Of a stretch of DNA of 44,005 nucleotides, positions 1 to 44,005 are shown in pieces. This stretch comes from Acidimicrobiales bacterium (GTDB lineage: Bacteria > Actinomycetota > Acidimicrobiia > Acidimicrobiales > SKKL01): the NCBI GenBank assembly GCA_007121465.1, contig SKKL01000281.1:1-44005 (forward strand), written 5' to 3'. Both the position numbers and the translations under genes were made by a program. The notes beneath the pieces are model-generated. The model made no database searches. It had not been told where the DNA came from and saw only the letters and a program-made list of their open reading frames with translations. The first letter of the stretch is position 1, and every line of letters begins with the position of its first letter.

Positions 1-979
1 GGTCGACGTTGGCCGATCCGTACCAGCAGCCCTTGATGGTCTTGGCGGTGTACAGGAAGGTGAAGGCGGCGTTGAGGTTCAGCATGACCTCGAGGCGGGG
101 GACGCCCACGAGGACGACCTCACCGCCGTTGCGGGCCATGTTGATCGCCTGCTCGATCGTCGGTCCGAGCCCGATGACCTCGAAGGCCACGTCGGCCCCA
201 CGACCCTCGGTCATCTGGTGGACCGTGGCCACCGGGTCGCCCTCGCCGGCGTTGACGGTGTGGGTGGCGCCGAACTCCTTGGCCATCTCGAGCTTCGAGT
301 CGAACATGTCGACAGCGATGATGGTGGTGGCTCCGGCGATGCGTGCGCCCTGGATCACGTTGAGGCCGACACCGCCACAGCCGACGACGACGACGGAGTC
401 GCCCTCGCGGATGTTGGCGGTGTTGAGGGCGGCGCCGACGCCGGTGAGCACGCCACACCCGATGAGGGCCGCCGACTTCAGGGGCACGTCGTCGGGGATC
501 TTCACGGTGCTGATGGCGGGCACGATCGACTCGTTGGAGAAGGTGCCGCAGAACGCCATCTGGCCGAGCTCGCCGTCGGGGGTGGAGAACCGCTTGGTGC
601 CGTCGAGCAGACCGCCGATGGCGACGCCACCGTTCTGCTCGCAGAGGTAGCCCTGGTCGCGACGGCAGTTGTAGCACTCACCGCACTGGGGGACGAAGGA
701 CAACACGACGTGGTCGCCGACGGCTCGGTTGGACACTCCGGGGCCGACCTCGGTGATGATGCCGGCGCCCTCGTGGCCGAGCACGAGGGGAGTGGCGAGG
801 GGGATGGTGCCGTTCTGGACCGACAGGTCCGAGTGGCACACGCCCGAGGCGACCATCTGGACTCGGACCTCGCCCTCCTTCGGAGCGGCGACGGTGATGT
901 CGTCACGAACATCGAGCGGCGTGTCGACGGCGTTGAGGATGGCGGCCTTGGCGGTGCCGGTCGGTGCGGTGTCGGTCAT
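1..979 (-). CDS. Zinc-dependent alcohol dehydrogenase, 3' end cut by window edge
   Basis: Medium-chain NAD(P)-dependent alcohol dehydrogenase, class III/NDMA-dependent-like, that oxidises an alcohol at a catalytic zinc. About 326 residues are visible before the window edge cuts the C-terminus. Catalytic zinc ligands are seen as Cys48 (GVCHSD), His69-Glu70 (GHEGAG) and Cys175 (LIGCGVLTG). The structural zinc lobe has Cys99, Cys102, Cys105 and Cys113. The nucleotide-binding loop GCGGVG lies at residues 200-205. The start is the ATG at 979, preceded by a GGGGGATCC stretch as a possible ribosome site. It is the most 3' gene of the minus-strand run, but a 56-base gap holding a small palindrome suggests its own promoter. 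The substrate cannot be told; S-hydroxymethyl-thiol or simple alcohols are both possible. Confidence 0.93.
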   Translation of the reverse strand, partial: MTDTAPTGTAKAAILNAVDTPLDVRDDITVAAPKEGEVRVQMVASGVCHSDLSVQNGTIPLATPLVLGHEGAGIITEVGPGVSNRAVGDHVVLSFVPQCGECYNCRRDQGYLCEQNGGVAIGGLLDGTKRFSTPDGELGQMAFCGTFSNESIVPAISTVKIPDDVPLKSAALIGCGVLTGVGAALNTANIREGDSVVVVGCGGVGLNVIQGARIAGATTIIAVDMFDSKLEMAKEFGATHTVNAGEGDPVATVHQMTEGRGADVAFEVIGLGPTIEQAINMARNGGEVVLVGVPRLEVMLNLNAAFTFLYTAKTIKGCWYGSANVD

Positions 980-1022
980 GGATGGATCCCCCGTTGGGTT
1001 CGGTGTCGCAGGTATGCGAACT

Positions 1023-1033
1023 GTACAACGTAC
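1023..1033. promoter_or_regulatory. GTAC-N3-GTAC palindrome upstream of alcohol dehydrogenase
   Basis: An 11-base inverted repeat lies about 45 bases before the alcohol dehydrogenase start and just downstream of the membrane protein stop. Its position fits an operator for a TetR-type regulator. No regulator gene is adjacent, so this is only a candidate. Confidence 0.25.
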
Positions 1034-1035
1034 GG

Positions 1036-1320
1036 TCAGGGTGGTGGGGCCCGACCGTCTTCCTGGTCTTCGCGCTCGGCGGCCTTCACGGCATAGCCGA
1101 ACACGATGGCCGGGGCCAGCACGACCGACCCCACGAGCAGGGCGACGATGACGGCGGTCGTGAGGGTGTCGGTGTAGCCGCGGATCAACCCGAAGAAGAA
1201 CAGCACCGAGGCCAACCCGAACAGCCCGTAGCCGACCCTCTGGCCGACCGTGACGAGTCGGGCGATCTGGGCCCGGCGGGCGAGAACCGGGTCGGCGCCG
1301 CCCGCGTTCACGGGGACCAT
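1036..1320 (-). CDS. Small two-helix membrane protein, unknown function
   Basis: A 94-residue protein of unknown function. Two hydrophobic segments are visible at about residues 31-50 (rich in Phe, Gly and Leu) and 56-78, separated by a short polar loop (RGYTDT). The N-terminus and the charged C-terminal tail (EREDQEDGR) would therefore lie on the same side of the membrane. The ATG at 1320 overlaps the end of the glycosyltransferase gene by 13 bases, so the two are probably co-translated. I do not recognise the family. The coupling suggests a partner of the glycosyltransferase, but nothing in the sequence proves this. Confidence 0.7.
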   Translation of the reverse strand: MVPVNAGGADPVLARRAQIARLVTVGQRVGYGLFGLASVLFFFGLIRGYTDTLTTAVIVALLVGSVVLAPAIVFGYAVKAAEREDQEDGRAPPP

Positions 1321-2336
1321 CCCGCCCCGGCCAGGAGCCGGGACAGTCGGTCGGTCATCGCCTCGAGCGAGAGGTGGGTGCGGACCACCTCCTGATTGTG
1401 GTCGAGCAGCGACGGATCGGGCGAGGCGAGGAACTGGCCGAGCGGGCCAGGGTCGTCGGTGGGGAACCATCGGAAGCCGAGATCGCGCAGCTCGGCCGCG
1501 ACCGGGTAGGAGCCGACCGCCGCGGGCAGGCGATGGGCGGCGGCTTCGACCGGTGGGTTGCCGAACCCCTCCCAGGTGGAGGGGAAGACGACGGCATCGG
1601 CGGCGGCGTAGAAGTCGGCGGGGTCCCACTGGCCGGCGCGCAGTACCCGGCACCGCGCGCCGGCGAGGATCGTCTCGAGCTCGTCGCCGTAGCCCTCCTC
1701 GGCTGGCCCGACGAGCCAGTAGGTGGCGCCGAGATCCTCGCAGAGTCGCACCGCCACGGGTACCTGCTTGCGGGCGATCGCTCGAACGGGGTGCACGAGC
1801 ACCGTCTCGTGGTCGTCGATGCCGAGGGCACGCCGAACCCGTGCCCGGTCGCCGGAGACCGGGTCGGGATCGAAGCCGTTGTAGATGACGGTCGCGTCGA
1901 TACCCCGTTCGGCCAACTCTGCCCGGGTGAGCTCGTTGATGGTCACGTGTCGCCAAGCGGGGTCGGTCGGGGGCAGCTCGGTGACGTGACGGAATCGGTC
2001 TCGTTGCCACGGGGGATCGTGGTGGTGCAACAACGTGGGACGACCTCGCAGGACCGAGGCGACCACCTGGGAGGCGCCCATGTTGAGGGGGATGGTGAGG
2101 AGGTTCTCGACCACCACGAGGTCGGCGTCGGCCAACGCTGCCTCGATCTCACCGACCGGGGGCGGGTCGGTCGCGTCGAGGGCCAGGCCGGCGACGGTGA
2201 CGTCGACCGGCCCCTCACCCGCGACGGTGTAGGGGTCGAACCCGAGCCCGGCGAGGGCCCGTACCCAGGTGTCGGCAACGATCGACACGCCGTCGGTGAG
2301 CCCGAGACGAAACGACACGACCGCACAGCGCGACAT
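1308..2336 (-). CDS. GT4-family glycosyltransferase
   Basis: A 342-residue GT-B fold glycosyltransferase that would transfer a sugar from a nucleotide donor. The C-terminal half carries the GT4 hallmarks: a VHPVRAIARK segment (residues 181-190), where the basic residues would contact the donor phosphates, and the E-x7-E motif as Glu256 to Glu264 in WEGFGNPPVE. The N-terminal acceptor domain includes LLHHHDPPW near residue 105. There is no signal peptide or membrane helix, so the enzyme should act in the cytoplasm. The ATG at 2336 lies 11 bases after the upstream gene ends. Donor and acceptor are unknown; a cell-envelope glycan is likely because envelope genes surround it. Confidence 0.85.
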   Translation of the reverse strand: MSRCAVVSFRLGLTDGVSIVADTWVRALAGLGFDPYTVAGEGPVDVTVAGLALDATDPPPVGEIEAALADADLVVVENLLTIPLNMGASQVVASVLRGRPTLLHHHDPPWQRDRFRHVTELPPTDPAWRHVTINELTRAELAERGIDATVIYNGFDPDPVSGDRARVRRALGIDDHETVLVHPVRAIARKQVPVAVRLCEDLGATYWLVGPAEEGYGDELETILAGARCRVLRAGQWDPADFYAAADAVVFPSTWEGFGNPPVEAAAHRLPAAVGSYPVAAELRDLGFRWFPTDDPGPLGQFLASPDPSLLDHNQEVVRTHLSLEAMTDRLSRLLAGAGWSP

Positions 2337-2350
2337 CGATCTCGACGCTA
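2337..2350 (-). promoter_or_regulatory. Possible leaderless -10 box for the glycosyltransferase
   Basis: TAGCGT lies 8 bases before the ATG at 2336 and overlaps the stop codon of the upstream gene. No Shine-Dalgarno sequence is visible. It may be coincidental because the genes could be co-transcribed. Confidence 0.25.
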
Positions 2351-2782
2351 GCCCCACGGGGTCGAGGCGGATCGGTCCGGGTCTCCGGCGAGACGCTCGG
2401 AGGGGTGGTGCCACCGGAGGTCTCGGACTCCGTCGATCGAGGCCAGGGCCGCATGGACGAGCTCGACCAGTCGGGCTCTCTCGTCGCCCTCCGTGCTCCC
2501 GAGCAGGCGCATCACCGGGCTCGTCCCTCCACCCACTGCCACGAGCCAGGAACCGTCGTCGGGAACCCGACCGAGCAGGATCCCGAGGCGTCGTCGTCCC
2601 ACCCTCACGGGCAGCCTGATGGGGCCTCCGAGATCCTGGGCGGTGCCGGGCCGCAGGTCGGCGTCGTCGATCGCGGCGGTGAGGAGCTCGACCAGGTCGG
2701 TCGCGTCGAGGGAATCGTGGCCGAAGGTGGCCTCGGTTCGGACCGCGCCGTCGGTGTTCGTCTCCTCGGACGGGTCGTCCAT
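2348..2782 (-). CDS. Hypothetical protein, 144 aa
   Basis: A 144-residue soluble acidic protein that I do not recognise. The N-terminal 20 residues are polar and look disordered. The rest alternates predicted helices and strands (LVELLTAAIDDADL, then a strand-rich LGILLGRV and SWLVAVGGG), and a helix near residues 102-118 precedes a Trp-His-His patch (RWHHPSER). The overall pattern recalls small YbjN/T3SS-chaperone-like folds, but no motif supports assigning one. The ATG at 2782 has a TACCGT box 7 bases upstream and no ribosome site, so the mRNA may be leaderless. The gene lies between the septum-formation genes and the glycosyltransferase. Confidence 0.65.
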   Translation of the reverse strand: MDDPSEETNTDGAVRTEATFGHDSLDATDLVELLTAAIDDADLRPGTAQDLGGPIRLPVRVGRRRLGILLGRVPDDGSWLVAVGGGTSPVMRLLGSTEGDERARLVELVHAALASIDGVRDLRWHHPSERLAGDPDRSASTPWG

Positions 2783-2795
2783 GGCGGGCACGGTA
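2783..2795 (-). promoter_or_regulatory. Candidate leaderless promoter (TACCGT-N7-ATG)
   Basis: A TANNNT hexamer ends 7 bases before the ATG at 2782, with no Shine-Dalgarno sequence between them. Transcription would begin at or next to the start codon. Confidence 0.4.
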
Positions 2796-2811
2796 CCCCG
2801 CTCGGGCCTGG

Positions 2812-3390
2812 TCAGAGGCCGGAGCCCTCCATCGACCCCACAAGCGGAACCAGCCCCAGGTCGAACAACGCGCAGGAGGCTCGGCGGTCGCCGTCGTTCC
2901 ACCGTCCCTCGGTGGGCGCCAGGTGGAGATAGTCGAGCCCGGAGATCTCCCACTCCGATCCGACGAACTCCTCGAATGCGTCGATGCAGGCGAGGTCGGC
3001 CCGCTCGTCGGCCACCGACGATCCGGGCCAGGCCTCCCCGGGTGCGCCCTCGATCGCGACCCGCGCGAAGATCTCGTAGCGGTGAGGTTGGCCGCAGGGG
3101 ACGACCCCCACCTCCGCCCCGCTGGCGAACGCTCGCAGCGGCACCTCACCGAGATCGTCGAAGCAGGTTCCCGCCTCGAGTCCGTAGGGATCGGACGGCT
3201 CGGGATCGACCTCGGACTCCTCGTCGGCCAGGGCCTCGCCGGAGACCTCGGCGAACACGATGGCGTCGCGACGGGGGTAGTCACCCGCTCGCAGGTCGTC
3301 GCCGACATAGTCGCCACAGGCGGTGGCCCCGACGAGGGCGACCGCACCGGTCAACAGCGCGCGCCTCAGCACGTGACCAGCATGCCTCAC
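2812..3390 (-). CDS. Septum formation-domain lipoprotein (first of two)
   Basis: A 192-residue putative lipoprotein. The N-terminus is a basic-hydrophobic signal (RRALLTGAVALVGATAC) ending in Cys25, an imperfect lipobox. The mature part matches the septum-formation domain (Pfam Septum_form). It has a conserved early Cys (GTCFDD), then VPCGQPHRYEIFA, a helix with another Cys (LACIDAF), and the closing aromatic-Cys segment with RWNDGDRRASC. The Cys are likely disulfide-bonded outside the membrane. The chosen start, GTG at 3390, overlaps the upstream stop as GTGA, implying translational coupling; GTG 3372 is an alternative. Its function in division or the envelope is not established. It is paired with a paralogue and a class E sortase. 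Confidence 0.72.
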   Translation of the reverse strand: MRHAGHVLRRALLTGAVALVGATACGDYVGDDLRAGDYPRRDAIVFAEVSGEALADEESEVDPEPSDPYGLEAGTCFDDLGEVPLRAFASGAEVGVVPCGQPHRYEIFARVAIEGAPGEAWPGSSVADERADLACIDAFEEFVGSEWEISGLDYLHLAPTEGRWNDGDRRASCALFDLGLVPLVGSMEGSGL

Positions 3391-4058
3391 CCCGCCGCCA
3401 CTGAGCCGGGCAGCCTGGCGCCGTCGGGCGAGAAGAGCAGGCACACCACCGACCGGTCGCCGCGGACCCACGCCGCTTCGTTCGGCCGGTAGAACGCGAT
3501 CTCGAGACCTGTGTCGATGTAGGGAGTCCCGACGTAGGGCTCGAAGGAGTCGAAGCAGACCCCCTCGGCGGTGGTCGTCACGGCGTCGTCGCCCGGGTGG
3601 GGCGACTCGGGGTCGTCGTCGAGCGAGACCCGGGCGAAGACCTGGGCGTCGTGCTCCTCGGCGCAGTCCTGGAGCGCGACCGCGTCGACCTCGGTTCCGT
3701 CGTCTCGACGGGGCAGTTCGACACAGTCGCCCACCTGGAGGTCAGCGACCGGTGTCCGGCCCGAGTCGTCGGGATCGTCGGCGCCGGTGTCGTCGGGGTC
3801 GGGGTTCTCGTCGGGCGGATCGATCGGGATCGAGGCGGTGACGAGGGCACGGGGGGTCCGGGCCGGAGGCTCGGGCGGTGTGTCCGACAGCGGCTCGGCG
3901 ACGGCGTCTCCGTCGCCGAGGCCTGCGGGGCTTCCGTCCTGGTCGTCGTCACCCGTGCAGGCGACGACCGCGACCGCCAGGGCCGCCACGACGAACGCGG
4001 CGCGCAACCGGCGGAGGGTCAGGCGGTCGGAGAGGTGCGCGGCGGGGTGCAGGGTCAC
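3387..4058 (-). CDS. Septum formation-domain lipoprotein (second of two)
   Basis: A 223-residue putative lipoprotein paralogous to the downstream gene. A signal sequence (RLRAAFVVAALAVAVVAC) ends in a lipobox at Cys34. An acidic, Pro-rich linker of about 70 residues follows. The septum-formation domain then begins at VGDCVELP and continues through LQDCAEEHDAQVFARV, GVCFDSFEPYVG and AAWVRGDRSVVCLLFS. The Cys, Asp-Arg and aromatic positions parallel the partner protein. The GTG at 4058 is 10 bases after the sortase stop, with no clear ribosome site. Its stop overlaps the next start (GTGA). The domain name comes from the family; a role in septation here is inference. Confidence 0.75.
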   Translation of the reverse strand: MTLHPAAHLSDRLTLRRLRAAFVVAALAVAVVACTGDDDQDGSPAGLGDGDAVAEPLSDTPPEPPARTPRALVTASIPIDPPDENPDPDDTGADDPDDSGRTPVADLQVGDCVELPRRDDGTEVDAVALQDCAEEHDAQVFARVSLDDDPESPHPGDDAVTTTAEGVCFDSFEPYVGTPYIDTGLEIAFYRPNEAAWVRGDRSVVCLLFSPDGARLPGSVAAG

Positions 4059-4068
4059 GGTGATGAGC

Positions 4069-5103
4069 TCAGTACGACGGGAGGAAGCGGTCGAGGTGGA
4101 CGAACCACGTCCAGAGGAACCACACCACCAGTGGAGCCGACATGGCATAGGCGGGCCAACGCCGCCACACTCGGCCGGCGCCCCAGGCCCCACCGAGACC
4201 GAGGAGGAACAGTCCGCCCCAGGCCACCGTCGGGACCAGAGCGTCGCCGTCGCCCTCGAGGCCGTCGCCCCAACCGGTGGACAGCCCGACGTCGACCGGT
4301 GCGGAGTCGTCATCCGGGTCGACGGGAACGAGTTCGGGGAGCTCGACGGGGTCCTCGACCAGGAGCGCGGTGACGATGATCCGCTCGCGGTCGCTCCACT
4401 TCGGATGACACGCCACCAGCGTGAGGCGGTCGTCGCCCAGATCGGCGAGCACCTCCACCGCCGTGGGCGGGACGATGAAGTGGCCGCGCTCGCCGCCATC
4501 GGGGTCAGGGTGGGCCATCACCTCATAGGTGAATGCGCCTGCCAAGGTCTGCACGACGATCTCGTCGCCCGGCTCGAGCTGGTCGATGTCGTGGAAGGGG
4601 GCACCGTAGGTGGTCCGGTGACCGGCAATGGCCGCGTTGCCCGAGGTGCCCGGCATGGAGTTGTCGGGAAAGACTCCGGGGCCCTTGCGCAGATCGGCGA
4701 CCCCGATGCCGTAGACGACGGTCTCGGACACACCGATCGCGGGGATCTCGATCTGGGCGACGGGCTCGCCGTGGACCGGTGCGAGCGCGGCGAGGACCTC
4801 GGGGTCGACCGGCTCGGTGGTCGGAGGTGTGGCCGTCACCCCGTCGAATGCGATGGGTCGGCTCGCGCCGATGCCCCGCTCCGGGCCCGACGGAGCTGAG
4901 GGCACCTCTGCCGGCCCGGTGCCCACCTCGGCCAGTCGAGCTTCGAACTGACTCGACATCTGATCCTGGGCCCGCGCGTGCTGGATCGAGGTGCCCCACA
5001 ACTGGTACCCGACGAACAACAAGGTGACGACACCGAACCCGATGAGGGCGCGGCCGATGCCGCCGACGACGCGCGCGCTCCTCTGGCTCAGCCGAATGGT
5101 CAC
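4069..5103 (-). CDS. Class E sortase
   Basis: A 344-residue membrane cysteine transpeptidase that would attach surface proteins to the cell wall. An N-terminal membrane helix (about residues 13-36) and an extended Pro-rich linker precede the sortase barrel. Catalytic residues are His162 (AIAGHRTTYGAPF), Cys232 (LTLVACHP) and Arg241 (RIIVTA), the TLxxC arrangement of class E. Two further hydrophobic segments close the protein, after residue 285, as in other actinobacterial class E enzymes. The GTG at 5103 is preferred; a TTG at 5118 is in frame. It heads a minus-strand run with two septum-formation lipoproteins. No LAxTG substrate is seen nearby. Confidence 0.9.
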   Translation of the reverse strand: MTIRLSQRSARVVGGIGRALIGFGVVTLLFVGYQLWGTSIQHARAQDQMSSQFEARLAEVGTGPAEVPSAPSGPERGIGASRPIAFDGVTATPPTTEPVDPEVLAALAPVHGEPVAQIEIPAIGVSETVVYGIGVADLRKGPGVFPDNSMPGTSGNAAIAGHRTTYGAPFHDIDQLEPGDEIVVQTLAGAFTYEVMAHPDPDGGERGHFIVPPTAVEVLADLGDDRLTLVACHPKWSDRERIIVTALLVEDPVELPELVPVDPDDDSAPVDVGLSTGWGDGLEGDGDALVPTVAWGGLFLLGLGGAWGAGRVWRRWPAYAMSAPLVVWFLWTWFVHLDRFLPSY

Positions 5104-5194
5104 GCCGTGAGGGTACAAGCCGTCGTCCCGGCGCCGGACCCGCCCTCCGGTCGCCGCGCCGGGCCACGCCTTGGTTGGTGCGAGGGGGCACCGG

Positions 5195-5210
5195 TAGCCT
5201 GTGGTCCTCC
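5195..5210 (+). promoter_or_regulatory. Candidate leaderless promoter of the ccm operon (TAGCCT-N10-ATG)
   Basis: TAGCCT ends 10 bases before the ccmA ATG at 5211, and no Shine-Dalgarno sequence is visible. The transcript would carry a leader of only a few bases. Confidence 0.4.
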
Positions 5211-5942
5211 ATGGAGCCGGTCATCCACTTCCGCTCGGCGGTGTCGCTCCTCGGTCGGTTCCCGGCACTGGCGGGCGTCGATCTCGAGGTCGACCCCGGC
5301 GAGATCGTGCTCCTCCGTGGACCCAACGGGGCGGGCAAGTCCACCCTCCTCAAGGTCTGCTCGGGCCTGCTGCCCGTCGCGGCGGGTACCGCCCGGGTTC
5401 TGGGTGTCGACCTCACCGAGGATCGCCACTCGATCCGGCCCCGAGTCGGGCTCCTCGGCCATGCCACCTTCCTCTACGACGAGCTCACCGTGGCCGACAA
5501 CGTCGAGTTCTGGGCCCGGGCCGCGCGGGCCGATCTCGACGACGCCCACCACGCCATGGATCGGCTCGGCCTCGCCGGACGACTCCGCGACGTTCGCGTC
5601 GCCCGACTCTCGGCCGGGCAGCGCCGACGGGTGGCCATCGCCGTCTTGTTGTCCCGCCGGCCCGAGCTGTGGCTCCTCGACGAGCCGCACGCCGGTCTCG
5701 ATGCCGACGGGCGTGACCTGCTCGACGGGCTGGTCGTCGAGGCCGCCCGAGCCGGGGCCACCGTGTTGTTCGCCTCCCACGAGCTCGACCGAGCCCTGTC
5801 GGTGGCTCACCGGGTCGTCACCATCGCCGGAGGAGTGATCACGACCGACGAGCCGATCACCGGAGCGACCGGACCCACTGCCCACACCGTCGGACGGCCC
5901 GACGACGTGGTGGATGTCGGGAGGCCCGACGATGTGGCGTGA
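5211..5942 (+). CDS. ccmA: Heme exporter ATP-binding subunit CcmA
   Basis: A 243-residue ABC ATPase that powers release of heme-loaded CcmE in System I cytochrome c maturation. Walker A is GPNGAGKST (residues 37-45), the signature is LSAGQ (133-137), Walker B is LWLLDEP (153-159), and a switch His occurs in FASHELDRA. The ATG at 5211 is chosen because the upstream extension in the same frame has no family similarity. The C-terminus has about 30 extra residues with a repeated GRPDDV pattern, which overlaps the ccmB start region. First gene of the ccm operon. The function follows from the family and the unbroken ccm context. Confidence 0.93.
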   Translation: MEPVIHFRSAVSLLGRFPALAGVDLEVDPGEIVLLRGPNGAGKSTLLKVCSGLLPVAAGTARVLGVDLTEDRHSIRPRVGLLGHATFLYDELTVADNVEFWARAARADLDDAHHAMDRLGLAGRLRDVRVARLSAGQRRRVAIAVLLSRRPELWLLDEPHAGLDADGRDLLDGLVVEAARAGATVLFASHELDRALSVAHRVVTIAGGVITTDEPITGATGPTAHTVGRPDDVVDVGRPDDVA

Positions 5943-6600
5943 CGCTCTGCTGGTCGCCGGCAAGGATCTGCGCATCGAGCGTCGCTCGCGGGTGGCGGTC
6001 AACCAGATCCTGCCCGTCGCACTCGCGATGCTGATGCTGTTCGGGTTCGCACTCGATCCCGACTCGCCGGTCCTCGCCCGGGCCACACCGGGACTGTTCT
6101 GGGTGGTCGTCCTCTTCGTCACCGTTCTCGCCGTCGAGCGCTCGTTCTCCCTCGAGTCCGCCGACGGGGTTCGTGACGCCCTCCGGCTGAGCGGCTTGCA
6201 CCCCGGAGGCATCTTCCTCGGGAAGTTCGCGGCCCTCGCCGCTCAGCTCGCCGCCCTCCAGGTCGTCCTCGGCTTCGGAGTGGTCGTGCTCTTCGGGCGC
6301 GACCTCGCCGGCTACCCGTTGCTGCTCGCCACCCTCGTGGCCGCGACCGCAGGAATCGCCGCAGCCGGTACCCTCTACGGCGTGCTCGCAGCTGGCCTGC
6401 GGGTGCGGGAGACTCTTCTCCCGCTCCTGCTGCTCCCGGTGCTGGCACCGGTGTTGATCGCCGCGACCCGGGCGTTCGAGACCGCGCTCGACGGAGTGCC
6501 ATCGGACGGATGGCCCTGGTTCAACTTGCTCGCCGTGTTCGCCCTCATCTACACCGGCTTCGGGATCCTCGCTTTTGGTTCCCTGCTGGAGGACTCGTGA
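5932..6600 (+). CDS. ccmB: Heme exporter membrane subunit CcmB
   Basis: A 222-residue membrane subunit of the CcmAB(CD) transporter. Six hydrophobic segments are visible, including the one starting QILPVALAMLMLFGF and the one with FWVVVLFVTVLAV. The conserved ERSF-type motif after helix 2 appears as AVERSFSLE. The start is the ATG at 5932, because GGGAGG sits 6-9 bases before it; an in-frame ATG at 5914 lies upstream. The start overlaps the end of ccmA by 11 bases, so translation is likely coupled. The protein lies in the cytoplasmic membrane with CcmA and CcmC. Confidence 0.92.
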   Translation: MWRDALLVAGKDLRIERRSRVAVNQILPVALAMLMLFGFALDPDSPVLARATPGLFWVVVLFVTVLAVERSFSLESADGVRDALRLSGLHPGGIFLGKFAALAAQLAALQVVLGFGVVVLFGRDLAGYPLLLATLVAATAGIAAAGTLYGVLAAGLRVRETLLPLLLLPVLAPVLIAATRAFETALDGVPSDGWPWFNLLAVFALIYTGFGILAFGSLLEDS

Positions 6601-7460
6601 CCACCCCCCACACCGCCGCCTCCACCCCACCTCCCACGGATCCGCACGCACCGGACCCGCCCACCACGGGCGTCGCGGCACCGGCTCACACCGGCTCCTC
6701 GGCCACTCGCACCCTCGGGTTGGTGACGCTCGCGGCCATGGCCCTGCTCGTCTTCCTCGCCTTCGTGGCCAGCCCTCGCGACCAGGTGCAGGGAGACCTC
6801 GTCCGGCTTCTCTACATCCATCCGGCCCTCGCGTGGACCGCCTATCTGGCGTGTGGGGTCGCCACCACCGCCAGCATCTGGCACCTGGTGAAGAAGACCC
6901 CCGGCTCCGACGTCCTCGCCCACTCTGCGGTCGAGGTCGGCGCGGTGCTCACCGCCCTCACCCTCGCTACTGGTTCGATCTGGGGCCGCCCCACCTGGGG
7001 CGTCTACTGGGTGTGGGACGCTCGGTTGACCAGCACGGCTCTGCTGTTCCTCCTGCTGTTGGGCTACCTGGCCCTGCACCGCATCGACGCCGCCCCCGAG
7101 GTTCGGTCGCGGCGGGCGGCGGTGGTCGGCGTGCTCCTCGTGCCCAACGTCGTGCTCGTCCACCAGTCCGTCGAGTGGTGGCGGACCCTCCACCAGGACC
7201 CCACCCTCGCCCGGCGCGACTTCGACTTCGCCACCAGCGACCTGTTCATGTTCACCCTCGTCTACAGCGTGGTCGTGATGAGCCTCGTGTTCACCTGGCT
7301 GCTGATCCACCGCTTCCGCGTGGGATGGTTGGCGCTGCAGGCCGAGGAGCTGTGGCTCGACACCGCCATCGAGGCCCGCCGGGCCGAGGGAGCGGGCACC
7401 ACCGAGCCAGCCGAGACCACCCGAACCGAGCCCCCCCGATCCGAAGGAGGTCTCCCGTGA
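6597..7460 (+). CDS. ccmC: Heme handling protein CcmC
   Basis: A 287-residue member of the heme handling protein family that loads heme onto CcmE. A Pro/Thr-rich N-terminal extension of about 38 residues is followed by six membrane helices. The WWD heme-binding motif is WGVYWVWDARLTS (residues 134-146). Flanking axial histidines are likely His75 (YIHPALAW) and the His in VLVHQSVEWW. The start is GTG 6597, which overlaps the ccmB stop (GTGA) and has GGAGG 5-9 bases upstream. The C-terminal 40 residues are a polar tail rich in Glu, Thr and Pro. The N-terminal extension is longer than in proteobacterial CcmC. Confidence 0.93.
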   Translation: MTTPHTAASTPPPTDPHAPDPPTTGVAAPAHTGSSATRTLGLVTLAAMALLVFLAFVASPRDQVQGDLVRLLYIHPALAWTAYLACGVATTASIWHLVKKTPGSDVLAHSAVEVGAVLTALTLATGSIWGRPTWGVYWVWDARLTSTALLFLLLLGYLALHRIDAAPEVRSRRAAVVGVLLVPNVVLVHQSVEWWRTLHQDPTLARRDFDFATSDLFMFTLVYSVVVMSLVFTWLLIHRFRVGWLALQAEELWLDTAIEARRAEGAGTTEPAETTRTEPPRSEGGLP

Positions 7461-7597
7461 GCGGAGACATGACCTACATCCTCGCCGGGTGGGGGGTCAC
7501 CCTCGCCACCCTCGGGGTCTTCGCCCTGAGCCTCGCCGTCCGCGGTCGTCGTCTCAGCCGTATGGTCCCCGCGGAGCGCCGTCGATGGACGAGCTGA
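7457..7597 (+). CDS. ccmD: Small heme exporter protein CcmD
   Basis: A 46-residue protein with one membrane helix (about residues 7-28) followed by a basic tail (RGRRLSRM), the usual layout of CcmD. CcmD stabilises the CcmABC-CcmE complex and is needed to release holo-CcmE. The GTG at 7457 overlaps the ccmC stop and is preceded by GGAGG at 7446-7450. Identification rests on size, topology and its position between ccmC and ccmE, since the family has little sequence conservation. Its stop lies just inside ccmE. Confidence 0.8.
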   Translation: MSGDMTYILAGWGVTLATLGVFALSLAVRGRRLSRMVPAERRRWTS

Positions 7598-8220
7598 ACC
7601 GCACCGACGCCGACACCGAGCTGGCCGACGACGAGTCGCGCCTGGCTCCGCGGGTGCCGCCCGCCGCCCGTCGACGCCGTCGAAACCCCTTCGCCTACGC
7701 GTCGCTGGTCCTCGTGGTGGTCGGCCTCGTGGTCGTGGTCTTCATGGGGCTCGGCGACGCTGCGCTGTTCTTCCGCAACGCCGACGAGGCGGTCGCCCAG
7801 CGCGACGACCTCGGCGACCGCCGCTTCCGTATCCAGGGGCTGGTCGACGGCGACTCGATCACCGAGACCTCTCGGGGTGTCGACTTCGTCGTCACCTACA
7901 ACAACGTCGACGTCACCATCTCCCACGTCGGCGACCCGCCCGACCTGTTCCAGCCGGGCATTCCCGTGGTTCTCGAGGGCCGGTGGGCCCAGGTCGGCGA
8001 TCCCGAGGTCATCGACCCCGTCGACGCCCTGCACACCGACGACGGCTGGTTCTTCGCGAGCGATCGGTTCTTCGTGAAGCACACCGAGGTGTACGCCGAG
8101 GAGCACCCCGATCGCACAGAGGGCTACGAGGACTACGGCGACGGTGACGGGGGAGTCACCGAGACCGGTTCGGGATCGACGGGGGTCGATGGGGGATCGG
8201 AGGCCGCCTCCACCCGATGA
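7585..8220 (+). CDS. ccmE: Periplasmic heme chaperone CcmE
   Basis: A 211-residue membrane-anchored heme chaperone. A basic N-terminus (RRRRR) precedes one membrane helix (residues 36-57) and an OB-fold domain. The heme-binding motif is FFVKHTEVY with His166 as the covalent heme ligand and Tyr170 as the axial ligand. The Cys variant seen in some archaea and sulfate reducers is therefore not used here. The C-terminal 40 residues are acidic and Gly/Ser-rich and look disordered. The ATG at 7585 is inside ccmD by 13 bases. The stop overlaps the ccmF start as ATGA. Confidence 0.93.
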   Translation: MDELNRTDADTELADDESRLAPRVPPAARRRRRNPFAYASLVLVVVGLVVVVFMGLGDAALFFRNADEAVAQRDDLGDRRFRIQGLVDGDSITETSRGVDFVVTYNNVDVTISHVGDPPDLFQPGIPVVLEGRWAQVGDPEVIDPVDALHTDDGWFFASDRFFVKHTEVYAEEHPDRTEGYEDYGDGDGGVTETGSGSTGVDGGSEAASTR

Positions 8221-10178
8221 ACGCGATCGTCGGCTCGGCCGGGGTCATCCTCGGGTTCGCCGCTGCGGGGTTCGGAGCGATCAGCCTCGTCGTCGGCCTC
8301 ATCTGGCAACGACCGGCGCTGTTGCGCCAGTCGATCACCTACGCGGGGCTCGTCTTCGCTGGTTCGCTCGCCTCGTTCGTGGCGATGGAACGGGCGCTCA
8401 TCACCCGCGACTTCAGCATCGAGTACGTGGCGCAGGTCGGCAGCAGCCTGACCCCGCCGCTCTACAACTTCGCCAGCTTGTGGGGGGCGCTCGAGGGCTC
8501 GATCCTCCTGTGGGCGCTCGTGCTCGCCGGCTACATCCTCCTCGTCGCGATCAAGTTCCGGCACCGCCTGACCGACCCGCTCGTGGCGTGGGCGATGGTG
8601 ACGATGTTCCTCGTCGCCCTGTTCTTCTTCGGGCTCATGGTCGGCCCCGCCAACCCGTTCACCACCTGGAGTCCGCCGGTCGGATACGACGGGCCCGGCC
8701 CGGACCCGCTGCTGCAGAACCATCCGCTGATGGTCGCCCACCCACCGATGCTCTACCTCGGCTATGTCGGGTTCACGGTCCCCTTCGCCTTCGCCATCGC
8801 GGCCCTCATCACGGGACGGGTGGGGGAGGGGTGGCTGGTCGAGACCCGCCGGTGGACCCTCTTCGCCTGGGGGTTCCTCACCGCGGGCATCATCCTCGGG
8901 GCCTGGTGGGCCTACGAGGTCCTCGGATGGGGTGGCTACTGGGGCTGGGACCCCGTCGAGAACTCCTCTTTGTTGCCGTGGCTCACCGGCACGGCGTTCC
9001 TCCACTCGGTGATGGTCCAGGAGCGGCGAGGGATGCTGCGGGTCTGGAACCTGTCGCTCTTGTGCGCCACCTTCGCGCTCACCATTCTCGGCACCTTCCT
9101 CACCCGGTCGGGGGTCATCGAGTCGGTCCACGCCTTCACCACGTCATCGATCGGTCCGGCCCTCCTGGGCTTCTTCGCGGTCATCGTCATCGCATCGGTC
9201 GGGCTCATCGGCTGGCGGGGCGATCGCCTGCGCTCACCCGGATCGATCGACTCGCCCCTGTCGCGTGAGGGTGCCTTCCTCGCCAACAACGTCTTGTTCG
9301 GTGGCTTCGCCTTCGTGATCCTCCTCGGCACGGTGTTCCCCCTCGTCGTCGAGGCATGGAACGGCGATCAGCTCCGCGTCGGCGAGCCCTTCTTCGAGCG
9401 GATGAGCGTCCCCATCGGTCTGGCCCTCCTCACCCTCATGGCCATCGCCCCCGCCCTTCCATGGCGCAAGACGAACGTGGAGACACTCGCCACCCGCTTG
9501 CAGTGGCCCGCCTGGTTCGGTGGGGCCTGCCTGCTGATCGCTCTCGCGCTCGGCCAGCGGGGTCTCGGCACCCTCGCCGGCTACGGTCTGGCGGGGTTCG
9601 CCGCCGGCGCCGCCATCCGCCAGGTCGTGCTCGCCACCCGGCGTCAGGGGTGGCGGGGATTCGTCGGCCGGACCAACGGCGGCATGATCGTCCATCTCGG
9701 CGTCATCCTCATCGCCTTCGGCATCATCGCCTCCAACGCCGGCGTCGAGAGCCGCGAGTTCCGCCTCGAGATCGGCGAATCCGGTGTCATCGAGGGCCAC
9801 ACCATCACCCTCGTCGACGTCTACCAGGAGGACCTGCCTCGCAAGGTTCGCACCGTCGCGGCCATCCAGGTCGACGGCGGGGAGATCCACGAGCCGGCGA
9901 TGAACCTGTTCCGAGCCTCGGGACGGGCGGTTCCGACCCCCTCGGTCAGGACGACCTGGACCAACGACATCGCATTGTCGATCTTCCCCGTCGAGTCGAT
10001 CGACGACCCGATTGGCATCCGGGCCGTCTACCAGCCCCTGATCGCCTGGCTCTGGGCCGGCGGCGCGCTGATGGCGATCGGCACCGTTCTTTCCGCCTTC
10101 CCCGGTCGGCGGCGCAAGCCCACCGACCCCACCTCCGCGCCCCTCCCTGAGCGTGCTCCCGAGGGGGCTTCGTCATGA
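8217..10178 (+). CDS. ccmF: Cytochrome c heme lyase subunit CcmF
   Basis: A 653-residue multi-helix membrane protein that transfers heme from CcmE to reduced apocytochrome c. The WWD motif is GWGGYWGWDPVENSSL (residues 237-252), and the conserved His segments NHPLMVAHPPMLY (about 168-180) and LTGTAFLHS flank it. A large extracytoplasmic domain near residues 500-605 precedes the last helix. The length is normal for the family. The ATG overlaps the ccmE stop by four bases and the stop overlaps ccmG in the same way. It is the core of the ligation complex with CcmH and the CcmI-like protein. Confidence 0.95.
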   Translation: MNAIVGSAGVILGFAAAGFGAISLVVGLIWQRPALLRQSITYAGLVFAGSLASFVAMERALITRDFSIEYVAQVGSSLTPPLYNFASLWGALEGSILLWALVLAGYILLVAIKFRHRLTDPLVAWAMVTMFLVALFFFGLMVGPANPFTTWSPPVGYDGPGPDPLLQNHPLMVAHPPMLYLGYVGFTVPFAFAIAALITGRVGEGWLVETRRWTLFAWGFLTAGIILGAWWAYEVLGWGGYWGWDPVENSSLLPWLTGTAFLHSVMVQERRGMLRVWNLSLLCATFALTILGTFLTRSGVIESVHAFTTSSIGPALLGFFAVIVIASVGLIGWRGDRLRSPGSIDSPLSREGAFLANNVLFGGFAFVILLGTVFPLVVEAWNGDQLRVGEPFFERMSVPIGLALLTLMAIAPALPWRKTNVETLATRLQWPAWFGGACLLIALALGQRGLGTLAGYGLAGFAAGAAIRQVVLATRRQGWRGFVGRTNGGMIVHLGVILIAFGIIASNAGVESREFRLEIGESGVIEGHTITLVDVYQEDLPRKVRTVAAIQVDGGEIHEPAMNLFRASGRAVPTPSVRTTWTNDIALSIFPVESIDDPIGIRAVYQPLIAWLWAGGALMAIGTVLSAFPGRRRKPTDPTSAPLPERAPEGASS

Positions 10179-10789
10179 GCGACGATCTCGCCCCGGTGCG
10201 TCGGGGACGAACGGCCCTGGTCTCCGCATCGATCGTCGGAGTGGTGATGGTCGCGTTCATCGCCCTCCTGGCCACCCGCGACCACGGTGACCGCGAGACG
10301 GCCAGCGCGTTGCTCGGCGGGCCCGCCCCCGCCATCGTCGGCGAGACTCTCGACGGCGGTGACTTCGACCTCGACGATCTGAGGGGCCGGTGGGTCGTGG
10401 TGAACTTCTTCGGCACGTGGTGCCCCCCGTGCATCGTCGAGCACCCCCACCTCGTCGCCTTCCACGAGGCTCATGCCGAGACCGGCGATGTCGAGGTGGT
10501 GAGCGTCGCCTTCGAGGACACCGCTGAGGACGTCGCCGCCTTCTTCGACGAGTACGGCGGCGAGTGGCCCGTGCTCGGCGAGGGCGTGAACTCGATCGCC
10601 ATCGGCTGGGGTGTCACCGGCCTGCCCGAGTCGTTCCTGGTCGCCCCGAACGGTGTGGTCGTGTTCAAGTTCGTCGGCGGTGTCACCTACGACGACCTCG
10701 ACTCGGTGCTCTCCGCCGCCCGTGGTCTGCCCGAAGAGGGTCTCGACGACGAGGACCTCCTCGGAGAGCTCCCGGAGGAGGTGTCGTGA
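10175..10789 (+). CDS. ccmG: Thiol-disulfide oxidoreductase CcmG/DsbE
   Basis: A 204-residue membrane-anchored thioredoxin-like protein that keeps apocytochrome CXXCH cysteines reduced. One N-terminal membrane helix lies at about residues 14-33. The active site is WCPPC with Cys83 and Cys86, the usual CcmG/ResA dipeptide-flanked motif. The cis-proline loop appears as VTGLPESF. The C-terminal acidic tail (EEGLDDEDLLGELPEE) is longer than needed for the fold. The start overlaps ccmF (ATGA) and the stop overlaps the GTG of ccmH, with GGAGGAG just upstream of that GTG. Confidence 0.93.
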   Translation: MSDDLAPVRRGRTALVSASIVGVVMVAFIALLATRDHGDRETASALLGGPAPAIVGETLDGGDFDLDDLRGRWVVVNFFGTWCPPCIVEHPHLVAFHEAHAETGDVEVVSVAFEDTAEDVAAFFDEYGGEWPVLGEGVNSIAIGWGVTGLPESFLVAPNGVVVFKFVGGVTYDDLDSVLSAARGLPEEGLDDEDLLGELPEEVS

Positions 10790-11265
10790 GCTCACGCCGC
10801 GGTCTTCTCGTTCTCTCCTGGGGGTTGCTCGGGGTGGTCGTGGCCGTCGTGCTCGCCGTCGGGACACTCGGCGGCGCTGAACCCACTCCGGCCGAACGGG
10901 TCCGCAGCCTCTCGGGCCAGGTCGCCTGCCCCACCTGTGCCGGACAGTCGGTGCTCTACAGCGACGCCGGGATCTCCGTGCAGATCCGTACCGAGATCGC
11001 CCAGCGGGTCGAGGACGGCCAGAGCGACGATCAGATCCTCACTGCTCTGGCCCAGGCCTACGGGCGCGAGGCCTTGCTCACCCCGTCGGCGTCGGGAGCG
11101 GCGTCGCTGGCGTGGGCGATCCCGGGGTTCGCCGCGGTGGTGGCCATCGCCGGATTGGCCTTCGCCTTCTGGCGGTGGCGGCCGACGACCACCGAGGTGA
11201 GCGACGAGGAACGGTCCCGGGTCGAAGAGGCGCTGCGCGAACGCGAGGTCGACGGTGGCGCCTGA
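10786..11265 (+). CDS. ccmH: Cytochrome c maturation protein CcmH
   Basis: A 159-residue membrane-anchored thiol protein that handles the apocytochrome with CcmG. The family motif LRCPxCQ is VACPTCAGQS here, with Cys48 and Cys51 in the redox pair. An N-terminal membrane helix and a second one (AWAIPGFAAVVAIAGLAF) flank the three-helix domain. This is the short CcmH form, without the fused TPR part of the enteric protein; that part is in the next gene. The GTG at 10786 overlaps the ccmG stop. Confidence 0.92.
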   Translation: MSSRRGLLVLSWGLLGVVVAVVLAVGTLGGAEPTPAERVRSLSGQVACPTCAGQSVLYSDAGISVQIRTEIAQRVEDGQSDDQILTALAQAYGREALLTPSASGAASLAWAIPGFAAVVAIAGLAFAFWRWRPTTTEVSDEERSRVEEALREREVDGGA

Positions 11266-12139
11266 GGCGACCGGTTCGCCGGCCTCGTCGGATCGACGGC
11301 TGCTCGACCCCGACGCTCTCGTCGCGCTCGAGGAAGAGCGCGACTTCCTGCTCACCTCGCTGCGCGACCTCGACCGCGAGCTCGAGGCCGGCGACGTGGA
11401 CGAGGACGACTACCGGGTCTTGCGCGACGACTACACCCACCGGGCGTCGCAGGTTCTCGAGGCGATCGAACGCCGACAGGCCGCCATCGCGCGGTCCCAG
11501 GGACCCCGTCGACCGGGCCGGATCGTGGCCGGTGTCGCCGGGGTCCTGCTGTTCGCCGTGCTCGCCGGCCTCGGTGTCGCTCAGGCCGCAGGTAACCGGA
11601 CCTCCATCGACGGAATCACCGGTGGCGTCCGGGCCACGGTCGGCCAGATGCTGTTCCGGTGCGACGAGTTCCGGGCGCGGGCCGAGATCGTCGAGGCGCT
11701 GGAGTGCTACGACGAGGTCATCGAGCAGCATCCGGCCAACGCCGAGGCGGTGACCAGCAAGGGGTGGACCCTCGTCTTCGCCGGACTTCCCGACCTGGCC
11801 TGGCCCTACTTCGACGACGCCGTCGCCCTCGACCCCGAGTACGCCGACCTGCGGGTCTATCGGGCCATCGTCCTCAACTGGTGGTGCCGCCCCGAGGAGA
11901 CCCTCGTCGAGCTCGACGCCTTCGATGCCGCCGACCCCCTCACCGAGATGCGGGCGCTCGTCGAGAACCGCCAGCTCCGCCTCCAGGCCGAGGAGTTGCT
12001 CGAGGTCCGTCTCGACGAACCCGACGTGGCCGACCCTCCGACACCGGTCGGCGCGTCGCCCTCCGACGAGTGGGACCAGTGCCCCGTGCTCGTCGATGCG
12101 GGCGTCATCGAGCGCGTCGACGGCGAGCCGGCCGACTGA
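11255..12139 (+). CDS. ccmI: CcmI-like TPR protein, apocytochrome chaperone
   Basis: A 294-residue protein ending the ccm operon. The N-terminal part (about residues 20-82) has the coiled-coil pattern typical of CcmI and CcmH-associated proteins (EERDFLLTSLRDLDREL, then EDDYRVLRDDY). A membrane helix at 90-111 follows, then TPR-like helices (about 130-240: ALECYDEVIEQHPANAEAV and AWPYFDDAVALDPEYAD). CcmI delivers apocytochrome to CcmF-CcmH. The GTG at 11255 overlaps ccmH by 11 bases. The TPR block is shorter than in CcmI of purple bacteria. The symbol is assigned from domain order and position. Confidence 0.78.
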   Translation: MAPEATGSPASSDRRLLDPDALVALEEERDFLLTSLRDLDRELEAGDVDEDDYRVLRDDYTHRASQVLEAIERRQAAIARSQGPRRPGRIVAGVAGVLLFAVLAGLGVAQAAGNRTSIDGITGGVRATVGQMLFRCDEFRARAEIVEALECYDEVIEQHPANAEAVTSKGWTLVFAGLPDLAWPYFDDAVALDPEYADLRVYRAIVLNWWCRPEETLVELDAFDAADPLTEMRALVENRQLRLQAEELLEVRLDEPDVADPPTPVGASPSDEWDQCPVLVDAGVIERVDGEPAD

Positions 12140-12185
12140 CGCGGCGTCCCGGTCCGTCCGACTGGTCGGGTCGGTGTCAGTCGGC
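12131..12185. terminator. Bidirectional terminator candidate between ccmI and sixA
   Basis: A perfect 10-base inverted repeat, GCCGACTGAC and GTCAGTCGGC, flanks 35 bases. Each arm contains the stop codon of one of the two convergent genes, and both proteins end in Ala-Asp. No T-run follows. Confidence 0.45.
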
Positions 12186-12665
12186 GATCACGTGGTCGGG
12201 GAGAGGACCCGACCCCGCGTAGGTGGCGTGGCCGATCGACCCGCCCGCCGACTCCAACACCCAGATCGACCCCTTCGGACACTTGTCGCCGTGAAGGACC
12301 GCCCCTCGTCGGGCGAGTCCGGCGAGCAGTTCGGGGATGACGTCGCCATGTGAGCACAGCGCCGCGGTGGTACCGGTCGACACCAGGTCGTCGATCAGGC
12401 CGATGCCGTCGGCGAGTGACGCCCCTTCGGCCAACGCCTCGTGGTTCTCGATGCCGATGTCGAGGAGCTCCGCCAGCGGCGCGAACGTCTGGGTGCAGCG
12501 CAGGTAGTGGCTCGACACGAGACGCTGTATCCCCTGATCTCCGAGCACGTCGACCAGACCATTCGCCCGCTCCCATCCCTTCGGCGACAAGGGCCGCAGA
12601 TGGTCGGGCTCGGACCACTCCGACCGAGACCCGGCGTGGGCGTGACGCACGAGGTAGAGCCGCAT
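12177..12665 (-). CDS. SixA-like phosphohistidine phosphatase
   Basis: A 162-residue histidine phosphatase of the small SixA type, which removes phosphate from phosphohistidine or small phosphoesters. The catalytic motif is LVRHAHAG with the nucleophile His8. Arg7 and the later His106 (CSHGD) complete the phosphate pocket. A Ser-Ser-His stretch (LVSSHYLRCTQT) carries the second conserved Arg. No signal peptide is present. The ATG at 12665 has TAGCCT 7 bases upstream and no ribosome site. It is convergent with the ccm operon and is not functionally linked to it. Its substrate is unknown. Confidence 0.85.
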   Translation of the reverse strand: MRLYLVRHAHAGSRSEWSEPDHLRPLSPKGWERANGLVDVLGDQGIQRLVSSHYLRCTQTFAPLAELLDIGIENHEALAEGASLADGIGLIDDLVSTGTTAALCSHGDVIPELLAGLARRGAVLHGDKCPKGSIWVLESAGGSIGHATYAGSGPLPDHVIAD

Positions 12666-12678
12666 GGCGGCCAGGCTA
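12666..12678 (-). promoter_or_regulatory. Candidate leaderless promoter (TAGCCT-N7-ATG)
   Basis: TAGCCT ends 7 bases before the sixA-like ATG, with no Shine-Dalgarno sequence. Confidence 0.45.
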
Positions 12679-12794
12679 GAGCTCGATCGGAGAACTCGTC
12701 ACCACGACTGCATCCGCGCCTGACCCCTCCGGCGAAGTACCCACGACAAACCGATGCGACCACCGGGTCGCGCTGTCACCTGGAGGAAAGTTCG

Positions 12795-13604
12795 ATGCGC
12801 AAGTTCGTCGCAGTATTGGCGAGTGCCCTGTTGCTCTCGCTGTTTGCCACCCCCGCCAACGCCCAGTCCGGCGCCACCGTGATGCTGCTCCACGGCATCC
12901 CCGGAGTTCCCGTCGACGTCTACGTCGATGGCGATGCCGTGATCGAGGGCTTCGAGCCCGCCGCGATGGAGGATCTGTCCGCCCTCGCCGGTGCGACCCT
13001 CGAGAACGTGGTCGTCGTCCCCGCTGGCGGCGATCCCGAGACCGACGGCGTGATCGAGGTTGCGAGCCTCGACGTCCCCGACTCGGGCAACTGGACCGTC
13101 GTCGCCCACCTCGATGGCAGCGGCACCCCGACCCTCACCCCCTTCCAGAACGACACCTCCGAGATCGCCGCTGGTGAGGGACGCATCACCGTCCGCCACA
13201 CCGCCGAGGCCCCTGCCGTCGACATCCTCGTCGGCGAGGACCGTGCGATCACCGACCTGTCGAACCCGAACGAGGCCGTCGCCGACCTTCCCGCCGGACC
13301 GCTGCCTGCCTCGATCGCTGCCGCCGGTGGCGACGTGCTCGCCAGCGTCGCTGACATCCTCGGCGCCGAGCCCTCGGTGACCGCTGGCACGAACACCATC
13401 CTCTACGCGGTCGGCTCCCTCGAGGGCGAGACCTTCACCCTCTACGTCCAGGCCATCGACGGCCTCGGTGCTGCTCCCGCCCAGGTCCCGAGCGGCAACA
13501 GCCCCGTCTCGGACGCCGCTCCGTGGGCCCTCGTCGCCGCTGCCACCATGGCAGTCGGTGCGCTCGCCCTCGGCGGCCGTCAGTTCGCCCGCACCCGGGC
13601 CTGA
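12795..13604 (+). CDS. DUF4397 surface protein, putative class F sortase substrate
   Basis: A 269-residue exported protein. A Sec signal peptide (MRKFVAVLASALLLSLF) would be cleaved after ANA at residue 23. Two DUF4397-type beta modules follow: one opens with VMLLHGIPGVPVDVYVDG, and the second has ITVRHTAEAPAVDILV. A linker with VPSGNSPVSD precedes a C-terminal membrane helix and an Arg-containing tail (GRQFARTRA), the layout of a cell-wall sorting signal but without LPxTG. A good ribosome site, GGAGGAAAG, precedes the ATG at 12795. The adjacent class F sortase suggests it is that enzyme's substrate. The function of DUF4397 is unknown. Confidence 0.88.
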   Translation: MRKFVAVLASALLLSLFATPANAQSGATVMLLHGIPGVPVDVYVDGDAVIEGFEPAAMEDLSALAGATLENVVVVPAGGDPETDGVIEVASLDVPDSGNWTVVAHLDGSGTPTLTPFQNDTSEIAAGEGRITVRHTAEAPAVDILVGEDRAITDLSNPNEAVADLPAGPLPASIAAAGGDVLASVADILGAEPSVTAGTNTILYAVGSLEGETFTLYVQAIDGLGAAPAQVPSGNSPVSDAAPWALVAAATMAVGALALGGRQFARTRA

Positions 13605-13629
13605 TCCCCTCAGCGCTCCTGCGCATGGG

Positions 13630-13664
13630 CCGTGGGGAGGGTGCACATCGCACCCTCCCCACGG
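13630..13664 (+). terminator. Strong hairpin terminator after DUF4397 gene
   Basis: A perfect 15-base stem (CCGTGGGGAGGGTGC with its complement) and a five-base loop ACATC lie 26 bases after the DUF4397 stop. No T-run follows, as is common in GC-rich actinobacteria. Confidence 0.8.
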
Positions 13665-13734
13665 TCGCGCCCCGGGGCTCTGTCCCTGCCCCATTTCGTG
13701 TCCGCCCGCGCCGACATTCTCCGGTCCCCTCGCC

Positions 13735-13748
13735 TACCCTCCTCTCCG
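13735..13748 (+). promoter_or_regulatory. Candidate leaderless promoter of class F sortase (TACCCT-N8-ATG)
   Basis: TACCCT ends 8 bases before the ATG at 13749, with only pyrimidine-rich sequence between and no ribosome site. Confidence 0.4.
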
Positions 13749-14426
13749 ATGCCTGAGCGACTGACCTCTTCTCCTCTCCGACTGCTGTGGCTCCTCGTGG
13801 CCGGGCTCCTCCTCCTCGCCGCATGCGGGGATGACGACGGCGGTGCCCAAGCGACGGTCGCCGGCGACCTGCCCGGGTCGTCCGCCGAGGACGCCGAACC
13901 CGCCGACGAGGCACCGAGGCCGACCTCGGAGCTCGCCGAGCTGATCCAGTCCGGCGGTTCGGCCGCCACCCTTCCCGAGCGTGAGGTGGGGCCGGCCCCG
14001 GTCGGTCTGACCTTCGAGGGCATCGGTGTGAGCCTCGCCTCGGTGGTCGACGTCGGGGTCGAGCCCAACGGGGACATGGAGATCCCGGGGGCCTCCGAGA
14101 TCGGCTGGTACCGCTACGGCCCCACTCCGGGTGCGGCCGGGTCGTCGGTTCTCGCCGCCCACATCGCCTGGAACGGCGTCGACGGGGTGTTCCGTCAGCT
14201 CGGCCGGGCCGAGCCTGGACAACGCTTCACCATCGGCTACGACGACGGCACCACCGCCGACTACGAGGTCGTCGCGGTGCGCCAGTACCCGAAGGATCAG
14301 CTCCCCGACGAGCTGTGGTCCACGACGGGCGACCCCCAAGTGGTGCTCATCACCTGCGGTGGGTCGTTCAACCGGGCGTTGAACAGCTACGACGACAACA
14401 TCGTCGCCTACGCCGTCCCGGTCTGA
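13749..14426 (+). CDS. Class F sortase, lipoprotein-anchored
   Basis: A 225-residue sortase. The N-terminus is a lipoprotein signal (LLVAGLLLLAAC) with the lipobox Cys26, so the enzyme may be lipid-anchored rather than held by a helix. An acidic linker runs to about residue 80. The catalytic triad is His138 (LAAHIAWNG), Cys203 (VVLITCGGSF) and Arg209 (FNRALNSYDDN). The TLITCGG-like motif identifies class F. It lies 144 bases after the DUF4397 gene, separated by a strong terminator and with its own promoter, so the pair is adjacent but not one transcript. Confidence 0.9.
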   Translation: MPERLTSSPLRLLWLLVAGLLLLAACGDDDGGAQATVAGDLPGSSAEDAEPADEAPRPTSELAELIQSGGSAATLPEREVGPAPVGLTFEGIGVSLASVVDVGVEPNGDMEIPGASEIGWYRYGPTPGAAGSSVLAAHIAWNGVDGVFRQLGRAEPGQRFTIGYDDGTTADYEVVAVRQYPKDQLPDELWSTTGDPQVVLITCGGSFNRALNSYDDNIVAYAVPV

Positions 14427-14436
14427 CGGCGAGGTC

Positions 14437-15570
14437 TCAGCCCGCGAGAGAACGCAGCTCGGTCACGATCCCGGGGAGTGCCTCGACGAAGGCGTCGACG
14501 TCGGCGTCGGTGGTCGACCATCCGACCGACACCCGCAGTGACCGATGAGCGTCGACCCCCATTGCCTCGAGCACGGGGGAGGGCTCGAGCGACTCGGAGG
14601 CGCACGAGCTTCCCGAGTGGACCGACACCCCGGCCCGGTCGAGGCCGATGAGCACCGGCTGCGGTTCGACGCCGGCGACGGCGAGACATGTGATGTGGGG
14701 AAGTCGCTCGTGCGGATCGCCGAGGATCTCGATGCCCTCGACCATCCCGGCGAGGGCCGCCACCCGTTCGCTCTGGCGCCGATTCGCCGTCGACTCGGCG
14801 CCGAGACGGTCGCCGTCGGCGAGGGCTTCGGCCACGGCGCCGAAAGCGACGACCCCGAGGGTGTTCTCGTGCCCAGCCCTACGGGCTCGCTCCTGATCGC
14901 CGCCGAGCAGCAGAGGTGGCAGGCGGACTCCCCGACGAACCAGCAGTGCTCCGACACCGGTGGGCCCACCGAGCTTGTGAGCGCTGGTCGACATCAGGTC
15001 GGCACCGAGGTCGCCGAACGCGATCGGAACCCGCCCCGCGGCCTGGGCAGCGTCGACGTGGACGAGGACGCCCCTCTCCCGGCAGGCGGCCACGACCTCG
15101 GCCACCGGTTGGAGGGTCCCCACCTCGTGGTTCCCCCACTGCAGGTGCACCATGGCGGTGTCGGGCCGGATGGCGCGAAGCATCTCCTCGGGGTCGATGC
15201 GGCCGAGCCGGTCGACACCGACGACGGTGACCTCTCCGGCTCGGGTTGCGTGCTCGCGCACTGCTGAGTGCTCCACGGCGGCGAACACCTGGTGGCCACC
15301 TCTGGACCCTCCGCCCCAGACCGCCGCGGCGATCGCCTCGGTGGCGCCGCTGGTGAAGACCACCTCGCGGCTGCGGGCCCCGAGGAGGGTCGCCACCTGC
15401 TCGCGAGCGTCCTCGACGAGACCTCGGGCGGTCATTCCCTCGGTGTGGATCCTCCCCGGGTCGCCCAGACCGATGTCGTGACCGAGCTCGAGGAGTTGCG
15501 TGAGCGCGTCGCGCGCCTCGGGACGGAGGGGGCTGGTGGAGGCGTGGTCGAGGTAGTGGCGCCGACTCAC
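14437..15570 (-). CDS. Cysteine desulfurase (IscS/NifS type)
   Basis: A 377-residue PLP enzyme that converts cysteine to alanine and supplies persulfide sulfur for Fe-S clusters or thio-modification. PLP lysine is Lys199 (STSAHKLGGPTG). The stacking His101 and the Asp173 that binds the pyridine ring (HVDAAQ) are present. The catalytic Cys323 lies in SGSSCASESL, the class I (NifS/IscS) loop. The usual NNE motif reads GNHEVGT. The ATG at 15570 overlaps the upstream regulator stop by four bases. The neighbours (SufR-like regulator and Mrp) support a role in Fe-S assembly. A tRNA-thiolation role cannot be excluded because no mnmA is seen. Confidence 0.93.
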   Translation of the reverse strand: MSRRHYLDHASTSPLRPEARDALTQLLELGHDIGLGDPGRIHTEGMTARGLVEDAREQVATLLGARSREVVFTSGATEAIAAAVWGGGSRGGHQVFAAVEHSAVREHATRAGEVTVVGVDRLGRIDPEEMLRAIRPDTAMVHLQWGNHEVGTLQPVAEVVAACRERGVLVHVDAAQAAGRVPIAFGDLGADLMSTSAHKLGGPTGVGALLVRRGVRLPPLLLGGDQERARRAGHENTLGVVAFGAVAEALADGDRLGAESTANRRQSERVAALAGMVEGIEILGDPHERLPHITCLAVAGVEPQPVLIGLDRAGVSVHSGSSCASESLEPSPVLEAMGVDAHRSLRVSVGWSTTDADVDAFVEALPGIVTELRSLAG

Positions 15571-16286
15571 GCTTCGACCGCGGTGACGCAGTGGTCGCCG
15601 CCGAGCGCCACCGAGGTCTCGATCTCGGCGCGGCTGTGCCCGTACAGGGCGTCGAGCATGCCGGTGACCATTCCCCGATCGACCGCGCAGATGACGGGGT
15701 GTTCGATGGCGGTGTCGCCGAAGGGGCAGTGGTCCGAGACGATGCGGAGCTGGTCGCCGTGCTGTTCGGCGTGGGCGGCGAAACCGTGGGCCGAGAGAGC
15801 GTCGGCCACCGCGTGCAGCGCGGTGCGGAACGACCGTTGCCCGTCGCCGCTGTCGCCCATCGCTTCGGCCATCTGCCGGCCGTACTCGGTGCCGACCTCC
15901 TCGGCGAGCTCGGTCGCGGCGTCGGTGCCGAGACGTTCGAGCGCCTTGCCGAGGAGGCTCACGAGGATGTCGTCGTGGCGGACAGCGACGTCGAGGCTGA
16001 TCGTCGGGGTGATGGCCCGGTAGCGCTTTGACGGGCGTCCCGCTCCCTGGCGAGACCCCCGGGCGACCGCGACCTCGAGGTAGCCACCGGCCGAGAGCTT
16101 GTCGAGGTGGTGGCGGGCGACGTTGGCGTGGAGGTCGAAGCGGGTGGCGACCTCCGAGGCGGTGACGCCGTCGGGGACCTCGTGGGCGTGCAGGTAGATG
16201 GCCCGGCGGGTGGGATCACCGAAGGCCGAGGTGATGGCCGTGACCGCCGACGCGAAGTCGGTCGGGTTGAGGGGTTCGCGGTCCAC
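15567..16286 (-). CDS. SufR-like Fe-S-sensing transcriptional repressor
   Basis: A 239-residue regulator with an N-terminal winged helix (about residues 20-95), including TRRAIYLHAH and the recognition helix in LHANVARHHLDKL, followed by an Arg/Gly wing. The C-terminal half has three cysteines, Cys187, Cys200 and Cys233. The first two are spaced C-x12-C as in SufR proteins; the family's usual third Cys is not seen. Such a set would bind an Fe-S cluster and report cluster supply. The GTG at 16286 is the only start in frame. It is leaderless-looking and divergent from mrp over a CCTA-N6-TAGG palindrome. The Fe-S role is inferred. Confidence 0.8.
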   Translation of the reverse strand: MDREPLNPTDFASAVTAITSAFGDPTRRAIYLHAHEVPDGVTASEVATRFDLHANVARHHLDKLSAGGYLEVAVARGSRQGAGRPSKRYRAITPTISLDVAVRHDDILVSLLGKALERLGTDAATELAEEVGTEYGRQMAEAMGDSGDGQRSFRTALHAVADALSAHGFAAHAEQHGDQLRIVSDHCPFGDTAIEHPVICAVDRGMVTGMLDALYGHSRAEIETSVALGGDHCVTAVEA

Positions 16287-16298
16287 ATCGGTATTCTA
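16287..16298 (-). promoter_or_regulatory. Leaderless promoter of the SufR-like gene (TAGAAT-N6-GTG)
   Basis: TAGAAT, close to the consensus -10, ends 6 bases before the GTG at 16286. No ribosome site exists, so the mRNA would start at or next to the GTG. Confidence 0.55.
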
Positions 16299-16312
16299 CC
16301 TATCCGCGTAGG
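16299..16312. promoter_or_regulatory. CCTA-N6-TAGG palindrome, candidate SufR operator
   Basis: The inverted repeat CCTATCCGCGTAGG sits directly upstream of the regulator's -10 box and 24 bases before the mrp ATG. It is well placed for autorepression and control of mrp. Outer ATT/AAT bases extend the symmetry. Confidence 0.5.
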
Positions 16313-16335
16313 AGAAATCCGAGGAGCTGTTCTGC

Positions 16336-17478
16336 ATGGCCGTCACCGAAGCCGATGTCATCGAGGCGCTGCGCCCGGTCGAAGATCCCGAACTGCACCG
16401 CAGCATCGTCGATCTCGACATGGTTCGCGCCATCTCGATCGAGGGCGACACCGTCATGGTGCAGGTCGCTCTCACCGTGGCCGGTTGTCCGCTCCGCAAC
16501 GAGATCACCGACCGGGTCACCCGTGCGGTGGAGGCACTCGACGGGGTGACCCGCGGCGCGATCGACTTCACCGTGATGACCGACCAGGAGCGGGCCGAGC
16601 TGCGTCAGAAGCTCCACGGCGACCCGTCGTCCACGGCCGGCTCCCACGAGGGTCACGGCCACGCCGAGGGTCGGGCCATCCCCTTCGCCGATCCCGGGTC
16701 GCGCACCCGCTGTCTCATGATCGCCTCGGGCAAGGGCGGGGTCGGCAAGTCCTCGGTCACCACGAACCTGGCCATCGCGCTGGCGAACCGTGGCAAGTCG
16801 GTCGCCGTGGTCGACGCCGACGTGTGGGGCTTCTCCATCCCGAAGATGCTCGGCATCGACCGCCCGCCCACCGTCATCGACTCGATGCTCGTGCCTCCCG
16901 AGATGCACGGCGTCCGGTGCATCTCCATGGGGTTCTTCGCCGAGGAGAACCAGCCGGTCATCTGGCGTGGCCCCATGCTCCACAAGGCGCTCGAGCAGTT
17001 CCTCACCGATGTGTTCTGGGACGAGCCCGACTACCTGGTGGTCGACCTCCCGCCCGGCACCGGCGACATCTCCCTGTCCCTCGCCCAGTTCCTGCCGCGC
17101 GGCGAGGTCTACGTCGTCACGACTCCTCAGCCGGCGGCCCAGCGGGTGGCCCAGCGCTCGGCGTTCATGGCCCAGAAGGTCCAGCTCGAGGTCAAGGGCG
17201 TCATCGAGAACATGTCGTGGTTCACCGGCGACGACGGAAAGCGCTACGAGTTGTTCGGCGCCGGTGGCGGCAACGAGCTGGCCACCACCCTCGGGGTCCC
17301 GCTCATCGGCCAGGTGCCGCTCGTGCCCGAGCTCCGGGAGGGGAGCGACACCGGACACCCGATCGTCGCCGAGTACCCCGACAGCGAAGCTGCCCAGGTG
17401 TTCGCCACCATGGCCGAGACCATCGAGGTCGCCCTCGCCCCCACCCGCCGTCACCATCCCGAGCTCAAGATCATCTGA
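16336..17478 (+). CDS. mrp: Mrp/ApbC-type Fe-S cluster carrier ATPase with MIP18 domain
   Basis: A 380-residue cytoplasmic P-loop ATPase that carries or inserts Fe-S clusters. The N-terminal MIP18 domain (about residues 5-85) has the conserved Cys51 (VAGCPLR). A His-rich linker (SHEGHGHAEG) follows. The deviant Walker A is SGKGGVGKSS (131-140), and later motifs are VDADVWGFS and VDLPPGTGD. The CxxC that normally follows ENMS is missing; the segment reads FTGDDGKRYELFG (296-308). The ATG at 16336 is preceded by GAGGAG. It is divergent from the SufR-like gene. An Fe-S role is inferred from family and context. Confidence 0.92.
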   Translation: MAVTEADVIEALRPVEDPELHRSIVDLDMVRAISIEGDTVMVQVALTVAGCPLRNEITDRVTRAVEALDGVTRGAIDFTVMTDQERAELRQKLHGDPSSTAGSHEGHGHAEGRAIPFADPGSRTRCLMIASGKGGVGKSSVTTNLAIALANRGKSVAVVDADVWGFSIPKMLGIDRPPTVIDSMLVPPEMHGVRCISMGFFAEENQPVIWRGPMLHKALEQFLTDVFWDEPDYLVVDLPPGTGDISLSLAQFLPRGEVYVVTTPQPAAQRVAQRSAFMAQKVQLEVKGVIENMSWFTGDDGKRYELFGAGGGNELATTLGVPLIGQVPLVPELREGSDTGHPIVAEYPDSEAAQVFATMAETIEVALAPTRRHHPELKII

Positions 17479-17506
17479 GTCGGGCCCGGTTGTCGCCCGG
17501 GGGACC

Positions 17507-17516
17507 GAACCGGTTC
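17507..17516. promoter_or_regulatory. GAACCGGTTC palindrome upstream of DUF3107 promoter
   Basis: A perfect 10-base palindrome, flanked by GGGA and TCCC, lies 10 bases before a TACCAT -10 box, across the -35 region. It could be an operator or part of the mrp terminator region. Confidence 0.35.
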
Positions 17517-17526
17517 TCCCGCGGCC

Positions 17527-17532
17527 TACCAT
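17527..17532 (+). promoter_or_regulatory. Candidate -10 box for the DUF3107-arsA operon
   Basis: TACCAT lies 28 bases before the GTG at 17561, with a good ribosome site, AGGAGGA, between them. Unlike many genes here it would give a leadered mRNA. Confidence 0.4.
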
Positions 17533-17560
17533 GGCGTTCATTCGTCGACAGGAGGAATGC

Positions 17561-17791
17561 GTGGACGTTCGGATCGGGGTCTCCCAGGCCCGGGAAGTCG
17601 AAGTCGAGCTGAGTGACGACACCGACGTCGGTGAGCTTCGCAGCTACATCGAGGGAACCCTCGCCGACGAAGCGGGCGTGCTCTGGCTGACCGACCGCCG
17701 TGGCCGTCAGGTCGCGGTTCCCGTCTCCAAGCTCGCCTACGTCGAGATCGGGAGTCCGAGCGACTCCCGTCGCATCGGCTTCGGGGGCTAG
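17561..17791 (+). CDS. DUF3107 family protein
   Basis: A 76-residue protein matching the actinobacterial DUF3107 family. The sequence alternates strands and a short helix: VRIGVSQAREVEVEL, an acidic helix region (VGELRSYIEGTLADE), then VLWLTDRRGRQVAVPV and KLAYVEIG. No signal peptide or metal motif is present. The GTG at 17561 is chosen because AGGAGGA lies just upstream. The gene is the first of a run with two ArsA-like ATPases 21 bases downstream. Members are found across Actinobacteria and their function is unknown. Confidence 0.85.
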   Translation: MDVRIGVSQAREVEVELSDDTDVGELRSYIEGTLADEAGVLWLTDRRGRQVAVPVSKLAYVEIGSPSDSRRIGFGG

Positions 17792-17812
17792 GCCCCCTGC
17801 GGGTCGGCTGAC

Positions 17813-18799
17813 ATGGCCGTCGACCTGCTCGATCGCCGCCTCCTCTTCGTCACTGGCAAAGGTGGCGTGGGCAAGACCGCCATCAGTGCCGCGCTCGCCT
17901 CTCTCGCCGCGGGTCGGGGCAAGCGCACACTGGTGTGTGAGGTCGACGCCAAAGGAGATCTGGCTCGATTCTTCGAGACCGGCCCCACCACCTTCGAGCC
18001 CCGTGAGGTCCAGCCCGGCCTGTCGGTGATGACCCTCACCACCGAGGAGTCGCTCCGGGAGTACCTGCGGCTCCACGTGCGTCTCCCACTCCTGGCTCGT
18101 ATCGGGCCGCTGGCCCGCAGCTTCGACTTCGTCGCCAACGCCGCCCCCGGGGTGAGGGAGATCCTCACCGTGGGGAAGGTGACCTGGGAGGTTCGCGAGG
18201 ACCACTACGACCTCGTCGTGGTCGACGCCTCCGCGAGTGGGCACGTGGTCTCCCAGCTCGGTGCACCGGAAGCGATCGAGGAGCTGGTCAAGGTCGGGGT
18301 CGTCCGTGAGCAGACCGGATGGATGCAGGACATCCTCCACGACCCCGAACGCACAGGTGTGGTCATCGTCGCCACGCCGGAGGAGATGCCCGTCACCGAG
18401 ACGATCGAGCTCGCCGAGCGCCTCCGTTCGGAGACCTCGGTCGATCTCGCCGCCGTGGTCGCCAACCGGGTGCTGCCGGAGCTGTTCGGCCACCGCGAGC
18501 GCGAACGGTTCGAGGCGTGGCGCGAACCGGATCGGCTGGCCGAGGTGGCCGAGGCGATCGCCGGTGTCGCCACCGGCCCCGCCGGCGGCATCCGGCCCGA
18601 GGTGGTGGGTGCCGTGTTCGACGCAGCCGAGCTCGCCGTCGAGCTACGACGAGGGCGCGCCGGGCACCTCACCACGCTGCGCGAGGGTCTCGGGTCGGGC
18701 GTCCCGCTGTTGTTGGTACCCGAGCTGTTCACCCGTACCCACGGCGCCCGCGCCACCGCCCGGGTGGCCGACGCGCTCGGCGACGAGTTGGGGTTCTGA
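17813..18799 (+). CDS. ArsA/Get3-like ATPase, first of a pair
   Basis: A 328-residue member of the ArsA/Get3 family of P-loop ATPases. The deviant Walker A is TGKGGVGKT (residues 14-22) and retains the signature lysine, Lys16, that reaches across the dimer. Other nucleotide-contact regions are CEVDAKGD and VVVDASASGH, which has Ala-Ser where Get3 has Pro-Pro/Ala. No arsenite-binding Cys triad is seen. The ATG at 17813 has no strong ribosome site. The next gene is a paralogue, as in the mycobacterial BagA/BagB pair, so the two likely form a heterodimer. A client is unknown; membrane-protein targeting or stress sensing are possibilities, not arsenic efflux. Confidence 0.87.
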   Translation: MAVDLLDRRLLFVTGKGGVGKTAISAALASLAAGRGKRTLVCEVDAKGDLARFFETGPTTFEPREVQPGLSVMTLTTEESLREYLRLHVRLPLLARIGPLARSFDFVANAAPGVREILTVGKVTWEVREDHYDLVVVDASASGHVVSQLGAPEAIEELVKVGVVREQTGWMQDILHDPERTGVVIVATPEEMPVTETIELAERLRSETSVDLAAVVANRVLPELFGHRERERFEAWREPDRLAEVAEAIAGVATGPAGGIRPEVVGAVFDAAELAVELRRGRAGHLTTLREGLGSGVPLLLVPELFTRTHGARATARVADALGDELGF

Positions 18800-18801
18800 T
18801 C

Positions 18802-19992
18802 GTGGAGCCGATCGCCCACGGGAACGAGCCGATCAGCGACGGGTTGGCCGGCCTGCTCGCCTCCCGGGAGATCCTCGTGACCTGCGGCTCCGGTGGGGTC
18901 GGCAAGACCACGGTCGCCGCCGCCTCGGCCGCCATCGCCGCGGCCGAGCTCGGAGGCAGGGTCCTCGTCCTCACCATCGATCCGGCCCGGCGGCTCGCGA
19001 CCGCACTCGGCCTCGACGAGCTCGGGAACCGGGAGATCCGCATCGACGAGACGGTGTGGTCCGACGCCCGAACCCGTCCACGAGGCGAGCTGTGGGCGGC
19101 GATGCTCGACACCAAGGCGTCGTGGGACGAGTTGGTGGCCGACCACGCTCCCGACGAGGAGACACGCCAGGCGATCCTCCAGAACCCGCTCTACCAGAAC
19201 ATCACCGGACGATTCGTCCAGAGCCACGACTACATCGCCATGGAGCGGCTCTACGAGATCCACCGATCGGGGCGCTACGACCTCATCGTGGTCGACACCC
19301 CGCCGACCCGGAACGCGATCGACTTCCTCGATGCTCCCGAGCGGATGGCCGACTTCTTCTCGAGCCGCCTGCTGCGCTGGCTGATCACCCCGGCCCGCAG
19401 CCGGATGCTCACCGCTGCGTCCCGGCCCTTCTACACGATCGCCGACCGGATCCTCGGTTCGCAGTTCCTCGAGGACATCGCCGAGTTCTTCATCTTGTTC
19501 CAGTCGATGTACGACGGATTCGTCGAACGGGCCGATGCGGTGGGGCGACTCCTCGGTGATCCCCGCACCGCGTTCGTGGTCGTCACGACCCTCGAGCCGA
19601 CACCGACCCGGGAGGCGACCTACTTCGTGTCCGAGCTCGCCCGGCGAAACCTGCCACTGGGAGCGGTGGTGGCCAACAAGGTGCTGCCCGCCAGCTTGCT
19701 CGACCGCACCAACCAGGCCGTGGCTCGACATCTGGCCGAGGACGCCTCGGTCCTCGCGGCCGAGCTGACCTCCGACGAGTCCGAGGCGAGCTCGCTCGGC
19801 CGGATGTTCGGCGAGGTGGGGGAGAGCTTCGCCAACTTCTCCGCCGTTGCTCGTCGGGAGGCCGAGCTCCAAGCCGACCTGGCCCGCCGGGCCGGCGGAC
19901 TGGTCTCGCTTCCCTATCTCGAACGCGATGTCTCGGACCTCACCGGGTTGCTCGCCCTAGGCCGCGAGATCTGGGGAGGATGGTCCCCGTGA
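18802..19992 (+). CDS. ArsA/Get3-like ATPase, second of a pair
   Basis: A 396-residue ArsA/Get3-family ATPase paired with the preceding gene. Its Walker A is CGSGGVGKTT (28-37), in which the signature lysine is replaced by Ser30. Later motifs are LTIDPARRLATALG (the A-loop region) and VVDTPPTRNAIDFLD (switch II, like Get3's DTAPTGHTL). A long helical insert with aromatic residues lies near residues 190-260 and may form a hydrophobic groove. The GTG at 18802 is 2 bases after the partner's stop. The missing lysine suggests its partner supplies it in a heterodimer. Confidence 0.87.
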   Translation: MEPIAHGNEPISDGLAGLLASREILVTCGSGGVGKTTVAAASAAIAAAELGGRVLVLTIDPARRLATALGLDELGNREIRIDETVWSDARTRPRGELWAAMLDTKASWDELVADHAPDEETRQAILQNPLYQNITGRFVQSHDYIAMERLYEIHRSGRYDLIVVDTPPTRNAIDFLDAPERMADFFSSRLLRWLITPARSRMLTAASRPFYTIADRILGSQFLEDIAEFFILFQSMYDGFVERADAVGRLLGDPRTAFVVVTTLEPTPTREATYFVSELARRNLPLGAVVANKVLPASLLDRTNQAVARHLAEDASVLAAELTSDESEASSLGRMFGEVGESFANFSAVARREAELQADLARRAGGLVSLPYLERDVSDLTGLLALGREIWGGWSP

Positions 19993-20032
19993 ACTCGGGC
20001 CGAAAGGCCTAGTCGCCCCGGCCCCGGGTGGT

Positions 20033-20038
20033 TAACAT
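20033..20038 (+). promoter_or_regulatory. Candidate -10 box for zinc-ribbon gene
   Basis: TAACAT lies about 38 bases before the ATG at 20077. GGAGGA sits 4-9 bases before that ATG, giving a leadered mRNA. Confidence 0.4.
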
Positions 20039-20076
20039 GGCCTGTGAGGCCACCCGGCGGATCATTCGGAGGAAGC

Positions 20077-20328
20077 ATGGGACTGTTCAGGCGAACCAAG
20101 GATCGAACCGGTTCCGAGCCGGTGGTCGAGCTCGGTTCCGAGCCGGTCATCGACCTGACTCGGACAGACCGGAAGAAGCCCGAGTGGGGCTTCCCCACCC
20201 GTTGCCCCGAGTGCGGCGACTACGGTTACCTCGACCGCATCGACGTGGTGCGTGAGGTGATGTTCCAGCACTGCCCGACCTGCTTCGCCCGCTGGGAGAC
20301 TCCCCGCTCGGCCACTGCCGACGCCTGA
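20077..20328 (+). CDS. Small zinc-ribbon protein with octapeptide repeat
   Basis: An 83-residue protein of unknown function. Residues 11-26 hold two near-identical octapeptides, GSEPVVEL and GSEPVIDL. The C-terminal part is a zinc ribbon with CPECGDYGYLD and, 20-odd residues on, HCPTCFARWE, giving four zinc-ligand cysteines. The ATG at 20077 is chosen for its ribosome site (GGAGGA). It lies between the ArsA pair and the PdtaS-like kinase with its own promoter. Ribbon proteins of this size often bind nucleic acid or protein partners, but nothing here identifies one. Confidence 0.78.
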   Translation: MGLFRRTKDRTGSEPVVELGSEPVIDLTRTDRKKPEWGFPTRCPECGDYGYLDRIDVVREVMFQHCPTCFARWETPRSATADA

Positions 20329-20386
20329 GATCTCCCCCTGGCGCGACCGTCGACCTGACGGGAGGGGCGGGGTGGGCGGTGCCCCG

Positions 20387-20398
20387 TAGCATGGGGCG
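20387..20398 (+). promoter_or_regulatory. Candidate leaderless promoter of the PdtaS-like gene (TAGCAT-N6-ATG)
   Basis: TAGCAT ends 6 bases before the ATG at 20399. No ribosome site is visible. Confidence 0.5.
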
Positions 20399-22012
20399 AT
20401 GGCCAGCCTCTCCGAACTCGCGCGGCAGCACACCACCCTCGACCGGGCCGCCGTCGAGCATCTGCAGCGACTGATCGCCGGATGGGGTCTCCTCGCCGAC
20501 TTCTGTTTCGCCGACCTGCTTCTGTTCACGCCCGTCGAGCGTGAGGCCGACGGGACGACTCGAACGGGCGACCCCGACCATTTCGTCGTCCTCGGCCACA
20601 TCCGCCCGACGACGAGCCAGACCCTCTACCGCAACGATCTGGTCGGCGAGGTCATGACCGCCGAGGATCGTCCTCTCGTCGCCCGTGCCACCCGCCACGG
20701 ACAGATCATCGAGGACGAGATCACCGTGACGTCGATCCGCGAGCGGGTTCGGGTCCAGTGCATTCCGGTGGTGCGGGAGAGCCGGGTGATCGGGATCATG
20801 ACGCGCGACTCGGCCCCGCTGGTCGGGCGTCAACCGGGGGAGCTCGAGCGGACCTATGTCGCCATCTTCCATCGGCTGGCGTCGATGATCTCGGCGGGCG
20901 ACTATCCGTTCCCGACCGACGACGCCGACTCCGAGGAACCACCCCGCGTGGGCGACGGTGTCGTGCTGCTCGATCGCAGCGGTCGGGTGGAGTTCACCTC
21001 ACCGAACGCCATCTCGGCGCTGCACCGGATCGGCATCCACGGCAACACCGAGGGAATGCGCCTCGTCGACTACGGGTTCGACGAGCGCATCATCCGCTCG
21101 GCGTTCTCGAACAAGCTCCCGGTCACTCGGGAGGTCGAACGGGGGATCGAGACCACCGTCGTCTTCAGCTGCATCCCCCTCATCGAGGCCGGCGAGGTGA
21201 CCGGAGCAGTTCTCATCTGTCGCGACATCTCCGACCTGCGCCGCCGTGACCGTCTGCTGCTCTCGAAGGATGCCACCATCCGAGAGATCCACCATCGGGT
21301 GAAGAACAACCTCCAGACCATCGGCTCGCTCCTGCGACTCCAGGGTCGCCGCCTGGGCAGCCCCGAGGCCCGGGCGGCCATCGAGGAATCGGTGCGACGC
21401 ATCCGGTCGATCGCGCTGGTGCACGAGACGTTGTCTCGCAACGCCGAGGACGACGTGCCGTTCCTCGAGATCTTGAAGCCGATCCTGCGCATGGCCGAAG
21501 AGAGCATGGTCACTCCCGAGAACCCCATCTACTTCCGGGTGGAGGGTGATGCCGGCCGGCTTCCGGCCCAGGTGGTGACGCCCCTCGCGGTGGTCCTCAA
21601 CGAGTTGCTGCAGAACGCAGTCGATCACGCCTATCCGCCCGAGGCCGAGCTCCACGGGGGACACGTGAAGGTCACCCTGTCACGGGTCGAGGAGAACCTG
21701 GCGGTGTTGGTGGCCGACGACGGTGTGGGCTTGGCACCCGACTTCGATCTCACCGCCGGGGCCGGTCTCGGCCTCACCATCGTGCGGACCCTCGTGGAGA
21801 CCGAGCTCGGTGGGCGGTTGGCGGTTCGCACGGCCAAGCCGGGAACCGTGCGACCGGGCACGTTGGTGGAGCTGGCGATCCAACTCGACGCGCCGTGGCT
21901 GTCGGGCGACGACGAGATGCTGCGCCGCCCGACCGGCGAGATGCCCGCCGTGGTGGTCCCCGGGGGCCCACCACCGGAGGGGTCGGCCCCAGTGGAGGGT
22001 TCGGCCGGTTGA
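20399..22012 (+). CDS. pdtaS: PdtaS-like sensor histidine kinase
   Basis: A 537-residue cytoplasmic histidine kinase. Residues 1-165 form the GAF domain typical of PdtaS, about 185-285 a PAS domain (VVLLDRSGRVEF), and 290-375 a HisKA_2 domain with the phospho-acceptor in EIHHRVKNNLQT (His298-His299). The ATPase domain has LNELLQNAVDHAY and VLVADDGVGLA with the GLGLTIV lid region. No membrane helix is present. PdtaS phosphorylates the RNA-binding antiterminator PdtaR, which is not in this window. The C-terminal 40 residues are Pro/Gly-rich and probably disordered. In mycobacteria pdtaS is also next to whiB1, as here. Confidence 0.88.
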   Translation: MASLSELARQHTTLDRAAVEHLQRLIAGWGLLADFCFADLLLFTPVEREADGTTRTGDPDHFVVLGHIRPTTSQTLYRNDLVGEVMTAEDRPLVARATRHGQIIEDEITVTSIRERVRVQCIPVVRESRVIGIMTRDSAPLVGRQPGELERTYVAIFHRLASMISAGDYPFPTDDADSEEPPRVGDGVVLLDRSGRVEFTSPNAISALHRIGIHGNTEGMRLVDYGFDERIIRSAFSNKLPVTREVERGIETTVVFSCIPLIEAGEVTGAVLICRDISDLRRRDRLLLSKDATIREIHHRVKNNLQTIGSLLRLQGRRLGSPEARAAIEESVRRIRSIALVHETLSRNAEDDVPFLEILKPILRMAEESMVTPENPIYFRVEGDAGRLPAQVVTPLAVVLNELLQNAVDHAYPPEAELHGGHVKVTLSRVEENLAVLVADDGVGLAPDFDLTAGAGLGLTIVRTLVETELGGRLAVRTAKPGTVRPGTLVELAIQLDAPWLSGDDEMLRRPTGEMPAVVVPGGPPPEGSAPVEGSAG

Positions 22013-22029
22013 TCAGCGCCCGGACGCGA

Positions 22030-22057
22030 GCCGACCCCCCGCAGGCGGGGGGCCGGC
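22030..22057. terminator. Bidirectional terminator between pdtaS and whiB
   Basis: Arms GCCG-A-CCCCCC and GGGGGG-C-CGGC form a stem with a single mismatch and a six-base loop GCAGGC. It lies between two convergent genes. Confidence 0.7.
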
Positions 22058-22124
22058 ACGACGGCGGAGTGCGGGGGGAGCGCTCCGGGCCGTCGGAGTG
22101 TGACCGATGCTACAGCGAAATGTG

Positions 22125-22436
22125 CTACGACGCAGCCTGGGCTCGACGACGGGCCATCCACTGGCGTCGGAGCTTGCGGCGCTCCTCCTCGGAGGTGCCG
22201 CCCCAGACTCCTGAGTCCTGGTTGGTCGTGAGGGCGAACTCGAGGCAGGGAACCTGGGCGTCGCAGGCCTGGCACACCGCCTTTGCACTCTCGATCTGCT
22301 CGATGGCCGGTCCGGTGGTGCCGACCGGGAAGAACAGATCCGGGTCGGTGTCGCGACACGCGGCAAGCTTGCGCCAGTCGGTCTCGGTCGGTTCGGCACT
22401 GAGTGACAGTACGGACAATGGGCTCGTGATTGCCAC
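22125..22436 (-). CDS. whiB1: WhiB1-like Fe-S transcription factor
   Basis: A 103-residue WhiB protein. The four cluster-binding cysteines are Cys27, Cys55, Cys58 and Cys64 (C-x27-C-x2-C-x5-C). The GVWGG turn is at 76-80, followed by a basic DNA-binding helix (RRKLRRQWMARRR). The stretch DWRKLAACRDTDPDLFFPVG closely resembles WhiB1 of mycobacteria, whose 4Fe-4S cluster is NO-sensitive and which binds the primary sigma factor. The GTG at 22436 has the ribosome site GGAGGT 3-9 bases upstream. A CRP-like site and a hairpin lie immediately upstream. The symbol is by similarity and by the pdtaS neighbour. Confidence 0.9.
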   Translation of the reverse strand: MAITSPLSVLSLSAEPTETDWRKLAACRDTDPDLFFPVGTTGPAIEQIESAKAVCQACDAQVPCLEFALTTNQDSGVWGGTSEEERRKLRRQWMARRRAQAAS

Positions 22437-22452
22437 GACACCTCCACGCGTT

Positions 22453-22468
22453 CGTGACTTGGTTCACA
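22453..22468. promoter_or_regulatory. CRP-like site CGTGA-N6-TCACA upstream of whiB
   Basis: The 16-mer CGTGACTTGGTTCACA has nine of the ten TGTGA-N6-TCACA consensus bases. It lies 17-32 bases before the whiB start codon. Mycobacterial whiB1 is known to be cAMP-CRP controlled. Confidence 0.45.
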
Positions 22469-22470
22469 TG

Positions 22471-22498
22471 AGAGTGTCCGGGAACGCGCGGACACTCT
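22471..22498. repeat. Perfect 10-base inverted repeat in whiB leader
   Basis: AGAGTGTCCG and CGGACACTCT flank an eight-base spacer GGAACGCG. This could be an operator or a leader hairpin for whiB. On the plus strand it is followed by TTT and might also act as a weak terminator. Confidence 0.5.
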
Positions 22499-22508
22499 TT
22501 GGGGACTT

Positions 22509-22554
22509 GGCAACCGTATCGGCTCGGCAACCTGCCGACAAGGGTTCGGCAACC
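22509..22554. repeat. Three direct GGCAACC heptamers in whiB-GDPD intergenic region
   Basis: Copies begin at 22509, 22526 and 22548; the last two share CGGCAACC. The third also forms a GGTT-cggc-AACC hairpin. They lie between divergent promoters and could bind a regulator. Confidence 0.4.
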
Positions 22555-22601
22555 AAAATTTCATTCCAAACCCGCCCGGGAAGGGCAGAGAGAGGCAGAA
22601 C

Positions 22602-23288
22602 GTGACAAACGTCATCGCGCACAGGGGGGCATCGGCTGCCGCGGCGGAGAACACGATCGAGTCCTTTCGGCTCGCCGTCGAGCTCGGGGCCGACGGCGTG
22701 GAGCTCGACGTCCGTCGGACACGTGACGGGCGCGCCGTGGTCCACCACGACCCGACGCTGCCCGATGGACGCGCCATCGTCGACCTCGACGCGGTCGACA
22801 TCCCCGGACACGTGCCCGATCTGGCGGCGGCGCTGGAGGCGTGTCCCGGGGTGATGGTCAACGTCGAGATCAAGAACGTGCGCAGCGACGACGATTTCGA
22901 CCCGGACCAGGTGATGGCCGGTGTCGTGGTCGACACCGTCTCGTCGGCTGGGCGGAGCGACGACGTCGTCGTCTCCTCGTTCGGCTTCGCGGCGATCGAC
23001 CGGGTGCGGGAGCTCGCGCCGGCGGTGCGCACCGCCTGGTTGGTCACCGACCGGGGCGAGGCGCCACCGCTCATCGAACGCGCGGCGGCGGCCGGTCACC
23101 GCGGGATCCACCCCCGGTGGCCGATGGTCGATGAGGCGTTCGTGGATCACGCCCGCGCCGCGGGTCTCTTCGTCAACGTCTGGACCGTGAACGACCCCGA
23201 GACGATCCGACGACTCGCCGATCTGGGTGTCGACGGGATCGTCACCGACGTCCCCGACATCGCCCGTGAGGTCCTCGACGGGAGGTGA
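22602..23288 (+). CDS. Glycerophosphodiester phosphodiesterase
   Basis: A 228-residue TIM-barrel enzyme that hydrolyses glycerophosphodiesters to glycerol-3-phosphate and an alcohol. Catalytic and metal-binding residues are His7-Arg8 (IAHRGA), Glu17-Asn18 (AENTIESF), Glu34 and Asp36 (GVELDV), and His49 (VVHHDPTL). A later NVEIKN strand supplies another metal ligand. No signal peptide is present, so it is cytoplasmic and acts on phospholipid breakdown products. The GTG at 22602 is preceded by a purine-rich AGAGAGAGG stretch. It is divergent from whiB. Confidence 0.9.
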
Positions 23289-23308
23289 GGCCCCGGGCGG
23301 GTGCTGCG

Positions 23309-24232
23309 TCAGGTGCTCAGGGGGAGCACCAGCGAGAGTGCCTCGGGTTCGTGGCGAAGCACGATCCGGTCGGTCTCGCCGAGGTAGTCGCCGTCGACCT
23401 GGTGGGGGATCGGGCCGTGTCCCTCCACGATCACCTCGCCGAGATCGTGGCGGATGTCGACCTGTCGGCCGCTGCGCAGGCCGCCGGGGCGGGTCAGGGT
23501 CCGTGCGGCCAGTCGGACCAGAGGCACGGGTGAGAGCGTGCGCAGGGTCACCATCGACAGGCCCCGATCGAGGGTGGCCGTCGGCGCCAGGCGGAACGGC
23601 CGGTTGCCGACGAAGGTGTACGGGTCGGTGTTGAGGCAGATCCCGAAGTAGCCGTCATCGATGACGGACCCGTCCGCGAAGCGAACCGCGAACCGGGGTC
23701 GGGACCGGTCGTAGTGGCGGAACCAGGTGTCGACGGCGCAGAACGCGAACAGGGGATGCCCCGCCCACCGCTTCAGCGATCCCCGCCGTTCGACCTGGTG
23801 GACCACCGCCGCGTCGTATCCGATGCCGACGTGGAACAGGAAGCAACGGCCGTTGGCCGTACCGAGCCCCACCCGGTGGATGTTGTCGGCGGCGAGGGCA
23901 TCGAGGAGCGCGCCCGTGGCCTCGATGGGGTCGTTCGGCAACCCGATGGTGCGCGCGAAGACATTGGTCGATCCGCCCGGCAAGGTGGCGAGGGCGGTGT
24001 CGGTGCCCATCAAGCCGTTGGCCGCTTCGTTGAGAGTGCCGTCACCGCCGAGGGCGATGACCACCTCGACGCCCTCGGCCGCCGCCCCCTGGGCGATACG
24101 GGTGGCGTGGTCCCGCCGGCTCGTCTCGGCGACCTCGATCTCGTGGTCGGCCGACAGCGCCTTCTGGATCACCACCCGGCTGCGGGCGGTCACCGACGAG
24201 GCCGACGAGTTGACGAGGAGAAGGAGTCGCAG
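23309..24232 (-). CDS. Diacylglycerol kinase-family lipid kinase, probable CTG start
   Basis: A 307-residue member of the DAGK catalytic family, which phosphorylates diacylglycerol or related lipids. Key motifs are IALGGDGTLNEAANG (GGDGT at about residues 62-66) and LPGGSTNVFARTIGLP. The conserved first strand, LLLLVNSSASS, lies upstream of the first GTG (24193), so that start would remove a core element. In-frame ATG, GTG and TTG codons are absent further up. The CTG at 24232 follows GGAGG by five bases and gives a normal N-terminus (LRLLLLVNSS). The start is inference. The gene is divergent from etfB. Confidence 0.83.
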   Translation of the reverse strand: MRLLLLVNSSASSVTARSRVVIQKALSADHEIEVAETSRRDHATRIAQGAAAEGVEVVIALGGDGTLNEAANGLMGTDTALATLPGGSTNVFARTIGLPNDPIEATGALLDALAADNIHRVGLGTANGRCFLFHVGIGYDAAVVHQVERRGSLKRWAGHPLFAFCAVDTWFRHYDRSRPRFAVRFADGSVIDDGYFGICLNTDPYTFVGNRPFRLAPTATLDRGLSMVTLRTLSPVPLVRLAARTLTRPGGLRSGRQVDIRHDLGEVIVEGHGPIPHQVDGDYLGETDRIVLRHEPEALSLVLPLST

Positions 24233-24366
24233 GAGGACCTCCGGGCGATGGGTGGGTGCGGGTCCGACGCGTCGAGGGCGTGCAGTAGGGGTGAACCGCT
24301 GGACGTGACGCTAGTCGCAGCTCGACGATTTGGCCCTCGTGGTCCCTGCGGCCCACAATCTCTGCC

Positions 24367-25146
24367 ATGAACGTCGTTGTCTGCGTGAAGCAGATCCCGG
24401 ACCCGGCTGACCCGGGTTCGTTGGATCCCTCGACCAAGACCCTCAAGCGAGATGGAAAGCTCATCCTCGACGAGTCGGACTCGTACGGCGTCGAGATGGC
24501 CCTCCAGCTCGTCACCAACGCCGGTGGTGGAGAGGTCACCCTCGTCTCGATGGCTCCCAACTCGGAGACCTCGGGCCTGCGCACTGCGCTCGCGATGGGG
24601 GCCGCCTCGGCCACCCTGGTGAGCGATCCGGCGCTGCAGGGAACCGATGCGCTCGGCACCGCCAAGGTGCTGGCCGCGGTGATCAAGGACGCCAACCCCG
24701 ACCTCGTGCTCGCCGCCACCGAGTCGAGCGACGGCTACACCGGCACCGTGCCCGAGCAGCTCGCCGAGCTCCTCGGCCGCCCGTCGGTCACCTTCGCCAA
24801 GACCATCGAGATCGACGGCGAGACCGTGAAGGTGCAGCGCCAGACCGACGGTGGGTACGACGACGTCGAGTGCCCGCTCCCCGCGGTGGTCTCGGTGACC
24901 GCCGGTGTGGTCGAGCCCCGCTACCCGTCCTTCAAGGGGATCATGGCCGCCAAGTCCAAGCCGGTCGAGGAGAAGACCGTGGCCGATCTCGGACTCGACG
25001 CCTCGGCCATCGGCTGGGACGGCGCCCGCCAGGACATCGTCGACATCGCCGCCGCTCCCGAGCGTGAAGCCGGCGAGATCATCGAAGACGACGGCGAAGG
25101 TCACGCCAAGATCGTCGAGTACCTCGACAGCCTGAAGGTCCTCTAG
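24367..25146 (+). CDS. etfB: Electron transfer flavoprotein beta subunit EtfB
   Basis: A 259-residue ETF beta subunit that, with EtfA, accepts electrons from acyl-CoA and other dehydrogenases. The N-terminus VVVCVKQIPDP and the AMP-binding region around LAATESSDGYTGTVPEQLAELL match the family. The signature-like stretch VVSVTAGVVEPRYPSFKG precedes the C-terminal loop that grips partner dehydrogenases. The length is normal for the short actinobacterial/proteobacterial form. The ATG at 24367 has a weak CACAAT box 7 bases upstream and no clear ribosome site. The etfA start is 14 bases downstream. Confidence 0.95.
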   Translation: MNVVVCVKQIPDPADPGSLDPSTKTLKRDGKLILDESDSYGVEMALQLVTNAGGGEVTLVSMAPNSETSGLRTALAMGAASATLVSDPALQGTDALGTAKVLAAVIKDANPDLVLAATESSDGYTGTVPEQLAELLGRPSVTFAKTIEIDGETVKVQRQTDGGYDDVECPLPAVVSVTAGVVEPRYPSFKGIMAAKSKPVEEKTVADLGLDASAIGWDGARQDIVDIAAAPEREAGEIIEDDGEGHAKIVEYLDSLKVL

Positions 25147-25160
25147 GAGGGGCTGGACAC

Positions 25161-26129
25161 ATGACACTTTCCAAGATCTGGGTCTACGCACAGGCCGACG
25201 AGGGCAAGGTCTCGACCCTCACCCTCGAACTGCTCACCAAGGCACGCGACCTCGCCGACACCGTCGAAGCCGTCTACGCCGGCACCGACGCCGATGCGGT
25301 CGCCGCTCAGCTCGGCGAGCACGGCGCCACCACCGTCCACACCACCGGCGATCTCGGTGGCGCGCTCGAGGGCGTTCCCGTCGCCTCGGCCATCGCCGCC
25401 GCCGTCGAGGCCGGCAACGGTCCCGACGCCGTCCTGCTCGGCACCAGCTACGACGGGCGCGACGTCGCCGGCCGCCTGTCGGTCAAGCTCGACGTCCCGG
25501 TCATCACCAACGTCGTCGACCTCGAGCTCGACGGTGACCGCCTCGTGGGCACCGAGCCGATCTTCGGTGGCACCACCAACGTCAAGACCAAGTCGACCCA
25601 GGACGGCGTTCAGATCTTCCTGGTGCGGCCCAAGTCCTTCGCAGCCGAGCCGAACGGTGGCGGAGCCGCAACCGTGGCCGAGCTGTCGGTGCCCGACACC
25701 GGCGCCACCGGTGCCGCTCGGGTGACCAACCGCTACGTCGAGGAGGCCTCCGGGCCCAAGCTCGACGAAGCCGCCATCGTGGTGGCCGGCGGTCGGGGAC
25801 TCGGCGAGTCCGAGAAGTACGAGATGATCGAAGCGCTGGCCAAGCTGGTCAAGGCTGCTCCGGGCGCTTCCCGGGCGATCGTCGACGCCGGTTGGGTGCC
25901 CTACAGCTACCAGATCGGCCAGACCGGCAAGGTCGTCAAGCCGACCGTCTACATCGCGGCGGGCATCTCCGGTGCCACCCAGCACATGGTCGGCATGAAG
26001 GGTTCCAAGAACATCATCGCCATCAACAAGGACCCCGAGGCGCCGATCTTCGGCATCGCCGACCTCGGCATCGTGGGCGACGTCCACAAGGTCCTGCCCA
26101 AGCTCATCGAGGCTCTCGAGTCCCGCTGA
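25161..26129 (+). CDS. etfA: Electron transfer flavoprotein alpha subunit EtfA
   Basis: A 322-residue FAD-binding subunit of ETF. The N-terminal domain resembles EtfB. The C-terminal FAD domain is clear: [30 protein letters not shown], then [28 protein letters not shown] and [16 protein letters not shown]. The ATG follows etfB by 14 bases with GGAGGGG upstream, so the two are one operon. A strong hairpin follows the stop. The downstream ferredoxin may be a further electron carrier, but it sits behind the terminator. There is no sign of the extra ferredoxin domain of bifurcating ETFs. Confidence 0.95.
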
Positions 26130-26154
26130 GTCGGCGAGTGAACTGAGGTTCGCC

Positions 26155-26186
26155 ACGATGGCCCCGGCTCCGGCCGGGGCCATCGT
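26155..26186 (+). terminator. Terminator after etfA
   Basis: A perfect 14-base stem (ACGATGGCCCCGGC and its complement) with a TCCG loop lies 25 bases after the etfA stop. No T-run follows. Confidence 0.8.
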
Positions 26187-26262
26187 CGCGTCCCAGCGGG
26201 GTTGAGCGGAGCGGCACGGGGGTAGGAGCCAGTCCAGAACTGCGACCCAGGAGGTGCCGGCC

Positions 26263-26604
26263 ATGGCCGAGCCGTACGTGATCACCTCGCCCTGTCTGGA
26301 GACCAAGGACAAGGCGTGTGTCGATGTGTGCCCGGTGCAGTGCATCTACGAGATCCAGGACGGCATGCTCGTCTCTCGGTTCGAGGCCGACGGTGAGGTG
26401 GCCAACACCCACGACGCCCATCCCGAGATGCAGTTCCTGCACGGGGACGCGATGCTCTACATCAACCCCGACGAGTGCACGTCCTGCGATGCCTGCATGC
26501 CCGAGTGTCCGGTCGACGCGATCTTCCCCGCCGACAAGGTTCCGGAGGGCGAGACCGAGTTCGTCGACGTCAACCGCTTCGTGTTCGCCGACGCGATGAG
26601 CTGA
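26263..26604 (+). CDS. 7Fe-type ferredoxin with central insertion
   Basis: A 113-residue ferredoxin with two clusters. The first motif has Cys11, Cys19 and Cys23 (C-x7-C-x3-C-P), the 3Fe-4S pattern of FdxA-like proteins, with a further Cys27. The second, Cys72, Cys75, Cys78 and Cys82 (C-x2-C-x2-C-x3-C-P), holds a 4Fe-4S cluster. Between CIYE and the LYINPDEC segment there are about 35 residues where FdxA proteins usually have only about four. The ATG at 26263 is preceded by AGGAGG. It probably serves oxidoreductases or cytochromes P450. It follows etfBA but is separated by a terminator. Confidence 0.88.
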
Positions 26605-26628
26605 CGGAGTCCGCGAGGAGCGTCGGCG

Positions 26629-27081
26629 TCAGGATCCCTCGGCCGGGGTGGCGACGAAGACGGGTATTTCGCGCTCGGTCTTGGCCTGGTACTCCGCGTA
26701 GGGCGGGAAGGCCGCCACGGCCTGGTCCCACCACTGCTGGCGTTCGGCGCCCGACACCTCGCGCACCACGACGTCGACCGGTTCAGGGCCGTCCTGGACC
26801 GCTGCCGCGCTCGGATCGGCTCGCAGGTTGTGCACCCAGACCGGGTCGGTCGGCGCCCCGCCCATCGACCCGATGAGCGCCCACTCGCCGTCTCCACCGA
26901 CCTTCATGAGGGGGGACTTGCGGATCTTGCCGCTGTGCCGGCCGCGTGTGGTGAGGATGATCACGGGCAGGCCGGTGTCGCGCAACGTGTTGGCCCGGGT
27001 GCCACCCGACGCCTCGTACTCGGCGACCTGCTCGCGCACCCAGTCCCACGGGCTCGGTTCGTACTCTCCGTCGAGGGGCAT
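26629..27081 (-). CDS. F420-type nitroreductase/deazaflavin oxidoreductase (DDN family)
   Basis: A 150-residue split-barrel protein of the nitroreductase/deazaflavin-dependent (Ddn) family, which binds F420H2 to reduce quinones or nitro compounds. The family core is ILTTRGRHSGKIRKSPLM followed by a strand with EWALIGSMGG and DPVWVHNLRADP. The C-terminal part carries FPPYAEYQAKTEREIPVF. The N-terminal helix is short. The ATG at 27081 has a TAGCCT box 6 bases upstream and no ribosome site. The FrhB-like gene further right is another sign of F420 metabolism. The true substrate is unknown. Confidence 0.9.
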   Translation of the reverse strand: MPLDGEYEPSPWDWVREQVAEYEASGGTRANTLRDTGLPVIILTTRGRHSGKIRKSPLMKVGGDGEWALIGSMGGAPTDPVWVHNLRADPSAAAVQDGPEPVDVVVREVSGAERQQWWDQAVAAFPPYAEYQAKTEREIPVFVATPAEGS

Positions 27082-27093
27082 GGCCCCAGGCTA
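27082..27093 (-). promoter_or_regulatory. Candidate leaderless promoter (TAGCCT-N6-ATG)
   Basis: TAGCCT ends 6 bases before the ATG at 27081, with no ribosome site. Confidence 0.45.
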
Positions 27094-27100
27094 GCGAGAG

Positions 27101-27802
27101 TCAGACCAACGGCCAGGGGTAGCGGTGCCCGGTCTCGTCGACGGGAAAGTGGCCCTCGGCGAGGATTGCCCGCGCCCGCGCCTGGAGGGCATCGGCCTCG
27201 AGCGGGTCGAGCAGCTCGGCCACCCGCTCGGGCGGGCCCTCGTCGAGGATCCGGACGACGTCGTCGAGCAGGTCACGGGGCATCGGTTCACCGGCGAACT
27301 CCCAGATCACGGTTCGGAGCTTGAACTGGTGGTGGAACGACAGGCCGTTGTCGATCGCCCAGATGTGGCCGGTCGAGTCGAGCAGGCAGTGGCCGCCCTT
27401 GCGGTCGGTGTTGTTGGCCAGCAGGTCGAACAGGCAGATCCGGCGGAGCTGGTCGTGGTGCTCGTCGCTCTCGTAGAGGGTGAAGTAGTGGGCGTCGAAG
27501 TCGGCCTCGACGAAGCGTTGCAGCGACCCCGGGCCGTGCGGAGCGTCGGTCCGCACGACGGTGGCGGGGACGAGGTCCCAGCCCAGCCAGGCCGAGAGCT
27601 CATAGGCCGCCACCTCCCGACGGAAGATCCCCGCCGGGAAGTCGTGGAGGGGCCGCTCGCCCCGACCGGGCTTGTAGACGGCCTTGGCGACACCGTCGTC
27701 ACCCTGGACCGTCACGAGCAGGGTTGCGTTGGACGACCAGGGCATCCGCCCCACGACCTCGATCTCCCCCTCGAGCAGCAGCGAGTCGGGTCTCTCGGTC
27801 AT
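27101..27802 (-). CDS. SCO1664 family protein (PI3/PI4-kinase-like fold)
   Basis: A 233-residue protein of the actinobacterial SCO1664 family. The sequence carries kinase-like features of the PI3/4-kinase superfamily: VAKAVYKPGRGERP near residues 35-50 with a candidate ATP lysine, DLLANNTDRKGGHCLLD as a catalytic loop (Asn-Asp type), and HIWAIDNGLSFH as the metal-binding Asp-Asn-Gly. The biochemical activity is not established. The ATG at 27802 lies 4 bases after the DUF3090 stop. It forms a three-gene run with DUF3090 and an MSMEG_4193-family phosphatase, a neighbourhood conserved in Actinobacteria. Confidence 0.86.
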   Translation of the reverse strand: MTERPDSLLLEGEIEVVGRMPWSSNATLLVTVQGDDGVAKAVYKPGRGERPLHDFPAGIFRREVAAYELSAWLGWDLVPATVVRTDAPHGPGSLQRFVEADFDAHYFTLYESDEHHDQLRRICLFDLLANNTDRKGGHCLLDSTGHIWAIDNGLSFHHQFKLRTVIWEFAGEPMPRDLLDDVVRILDEGPPERVAELLDPLEADALQARARAILAEGHFPVDETGHRYPWPLV

Positions 27803-27806
27803 GGGT

Positions 27807-28415
27807 TCAGTTGGCCCGGGGGCAGAAGTGACCGTCGGGACCCTCGGGAAGACCACAGAACGGACAGAGCGGTCGTCCCTTGCTCATCAGCTCGCCGGCG
27901 CGGGCGACGAAGGCCGCCGCCTGGTCGCGGGTGATGCGCAGGCGGGCGATGCCGCCCTCGGAGTCCTCGTCGAAGAGGTCGTCGTCGCCGTCGATGCCCT
28001 CGTCGTCGGGGTCGTCGGGCAGGTCGTCGGTGACGAGACCGGCGAGCTCCGCCAGCAGTTCGGCGACCTCGTCGTCCTCGCTCACCTCGGGCTCGTCGGC
28101 GACCAGCTCGTGGACCACGAGGATGATGCGGTCGGCGTCCTCGTCGACGGCGATGCCGATGCCACCCACCGTCCACGCCTCGACCAGTGGCTCGACCAGG
28201 TCGGGGGCATCGGCAACCGGTCCCGACACCGCCGGGAGGTCGGCCAGAACACCCGAGAGGTACTCGGCGAGCGCCGCCACCTGCTGCTTCTCCATCCGGA
28301 AGGTCACGACGTCGGCGCCTTCGGCGGCCTGCAGGTAGAACACCCGCTGGCCGGGCGGACCGACGGTGCCGGCGGTGAAGTGGACGGGGTCGGTGATGTG
28401 GAAGTAGTCGGGCAT
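27807..28415 (-). CDS. DUF3090 family protein with C-terminal zinc-binding motif
   Basis: A 202-residue protein of the DUF3090 family. The N-terminal half is strand-rich (DYFHITDPVHFTAG and RVFYLQAAEG). The middle (residues about 110-160) is acidic and contains a long Asp/Glu run. The C-terminus holds CPFCGLPEGPDGHFCP, a Cys-x2-Cys ... Cys cluster likely to bind zinc. There is no signal peptide. The gene overlaps no neighbour but sits 4 bases before SCO1664 and 40 bases after the phosphatase stop. Function is unknown. Its constant partners suggest a shared pathway. Confidence 0.87.
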   Translation of the reverse strand: MPDYFHITDPVHFTAGTVGPPGQRVFYLQAAEGADVVTFRMEKQQVAALAEYLSGVLADLPAVSGPVADAPDLVEPLVEAWTVGGIGIAVDEDADRIILVVHELVADEPEVSEDDEVAELLAELAGLVTDDLPDDPDDEGIDGDDDLFDEDSEGGIARLRITRDQAAAFVARAGELMSKGRPLCPFCGLPEGPDGHFCPRAN

Positions 28416-28455
28416 CAGGTGTCGATCAGGACTGGCTGGTTCACAACAGGGTCGA

Positions 28456-29127
28456 TCAGGAGGGTCGAAGGGCGGTCAGGTCGTCGCCGAGGCTGTTGAC
28501 GCACAGCACCGTCGTGGATGCCTCTCCCACCAGCAGCGCGCTCACCGAACAGGGCGAGATCACGAGGCGTTGGAAGGCGTCGAGGGGAGCCCCACTGGCT
28601 GCTCCCACGGCCGCCTTGATGGGATCGGCGTGGGACACCGCGACGATGGTCTCGCCGCGGTGGTTCGCCGCCAGGCGCCACAGCGTATCGGTGATGCGCA
28701 GCTGCATCTCGGCGAAGGACTCGCCTCCGGGGAACCGGAAACGGCTCGGAGCGGACTGTACGGTCTTCCACTCGGGGAGCTTCGCGAGGGCCTTCAGTTC
28801 GGCTCCGGTCCACTCGCCGAAGTCGCATTCGAGCAAGCCCTTGTCCCGCCTGACCCGCAGTCCGACAGCGCGGGCGATCGGGGCGGCGGTCTCCCGGGTC
28901 CGCTCGAGGGGAGACGCGTAGACCGCGGTGACCGTGCGCTGTCCCTCGCGGTTCGTCCCCTGGAGCGGGGTGATGCGGTCGGCGACCGCCTCGGCCTGAG
29001 CCTGGCCGGCGTCGGACAGGTGCAGCCCCGGGGCTCGGCCGGGCAGCACCTGTCCGGTCGAGGGGGTCTGGCCGTGACGGACCAGCAGGATCGTGGTGGG
29101 TGGGGGAGTGCGAGGACGACGGGCCAT
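28456..29127 (-). CDS. Histidine phosphatase, MSMEG_4193 family
   Basis: A 223-residue phosphoglycerate mutase-like phosphatase. The catalytic motif is LLVRHGQTPSTG with nucleophile His18. A conserved Arg pair follows (PLERTRETA), then the acidic ECDFGEWTG loop and a second His (AVSHADPIKAA). It belongs to the family found beside DUF3090 and SCO1664. The ATG at 29127 faces the uracil-DNA glycosylase gene over about 50 bases. Substrate unknown. No signal peptide, so it is cytoplasmic. Confidence 0.88.
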   Translation of the reverse strand: MARRPRTPPPTTILLVRHGQTPSTGQVLPGRAPGLHLSDAGQAQAEAVADRITPLQGTNREGQRTVTAVYASPLERTRETAAPIARAVGLRVRRDKGLLECDFGEWTGAELKALAKLPEWKTVQSAPSRFRFPGGESFAEMQLRITDTLWRLAANHRGETIVAVSHADPIKAAVGAASGAPLDAFQRLVISPCSVSALLVGEASTTVLCVNSLGDDLTALRPS

Positions 29128-29163
29128 GCCGCTCCGGGGTGGGGTCCGGTGGTCGCCTCAACC

Positions 29164-29176
29164 TACCCTGCGGTTC
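29164..29176 (+). promoter_or_regulatory. Candidate leaderless promoter of the UDG gene (TACCCT-N7-GTG)
   Basis: TACCCT ends 7 bases before the GTG at 29177 with no ribosome site, which supports this GTG over an ATG at 29126. Confidence 0.45.
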
Positions 29177-29929
29177 GTGGACCCCGACGATCGAGACAGT
29201 GTCGACCAGCACGTTGCCCCTCCCGCACGGTCCGTGTCGGCTCGCGCCCGCCAGCTCGCGGCGCTGGCATCGGAGATCGAGGGGTGTCGAGCATGCCCTC
29301 GCCTCGTCGAGTGGCGCGAACAGGTGGCGGTCGAGAAACGAGCGGCGTACCGCGACGAGGAGTACTGGGGTCGACCGGTTCCCGGAGTGGGTGACCCGGC
29401 GGCCCGGATCGTGGTGACCGGGCTCGCCCCCGCCGCGCACGGGGCGAACCGCACCGGACGGATGTTCACCGGGGACCGCTCCGGGGAGTGGCTGTACCGA
29501 GCCCTGTGGCGGGCTGGACTCTCCGATCGGCCCGAGAGTCACCACCGAGACGACGGTCTGGTGCTCTCGGGGGCGTGGATCACCGCTCCGGTGAAGTGTG
29601 CTCCTCCGGCCAACAAGCCGACCCCCACGGAAAGGGATGCGTGTCGCCCGTTCCTCGAGCGCGAGCTCGCACTGCTCGAGGACGCCACGGTGTTCGTCGC
29701 CCTCGGCGCCTTCGGCTACCAGGCGCTCGCCGCGCTCCTCGACGTCACGCCCCGCCCCCGATTCGGGCACGGAGTGGAGGTTCCGGTGGGCGACCGGCGG
29801 ACGATCGTGTGCAGCTATCACGTCAGCCAGCAGAACACCTTCACCGGGCGGCTCACCGAGGAGATGCTCGACGCCGTGTTCACCCGGGCGCGTGAGCTCG
29901 CCGGGCTCGACCGTTTCTCGCGCCGCTGA
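29177..29929 (+). CDS. udgB: Uracil-DNA glycosylase family 5 (UdgB)
   Basis: A 250-residue DNA repair enzyme that removes uracil and related deaminated bases. It has the 4Fe-4S ligands of families 4/5: CRACPRLVEWRE near residue 38, VKCAPPANKPT and DACRPFL. Motif I is GLAPAAHGANRTGRMFTGD, where family 5 has Ala instead of a catalytic Asp/Asn. Motif III reads YHVSQQNTFTGR. The GTG at 29177 is preferred because of the -10 box just upstream; the upstream extension has no family similarity. The enzyme is cytoplasmic. The family 5 assignment is confident. Confidence 0.92.
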   Translation: MDPDDRDSVDQHVAPPARSVSARARQLAALASEIEGCRACPRLVEWREQVAVEKRAAYRDEEYWGRPVPGVGDPAARIVVTGLAPAAHGANRTGRMFTGDRSGEWLYRALWRAGLSDRPESHHRDDGLVLSGAWITAPVKCAPPANKPTPTERDACRPFLERELALLEDATVFVALGAFGYQALAALLDVTPRPRFGHGVEVPVGDRRTIVCSYHVSQQNTFTGRLTEEMLDAVFTRARELAGLDRFSRR

Positions 29930-29932
29930 CGC

Positions 29933-29944
29933 TACGGTGCCCCC
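29933..29944 (+). promoter_or_regulatory. Candidate leaderless promoter (TACGGT-N6-GTG)
   Basis: TACGGT ends 6 bases before the lipoprotein GTG at 29945, in the 15-base gap after the UDG stop. Confidence 0.45.
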
Positions 29945-30265
29945 GTGACCCGCGCCGCCCGTCTGCCCCGCCTGTCGGTGGTCGCTCTGCTCTGCCTCCT
30001 CGTCGTCGCGTGCGGAGACGAGGGACCCGGGGAGTACGACGAGGACGTCCGTGCGTCGTTCCTCGGCGCCTGCATCGAGGACGACACCGATGACGACCTG
30101 GTCGCGGTGTGCGAGTGCACCTACGACACCCTGGTGGCCGAGTTGCCCTACGAACGCTTCGAGGCGGTCGAGTCCCGCCGGCAACAGGGCGGCGCGGACA
30201 TGCCCGAGGACGTGACCGAGATCATCGTCCGGTGCATCCGAGAGGTCAGCGCCGACCGGTCCTGA
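29945..30265 (+). CDS. Small cysteine-containing lipoprotein
   Basis: A 106-residue putative lipoprotein. The signal (LSVVALLCLLVVAC) has a lipobox Cys23. The acidic mature part has Cys in LGACIEDD, CECTY and VRCIREV, so two disulfides are possible. A helix pattern (YERFEAVESRRQQGG) follows. It resembles small actinobacterial secreted domains with a C-x-C motif, but I do not recognise a named family. It is not close to an obvious partner. Confidence 0.75.
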   Translation: MTRAARLPRLSVVALLCLLVVACGDEGPGEYDEDVRASFLGACIEDDTDDDLVAVCECTYDTLVAELPYERFEAVESRRQQGGADMPEDVTEIIVRCIREVSADRS

Positions 30266-30303
30266 CCTCTCGCGTGGGCTTCGGGCCGCATCGGCCCGGC
30301 GGC

Positions 30304-30315
30304 TATGGTGCGGCC
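30304..30315 (+). promoter_or_regulatory. Candidate leaderless promoter (TATGGT-N6-ATG)
   Basis: TATGGT ends 6 bases before the ATG at 30316, with no ribosome site. Confidence 0.5.
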
Positions 30316-31485
30316 ATGAGCGACACGGCCACCGCGACGCCCGCCAAGCCAGCCCGCTGGACCCACCAGTGGAAAGAGCTCTACGAGGAGGTCATCACCT
30401 CCGGGCTCTGCACCGGCTGTGCCGGGTGTGTCATCGCCTGCCCCCACGAGGTGATCGGCTACACCCACGAGGCCGGCCACTACCGGCCGTTCCACCTCGA
30501 GGACGAGCTCGGTCTCGACGACTGCATCCACGGCCAGAAGGGGTGCACCTCCTGCACCCGGGCCTGTCCCCGGTTCCGGGCATGGGAGCCCCAAGCCGAC
30601 GAGCATCTCTTCGCCCGTGTCCGGGAGGCCGATGAGCCGGCGGGCATCTACCAGGACATCCTCCTCACCCGGGCGTCCGACGAGACCGTGCACCAGATGG
30701 GCCAGGACGGCGGACTGGTGTCGGCCATCCTCATCTGGGCCCTCGAGGAGGGCTACATCGACGGAGCGCTCACCTCGTTCCTCGAACAGACCGAGAACGG
30801 CGGGAACAGCTGGAAGGCGATTCCCGGCTTGGCGACCACCAAGGACGAGATCCTCCAGGGCGCCGGCAGCCGGTACACCTACTCGGCGAACACCCTCGCC
30901 ATCAAGGAGGCCAAGGAGCGGGGCATCGACAAGCTGGCGCTGGTCGGCATGAGCTGCCAGTCCTCGGTCCCGCCGGTCATGTGGACCCGCAAGGTGGGAA
31001 AGGCCGGCAAGCCGATCATCTTGAACATCGGTCTGCTGTGCTCCAAGTCCTTCGACGATGCGATCTTCGAGGAGCTGTTCACCGCCAAGTACGGCCTCGA
31101 GAAGTCCGAGATCGCCAAGATGAACATCAAGGGCGTCTTCCAGATCTGGATGCAGGACGGGACCTACCACGAGATCCCCCTCAAGGAGTGCCACGCCTGG
31201 ACCCGCGAGGGGTGCAACCACTGCCCCGACTTCGCCGCCGAGCACGCCGACATCTCCACCGGAGGGATCGGCGAGAACAACGACTGGACCCTGACCATCG
31301 TCCGCACCGATCTCGGGCGTGAGGTCATCAGCCGGATGATCGACGCCGGGGTCATCGAGGCCCGTCCCGGCGACAGCGATCCGGGAGCGATCGCCTTGAT
31401 GAACAAGCTCGCAGAGAAGAGTCGCGAACGGTGGCCCGAGTGGGCGGCTCCCGAAGCCAAGGTCGGCATCGGCACCAAGTCCTGA
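30316..31485 (+). CDS. FrhB-like coenzyme F420 hydrogenase/dehydrogenase beta subunit
   Basis: A 389-residue Fe-S flavoprotein of the FrhB/FdhB family, which passes electrons between FAD, Fe-S clusters and coenzyme F420. Two ferredoxin-like motifs open the protein: GLCTGCAGCVIACPHEV (about residues 31-47) and HGQKGCTSCTRACP. The FrhB N- and C-terminal domains follow, with DGGLVSAILIWALEEGYIDGA and a Cys-rich segment, ECHAWTREGCNHCPDF, near residue 300. The isolated gene, with no hydrogenase subunits nearby, suggests a stand-alone F420 reductase. The electron donor is unknown. The start is the ATG at 30316. Confidence 0.88.
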   Translation: MSDTATATPAKPARWTHQWKELYEEVITSGLCTGCAGCVIACPHEVIGYTHEAGHYRPFHLEDELGLDDCIHGQKGCTSCTRACPRFRAWEPQADEHLFARVREADEPAGIYQDILLTRASDETVHQMGQDGGLVSAILIWALEEGYIDGALTSFLEQTENGGNSWKAIPGLATTKDEILQGAGSRYTYSANTLAIKEAKERGIDKLALVGMSCQSSVPPVMWTRKVGKAGKPIILNIGLLCSKSFDDAIFEELFTAKYGLEKSEIAKMNIKGVFQIWMQDGTYHEIPLKECHAWTREGCNHCPDFAAEHADISTGGIGENNDWTLTIVRTDLGREVISRMIDAGVIEARPGDSDPGAIALMNKLAEKSRERWPEWAAPEAKVGIGTKS

Positions 31486-31500
31486 GTGATCCGGTCCAGT

Positions 31501-31524
31501 CGGCCCCGACACGACGGGGGGCCG
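31501..31524 (+). terminator. Terminator after frhB-like gene
   Basis: CGGCCCC and GGGGCCG arms form a 7-base stem that begins 16 bases after the frhB-like stop. Confidence 0.55.
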
Positions 31525-31582
31525 CTCTGTGACCGCGGTCTCCGAAGCGGCCGGGTGACATTACGGTTCGGTTGCGACCCGG

Positions 31583-31597
31583 TACTCTGACCCGGCC
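31583..31597 (+). promoter_or_regulatory. Candidate short-leader promoter (TACTCT-N9-ATG)
   Basis: TACTCT ends 9 bases before the LCP gene ATG at 31598 and no ribosome site is visible. Confidence 0.4.
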
Positions 31598-33370
31598 ATG
31601 GCGATGGACCCTCCACCACCGGACCGGCGTCGGCCCGGCCGCCCGTATCCGGTACCCGACCGACCGAGGCCGACGTCGTCTCCCCGATCCTCGGACCGTC
31701 CCTCCGGGCGGGTCGAGGCCGGTCGGGTGCATGCTCGCGATCTCATCGACCAGCTCCCCGCGCCCGACCCGGGCCTCGTGCGCCACCAGTCCCGAGGCGA
31801 CGAGCCGAGCTCAGGTCGATCCGGATCTGCCGATCGGCCCGGTCGGCGACGTGGCCGTCGCGGAGCGCCGCGTGGGATGCGGTCGCGACGGAGCTGGGGG
31901 CAGCGGATCCTGCTGTCGTCGCTGGTCGTGGTGGCCCTCCTCGCATCGGGCGCGGCCGGGGTCGCCGCCTACTTCGCCCACAAACTCGACCGTCTCAGCT
32001 ACGTCGACGTGGAGCTCAGCGTGGCGCCGCCGACGGGTGCCCCGCGCAACCTGCTCATCGTCGGATCCGACAACCGCGAGGGACTCGTCGATCGGGGCAT
32101 CGACGGCGGCGCGTTCCTGGGCGCCGGCGCGGGAGGTGGGCAGCGCTCGGACACCATCATCGTCGTGCGGGTCGACCCACCGACCGGGGAGGTCGACGTG
32201 CTGTCGATCCCCCGCGACCTGTGGGTCCCGATCCCCGGCACCGGGGGCAGTCAACGGATCAACACCGCCTATGCGGCGGGACCCCAGCAGCTCATCGACA
32301 CCATCGAGTCCAACTTCGACATCCCCATTCACCACTACGTCGAGATCGACTTCGTCGGTTTCGTCGATCTGGTCGACGCCGTCGGTGGAGTGCCCATGTG
32401 GTTCGACACCCCCGTGCGTGACGCCCAGTCGGGTCTGAACGTCCCCGTCTCCGGATGCCACCGACTCGATGCCGAGTCGGCGTTGGCCTTCACCCGGTCA
32501 CGCGCCTACCAGTACCAGGACGACAACGGGCGCTGGCACACCGACCCGACCGGCGACCTCGGCCGGATCAGCCGCCAGCAGGTGTTCCTCCGGCGGGCGG
32601 CCGACCAGGTGGGCGAGCTCGGCGTCGGCGACGCGCTGACCCTCAACCGCTTGCTCGACGTCGGCATCGACAGCGTGACCCTCGATCGGGGACTCGGCCT
32701 CGACCGGATCCGAGAGCTGGCTGGTCAGTTCGCCGACTACGACAGCGACACCATGCGCACCCATGCGGTGCCCACCTACTCCTTCCGGACCTCGGGGGGC
32801 GCGCTCGTCGAAGGCCTCGAGGAGGCCGAGGCCCAACCGGCACTCAACATCTTCCGAGGGCTCCCGGCCGATGCCCTCGCCCCGGTCCAGGTGCAGGACG
32901 TCACCGTGCTCAACGGCACCGGCGAAGAGGGCGTGGCCGCCCAGGTGGCCGGTGCCCTCGACGAGATCGGCTTCGGGGTGACCGGCACCGGCAACACCGA
33001 CGACGAGTTCGTCGCGAGGACGCGGATCCGCTACGGGACCGGCGGCGCGCACGCTGCCGACCTGCTCGAACGCCACCTCACCGCCGGGGCCGAGTTCGAG
33101 GCCGACGCCGGGCTCGAGCCCGGAGCGGTCGTGCTGGAAGTGGGTGCCGATCTCACCACGATCGGCCGCAACGCCGACCCCTATGACCCCGACGCCGTGC
33201 CAACCGAAGCCGGGTCTCCCGTCGGTGACTCGACCGGCCCCGGAACCACCAGCGACGACGACGGAACCGACGGCGACGACGGGCCAGGGACGCCGGAGAC
33301 GCCCGGTGTGGCTCCGCCGACCTCGGATCCGATCGGCGTGGCCCCCGACCCGTCGATGCGCTGCGTGTGA
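31598..33370 (+). CDS. LytR-CpsA-Psr (LCP) cell-wall glycopolymer ligase with LytR_C domain
   Basis: A 590-residue membrane protein that attaches teichoic acid-like polymers or arabinogalactan to peptidoglycan. A Pro/Arg-rich cytoplasmic tail (residues 1-100) precedes one membrane helix (about 105-127). The LCP domain then carries NLLIVGSDNRE, RSDTIIVVRVDP (catalytic Arg/Asp), LSIPRDLWV and the late TRSRAYQYQ with further phosphate-binding Arg residues. A LytR_C domain follows near residues 430-515 (VTVLNGTGEEGVAAQVAGAL), then an Asp/Thr/Pro-rich tail. The ATG at 31598 is chosen; the next in-frame ATG is two codons on. Convergent with the SDR gene. Confidence 0.92.
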   Translation: MAMDPPPPDRRRPGRPYPVPDRPRPTSSPRSSDRPSGRVEAGRVHARDLIDQLPAPDPGLVRHQSRGDEPSSGRSGSADRPGRRRGRRGAPRGMRSRRSWGQRILLSSLVVVALLASGAAGVAAYFAHKLDRLSYVDVELSVAPPTGAPRNLLIVGSDNREGLVDRGIDGGAFLGAGAGGGQRSDTIIVVRVDPPTGEVDVLSIPRDLWVPIPGTGGSQRINTAYAAGPQQLIDTIESNFDIPIHHYVEIDFVGFVDLVDAVGGVPMWFDTPVRDAQSGLNVPVSGCHRLDAESALAFTRSRAYQYQDDNGRWHTDPTGDLGRISRQQVFLRRAADQVGELGVGDALTLNRLLDVGIDSVTLDRGLGLDRIRELAGQFADYDSDTMRTHAVPTYSFRTSGGALVEGLEEAEAQPALNIFRGLPADALAPVQVQDVTVLNGTGEEGVAAQVAGALDEIGFGVTGTGNTDDEFVARTRIRYGTGGAHAADLLERHLTAGAEFEADAGLEPGAVVLEVGADLTTIGRNADPYDPDAVPTEAGSPVGDSTGPGTTSDDDGTDGDDGPGTPETPGVAPPTSDPIGVAPDPSMRCV

Positions 33371-33384
33371 GCAGCGCCTGAGGC

Positions 33385-34227
33385 TCAGTCGTTGGTGCGG
33401 TTCTGGCGGAGCATGGCGCGCCAGGCCTCCATCATCGCGGCGTTGGAGCGACGCATCCCTCGCAGCCAGCGCTCCCGATCGGTGGCGCGACGCTCCTCGT
33501 AGCGGGCGACCTCGGGGTGGGGGAGGATGAGGAACTCCTCGCGATCGAGGCCTTCGACAACGACCCGGGCGACCTCCTCCGGTTCGAGGACACCGTCGGA
33601 CCCGGCGGTGCCCTTGGCCGGTTCGGTCCCTGCCGGGCGGCGCCCGCCGCCGGCCATCGCGGTGGCCACCGCCTGCGGGCAGATGCACGACACGGTGATT
33701 CCCGCGTCGCCGTGGGTGATCGACAGCCACTCGGCGAGGGCGACCACAGCGTGCTTGGTCACCGAGTAGGGGGCGGAACCGAGCTGGGTGAGCAGCCCCG
33801 CGGCCGAGGCGGTGTGCAACAGGTAGCCCTCGCCCCGGTCGAGCATCGAGGGGAGGACCGCTCGTGCGGCGTAGATGTGGGACTGGACGTTCACCCGCCA
33901 GATCCGCTCCCAGTCCTCGTCGGGGACCTCGACCCCGCCGATCACCATGATCCCGGCGTTGGCCGCGAACAGGTCGACCGGTCCGAACTGCTCCTCGGTG
34001 GCGGCGACCAGGTCGACGACCTCTGCTTCGTTGCCGGCGTCGACCCTCATCGACGAGGCCGTGCCGCCGGCGCTGGTGATGTCCGAGGCGACCTCGGCGG
34101 CGCGCTCGCCGTCGAGGTCGGCGACCATCACACCGGCCGCTCCCTCGGCGGCGAAGACCCGGGCCAGCGCCTCACCGATGCCGTTGGCACCTCCGGTGAC
34201 GATCGCGACCTTGCCGTCGAGCTGCAT
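33385..34227 (-). CDS. Short-chain dehydrogenase/reductase
   Basis: A 280-residue classical SDR oxidoreductase that uses NAD(P)H. The Rossmann motif TGGANGIG is at residues 11-18, followed by Asp37 (MVADLDGERA), which suggests preference for NAD. The NAG motif is AANAGIM at 88-94. The catalytic tetrad is Asn (RVNVQSH), Ser141, Tyr154 and Lys158 (YSVTK). The C-terminal 60 residues (EEFLILPHPEV, then a basic helix) are typical of the family's substrate-loop extension. A ribosome site GGGGGG lies before the ATG at 34227. Substrate unknown. It is divergent from the sigma gene over a palindrome. Confidence 0.9.
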   Translation of the reverse strand: MQLDGKVAIVTGGANGIGEALARVFAAEGAAGVMVADLDGERAAEVASDITSAGGTASSMRVDAGNEAEVVDLVAATEEQFGPVDLFAANAGIMVIGGVEVPDEDWERIWRVNVQSHIYAARAVLPSMLDRGEGYLLHTASAAGLLTQLGSAPYSVTKHAVVALAEWLSITHGDAGITVSCICPQAVATAMAGGGRRPAGTEPAKGTAGSDGVLEPEEVARVVVEGLDREEFLILPHPEVARYEERRATDRERWLRGMRRSNAAMMEAWRAMLRQNRTND

Positions 34228-34242
34228 GAGTGACCCCCCTGG

Positions 34243-34256
34243 CGTGCAGATGCACG
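34243..34256. promoter_or_regulatory. CGTGCAGATGCACG palindrome in SDR-sigma intergenic region
   Basis: A 14-base palindrome with a two-base centre lies about 16 bases before the SDR start and 75 before the sigma gene. A TACGAT -10 box for the SDR gene lies at 34281-34286, so the palindrome would be in its leader. Confidence 0.4.
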
Positions 34257-34330
34257 GATCTGTCGAACGAGTGCCCCCGAATCGTAGGTCCTCGATGTAA
34301 GGCGTCCCGATCTCACCGGTCAGGACGGGT

Positions 34331-35884
34331 ATGGATGCCCCGATCGTCGACAGCGGGCGGCTCGCACGAACACGTGGAATGCTGGAGGGCGTGGAGGAGA
34401 CAGCCTCCGATGCCGATCTGGTCCACGCCGCTGTCGCTGGTGATCGACGGGCGTTCTCGATGTTGTTCGAGCGCTGGTTCGATCGGAGCTACGACGTGGC
34501 ATGGAACATCGTTCGTGACCGTGAGGTCGCGGCTGAGGTGGCCCAGGACGCCTTCCTCGCGGCATGGACAGGACTCGGATCGCTCCGGGATCCCGCGGCT
34601 TTCGGTGGCTGGATCCTGCGGACGAGTCGCAACAAGGCGCTCAACCGGCTCGAGCGCGAGCGGCGGAGCCGACCGACCGACGTCGATGTGGCGGTGGATC
34701 TCGTCGACCGACGGCAGCGCGCGGTCGACGTGGCCGAGGACATCGTGCGCGACGAACAGCACGACCTCCTGTGGGCCGCGGCTGCTGCACTCGGCGAGGC
34801 CGACGCGAGCATCCTCGACCTCCACCTGCGCCATGACCTCGATGCGGCCCAGATCGCCGAGGCCCTCGACATCGAGCCCAACGCCGCCCACCAACGGCTG
34901 TTCCGGCTCCGCAAGCGGCTCGAGGGCGCGATCCGTTCTCACGTGATCTGGAACGGCGGGACGCCCCGCTGCGAGGAGCTGGGTTCGCTTCTCGTCGGCG
35001 CGGAGATCGAGGGGTTCGGACCGGCGGTCGTGAAGCTCGTGTCGGGTCACGTCGTCGACTGCGACGAGTGCGACGAGCGGCAGCGGGCGGTCCTGGCTCC
35101 GGCGTCGATGTTCGGGGCGGTGCCGCTCGTGGTCGTGGGATTCGACACCCGTCGCGCTGCCGCGGCGTCGCTCGCCGAGTCCGGGGTGGCGATCGACCCC
35201 GATGCGATCGGCGACGGCGGTGACGCCGGAACTGCCGACGCGACCGCGGCCGGGGCCGGGGCCGACGCTCCCCCGGGGACTGCCGCGGGGGCGAGGCGGA
35301 AGTTGGTGATGGCGGCCGTCGCTCTCGTCCTCCTCGTCGGAGGTGCCGTGACCGTGGCATCCCTCATCGGCGACGGGGGCGAGGCCGTCGACCTCGCCGA
35401 CGCCACGGCCGCTGATGCCCCCTCCGACGAAACCGTGGTCACGCCGGCTCCCTCCGGCACCACCACCGACCTGGGCTCGACCACGGCGACCGACGTCGAT
35501 GACACCGGTTCGCCCCCACCGCCTTCCACCGAATCCGAGCCGACCGTGGCGACCACGACCACCGCGGCGCCCCCGCCATCGCCGCCACCGGGTCCGGACA
35601 CGACGGGGTCGACGACCACCGGGCCCGCTCCAGTCGTCGTGCGGTTCGACGCGGTGGTGGGGGGTTCGGTGCCCTGCGGTGGGGGTGGAGGGCTCGACCT
35701 CCGTCTCGTGTGGACGACCGAGCACGCCGACGAGGTCACCCTCGACGGTCCGGGGACCGATCCCGCGGTTGTCCATCCCGGCTCGGGATCGCTCGACACC
35801 TGCCTGCCTCGGGGAGACGGCCCCGAGTGGCAGCTCACCGCCACCGGTTCCGGAGGGTTCGCGACCGCCCACGTCGCCCGCTGA
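34331..35884 (+). CDS. ECF sigma factor fused to anti-sigma zinc domain, membrane helix and extracellular domain
   Basis: A 517-residue protein combining several modules. Region 2 of an ECF sigma factor spans about residues 29-98 (AFSMLFERWFDRSYDVAW) and region 4 about 145-205 (DAAQIAEALDIEPNAAHQRL). A zinc anti-sigma-like cluster follows: Cys214, His240, Cys244 and Cys247 (H-x3-C-x2-C). A membrane helix is at 326-345, then a Thr/Pro/Ser-rich linker (350-432) and a C-terminal domain with Cys449 and Cys491, probably disulfide-linked outside the cell. Region 2 and 4 are therefore inside and the sensor outside. The ATG at 34379 is an alternative start. No separate anti-sigma gene is present. Confidence 0.85.
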   Translation: MDAPIVDSGRLARTRGMLEGVEETASDADLVHAAVAGDRRAFSMLFERWFDRSYDVAWNIVRDREVAAEVAQDAFLAAWTGLGSLRDPAAFGGWILRTSRNKALNRLERERRSRPTDVDVAVDLVDRRQRAVDVAEDIVRDEQHDLLWAAAAALGEADASILDLHLRHDLDAAQIAEALDIEPNAAHQRLFRLRKRLEGAIRSHVIWNGGTPRCEELGSLLVGAEIEGFGPAVVKLVSGHVVDCDECDERQRAVLAPASMFGAVPLVVVGFDTRRAAAASLAESGVAIDPDAIGDGGDAGTADATAAGAGADAPPGTAAGARRKLVMAAVALVLLVGGAVTVASLIGDGGEAVDLADATAADAPSDETVVTPAPSGTTTDLGSTTATDVDDTGSPPPPSTESEPTVATTTTAAPPPSPPPGPDTTGSTTTGPAPVVVRFDAVVGGSVPCGGGGGLDLRLVWTTEHADEVTLDGPGTDPAVVHPGSGSLDTCLPRGDGPEWQLTATGSGGFATAHVAR

Positions 35885-36109
35885 GACCCCGTCCGGGAGT
35901 GTCGACGACCTCGGATCCGGACCGCCAGATGGGTCGAACGCATCATTCGAGAGTCAAGCCTCACCGGCTCGGATCGGTCGCCGACAGATGCCCCCGAGCA
36001 CGGAACGCTCGATCGATCGCCAAGGACTGGCGAGTCCGATTGATCGACCGCGTGAGGTGTCTGGAGAGATGTACGGGACGCTGCCCTGCTCGAGGCGAGG
36101 CAACCGCTG
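35885..36109 (+). other. Non-coding leader between the sigma gene and flgB
   Basis: A 225-base gap. It holds a nested inverted repeat (36009-36047) and no supported open reading frame. A sigma-28 or WhiG-type promoter was looked for and none was convincing. It must hold the flagellar promoter unless transcription starts in the sigma gene. Confidence 0.6.
36009..36047. repeat. Nested inverted repeat upstream of flgB
   Basis: The outer arms TCGATCGATC and GATTGATCGA pair at nine of ten positions and enclose GGACT-GGCG-AGTCC, a perfect 5-base hairpin, with an asymmetric GCCAA bulge. It could be a leader hairpin or regulator site about 63 bases before flgB. Confidence 0.45.
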
Positions 36110-36457
36110 ATGCGCATCGGCGACTCCACCTTCGACGCGCTCCAGGCCTCCCTCCAGGGGCTCGGCATGCGCCGCCAGGCTGCCGAGGACAACATCGCCA
36201 ACGTCGAGACCCCCGGCTTTCGCGCCAACCGGGTCAACTTCGAGGACTCGCTGCGTTCCGCCATCGACCGCGGTGAACCGCTGACGGCGACGCCCACCGT
36301 GGCCCGGTCCGTCGCCCCGACCCGCATGAACGGGAACAACGTGGCGATCGACCAGGAGATCACCGGCCTCACCGAGACCGCGCTCCGCCACCAACTCGTC
36401 GTCGAGGCGATGAACGGCAAGTTCCGCCTCCTCCGCACATCGATCACGGGGCAATGA
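36110..36457 (+). CDS. flgB: Flagellar proximal rod protein FlgB
   Basis: A 115-residue proximal rod protein of the flagellar basal body, exported by the flagellar type III apparatus. The rod-family motif is NIANVETPGFRANRVNFED (about residues 27-45). The C-terminal helix has LRHQLVVEAMNGKFRLLRTSI, the usual closing segment of FlgB. The N-terminal helix (FDALQASLQGLGMRRQAA) is also typical. It begins the flagellar run. The ATG at 36110 directly overlaps the end of a run of GCAACCGCTG with no clear ribosome site. Confidence 0.93.
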   Translation: MRIGDSTFDALQASLQGLGMRRQAAEDNIANVETPGFRANRVNFEDSLRSAIDRGEPLTATPTVARSVAPTRMNGNNVAIDQEITGLTETALRHQLVVEAMNGKFRLLRTSITGQ

Positions 36458-36458
36458 C

Positions 36459-36866
36459 ATGAGCCTCTTCGGTTCCCTCGGGGTCGCGGCCTCGGGCATG
36501 CACACCTTCAAGACCTGGATCGACGCCAGCGCCGACAACGTCGCCAACGTCAACACGATCCGACCGACCGACGAACCGGCGTTCCAGGAGCGGTTCGTGG
36601 TCGCCAACGCCTCGGAGTACCGCAACGGCCAGGTGGGCGCCGGCGTCCGGGTGGCCGGCGTGGCCTTCGGGGACGCCGAGGGACGTCTCGTGTACGACCC
36701 CTCGCATCCCTTCGCCGATGACGACGGCATGGTGCGGGCGCCCGACATGGTCCTGAGCGACCAGCTGACCAACCTGATCATCGCCCAACGGGCCTATCAG
36801 GCAAACGTGACCGTCTTCGAGCGAGCGCGCGACACCTACTTGCGTGCGCTCGAGATCGGACGCTGA
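36459..36866 (+). CDS. flgC: Flagellar proximal rod protein FlgC
   Basis: A 135-residue rod protein. The N-terminal helix SLGVAASGMHTFKTWIDASADNVANVNT is the family signature. The C-terminal helix has LTNLIIAQRAYQANVTVFE, matching the conserved ITAQRAYQAN of FlgC. The middle domain is strand-rich. The ATG is one base after the flgB stop, so the genes are co-translated. FlgC forms the rod with FlgB, FlgF and FlgG; the last two are not in this window. Confidence 0.94.
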   Translation: MSLFGSLGVAASGMHTFKTWIDASADNVANVNTIRPTDEPAFQERFVVANASEYRNGQVGAGVRVAGVAFGDAEGRLVYDPSHPFADDDGMVRAPDMVLSDQLTNLIIAQRAYQANVTVFERARDTYLRALEIGR

Positions 36867-36867
36867 C

Positions 36868-37191
36868 ATGCCCATTCAGCCGCCCGCCGGTGTTGGGGGG
36901 ATCATCCCCGCCGGGTTCACCCCCGCCGTTCGTCCCACGCCGAGTATCGACGCCGGTGCCGAGGCTCGGGGTGCCGACTTCGGCTCCAAGGTCGTCTCCG
37001 CCCTCGAGGACCTCCAGGCCGCCCACGCCGAGACCGACCGCCTGGCCACGGCTGCGGCCACCGGCGACCTCGCCGCCGTCGAGGACTACATGCTCCAGGC
37101 CACCCAGACCCAGCTCGCCACCGAGCTCACCGTCGCCGTGCGCAACCGTGCAGTCGAGTCGTTCAACGAGATCATGAGGATGCAGATCTGA
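36868..37191 (+). CDS. fliE: Flagellar hook-basal body protein FliE
   Basis: A 107-residue FliE, which joins the MS ring to the rod. The N-terminal 35 residues are Pro/Gly-rich and flexible. The helical C-terminal part has FGSKVVSALEDLQAAHAETD and ends with TVAVRNRAVESFNEIMRMQI, the family's characteristic VRNKxxxAYxEIMxM segment. The ATG at 36868 is one base after the flgC stop. The fliF ATG overlaps the fliE stop. Confidence 0.94.
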   Translation: MPIQPPAGVGGIIPAGFTPAVRPTPSIDAGAEARGADFGSKVVSALEDLQAAHAETDRLATAAATGDLAAVEDYMLQATQTQLATELTVAVRNRAVESFNEIMRMQI

Positions 37192-38879
37192 TGGCAGGAT
37201 TCGACCTCGTCACCCTCAAAGAGCGCGCCCGCGACATGAGCGAGGCCTACACACGTGGGCAGAAGATCCTGATGGTCGGTGCGGCCGTCGCCGTCATCGC
37301 CGGGATCTTCGTCTTCACCCGACTCGCCGGAGAGGGCGACTACGCCTCTCTCTACACGAACCTCGAACCCGCCGATGCCGCCGCGGTCACCGAGCGCCTG
37401 TCGGCCGACGGAGTCAGCTACCGCATGGCCGATGCCGGGACCACCGTCCAGGTGCCCCGTGGCGAGCTCTACGAGACCCGGATGCGGCTGTCCGCCGACA
37501 GAGTCCCGGCCTCGTCGGGCGGAGGATGGTCGATCCTCGACGACCAGGGGATCACCGCCTCGGAGTTCAACCAGCGGGTCGGCTTCCAGCGGGCCCTCGA
37601 AGGTGAGATCGCCCGCACGATCCGCTCGATCGACTCGGTGGAGTCGGCCACGGTCCACCTCGCCCTGCCGCGGGACACCGCCTTTGCCCTGAACGACCGC
37701 GACGCCACCGCCTCGGTGCTCGTCCGGACCCGCCCCGGATCCACCCTCGACGGCGGACAGGTGCAGGCCATCGTCAACCTCGTCGCCTCGAGCGTCGATC
37801 GTCTCGAGCCCGGCCAGGTGACCGTCGCCGACGCCACCGGCCTCGTCCTCGCGGCCCCGGGCCAACGCTCCATCGACTACGCGGGCAACGACATGAACAT
37901 GCGCCAGGCGCGTGCGTTCGAGCAGTCGGTGGCCAACGAGATCCAGGGGATGCTCAGCTCGGTGGTCGGTCCCGGCAAGGCCGTCGTCAACGTGACCGCC
38001 GACCTCGACTTCGACGAGCAGACCACCACCCGTGAGCTCTACGAGGACGTCGTGGGGGAGGAGGGCGGACGGGTCGCCCTCGAGGAGCGCAGCCGCAACG
38101 AGGAGTACACCGGCCCGGGCCAGACCGTGACCGGCATCCTCGGGCCGGAGGGTGAGGCGGCGGGCGGCCAGGGCCCCGCCACCGAGTACACGCTCGACGA
38201 GTCGAACGTCGTGTTCGGCGTGAACCGCACCATCGAGGCCACCAACCGAGCGCCGGGACGAGTCAACGCCCTGTCGGTCGCCGTCCTGGTCGATGACGCA
38301 GTGGTCACCCCGGCCATGGTCGACCAGATCGAACAGGTCGTCACCGCCGGTGCCGGGATCCGTCTCGACCGGGGCGATGTGCTCGCCGTGACCGCCATGC
38401 CCTTCGACACCAGCGTCCAGGACCAGATGACCGAGGACCTGGCCGAAGCGGACGCCTCGGCGGAGGCCGAGGCCCGCATGCAGCTCTACCAGACCATCGC
38501 CCTGGCCATCGTCGTGCTCCTGGTCCTGCTCATCGGCTACATCACCATGCGCCGGGCGGCGAAACGCCGAGCGGCGCTCGCCCAGTCGATCGAGCTCCGG
38601 GCCGTCGAGCGTGCGAACCCCGAGGAGCTCTCGACCATGCAGATGAGCCAGGTGTCGGCACTCAGCCGCGACGCGGAGGCCCACGCTGCCGCCGGCCACT
38701 CCCTCGACCTGGTCGCCCTGAACGACCTGATCGGCGGGGTCGGGAGCCCCGGTGACGCGATCGAACCGGCCCAACCGACCGTGGCCAACGAGGTCGCCGA
38801 GATGATCGACAACCAGCCCGAGGAAGTGGCACAGCTCCTGCGGGGCTGGCTCGGTGACCGGCGAGGAGCAGCCCGATGA
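37191..38879 (+). CDS. fliF: Flagellar MS-ring protein FliF
   Basis: A 562-residue protein that forms the MS ring in the cytoplasmic membrane. One membrane helix lies at about residues 25-46 (ILMVGAAVAVIAGIFVFT). The YscJ/FliF periplasmic domain follows, with the ring-building motif segment near GEIARTIRSIDSVESATVHLALP. A second helix is at about 425-450 (TIALAIVVLLVLLIGYITM). The C-terminal tail ends in the conserved FliG-binding helix (EEVAQLLRGWL). The length is normal. The stop overlaps the fliG start by four bases. Confidence 0.95.
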   Translation: MAGFDLVTLKERARDMSEAYTRGQKILMVGAAVAVIAGIFVFTRLAGEGDYASLYTNLEPADAAAVTERLSADGVSYRMADAGTTVQVPRGELYETRMRLSADRVPASSGGGWSILDDQGITASEFNQRVGFQRALEGEIARTIRSIDSVESATVHLALPRDTAFALNDRDATASVLVRTRPGSTLDGGQVQAIVNLVASSVDRLEPGQVTVADATGLVLAAPGQRSIDYAGNDMNMRQARAFEQSVANEIQGMLSSVVGPGKAVVNVTADLDFDEQTTTRELYEDVVGEEGGRVALEERSRNEEYTGPGQTVTGILGPEGEAAGGQGPATEYTLDESNVVFGVNRTIEATNRAPGRVNALSVAVLVDDAVVTPAMVDQIEQVVTAGAGIRLDRGDVLAVTAMPFDTSVQDQMTEDLAEADASAEAEARMQLYQTIALAIVVLLVLLIGYITMRRAAKRRAALAQSIELRAVERANPEELSTMQMSQVSALSRDAEAHAAAGHSLDLVALNDLIGGVGSPGDAIEPAQPTVANEVAEMIDNQPEEVAQLLRGWLGDRRGAAR

Positions 38880-39901
38880 GCCTGGTCGAAGTCCTGTCTG
38901 CCGACCGGTTGAGCGGCGCCCAGAAGGCGGCCGTCCTGCTCATGGCGATGGGCACCGAACGGGCATCGAAGGTCCTGCGCTCGCTCCGCGAGAGCGAGGT
39001 GACCGAGGTGATGTCCGAGGTGGCCCGCATGGAGGACGTGAACGAAGAGGTCGTCGAACAGGTCCTGTCCGAGTTCGCCCTCACCGCCTCGGCCCGCCGC
39101 CACTTCGCCATCGGCGGCGTCGACTACGCGAAGGAACTGCTCGAGGCCTCGGTCGGCTCCCACAAGGCCGAGGAGATCTTCTCCCGCCTGTCGATGACCC
39201 TCGTCAGCGCGCCGTTCGAGTTCCTCCGCAAGGCCGACCCCCGTCTCGTCCTCGGCTTCATCCGCGACGAACACCCTCAGACGATCGCCCTCGTGTTGGC
39301 CTACATGCCCCCCGACTCCGCCGCTCTCGTCCTCGGCGGTCTGCCGGAGGAGCTCCAGCGCGACGTCTCGGTGCGGGTCGCGACCATGGACCGCACCTCC
39401 CCCGACATCGTGGCCGCGGTCGAGGGCTCGCTCGAACGCCGGCTGTCGTCGGTCCTCCAGCAGGGTGACCTGTCATCGGTGGGGGGTGTCCAGACTCTCG
39501 TGGACCTGCTCAACCGGTCCGACCGGGCGACCGAGCGGCTCATCTTCGAGGGCCTGGAGAACTTCGACGAGGAACTCGCTGACGAGGTTCGCAGCCGCAT
39601 GTTCGTGTTCGAGGACATCGTCACCCTCGACGACAAGTCGATCCAGCAGGTCCTGCGCCAGGTCGACTCCAAGGACCTCGCCCTCGCCCTGAAGGGTGTG
39701 CGCGACGAGGTCAAAGCCAAGATCCTCGACAACGTCTCATCCCGGGCGGCCGAGAACCTCGCCGAGGAGATCGAGATGCTCGGCCCGGTCCGTCTCAAGG
39801 CCGTGGAAGAAGCCCAGGGAGCGGTCGTCCGGGTGATCCGGGCCCTCGAGGAGGCCGGCCAGATCGTCCTCACCCGATCGGGCGAGGAGTTCGTGGACTG
39901 A
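38876..39901 (+). CDS. fliG: Flagellar motor switch protein FliG
   Basis: A 341-residue rotor protein that links the MS ring to the C ring and interacts with the stator. The N-terminal domain starts SLVEVLSADRLSGAQKAAVLL and binds FliF. The middle domain has HPQTIALVLAYM (the conserved EHPQTIA motif), and the C-terminal domain carries the charged torque helix around MFVFEDIVTLDDKSIQQVLR and VDSKDLALALKG. The start overlaps the fliF stop (ATGA), and fliH follows after one base. The protein is complete. Confidence 0.95.
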   Translation: MSLVEVLSADRLSGAQKAAVLLMAMGTERASKVLRSLRESEVTEVMSEVARMEDVNEEVVEQVLSEFALTASARRHFAIGGVDYAKELLEASVGSHKAEEIFSRLSMTLVSAPFEFLRKADPRLVLGFIRDEHPQTIALVLAYMPPDSAALVLGGLPEELQRDVSVRVATMDRTSPDIVAAVEGSLERRLSSVLQQGDLSSVGGVQTLVDLLNRSDRATERLIFEGLENFDEELADEVRSRMFVFEDIVTLDDKSIQQVLRQVDSKDLALALKGVRDEVKAKILDNVSSRAAENLAEEIEMLGPVRLKAVEEAQGAVVRVIRALEEAGQIVLTRSGEEFVD

Positions 39902-39902
39902 C

Positions 39903-40643
39903 ATGGCCATCACCGAGCCCACCTTCTCCGGCAACCCTTCGTCGCCATCGGCGGCACGCGTGCTGCGCAACGTCGACGATCGCCTTGCCGGTCACCCGTT
40001 CACCCCCATCGCCGAGCTGCCCCGCCTGCAGGTCGGACGGCCCCGTGCCACCGGCAACCAGGCTCTCGATGCCATCCGCTCCGAGGGGTGGGACGAAGGC
40101 TTCCACGAGGGTCGGGAAGAAGGCCTGGCTGCGGGACGCGCCGATGGCTTCGAGATCGGACTGACCGAGGGCCGAGCGGCCGGGTACGCCGAAGGAGCCG
40201 AGGCCGCGGTCGACGATGCTCGCCGCGCCATCGAGGCTCACCTCGTCGCCACCTTGGGCTCCCTCGACGCCCTGGCCGCTCACCTCGCCGGTCGAGAGGC
40301 CACCACCTTCGCCGAGGTCGAATCCGTGGCGGTCGACCTCGCCATCACCCTGGCCGAGGCCATCCTCGATCGGGAGCTCGCCGTTGCCGACGACCCGGGT
40401 CGCGACGCCCTCGTTCGCGCCCTCGCCCTCGCGCCCGAGAGCGGCGATCTCGTCGCCCACCTCCACCCCGACGATCTCGCCCCGCTCGGTGACGTCGACG
40501 ACCTGGCCCCTGGCCGGTCACTTCGTCTCGTGTCCGACACCTCGGTGGGACGCGGCGGCTGTGTGGTGACCTCCGGAGCGGCGCGAATCGACGCCCGCAT
40601 CTCGACCGCTCTCGAGCGGGTTCGCCAGGAGATGACCCGATGA
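39903..40643 (+). CDS. fliH: Flagellar assembly protein FliH
   Basis: A 246-residue negative regulator of the FliI ATPase. Residues about 60-100 hold a run of Gly/Ala-x3-Gly repeats (GWDEGFHEGREEGLAAGRADG), the typical FliH GxxxG helix. A long helix follows, then the compact C-terminal domain with RSLRLVSDTSVGRGGCVVTSG. That segment resembles the FliH C-terminus that binds FliI and FliN. The stop overlaps the fliI start (ATGA). Identification is supported by the position between fliG and fliI. Confidence 0.9.
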   Translation: MAITEPTFSGNPSSPSAARVLRNVDDRLAGHPFTPIAELPRLQVGRPRATGNQALDAIRSEGWDEGFHEGREEGLAAGRADGFEIGLTEGRAAGYAEGAEAAVDDARRAIEAHLVATLGSLDALAAHLAGREATTFAEVESVAVDLAITLAEAILDRELAVADDPGRDALVRALALAPESGDLVAHLHPDDLAPLGDVDDLAPGRSLRLVSDTSVGRGGCVVTSGAARIDARISTALERVRQEMTR

Positions 40644-41995
40644 GCCGCCCCGCCCTCCTCGTCGAGGGTGGCGAAGCCTTGATCGCTCGCGCCGACGCCG
40701 CTCGCGCCGCCGCCCGCCCCGTGCGGGTCGGACAGGTCCGACGGGTGGTCGGCCTCACCTTCGAGGTCGACGGGGTCGACGTCGCGATCGGCGACGCCAT
40801 TGCGGTCGGGCCGCCGGACCGGGAGGTGCTCGGCGAGGTCGTCGCCGTCGGCCACGACGGGGTGGTGGCCATGCCTCTCGGTGAGCTGCACGGACTTCGT
40901 GCGGGCGACCCGGTCCGGGCCACCGGCGGGGCATTGACCGTACCCGCCGGCACCGAACTCCTCGGGCGGGTGCTCGACGGGCTCGGCCGCCCCATCGACG
41001 ACGGGCCCAGCCTCGCCGCCCTCGACCAGGTGTCGATCGCCGGTGAACCGCCCCACCCCCTCCGACGCCCCAACGTGAACGAACCGATGCACCTCGGCGT
41101 CCGGGTCCTCGACACCCTCGTCCCGGTGGGTCGAGGTCAGCGGATCGGGATCATGGCCGGGTCTGGCGTCGGCAAGTCCAGCCTTCTGTCGATGATCGTC
41201 CGGGGCACCGACGCCGACGTGTCGGTCCTGGCTCTCATCGGTGAGCGAGGCCGCGAGGTTCGCGAGTTCATCGAGCGGGATCTCGGCCCCGAGGGGATGG
41301 CCCGCTCGGTGGTCATCGTCGCCACCTCCGACGCTCCCGCCCTCGTCCGACTCCGGGCCGCCTTCGCCGCCACTCGTATCGCCGAGTGGTTCCGTGATCG
41401 CGGGGCGCACGTCAACCTGTTGATGGACAGCCTCACCCGCTTCGCCATGGCCCAACGCGAGATCGGCTTGTCCGCCGGCGAGGTTCCCGCCACGCGCGGC
41501 TACCCACCGTCGGTCTTCGCGCTCATGCCCCGTCTCCTCGAGCGGGCGGGAGCATCCGAACACGGCTCGATCACCGGCATCTACACCGTCCTCGTCGAAG
41601 GCGACGACCTCAACGACCCTGTCGGGGATACGGCACGCTCGATCCTCGACGGCCACATAGCGCTGTCCCGCCGCCTCGCGTCGGCCGGCCACTTCCCGAC
41701 CGTCGACGTGCTCGACTCCGTGTCCCGGGTGGCGAACTCGGTGACCACTCCCGAACAACAGCAACTCGCCGTGCGCCTCCGTCGGCTCCTCGCCGCCCAT
41801 CGCGAGGCCAAGGATCTCATCGAGATCGGGGCCTACGCCGCGGGCAGCAACCCCTTGGTCGACGAGGCGGTCGCTCGGATCGACGCCATCGACGAGTTCC
41901 TCCGCCAGGGCATGGACGAGGTGTCCGCCCGGGGTGTCGCCTGGAGCCGGCTCGCCGAGGTTCTCGGGCTCGGCGCCGACGGGAGCGGATCGTGA
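40640..41995 (+). CDS. fliI: Flagellar export ATPase FliI
   Basis: A 451-residue ATPase related to the F1 beta subunit, which unfolds and feeds export substrates to the flagellar gate. Walker A is MAGSGVGKSSLL (about residues 171-182) and Walker B is VNLLMDSLTRFAMAQREIGL. A catalytic Glu lies in LIGERGREVREF. The family motif YPPSVFALMPRLLERAG follows. The N-terminal domain is short. The start overlaps the fliH stop and the stop overlaps the fliJ start. No flhA or flhB is in this window. Confidence 0.96.
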   Translation: MSRPALLVEGGEALIARADAARAAARPVRVGQVRRVVGLTFEVDGVDVAIGDAIAVGPPDREVLGEVVAVGHDGVVAMPLGELHGLRAGDPVRATGGALTVPAGTELLGRVLDGLGRPIDDGPSLAALDQVSIAGEPPHPLRRPNVNEPMHLGVRVLDTLVPVGRGQRIGIMAGSGVGKSSLLSMIVRGTDADVSVLALIGERGREVREFIERDLGPEGMARSVVIVATSDAPALVRLRAAFAATRIAEWFRDRGAHVNLLMDSLTRFAMAQREIGLSAGEVPATRGYPPSVFALMPRLLERAGASEHGSITGIYTVLVEGDDLNDPVGDTARSILDGHIALSRRLASAGHFPTVDVLDSVSRVANSVTTPEQQQLAVRLRRLLAAHREAKDLIEIGAYAAGSNPLVDEAVARIDAIDEFLRQGMDEVSARGVAWSRLAEVLGLGADGSGS

Positions 41996-42432
41996 GGAGA
42001 TACCAGTTCCGGTTCGAACATGTCGCCCGGGTTCGTCGGATCCAGGAGGACCAGGCCCGAGCCGAACTGCTCGCCGCGCGTCACCGTCTCCTCGTCGCCG
42101 AAGCCGAGCTGGCGTCGCGGTCCGACGACTACCGGGCCCGTCGAAGCTCTGACGCATCGGGCTCGACGTCGTCGTTCCGATCGCTCCGACACCAGGACGA
42201 TCTACTCGCGAACGCCGTCACGGCAGCGCGTTGCGCGGAGGCCAACGCTCGCCTGCTGGTCGCACAACGCATCGATGTCTGGACCGAAGCGGCCCAGAAG
42301 GTGGCGGCGATGGAACGGCTCGACGAACGCGACCGGGAACGTCACTCGACCGAAGCCGCTCGCGAGGAGCAGGCCGAGCTCGACGACCTCGTGGCACCCC
42401 GCCACGCGCTGAAAGATCGGAACGAACGATGA
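41992..42432 (+). CDS. fliJ: Flagellar export protein FliJ
   Basis: A 146-residue all-helical protein with the FliJ N-terminal pattern RRYQFRFEHVARVRRIQED. Two long Ala/Glu/Arg-rich coiled-coil helices cover the rest, with a Ser-rich loop (SSDASGSTSS) between them. FliJ is the central stalk of the FliI hexamer and helps export. The GTG at 41992 overlaps the fliI stop (GTGA). Its stop overlaps the start of the next gene (ATGA). Confidence 0.9.
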   Translation: MRRYQFRFEHVARVRRIQEDQARAELLAARHRLLVAEAELASRSDDYRARRSSDASGSTSSFRSLRHQDDLLANAVTAARCAEANARLLVAQRIDVWTEAAQKVAAMERLDERDRERHSTEAAREEQAELDDLVAPRHALKDRNER

Positions 42433-43520
42433 CCGCACCCGGAGGGGGAGTCGCGGGCATCGAAGCACGCCTCCACGACATTCGCGCTCGATTCGAGCCT
42501 GCTCCGCCACGAACCGACGGCGCACGGACCTCGGGCGCCGCGGACTTCGCCCAGGTCATGGGCCTCGCCGAGTCCCGGTCGGGCGGCGGAGCCGGACTCG
42601 GTGCATCGCCCTTCGGAGGGCTCGGCATGGGCGCAGGGACCCGAACCCTCGCTCCCGCTCTCGCCCCGGCCTACGGGTTCGGCCCGGCCGGCGGAGGCGG
42701 TGCAGGGGATGCGGTGGTCCAGGCATCGAAGCAGTACCTCGGGGTTCCCTACTTGTGGGGCGGGACCGACCCGAACCAGGGCCTCGACTGCTCGGGTTTC
42801 GTGCAGCGGGTCCATCGCGACCTCGGCATCGAGCTGCCCCGAGTGAGTCGGGACCAGGCCCGTGCCGGCCAGCCCGTCGCCTCGCTCGCCGAGGCGCGGC
42901 CCGGCGACGTCCTCGCCTTCGGCGAGCCGGTCAACCACGTCGCCATCTACCTCGGCGACGGTCAGATGATCCACGCGCCCCGTCGCAACGACATCGTGAA
43001 GATCGAGGCGATCGACCGTCCGATCACCGCCATCCGGCGCTACACCAACGACGCGGTGACCACCGCGGGGTGGGGCGGCGGGGCCACGGGGCCCCTGGCA
43101 ACGAGCCCGGTCGCCTTCGGCGGTCCCGGTCAGCCGGTGACCTCTGTACCCTACGCCCCGCTGTTCAACACCGCTGCCGCCCGTCACGGCCTCGACCCTC
43201 GGCTCCTCGCCGCTGTCGCCCAGGTCGAGTCGGGTTTCGACCCCCGCGCGGTCAGCCCGGCGGGGGCCCAGGGGCTCATGCAGTTCATGCCGGGCACCGC
43301 TGCCGACCTCGGCATCGATCCGTGGGACCCGGCGCAGGCCATCGACGGCGCCGCCCGCTACTTGCGCTCCCAGCTCGACACCTTCGGGCGTCTCGACCTC
43401 GCCCTCGCCGCCTACAACGCCGGGCCGGGCTCGGTGCGGCGTCACGGCGGCATCCCCCCCTTCGCCGAGACCCAGGCCTATGTGCCCAAGGTCCTCTCCA
43501 CCATGAACGGAGTCCGCTGA
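42429..43520 (+). CDS. Dual NlpC/P60 and lytic transglycosylase protein in flagellar operon
   Basis: A 363-residue peptidoglycan hydrolase with two enzymes. Residues 95-205 form an NlpC/P60 domain: catalytic Cys121 (LDCSGFV), His170 (NHVAIYLG) and His182. Residues 243-355 form a lytic transglycosylase: catalytic Glu267 (VESGFDP), then the QGLMQFMPGTA and LAAYNAGPGSV motifs. The N-terminal 90 residues are Gly-rich, with a helix (IEARLHDIRARF) but no Sec signal peptide. The gene overlaps fliJ (ATGA) and is followed by fliK. It likely opens the wall for the flagellar rod, replacing FlgJ. Export by the flagellar gate is inference. Confidence 0.9.
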   Translation: MTAPGGGVAGIEARLHDIRARFEPAPPRTDGARTSGAADFAQVMGLAESRSGGGAGLGASPFGGLGMGAGTRTLAPALAPAYGFGPAGGGGAGDAVVQASKQYLGVPYLWGGTDPNQGLDCSGFVQRVHRDLGIELPRVSRDQARAGQPVASLAEARPGDVLAFGEPVNHVAIYLGDGQMIHAPRRNDIVKIEAIDRPITAIRRYTNDAVTTAGWGGGATGPLATSPVAFGGPGQPVTSVPYAPLFNTAAARHGLDPRLLAAVAQVESGFDPRAVSPAGAQGLMQFMPGTAADLGIDPWDPAQAIDGAARYLRSQLDTFGRLDLALAAYNAGPGSVRRHGGIPPFAETQAYVPKVLSTMNGVR

Positions 43521-43522
43521 CG

Positions 43523-44005
43523 ATGTTCGTCCTTCCCGCCCCGACCGCTCCTGCGGTCGCCGCTGCGTCCTCGACGCCCTCCCGGTCCGGTTCGGCTCCT
43601 GCGGTCGCCTCCGGCGAGGCGTCGCCCGATGGCGAGGCCTTCCTCATGGTCCTGGCCGATGCCCTGTCCGCCTGGGTCGAGGACCTGTCCCAGGACGCCG
43701 ACGAGCCCGGGTCGGACGACTCCTCCCCCGACGACGCCGACGAGGCGATGACTGTCGAGGCACCCGACACCGTGGCGGTAGCGCGCTACGTGCCGCTCGT
43801 GGGCGCCAATCCCGAACCGGTCGCTCCCACTGGCGAGCTCGCGGGCGACGCCGAACTCGACGGCGACGTCGCCGTCGGAGACTTCTCCGCTCGGGACACC
43901 GCCGGTGAGCCCGCCGACATCGAGGCCGCTCTTGCGGCGGAGGGCGTTTCCCCCGAGCGCGCCGCCGAAGGTGCGCCCGACCCCGCCGAGGCGGTCGCGA
44001 CGACC
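43523..44005 (+). CDS. fliK: Flagellar hook-length control protein FliK (partial, 5' end only)
   Basis: The first 161 residues of a protein that runs off the right edge with no stop codon. It starts with MFVLPAPTAPAVAAASS, then a helix EAFLMVLADALSAWVEDL and a long acidic, Ala/Pro/Gly-rich, probably disordered stretch. This matches the flexible N-terminal ruler part of FliK. The conserved C-terminal domain is not in view, so the identity rests on composition and on its place after fliJ and the hydrolase. The ATG at 43523 is two bases after the previous stop. Confidence 0.7.
   Translation, partial: MFVLPAPTAPAVAAASSTPSRSGSAPAVASGEASPDGEAFLMVLADALSAWVEDLSQDADEPGSDDSSPDDADEAMTVEAPDTVAVARYVPLVGANPEPVAPTGELAGDAELDGDVAVGDFSARDTAGEPADIEAALAAEGVSPERAAEGAPDPAEAVATT

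Follow-up and report, generated by a model that had tools for sequence, protein, structure and literature searches.

A sigma factor gene with a fused membrane anchor and outer domain

The window analyzed here, a 44,005-nt stretch of DNA from an Acidimicrobiales bacterium, carries on its forward strand an uninterrupted open reading frame of 517 residues at 34331-35884, with its stop codon at 35882-35884. The first-pass annotation had given this frame and its coordinates correctly, and had described the product as a one-piece, membrane-tethered ECF sigma factor with an anti-sigma motif in cis and an outer sensor, a description that fits all of the anatomy and conservation found here. The features of the locus are as follows.

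34297..34324, + strand: promoter-like motif GTAAG-N16-GGTCAGG, an exact match directly before the sigma gene
34331..35884, + strand: one-piece ECF sigma / anti-sigma / membrane / ectodomain protein, 517 aa from the ATG at 34331
34379..34381, + strand: likelier start codon, Met17, from motif spacing and the N-termini of relatives
34463..34666, + strand: sigma region 2, residues 45-112 (Pfam Sigma70_r2, 8.3e-10)
34766..34921, + strand: sigma region 4, residues 146-197 (Pfam Sigma70_r4_2, 6.9e-6, slightly above the gathering cut-off)
34970..35071, + strand: zinc anti-sigma motif C214-x25-H240-x3-C244-x2-C247, invariant in 43/43 relatives
35303..35365, + strand: predicted single transmembrane helix, about residues 325-345, from hydropathy and flanking charges
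35372..35623, + strand: Thr/Pro-rich extracytoplasmic linker, residues 348-431, from composition
35627..35881, + strand: predicted outer Ig/FN3-like beta-sandwich with Cys449 and Cys491, residues 433-517, from AlphaFold2 and VIA-align

With regard to the extent of the gene, it is the start that should probably be moved. Met17 (ATG at 34379, giving 501 aa) appears, from sequence comparison, more likely to be used than the ATG at 34331, because relatives begin there and because it lies 54 nt past the promoter-like motif, a distance in keeping with its other targets, most of which in relatives start 47-55 nt after it; the ATG at 34331 follows the motif by just 6 nt. Upstream of the sigma gene lies a divergent SDR dehydrogenase gene. 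A LytR-CpsA-Psr protein with a LytR_C domain is encoded two genes upstream (31598-33370), the oppositely oriented SDR gene standing in between, and the flagellar genes flgB, flgC, fliE, fliF, fliG, fliH and fliI follow downstream on the same strand as the sigma gene (36110-41995).

Both of the sigma regions that had been read from the letters were recovered by Pfam, the protein scored 69 bits with TIGR02937 against a cut-off of 42.9, and the predicted structure of region 2 matched sigmaE region 2 with a VIA Z of 14.1 and an rmsd of 2.0 over 93 residues. Having sigma-70 regions 2 and 4 only, within about 200 residues, the protein is by Pfam, TIGR02937 and the sigmaE region 2 fold an ECF (group 4) sigma factor. 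Its sole hydrophobic segment, at about residues 325-345 (mean Kyte-Doolittle 2.46), corresponds to the membrane helix proposed earlier and is flanked by ARRK on the inner and by GDGGE on the outer side, so that an N-in/C-out topology is predicted by the positive-inside rule. The acidic flank precedes the linker, which is indeed long, with 21 Thr and 15 Pro among its 84 residues. Sigma regions, zinc finger, membrane helix and extracytoplasmic extension are thereby found in one chain, as in other membrane-fused ECF sigma factors.

The zinc anti-sigma domain and the outer domain

The four putative zinc ligands, Cys214, His240, Cys244 and Cys247, stand at the positions first assigned to them and are invariant across the 43 aligned relatives. 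They form an upstream Cys together with Hx3Cx2C across helices 2 and 3, the helices being at the expected places and of high confidence in an AlphaFold2 model, and both motif spacing and predicted helices fit a class I zinc anti-sigma domain according to PMC7406223. No match to the Pfam zf-HC2 model was found in the window protein, as against 7 of 26 relatives (best 3e-4). When the zinc region was searched as a profile against the PDB, the top match was ChrR, a weak one (E 0.07). As a test of the cis anti-sigma idea, it had been suggested at the outset that a predicted model should show the zinc motif bound to the sigma regions; in class I docking, helix 1 touches sigma4 and helix 4 touches sigma2. 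In an AlphaFold2 model of residues 20-277, the sigma and zinc parts each folded confidently but their mutual placement was not confident (pTM 0.47) and the helix-4 region was mostly at pLDDT <50, so that the model speaks neither for nor against docking. The zinc domain would inhibit the sigma regions in cis.

The outer domain had at first been taken for a small beta domain of no recognised family. Modelled with AlphaFold2 from the window domain and seven relatives, it was predicted as a seven-stranded Ig/FN3/PKD-like beta-sandwich (pLDDT 91.5, pTM 0.82). When this model was compared with known structures, VIA-align gave Ig, FN3 and PKD domains, with a best Z of 8.5 to an FN3 domain and many tied, and Foldseek gave weak matches only (best E 0.008), for which reasons we claim the fold class and nothing narrower. 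A Pfam search of the window protein had no match for this domain, and its sequence profile matched biofilm proteins only in the PDB (E 0.05). Cys491 was invariant in all eight aligned outer domains and its partner present in seven of the eight, so that the disulfide suspected earlier, here Cys449-Cys491, is plausible.

Ectodomain exchange in an Acidimicrobiia family

At a threshold of 1e-10, 44 of 59 related genomes had relatives, many of these being plain ECF sigma factors, with the fused ones at L002-L013. In a class-wide profile search at 1e-35, matches occurred in 54 of 295 genomes and nearly all of them lay in open frames of >450 residues. Relatives throughout the class share about 40-57% identity over the cytoplasmic part, for which reason the fused architecture is not a product of chance. 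Scanning 84,980 species genomes with a three-sequence alignment as the query gave ten close orthologs, labelled Acidimicrobiia, Acidimicrobiales, Acidimicrobiaceae or unclassified Actinomycetota/Actinomycetes; beyond these ten, identity dropped to that of ordinary ECF sigma factors. In a tree of the cytoplasmic part, the window protein fell into a 16-member clade (100/100) and therein into a five-member subclade (95/94). At one locus (L044:4561-4956), the ECF frame of a metagenome-assembled genome is broken after 132 residues, by decay or by an assembly error, with the genes upstream of it intact, these being an L,D-transpeptidase gene and one of the FTG-tailed protein genes described below.

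The ectodomain carried on this chassis varies. PASTA domains take its place in L041 (3.4e-11) and L010 (1.6e-17), and cadherin-like/Big_9 tandem repeats in six relatives. As L041 is nested within a clade otherwise bearing Ig-like domains, the sensor has been exchanged. PASTA domains are peptidoglycan binders elsewhere. Such swaps between Ig-like, PASTA and cadherin-like domains amount to a natural plug-in receptor design and, as far as the literature was searched, an Acidimicrobiia family of this kind is new, with no earlier report found.

A promoter motif of fixed spacing and its candidate targets

Of 16 upstream regions compared within the family, 10 contained the motif GTAAG-N16-GGTCAGGA, its spacer being 16 nt long each time, as against at most 3-4 in shuffled sequences; the two boxes were conserved whereas the sequence of the spacer was not. 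The motif also occurred with small changes at L043, L046 and L120, and in both directions at L003. A −10 element with GTC is the kind of motif expected for an ECF sigma factor. In the sister families (L126, L127, L132, L134, L137, L140) the related upstream motif GTAAG-N16-[CG]GTCT was seen, which suggests that clades differ in the −10 box but retain the −35 box.

Across seven genomes, the exact motif GTAAG-N16-[CG]GTCAGGA had nine sites as against one for the reversed pattern, with about 0.7 sites per genome estimated by hand from base composition; since these genome-wide counts are small and weak when taken alone, the case for the motif rests on its position. Four exact sites were unlinked to a sigma gene, two in the genome of the window (G000, contigs C78 and C112), one in G002 (C1:2347776) and one in G001 (C5:64678), and all four lay 28-52 nt ahead of an ATG, the encoded protein having a signal peptide or a membrane anchor each time. 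The two in the window's own genome, found besides that of the sigma gene, thus both precede genes for exported or membrane-anchored proteins. Allowing one mismatch in that genome gave 4 sites against 6 for the reversed control, with no convincing extra site among them. The site in G001, a genome of the same genus (C5:64678-64705, L185), is a full motif that precedes the gene of a membrane-anchored protein by 28 nt, and no sigma factor of the window clade was found in G001, where the nearest one-piece ECF is a 34% paralog. We infer that GTAAG-N16-[CG]GTCAGGA is read by the window sigma factor, which likely recognises the site at 34297-34324 before its own gene and would thereby be autoregulated. 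Judging by the likely promoter code and its targets, the sigma factor would control surface and cell-wall proteins.

Cell-wall and secreted protein genes beside the sigma gene of relatives

At eight loci (G002, G160, L038-L042, L044) a YkuD-family L,D-transpeptidase gene lies immediately upstream of the sigma gene and on the same strand, in several cases overlapping or almost abutting it; G002 is a genome of the same family as that of the window. At 13 loci beside a one-piece ECF (L002, L003, L118-L120, L124, L125, L038-L042, L044) there is also a gene for a small secreted protein, in most cases acidic and rich in Pro and Gly, with a C-terminal P-x-F-T-G (FAG in L042). This FTG-tailed gene either lies upstream in the orientation of the sigma gene or diverges from it, and is often followed by the YkuD gene; L119 has the FTG gene only, with no L,D-transpeptidase. 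The window locus has neither gene, and a YkuD domain was undetectable genome-wide in G000 (91% complete) and G001 (98%) by the same search that found it in G002, G160, G134 and the controls. The operon context is therefore taken from relatives.

Proposed mechanism and its alternatives

We consider it fairly probable, at roughly 0.6, that the protein is a cis-inhibited, membrane-tethered sigma factor that is freed by proteolysis and activates its own gene together with genes for surface proteins. The zinc anti-sigma domain, fused straight behind region 4, would keep the sigma regions inactive at the membrane, while the Ig-like domain on its long linker would probe the cell wall or surface. Upon an outside signal, cleavage near the membrane and then within it (regulated intramembrane proteolysis) would release the cytoplasmic part, whereupon the anti-sigma part would be removed or displaced and the sigma factor could bind RNA polymerase. 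It would then transcribe from GTAAG-N16-[CG]GTCAGGA promoters. In G000 these would serve its own gene and two or more genes whose products are exported or membrane-anchored; in relatives they would drive an operon in which the sigma gene is joined by genes for a small secreted protein and an L,D-transpeptidase. Given this operon, cell-surface or wall remodelling is the most fitting description of the response. The wall may also be what is sensed, as suggested by the PASTA swap and the transpeptidase neighbour. Proteolytic release would follow by analogy with IutY, which is cleaved by Prc and RseP, and with the same proposal made for ECF48, ECF52 and ECF53 (PMC8999054).

Activation could also occur with no cleavage, if binding of a ligand to the outer domain caused a conformational change across the membrane that freed the sigma regions of a protein remaining membrane-bound. 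No cleavage site is known, and the extension-bearing ECF41 and ECF238 are switched by conformational change (PMC8999054). However, a single helix with a long flexible linker makes a poor lever for such a signal, IutY as the studied membrane fusion is cleaved, and candidate M50 site-2 protease genes are present in G000 (4e-33), which together render this route unlikely.

Rather more doubtful is that the zinc site itself should be the sensor, with oxidation of the cytoplasmic C-H-C-C in an RsrA-like manner freeing the sigma regions and with the outer domain serving for localisation only. The complete invariance of the upstream Cys and Hx3Cx2C in 43 proteins would agree with this, but among membrane-bound class I anti-sigma domains about one in two has the same motif, and a structural role has been proposed for it there (PMC7406223); the strongly modular ectodomains moreover suggest sensing from outside, and the neighbouring genes as well as the targets of the motif have envelope and not redox functions.

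Because its FTG-tailed and L,D-transpeptidase partners seem to have been lost in this lineage, given the missing YkuD domain and the empty locus, the protein might be seen as a decaying orphan, a leftover receptor of little function. We regard this as very doubtful, since the reading frame, the zinc ligands, the core of the outer domain and the promoter motif are all intact and two more exact promoter sites precede envelope genes in the same genome. A flagellar regulator, as could be presumed from the position of the sigma gene 225 bp upstream of flgB-flgC-fliE-fliF-fliG-fliH-fliI, was rejected as highly improbable on synteny and co-occurrence, since in G002 fliF and the ortholog are 2.5 Mb apart, in G001 fliF is present (77% identity) whereas no member of the clade was detected, in G008 it is the ortholog that is present and fliF that is lacking, flagellar neighbours were absent from all other ortholog loci examined and the motif was not found upstream of flgB, so that the adjacent flagellar operon is incidental.

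Comparison with known one-piece and two-protein systems

The architecture of the protein is of a known kind, recognised but little studied, and not a new class, and the first-pass annotation was right in stating that related fusions exist. Among the closest known systems is ECF52, exemplified by SCO4117 of Streptomyces coelicolor, another actinobacterial chain with ECF sigma, zinc finger, transmembrane helix and proline-rich extension, for which release by proteolysis and positive autoregulation have likewise been proposed and whose regulon in Streptomyces covers development and antibiotics (PMC5826349). The C-terminus of SCO4117 is a carbohydrate-binding module (smart00776) whereas that of the window protein is Ig/FN3-like with no such Pfam match, and the motif proposed for SCO4117 is CSGYN-17-SRHA as compared with GTAAG-N16-SGTCAGGA here; with the carbohydrate-binding module absent, membership of ECF52 is not claimed. 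ECF48 and ECF53 are similar in architecture, having a C-terminal zinc-finger anti-sigma fusion with one or two membrane helices (PMC8999054). IutY of Pseudomonas putida (ECF243) also unites sigma factor and membrane anti-sigma factor in one chain, but serves cell-surface siderophore signalling in a Gram-negative organism (PMC8999054). The two-protein pairs SigE-ChrR and SigW-RsiW share the Hx3Cx2C class I anti-sigma domain, whereas in the window protein both halves are joined in one polypeptide and an extracytoplasmic sensor is added.

The present analysis adds an Acidimicrobiia family with modular sensors, for which a promoter code, a candidate regulon and the operon setting are described. 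Membrane-tethered one-piece ECF sigma factors have been predicted for a decade, although to our knowledge a regulon or signal is known for very few of them. A promoter code of fixed spacing, targets, swappable sensors and a conserved wall-enzyme neighbour turn a drawing of domains into testable statements.

FTG-tailed secreted proteins

For the PRFTG tail we found no literature and no NCBIfam CTERM model. The tail may be an undescribed C-terminal sorting or anchoring signal; should the FTG-tailed proteins be confirmed as a sorting class, they would constitute a separate finding. As a speculation that we hold to be possible though rather improbable, the clade could be the dedicated regulator of an Acidimicrobiia surface-display system, in which FTG-tailed secreted proteins would be exported or attached to the wall through this new signal, with an adjacent L,D-transpeptidase in some lineages, while the one-piece sigma factor, by its Ig or PASTA sensor, would monitor the process or the wall and drive the operon; in the genus of the window, the partners would have been lost and the receptor kept for other envelope genes. 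In G134 (L151-L180) the P-x-F-T-G stop pattern occurred 25 times, with none in the reversed control, and about 20 of these 25 were true C-termini of secreted proteins with unrelated domains, having Thr/Ser/Pro tails that mostly end in TPRFTG ((V)TPRFTG-stop). Counts of the tail were also high in families f53 and f69 and in G261, where the reversed controls gave zero, and near zero elsewhere in the class.
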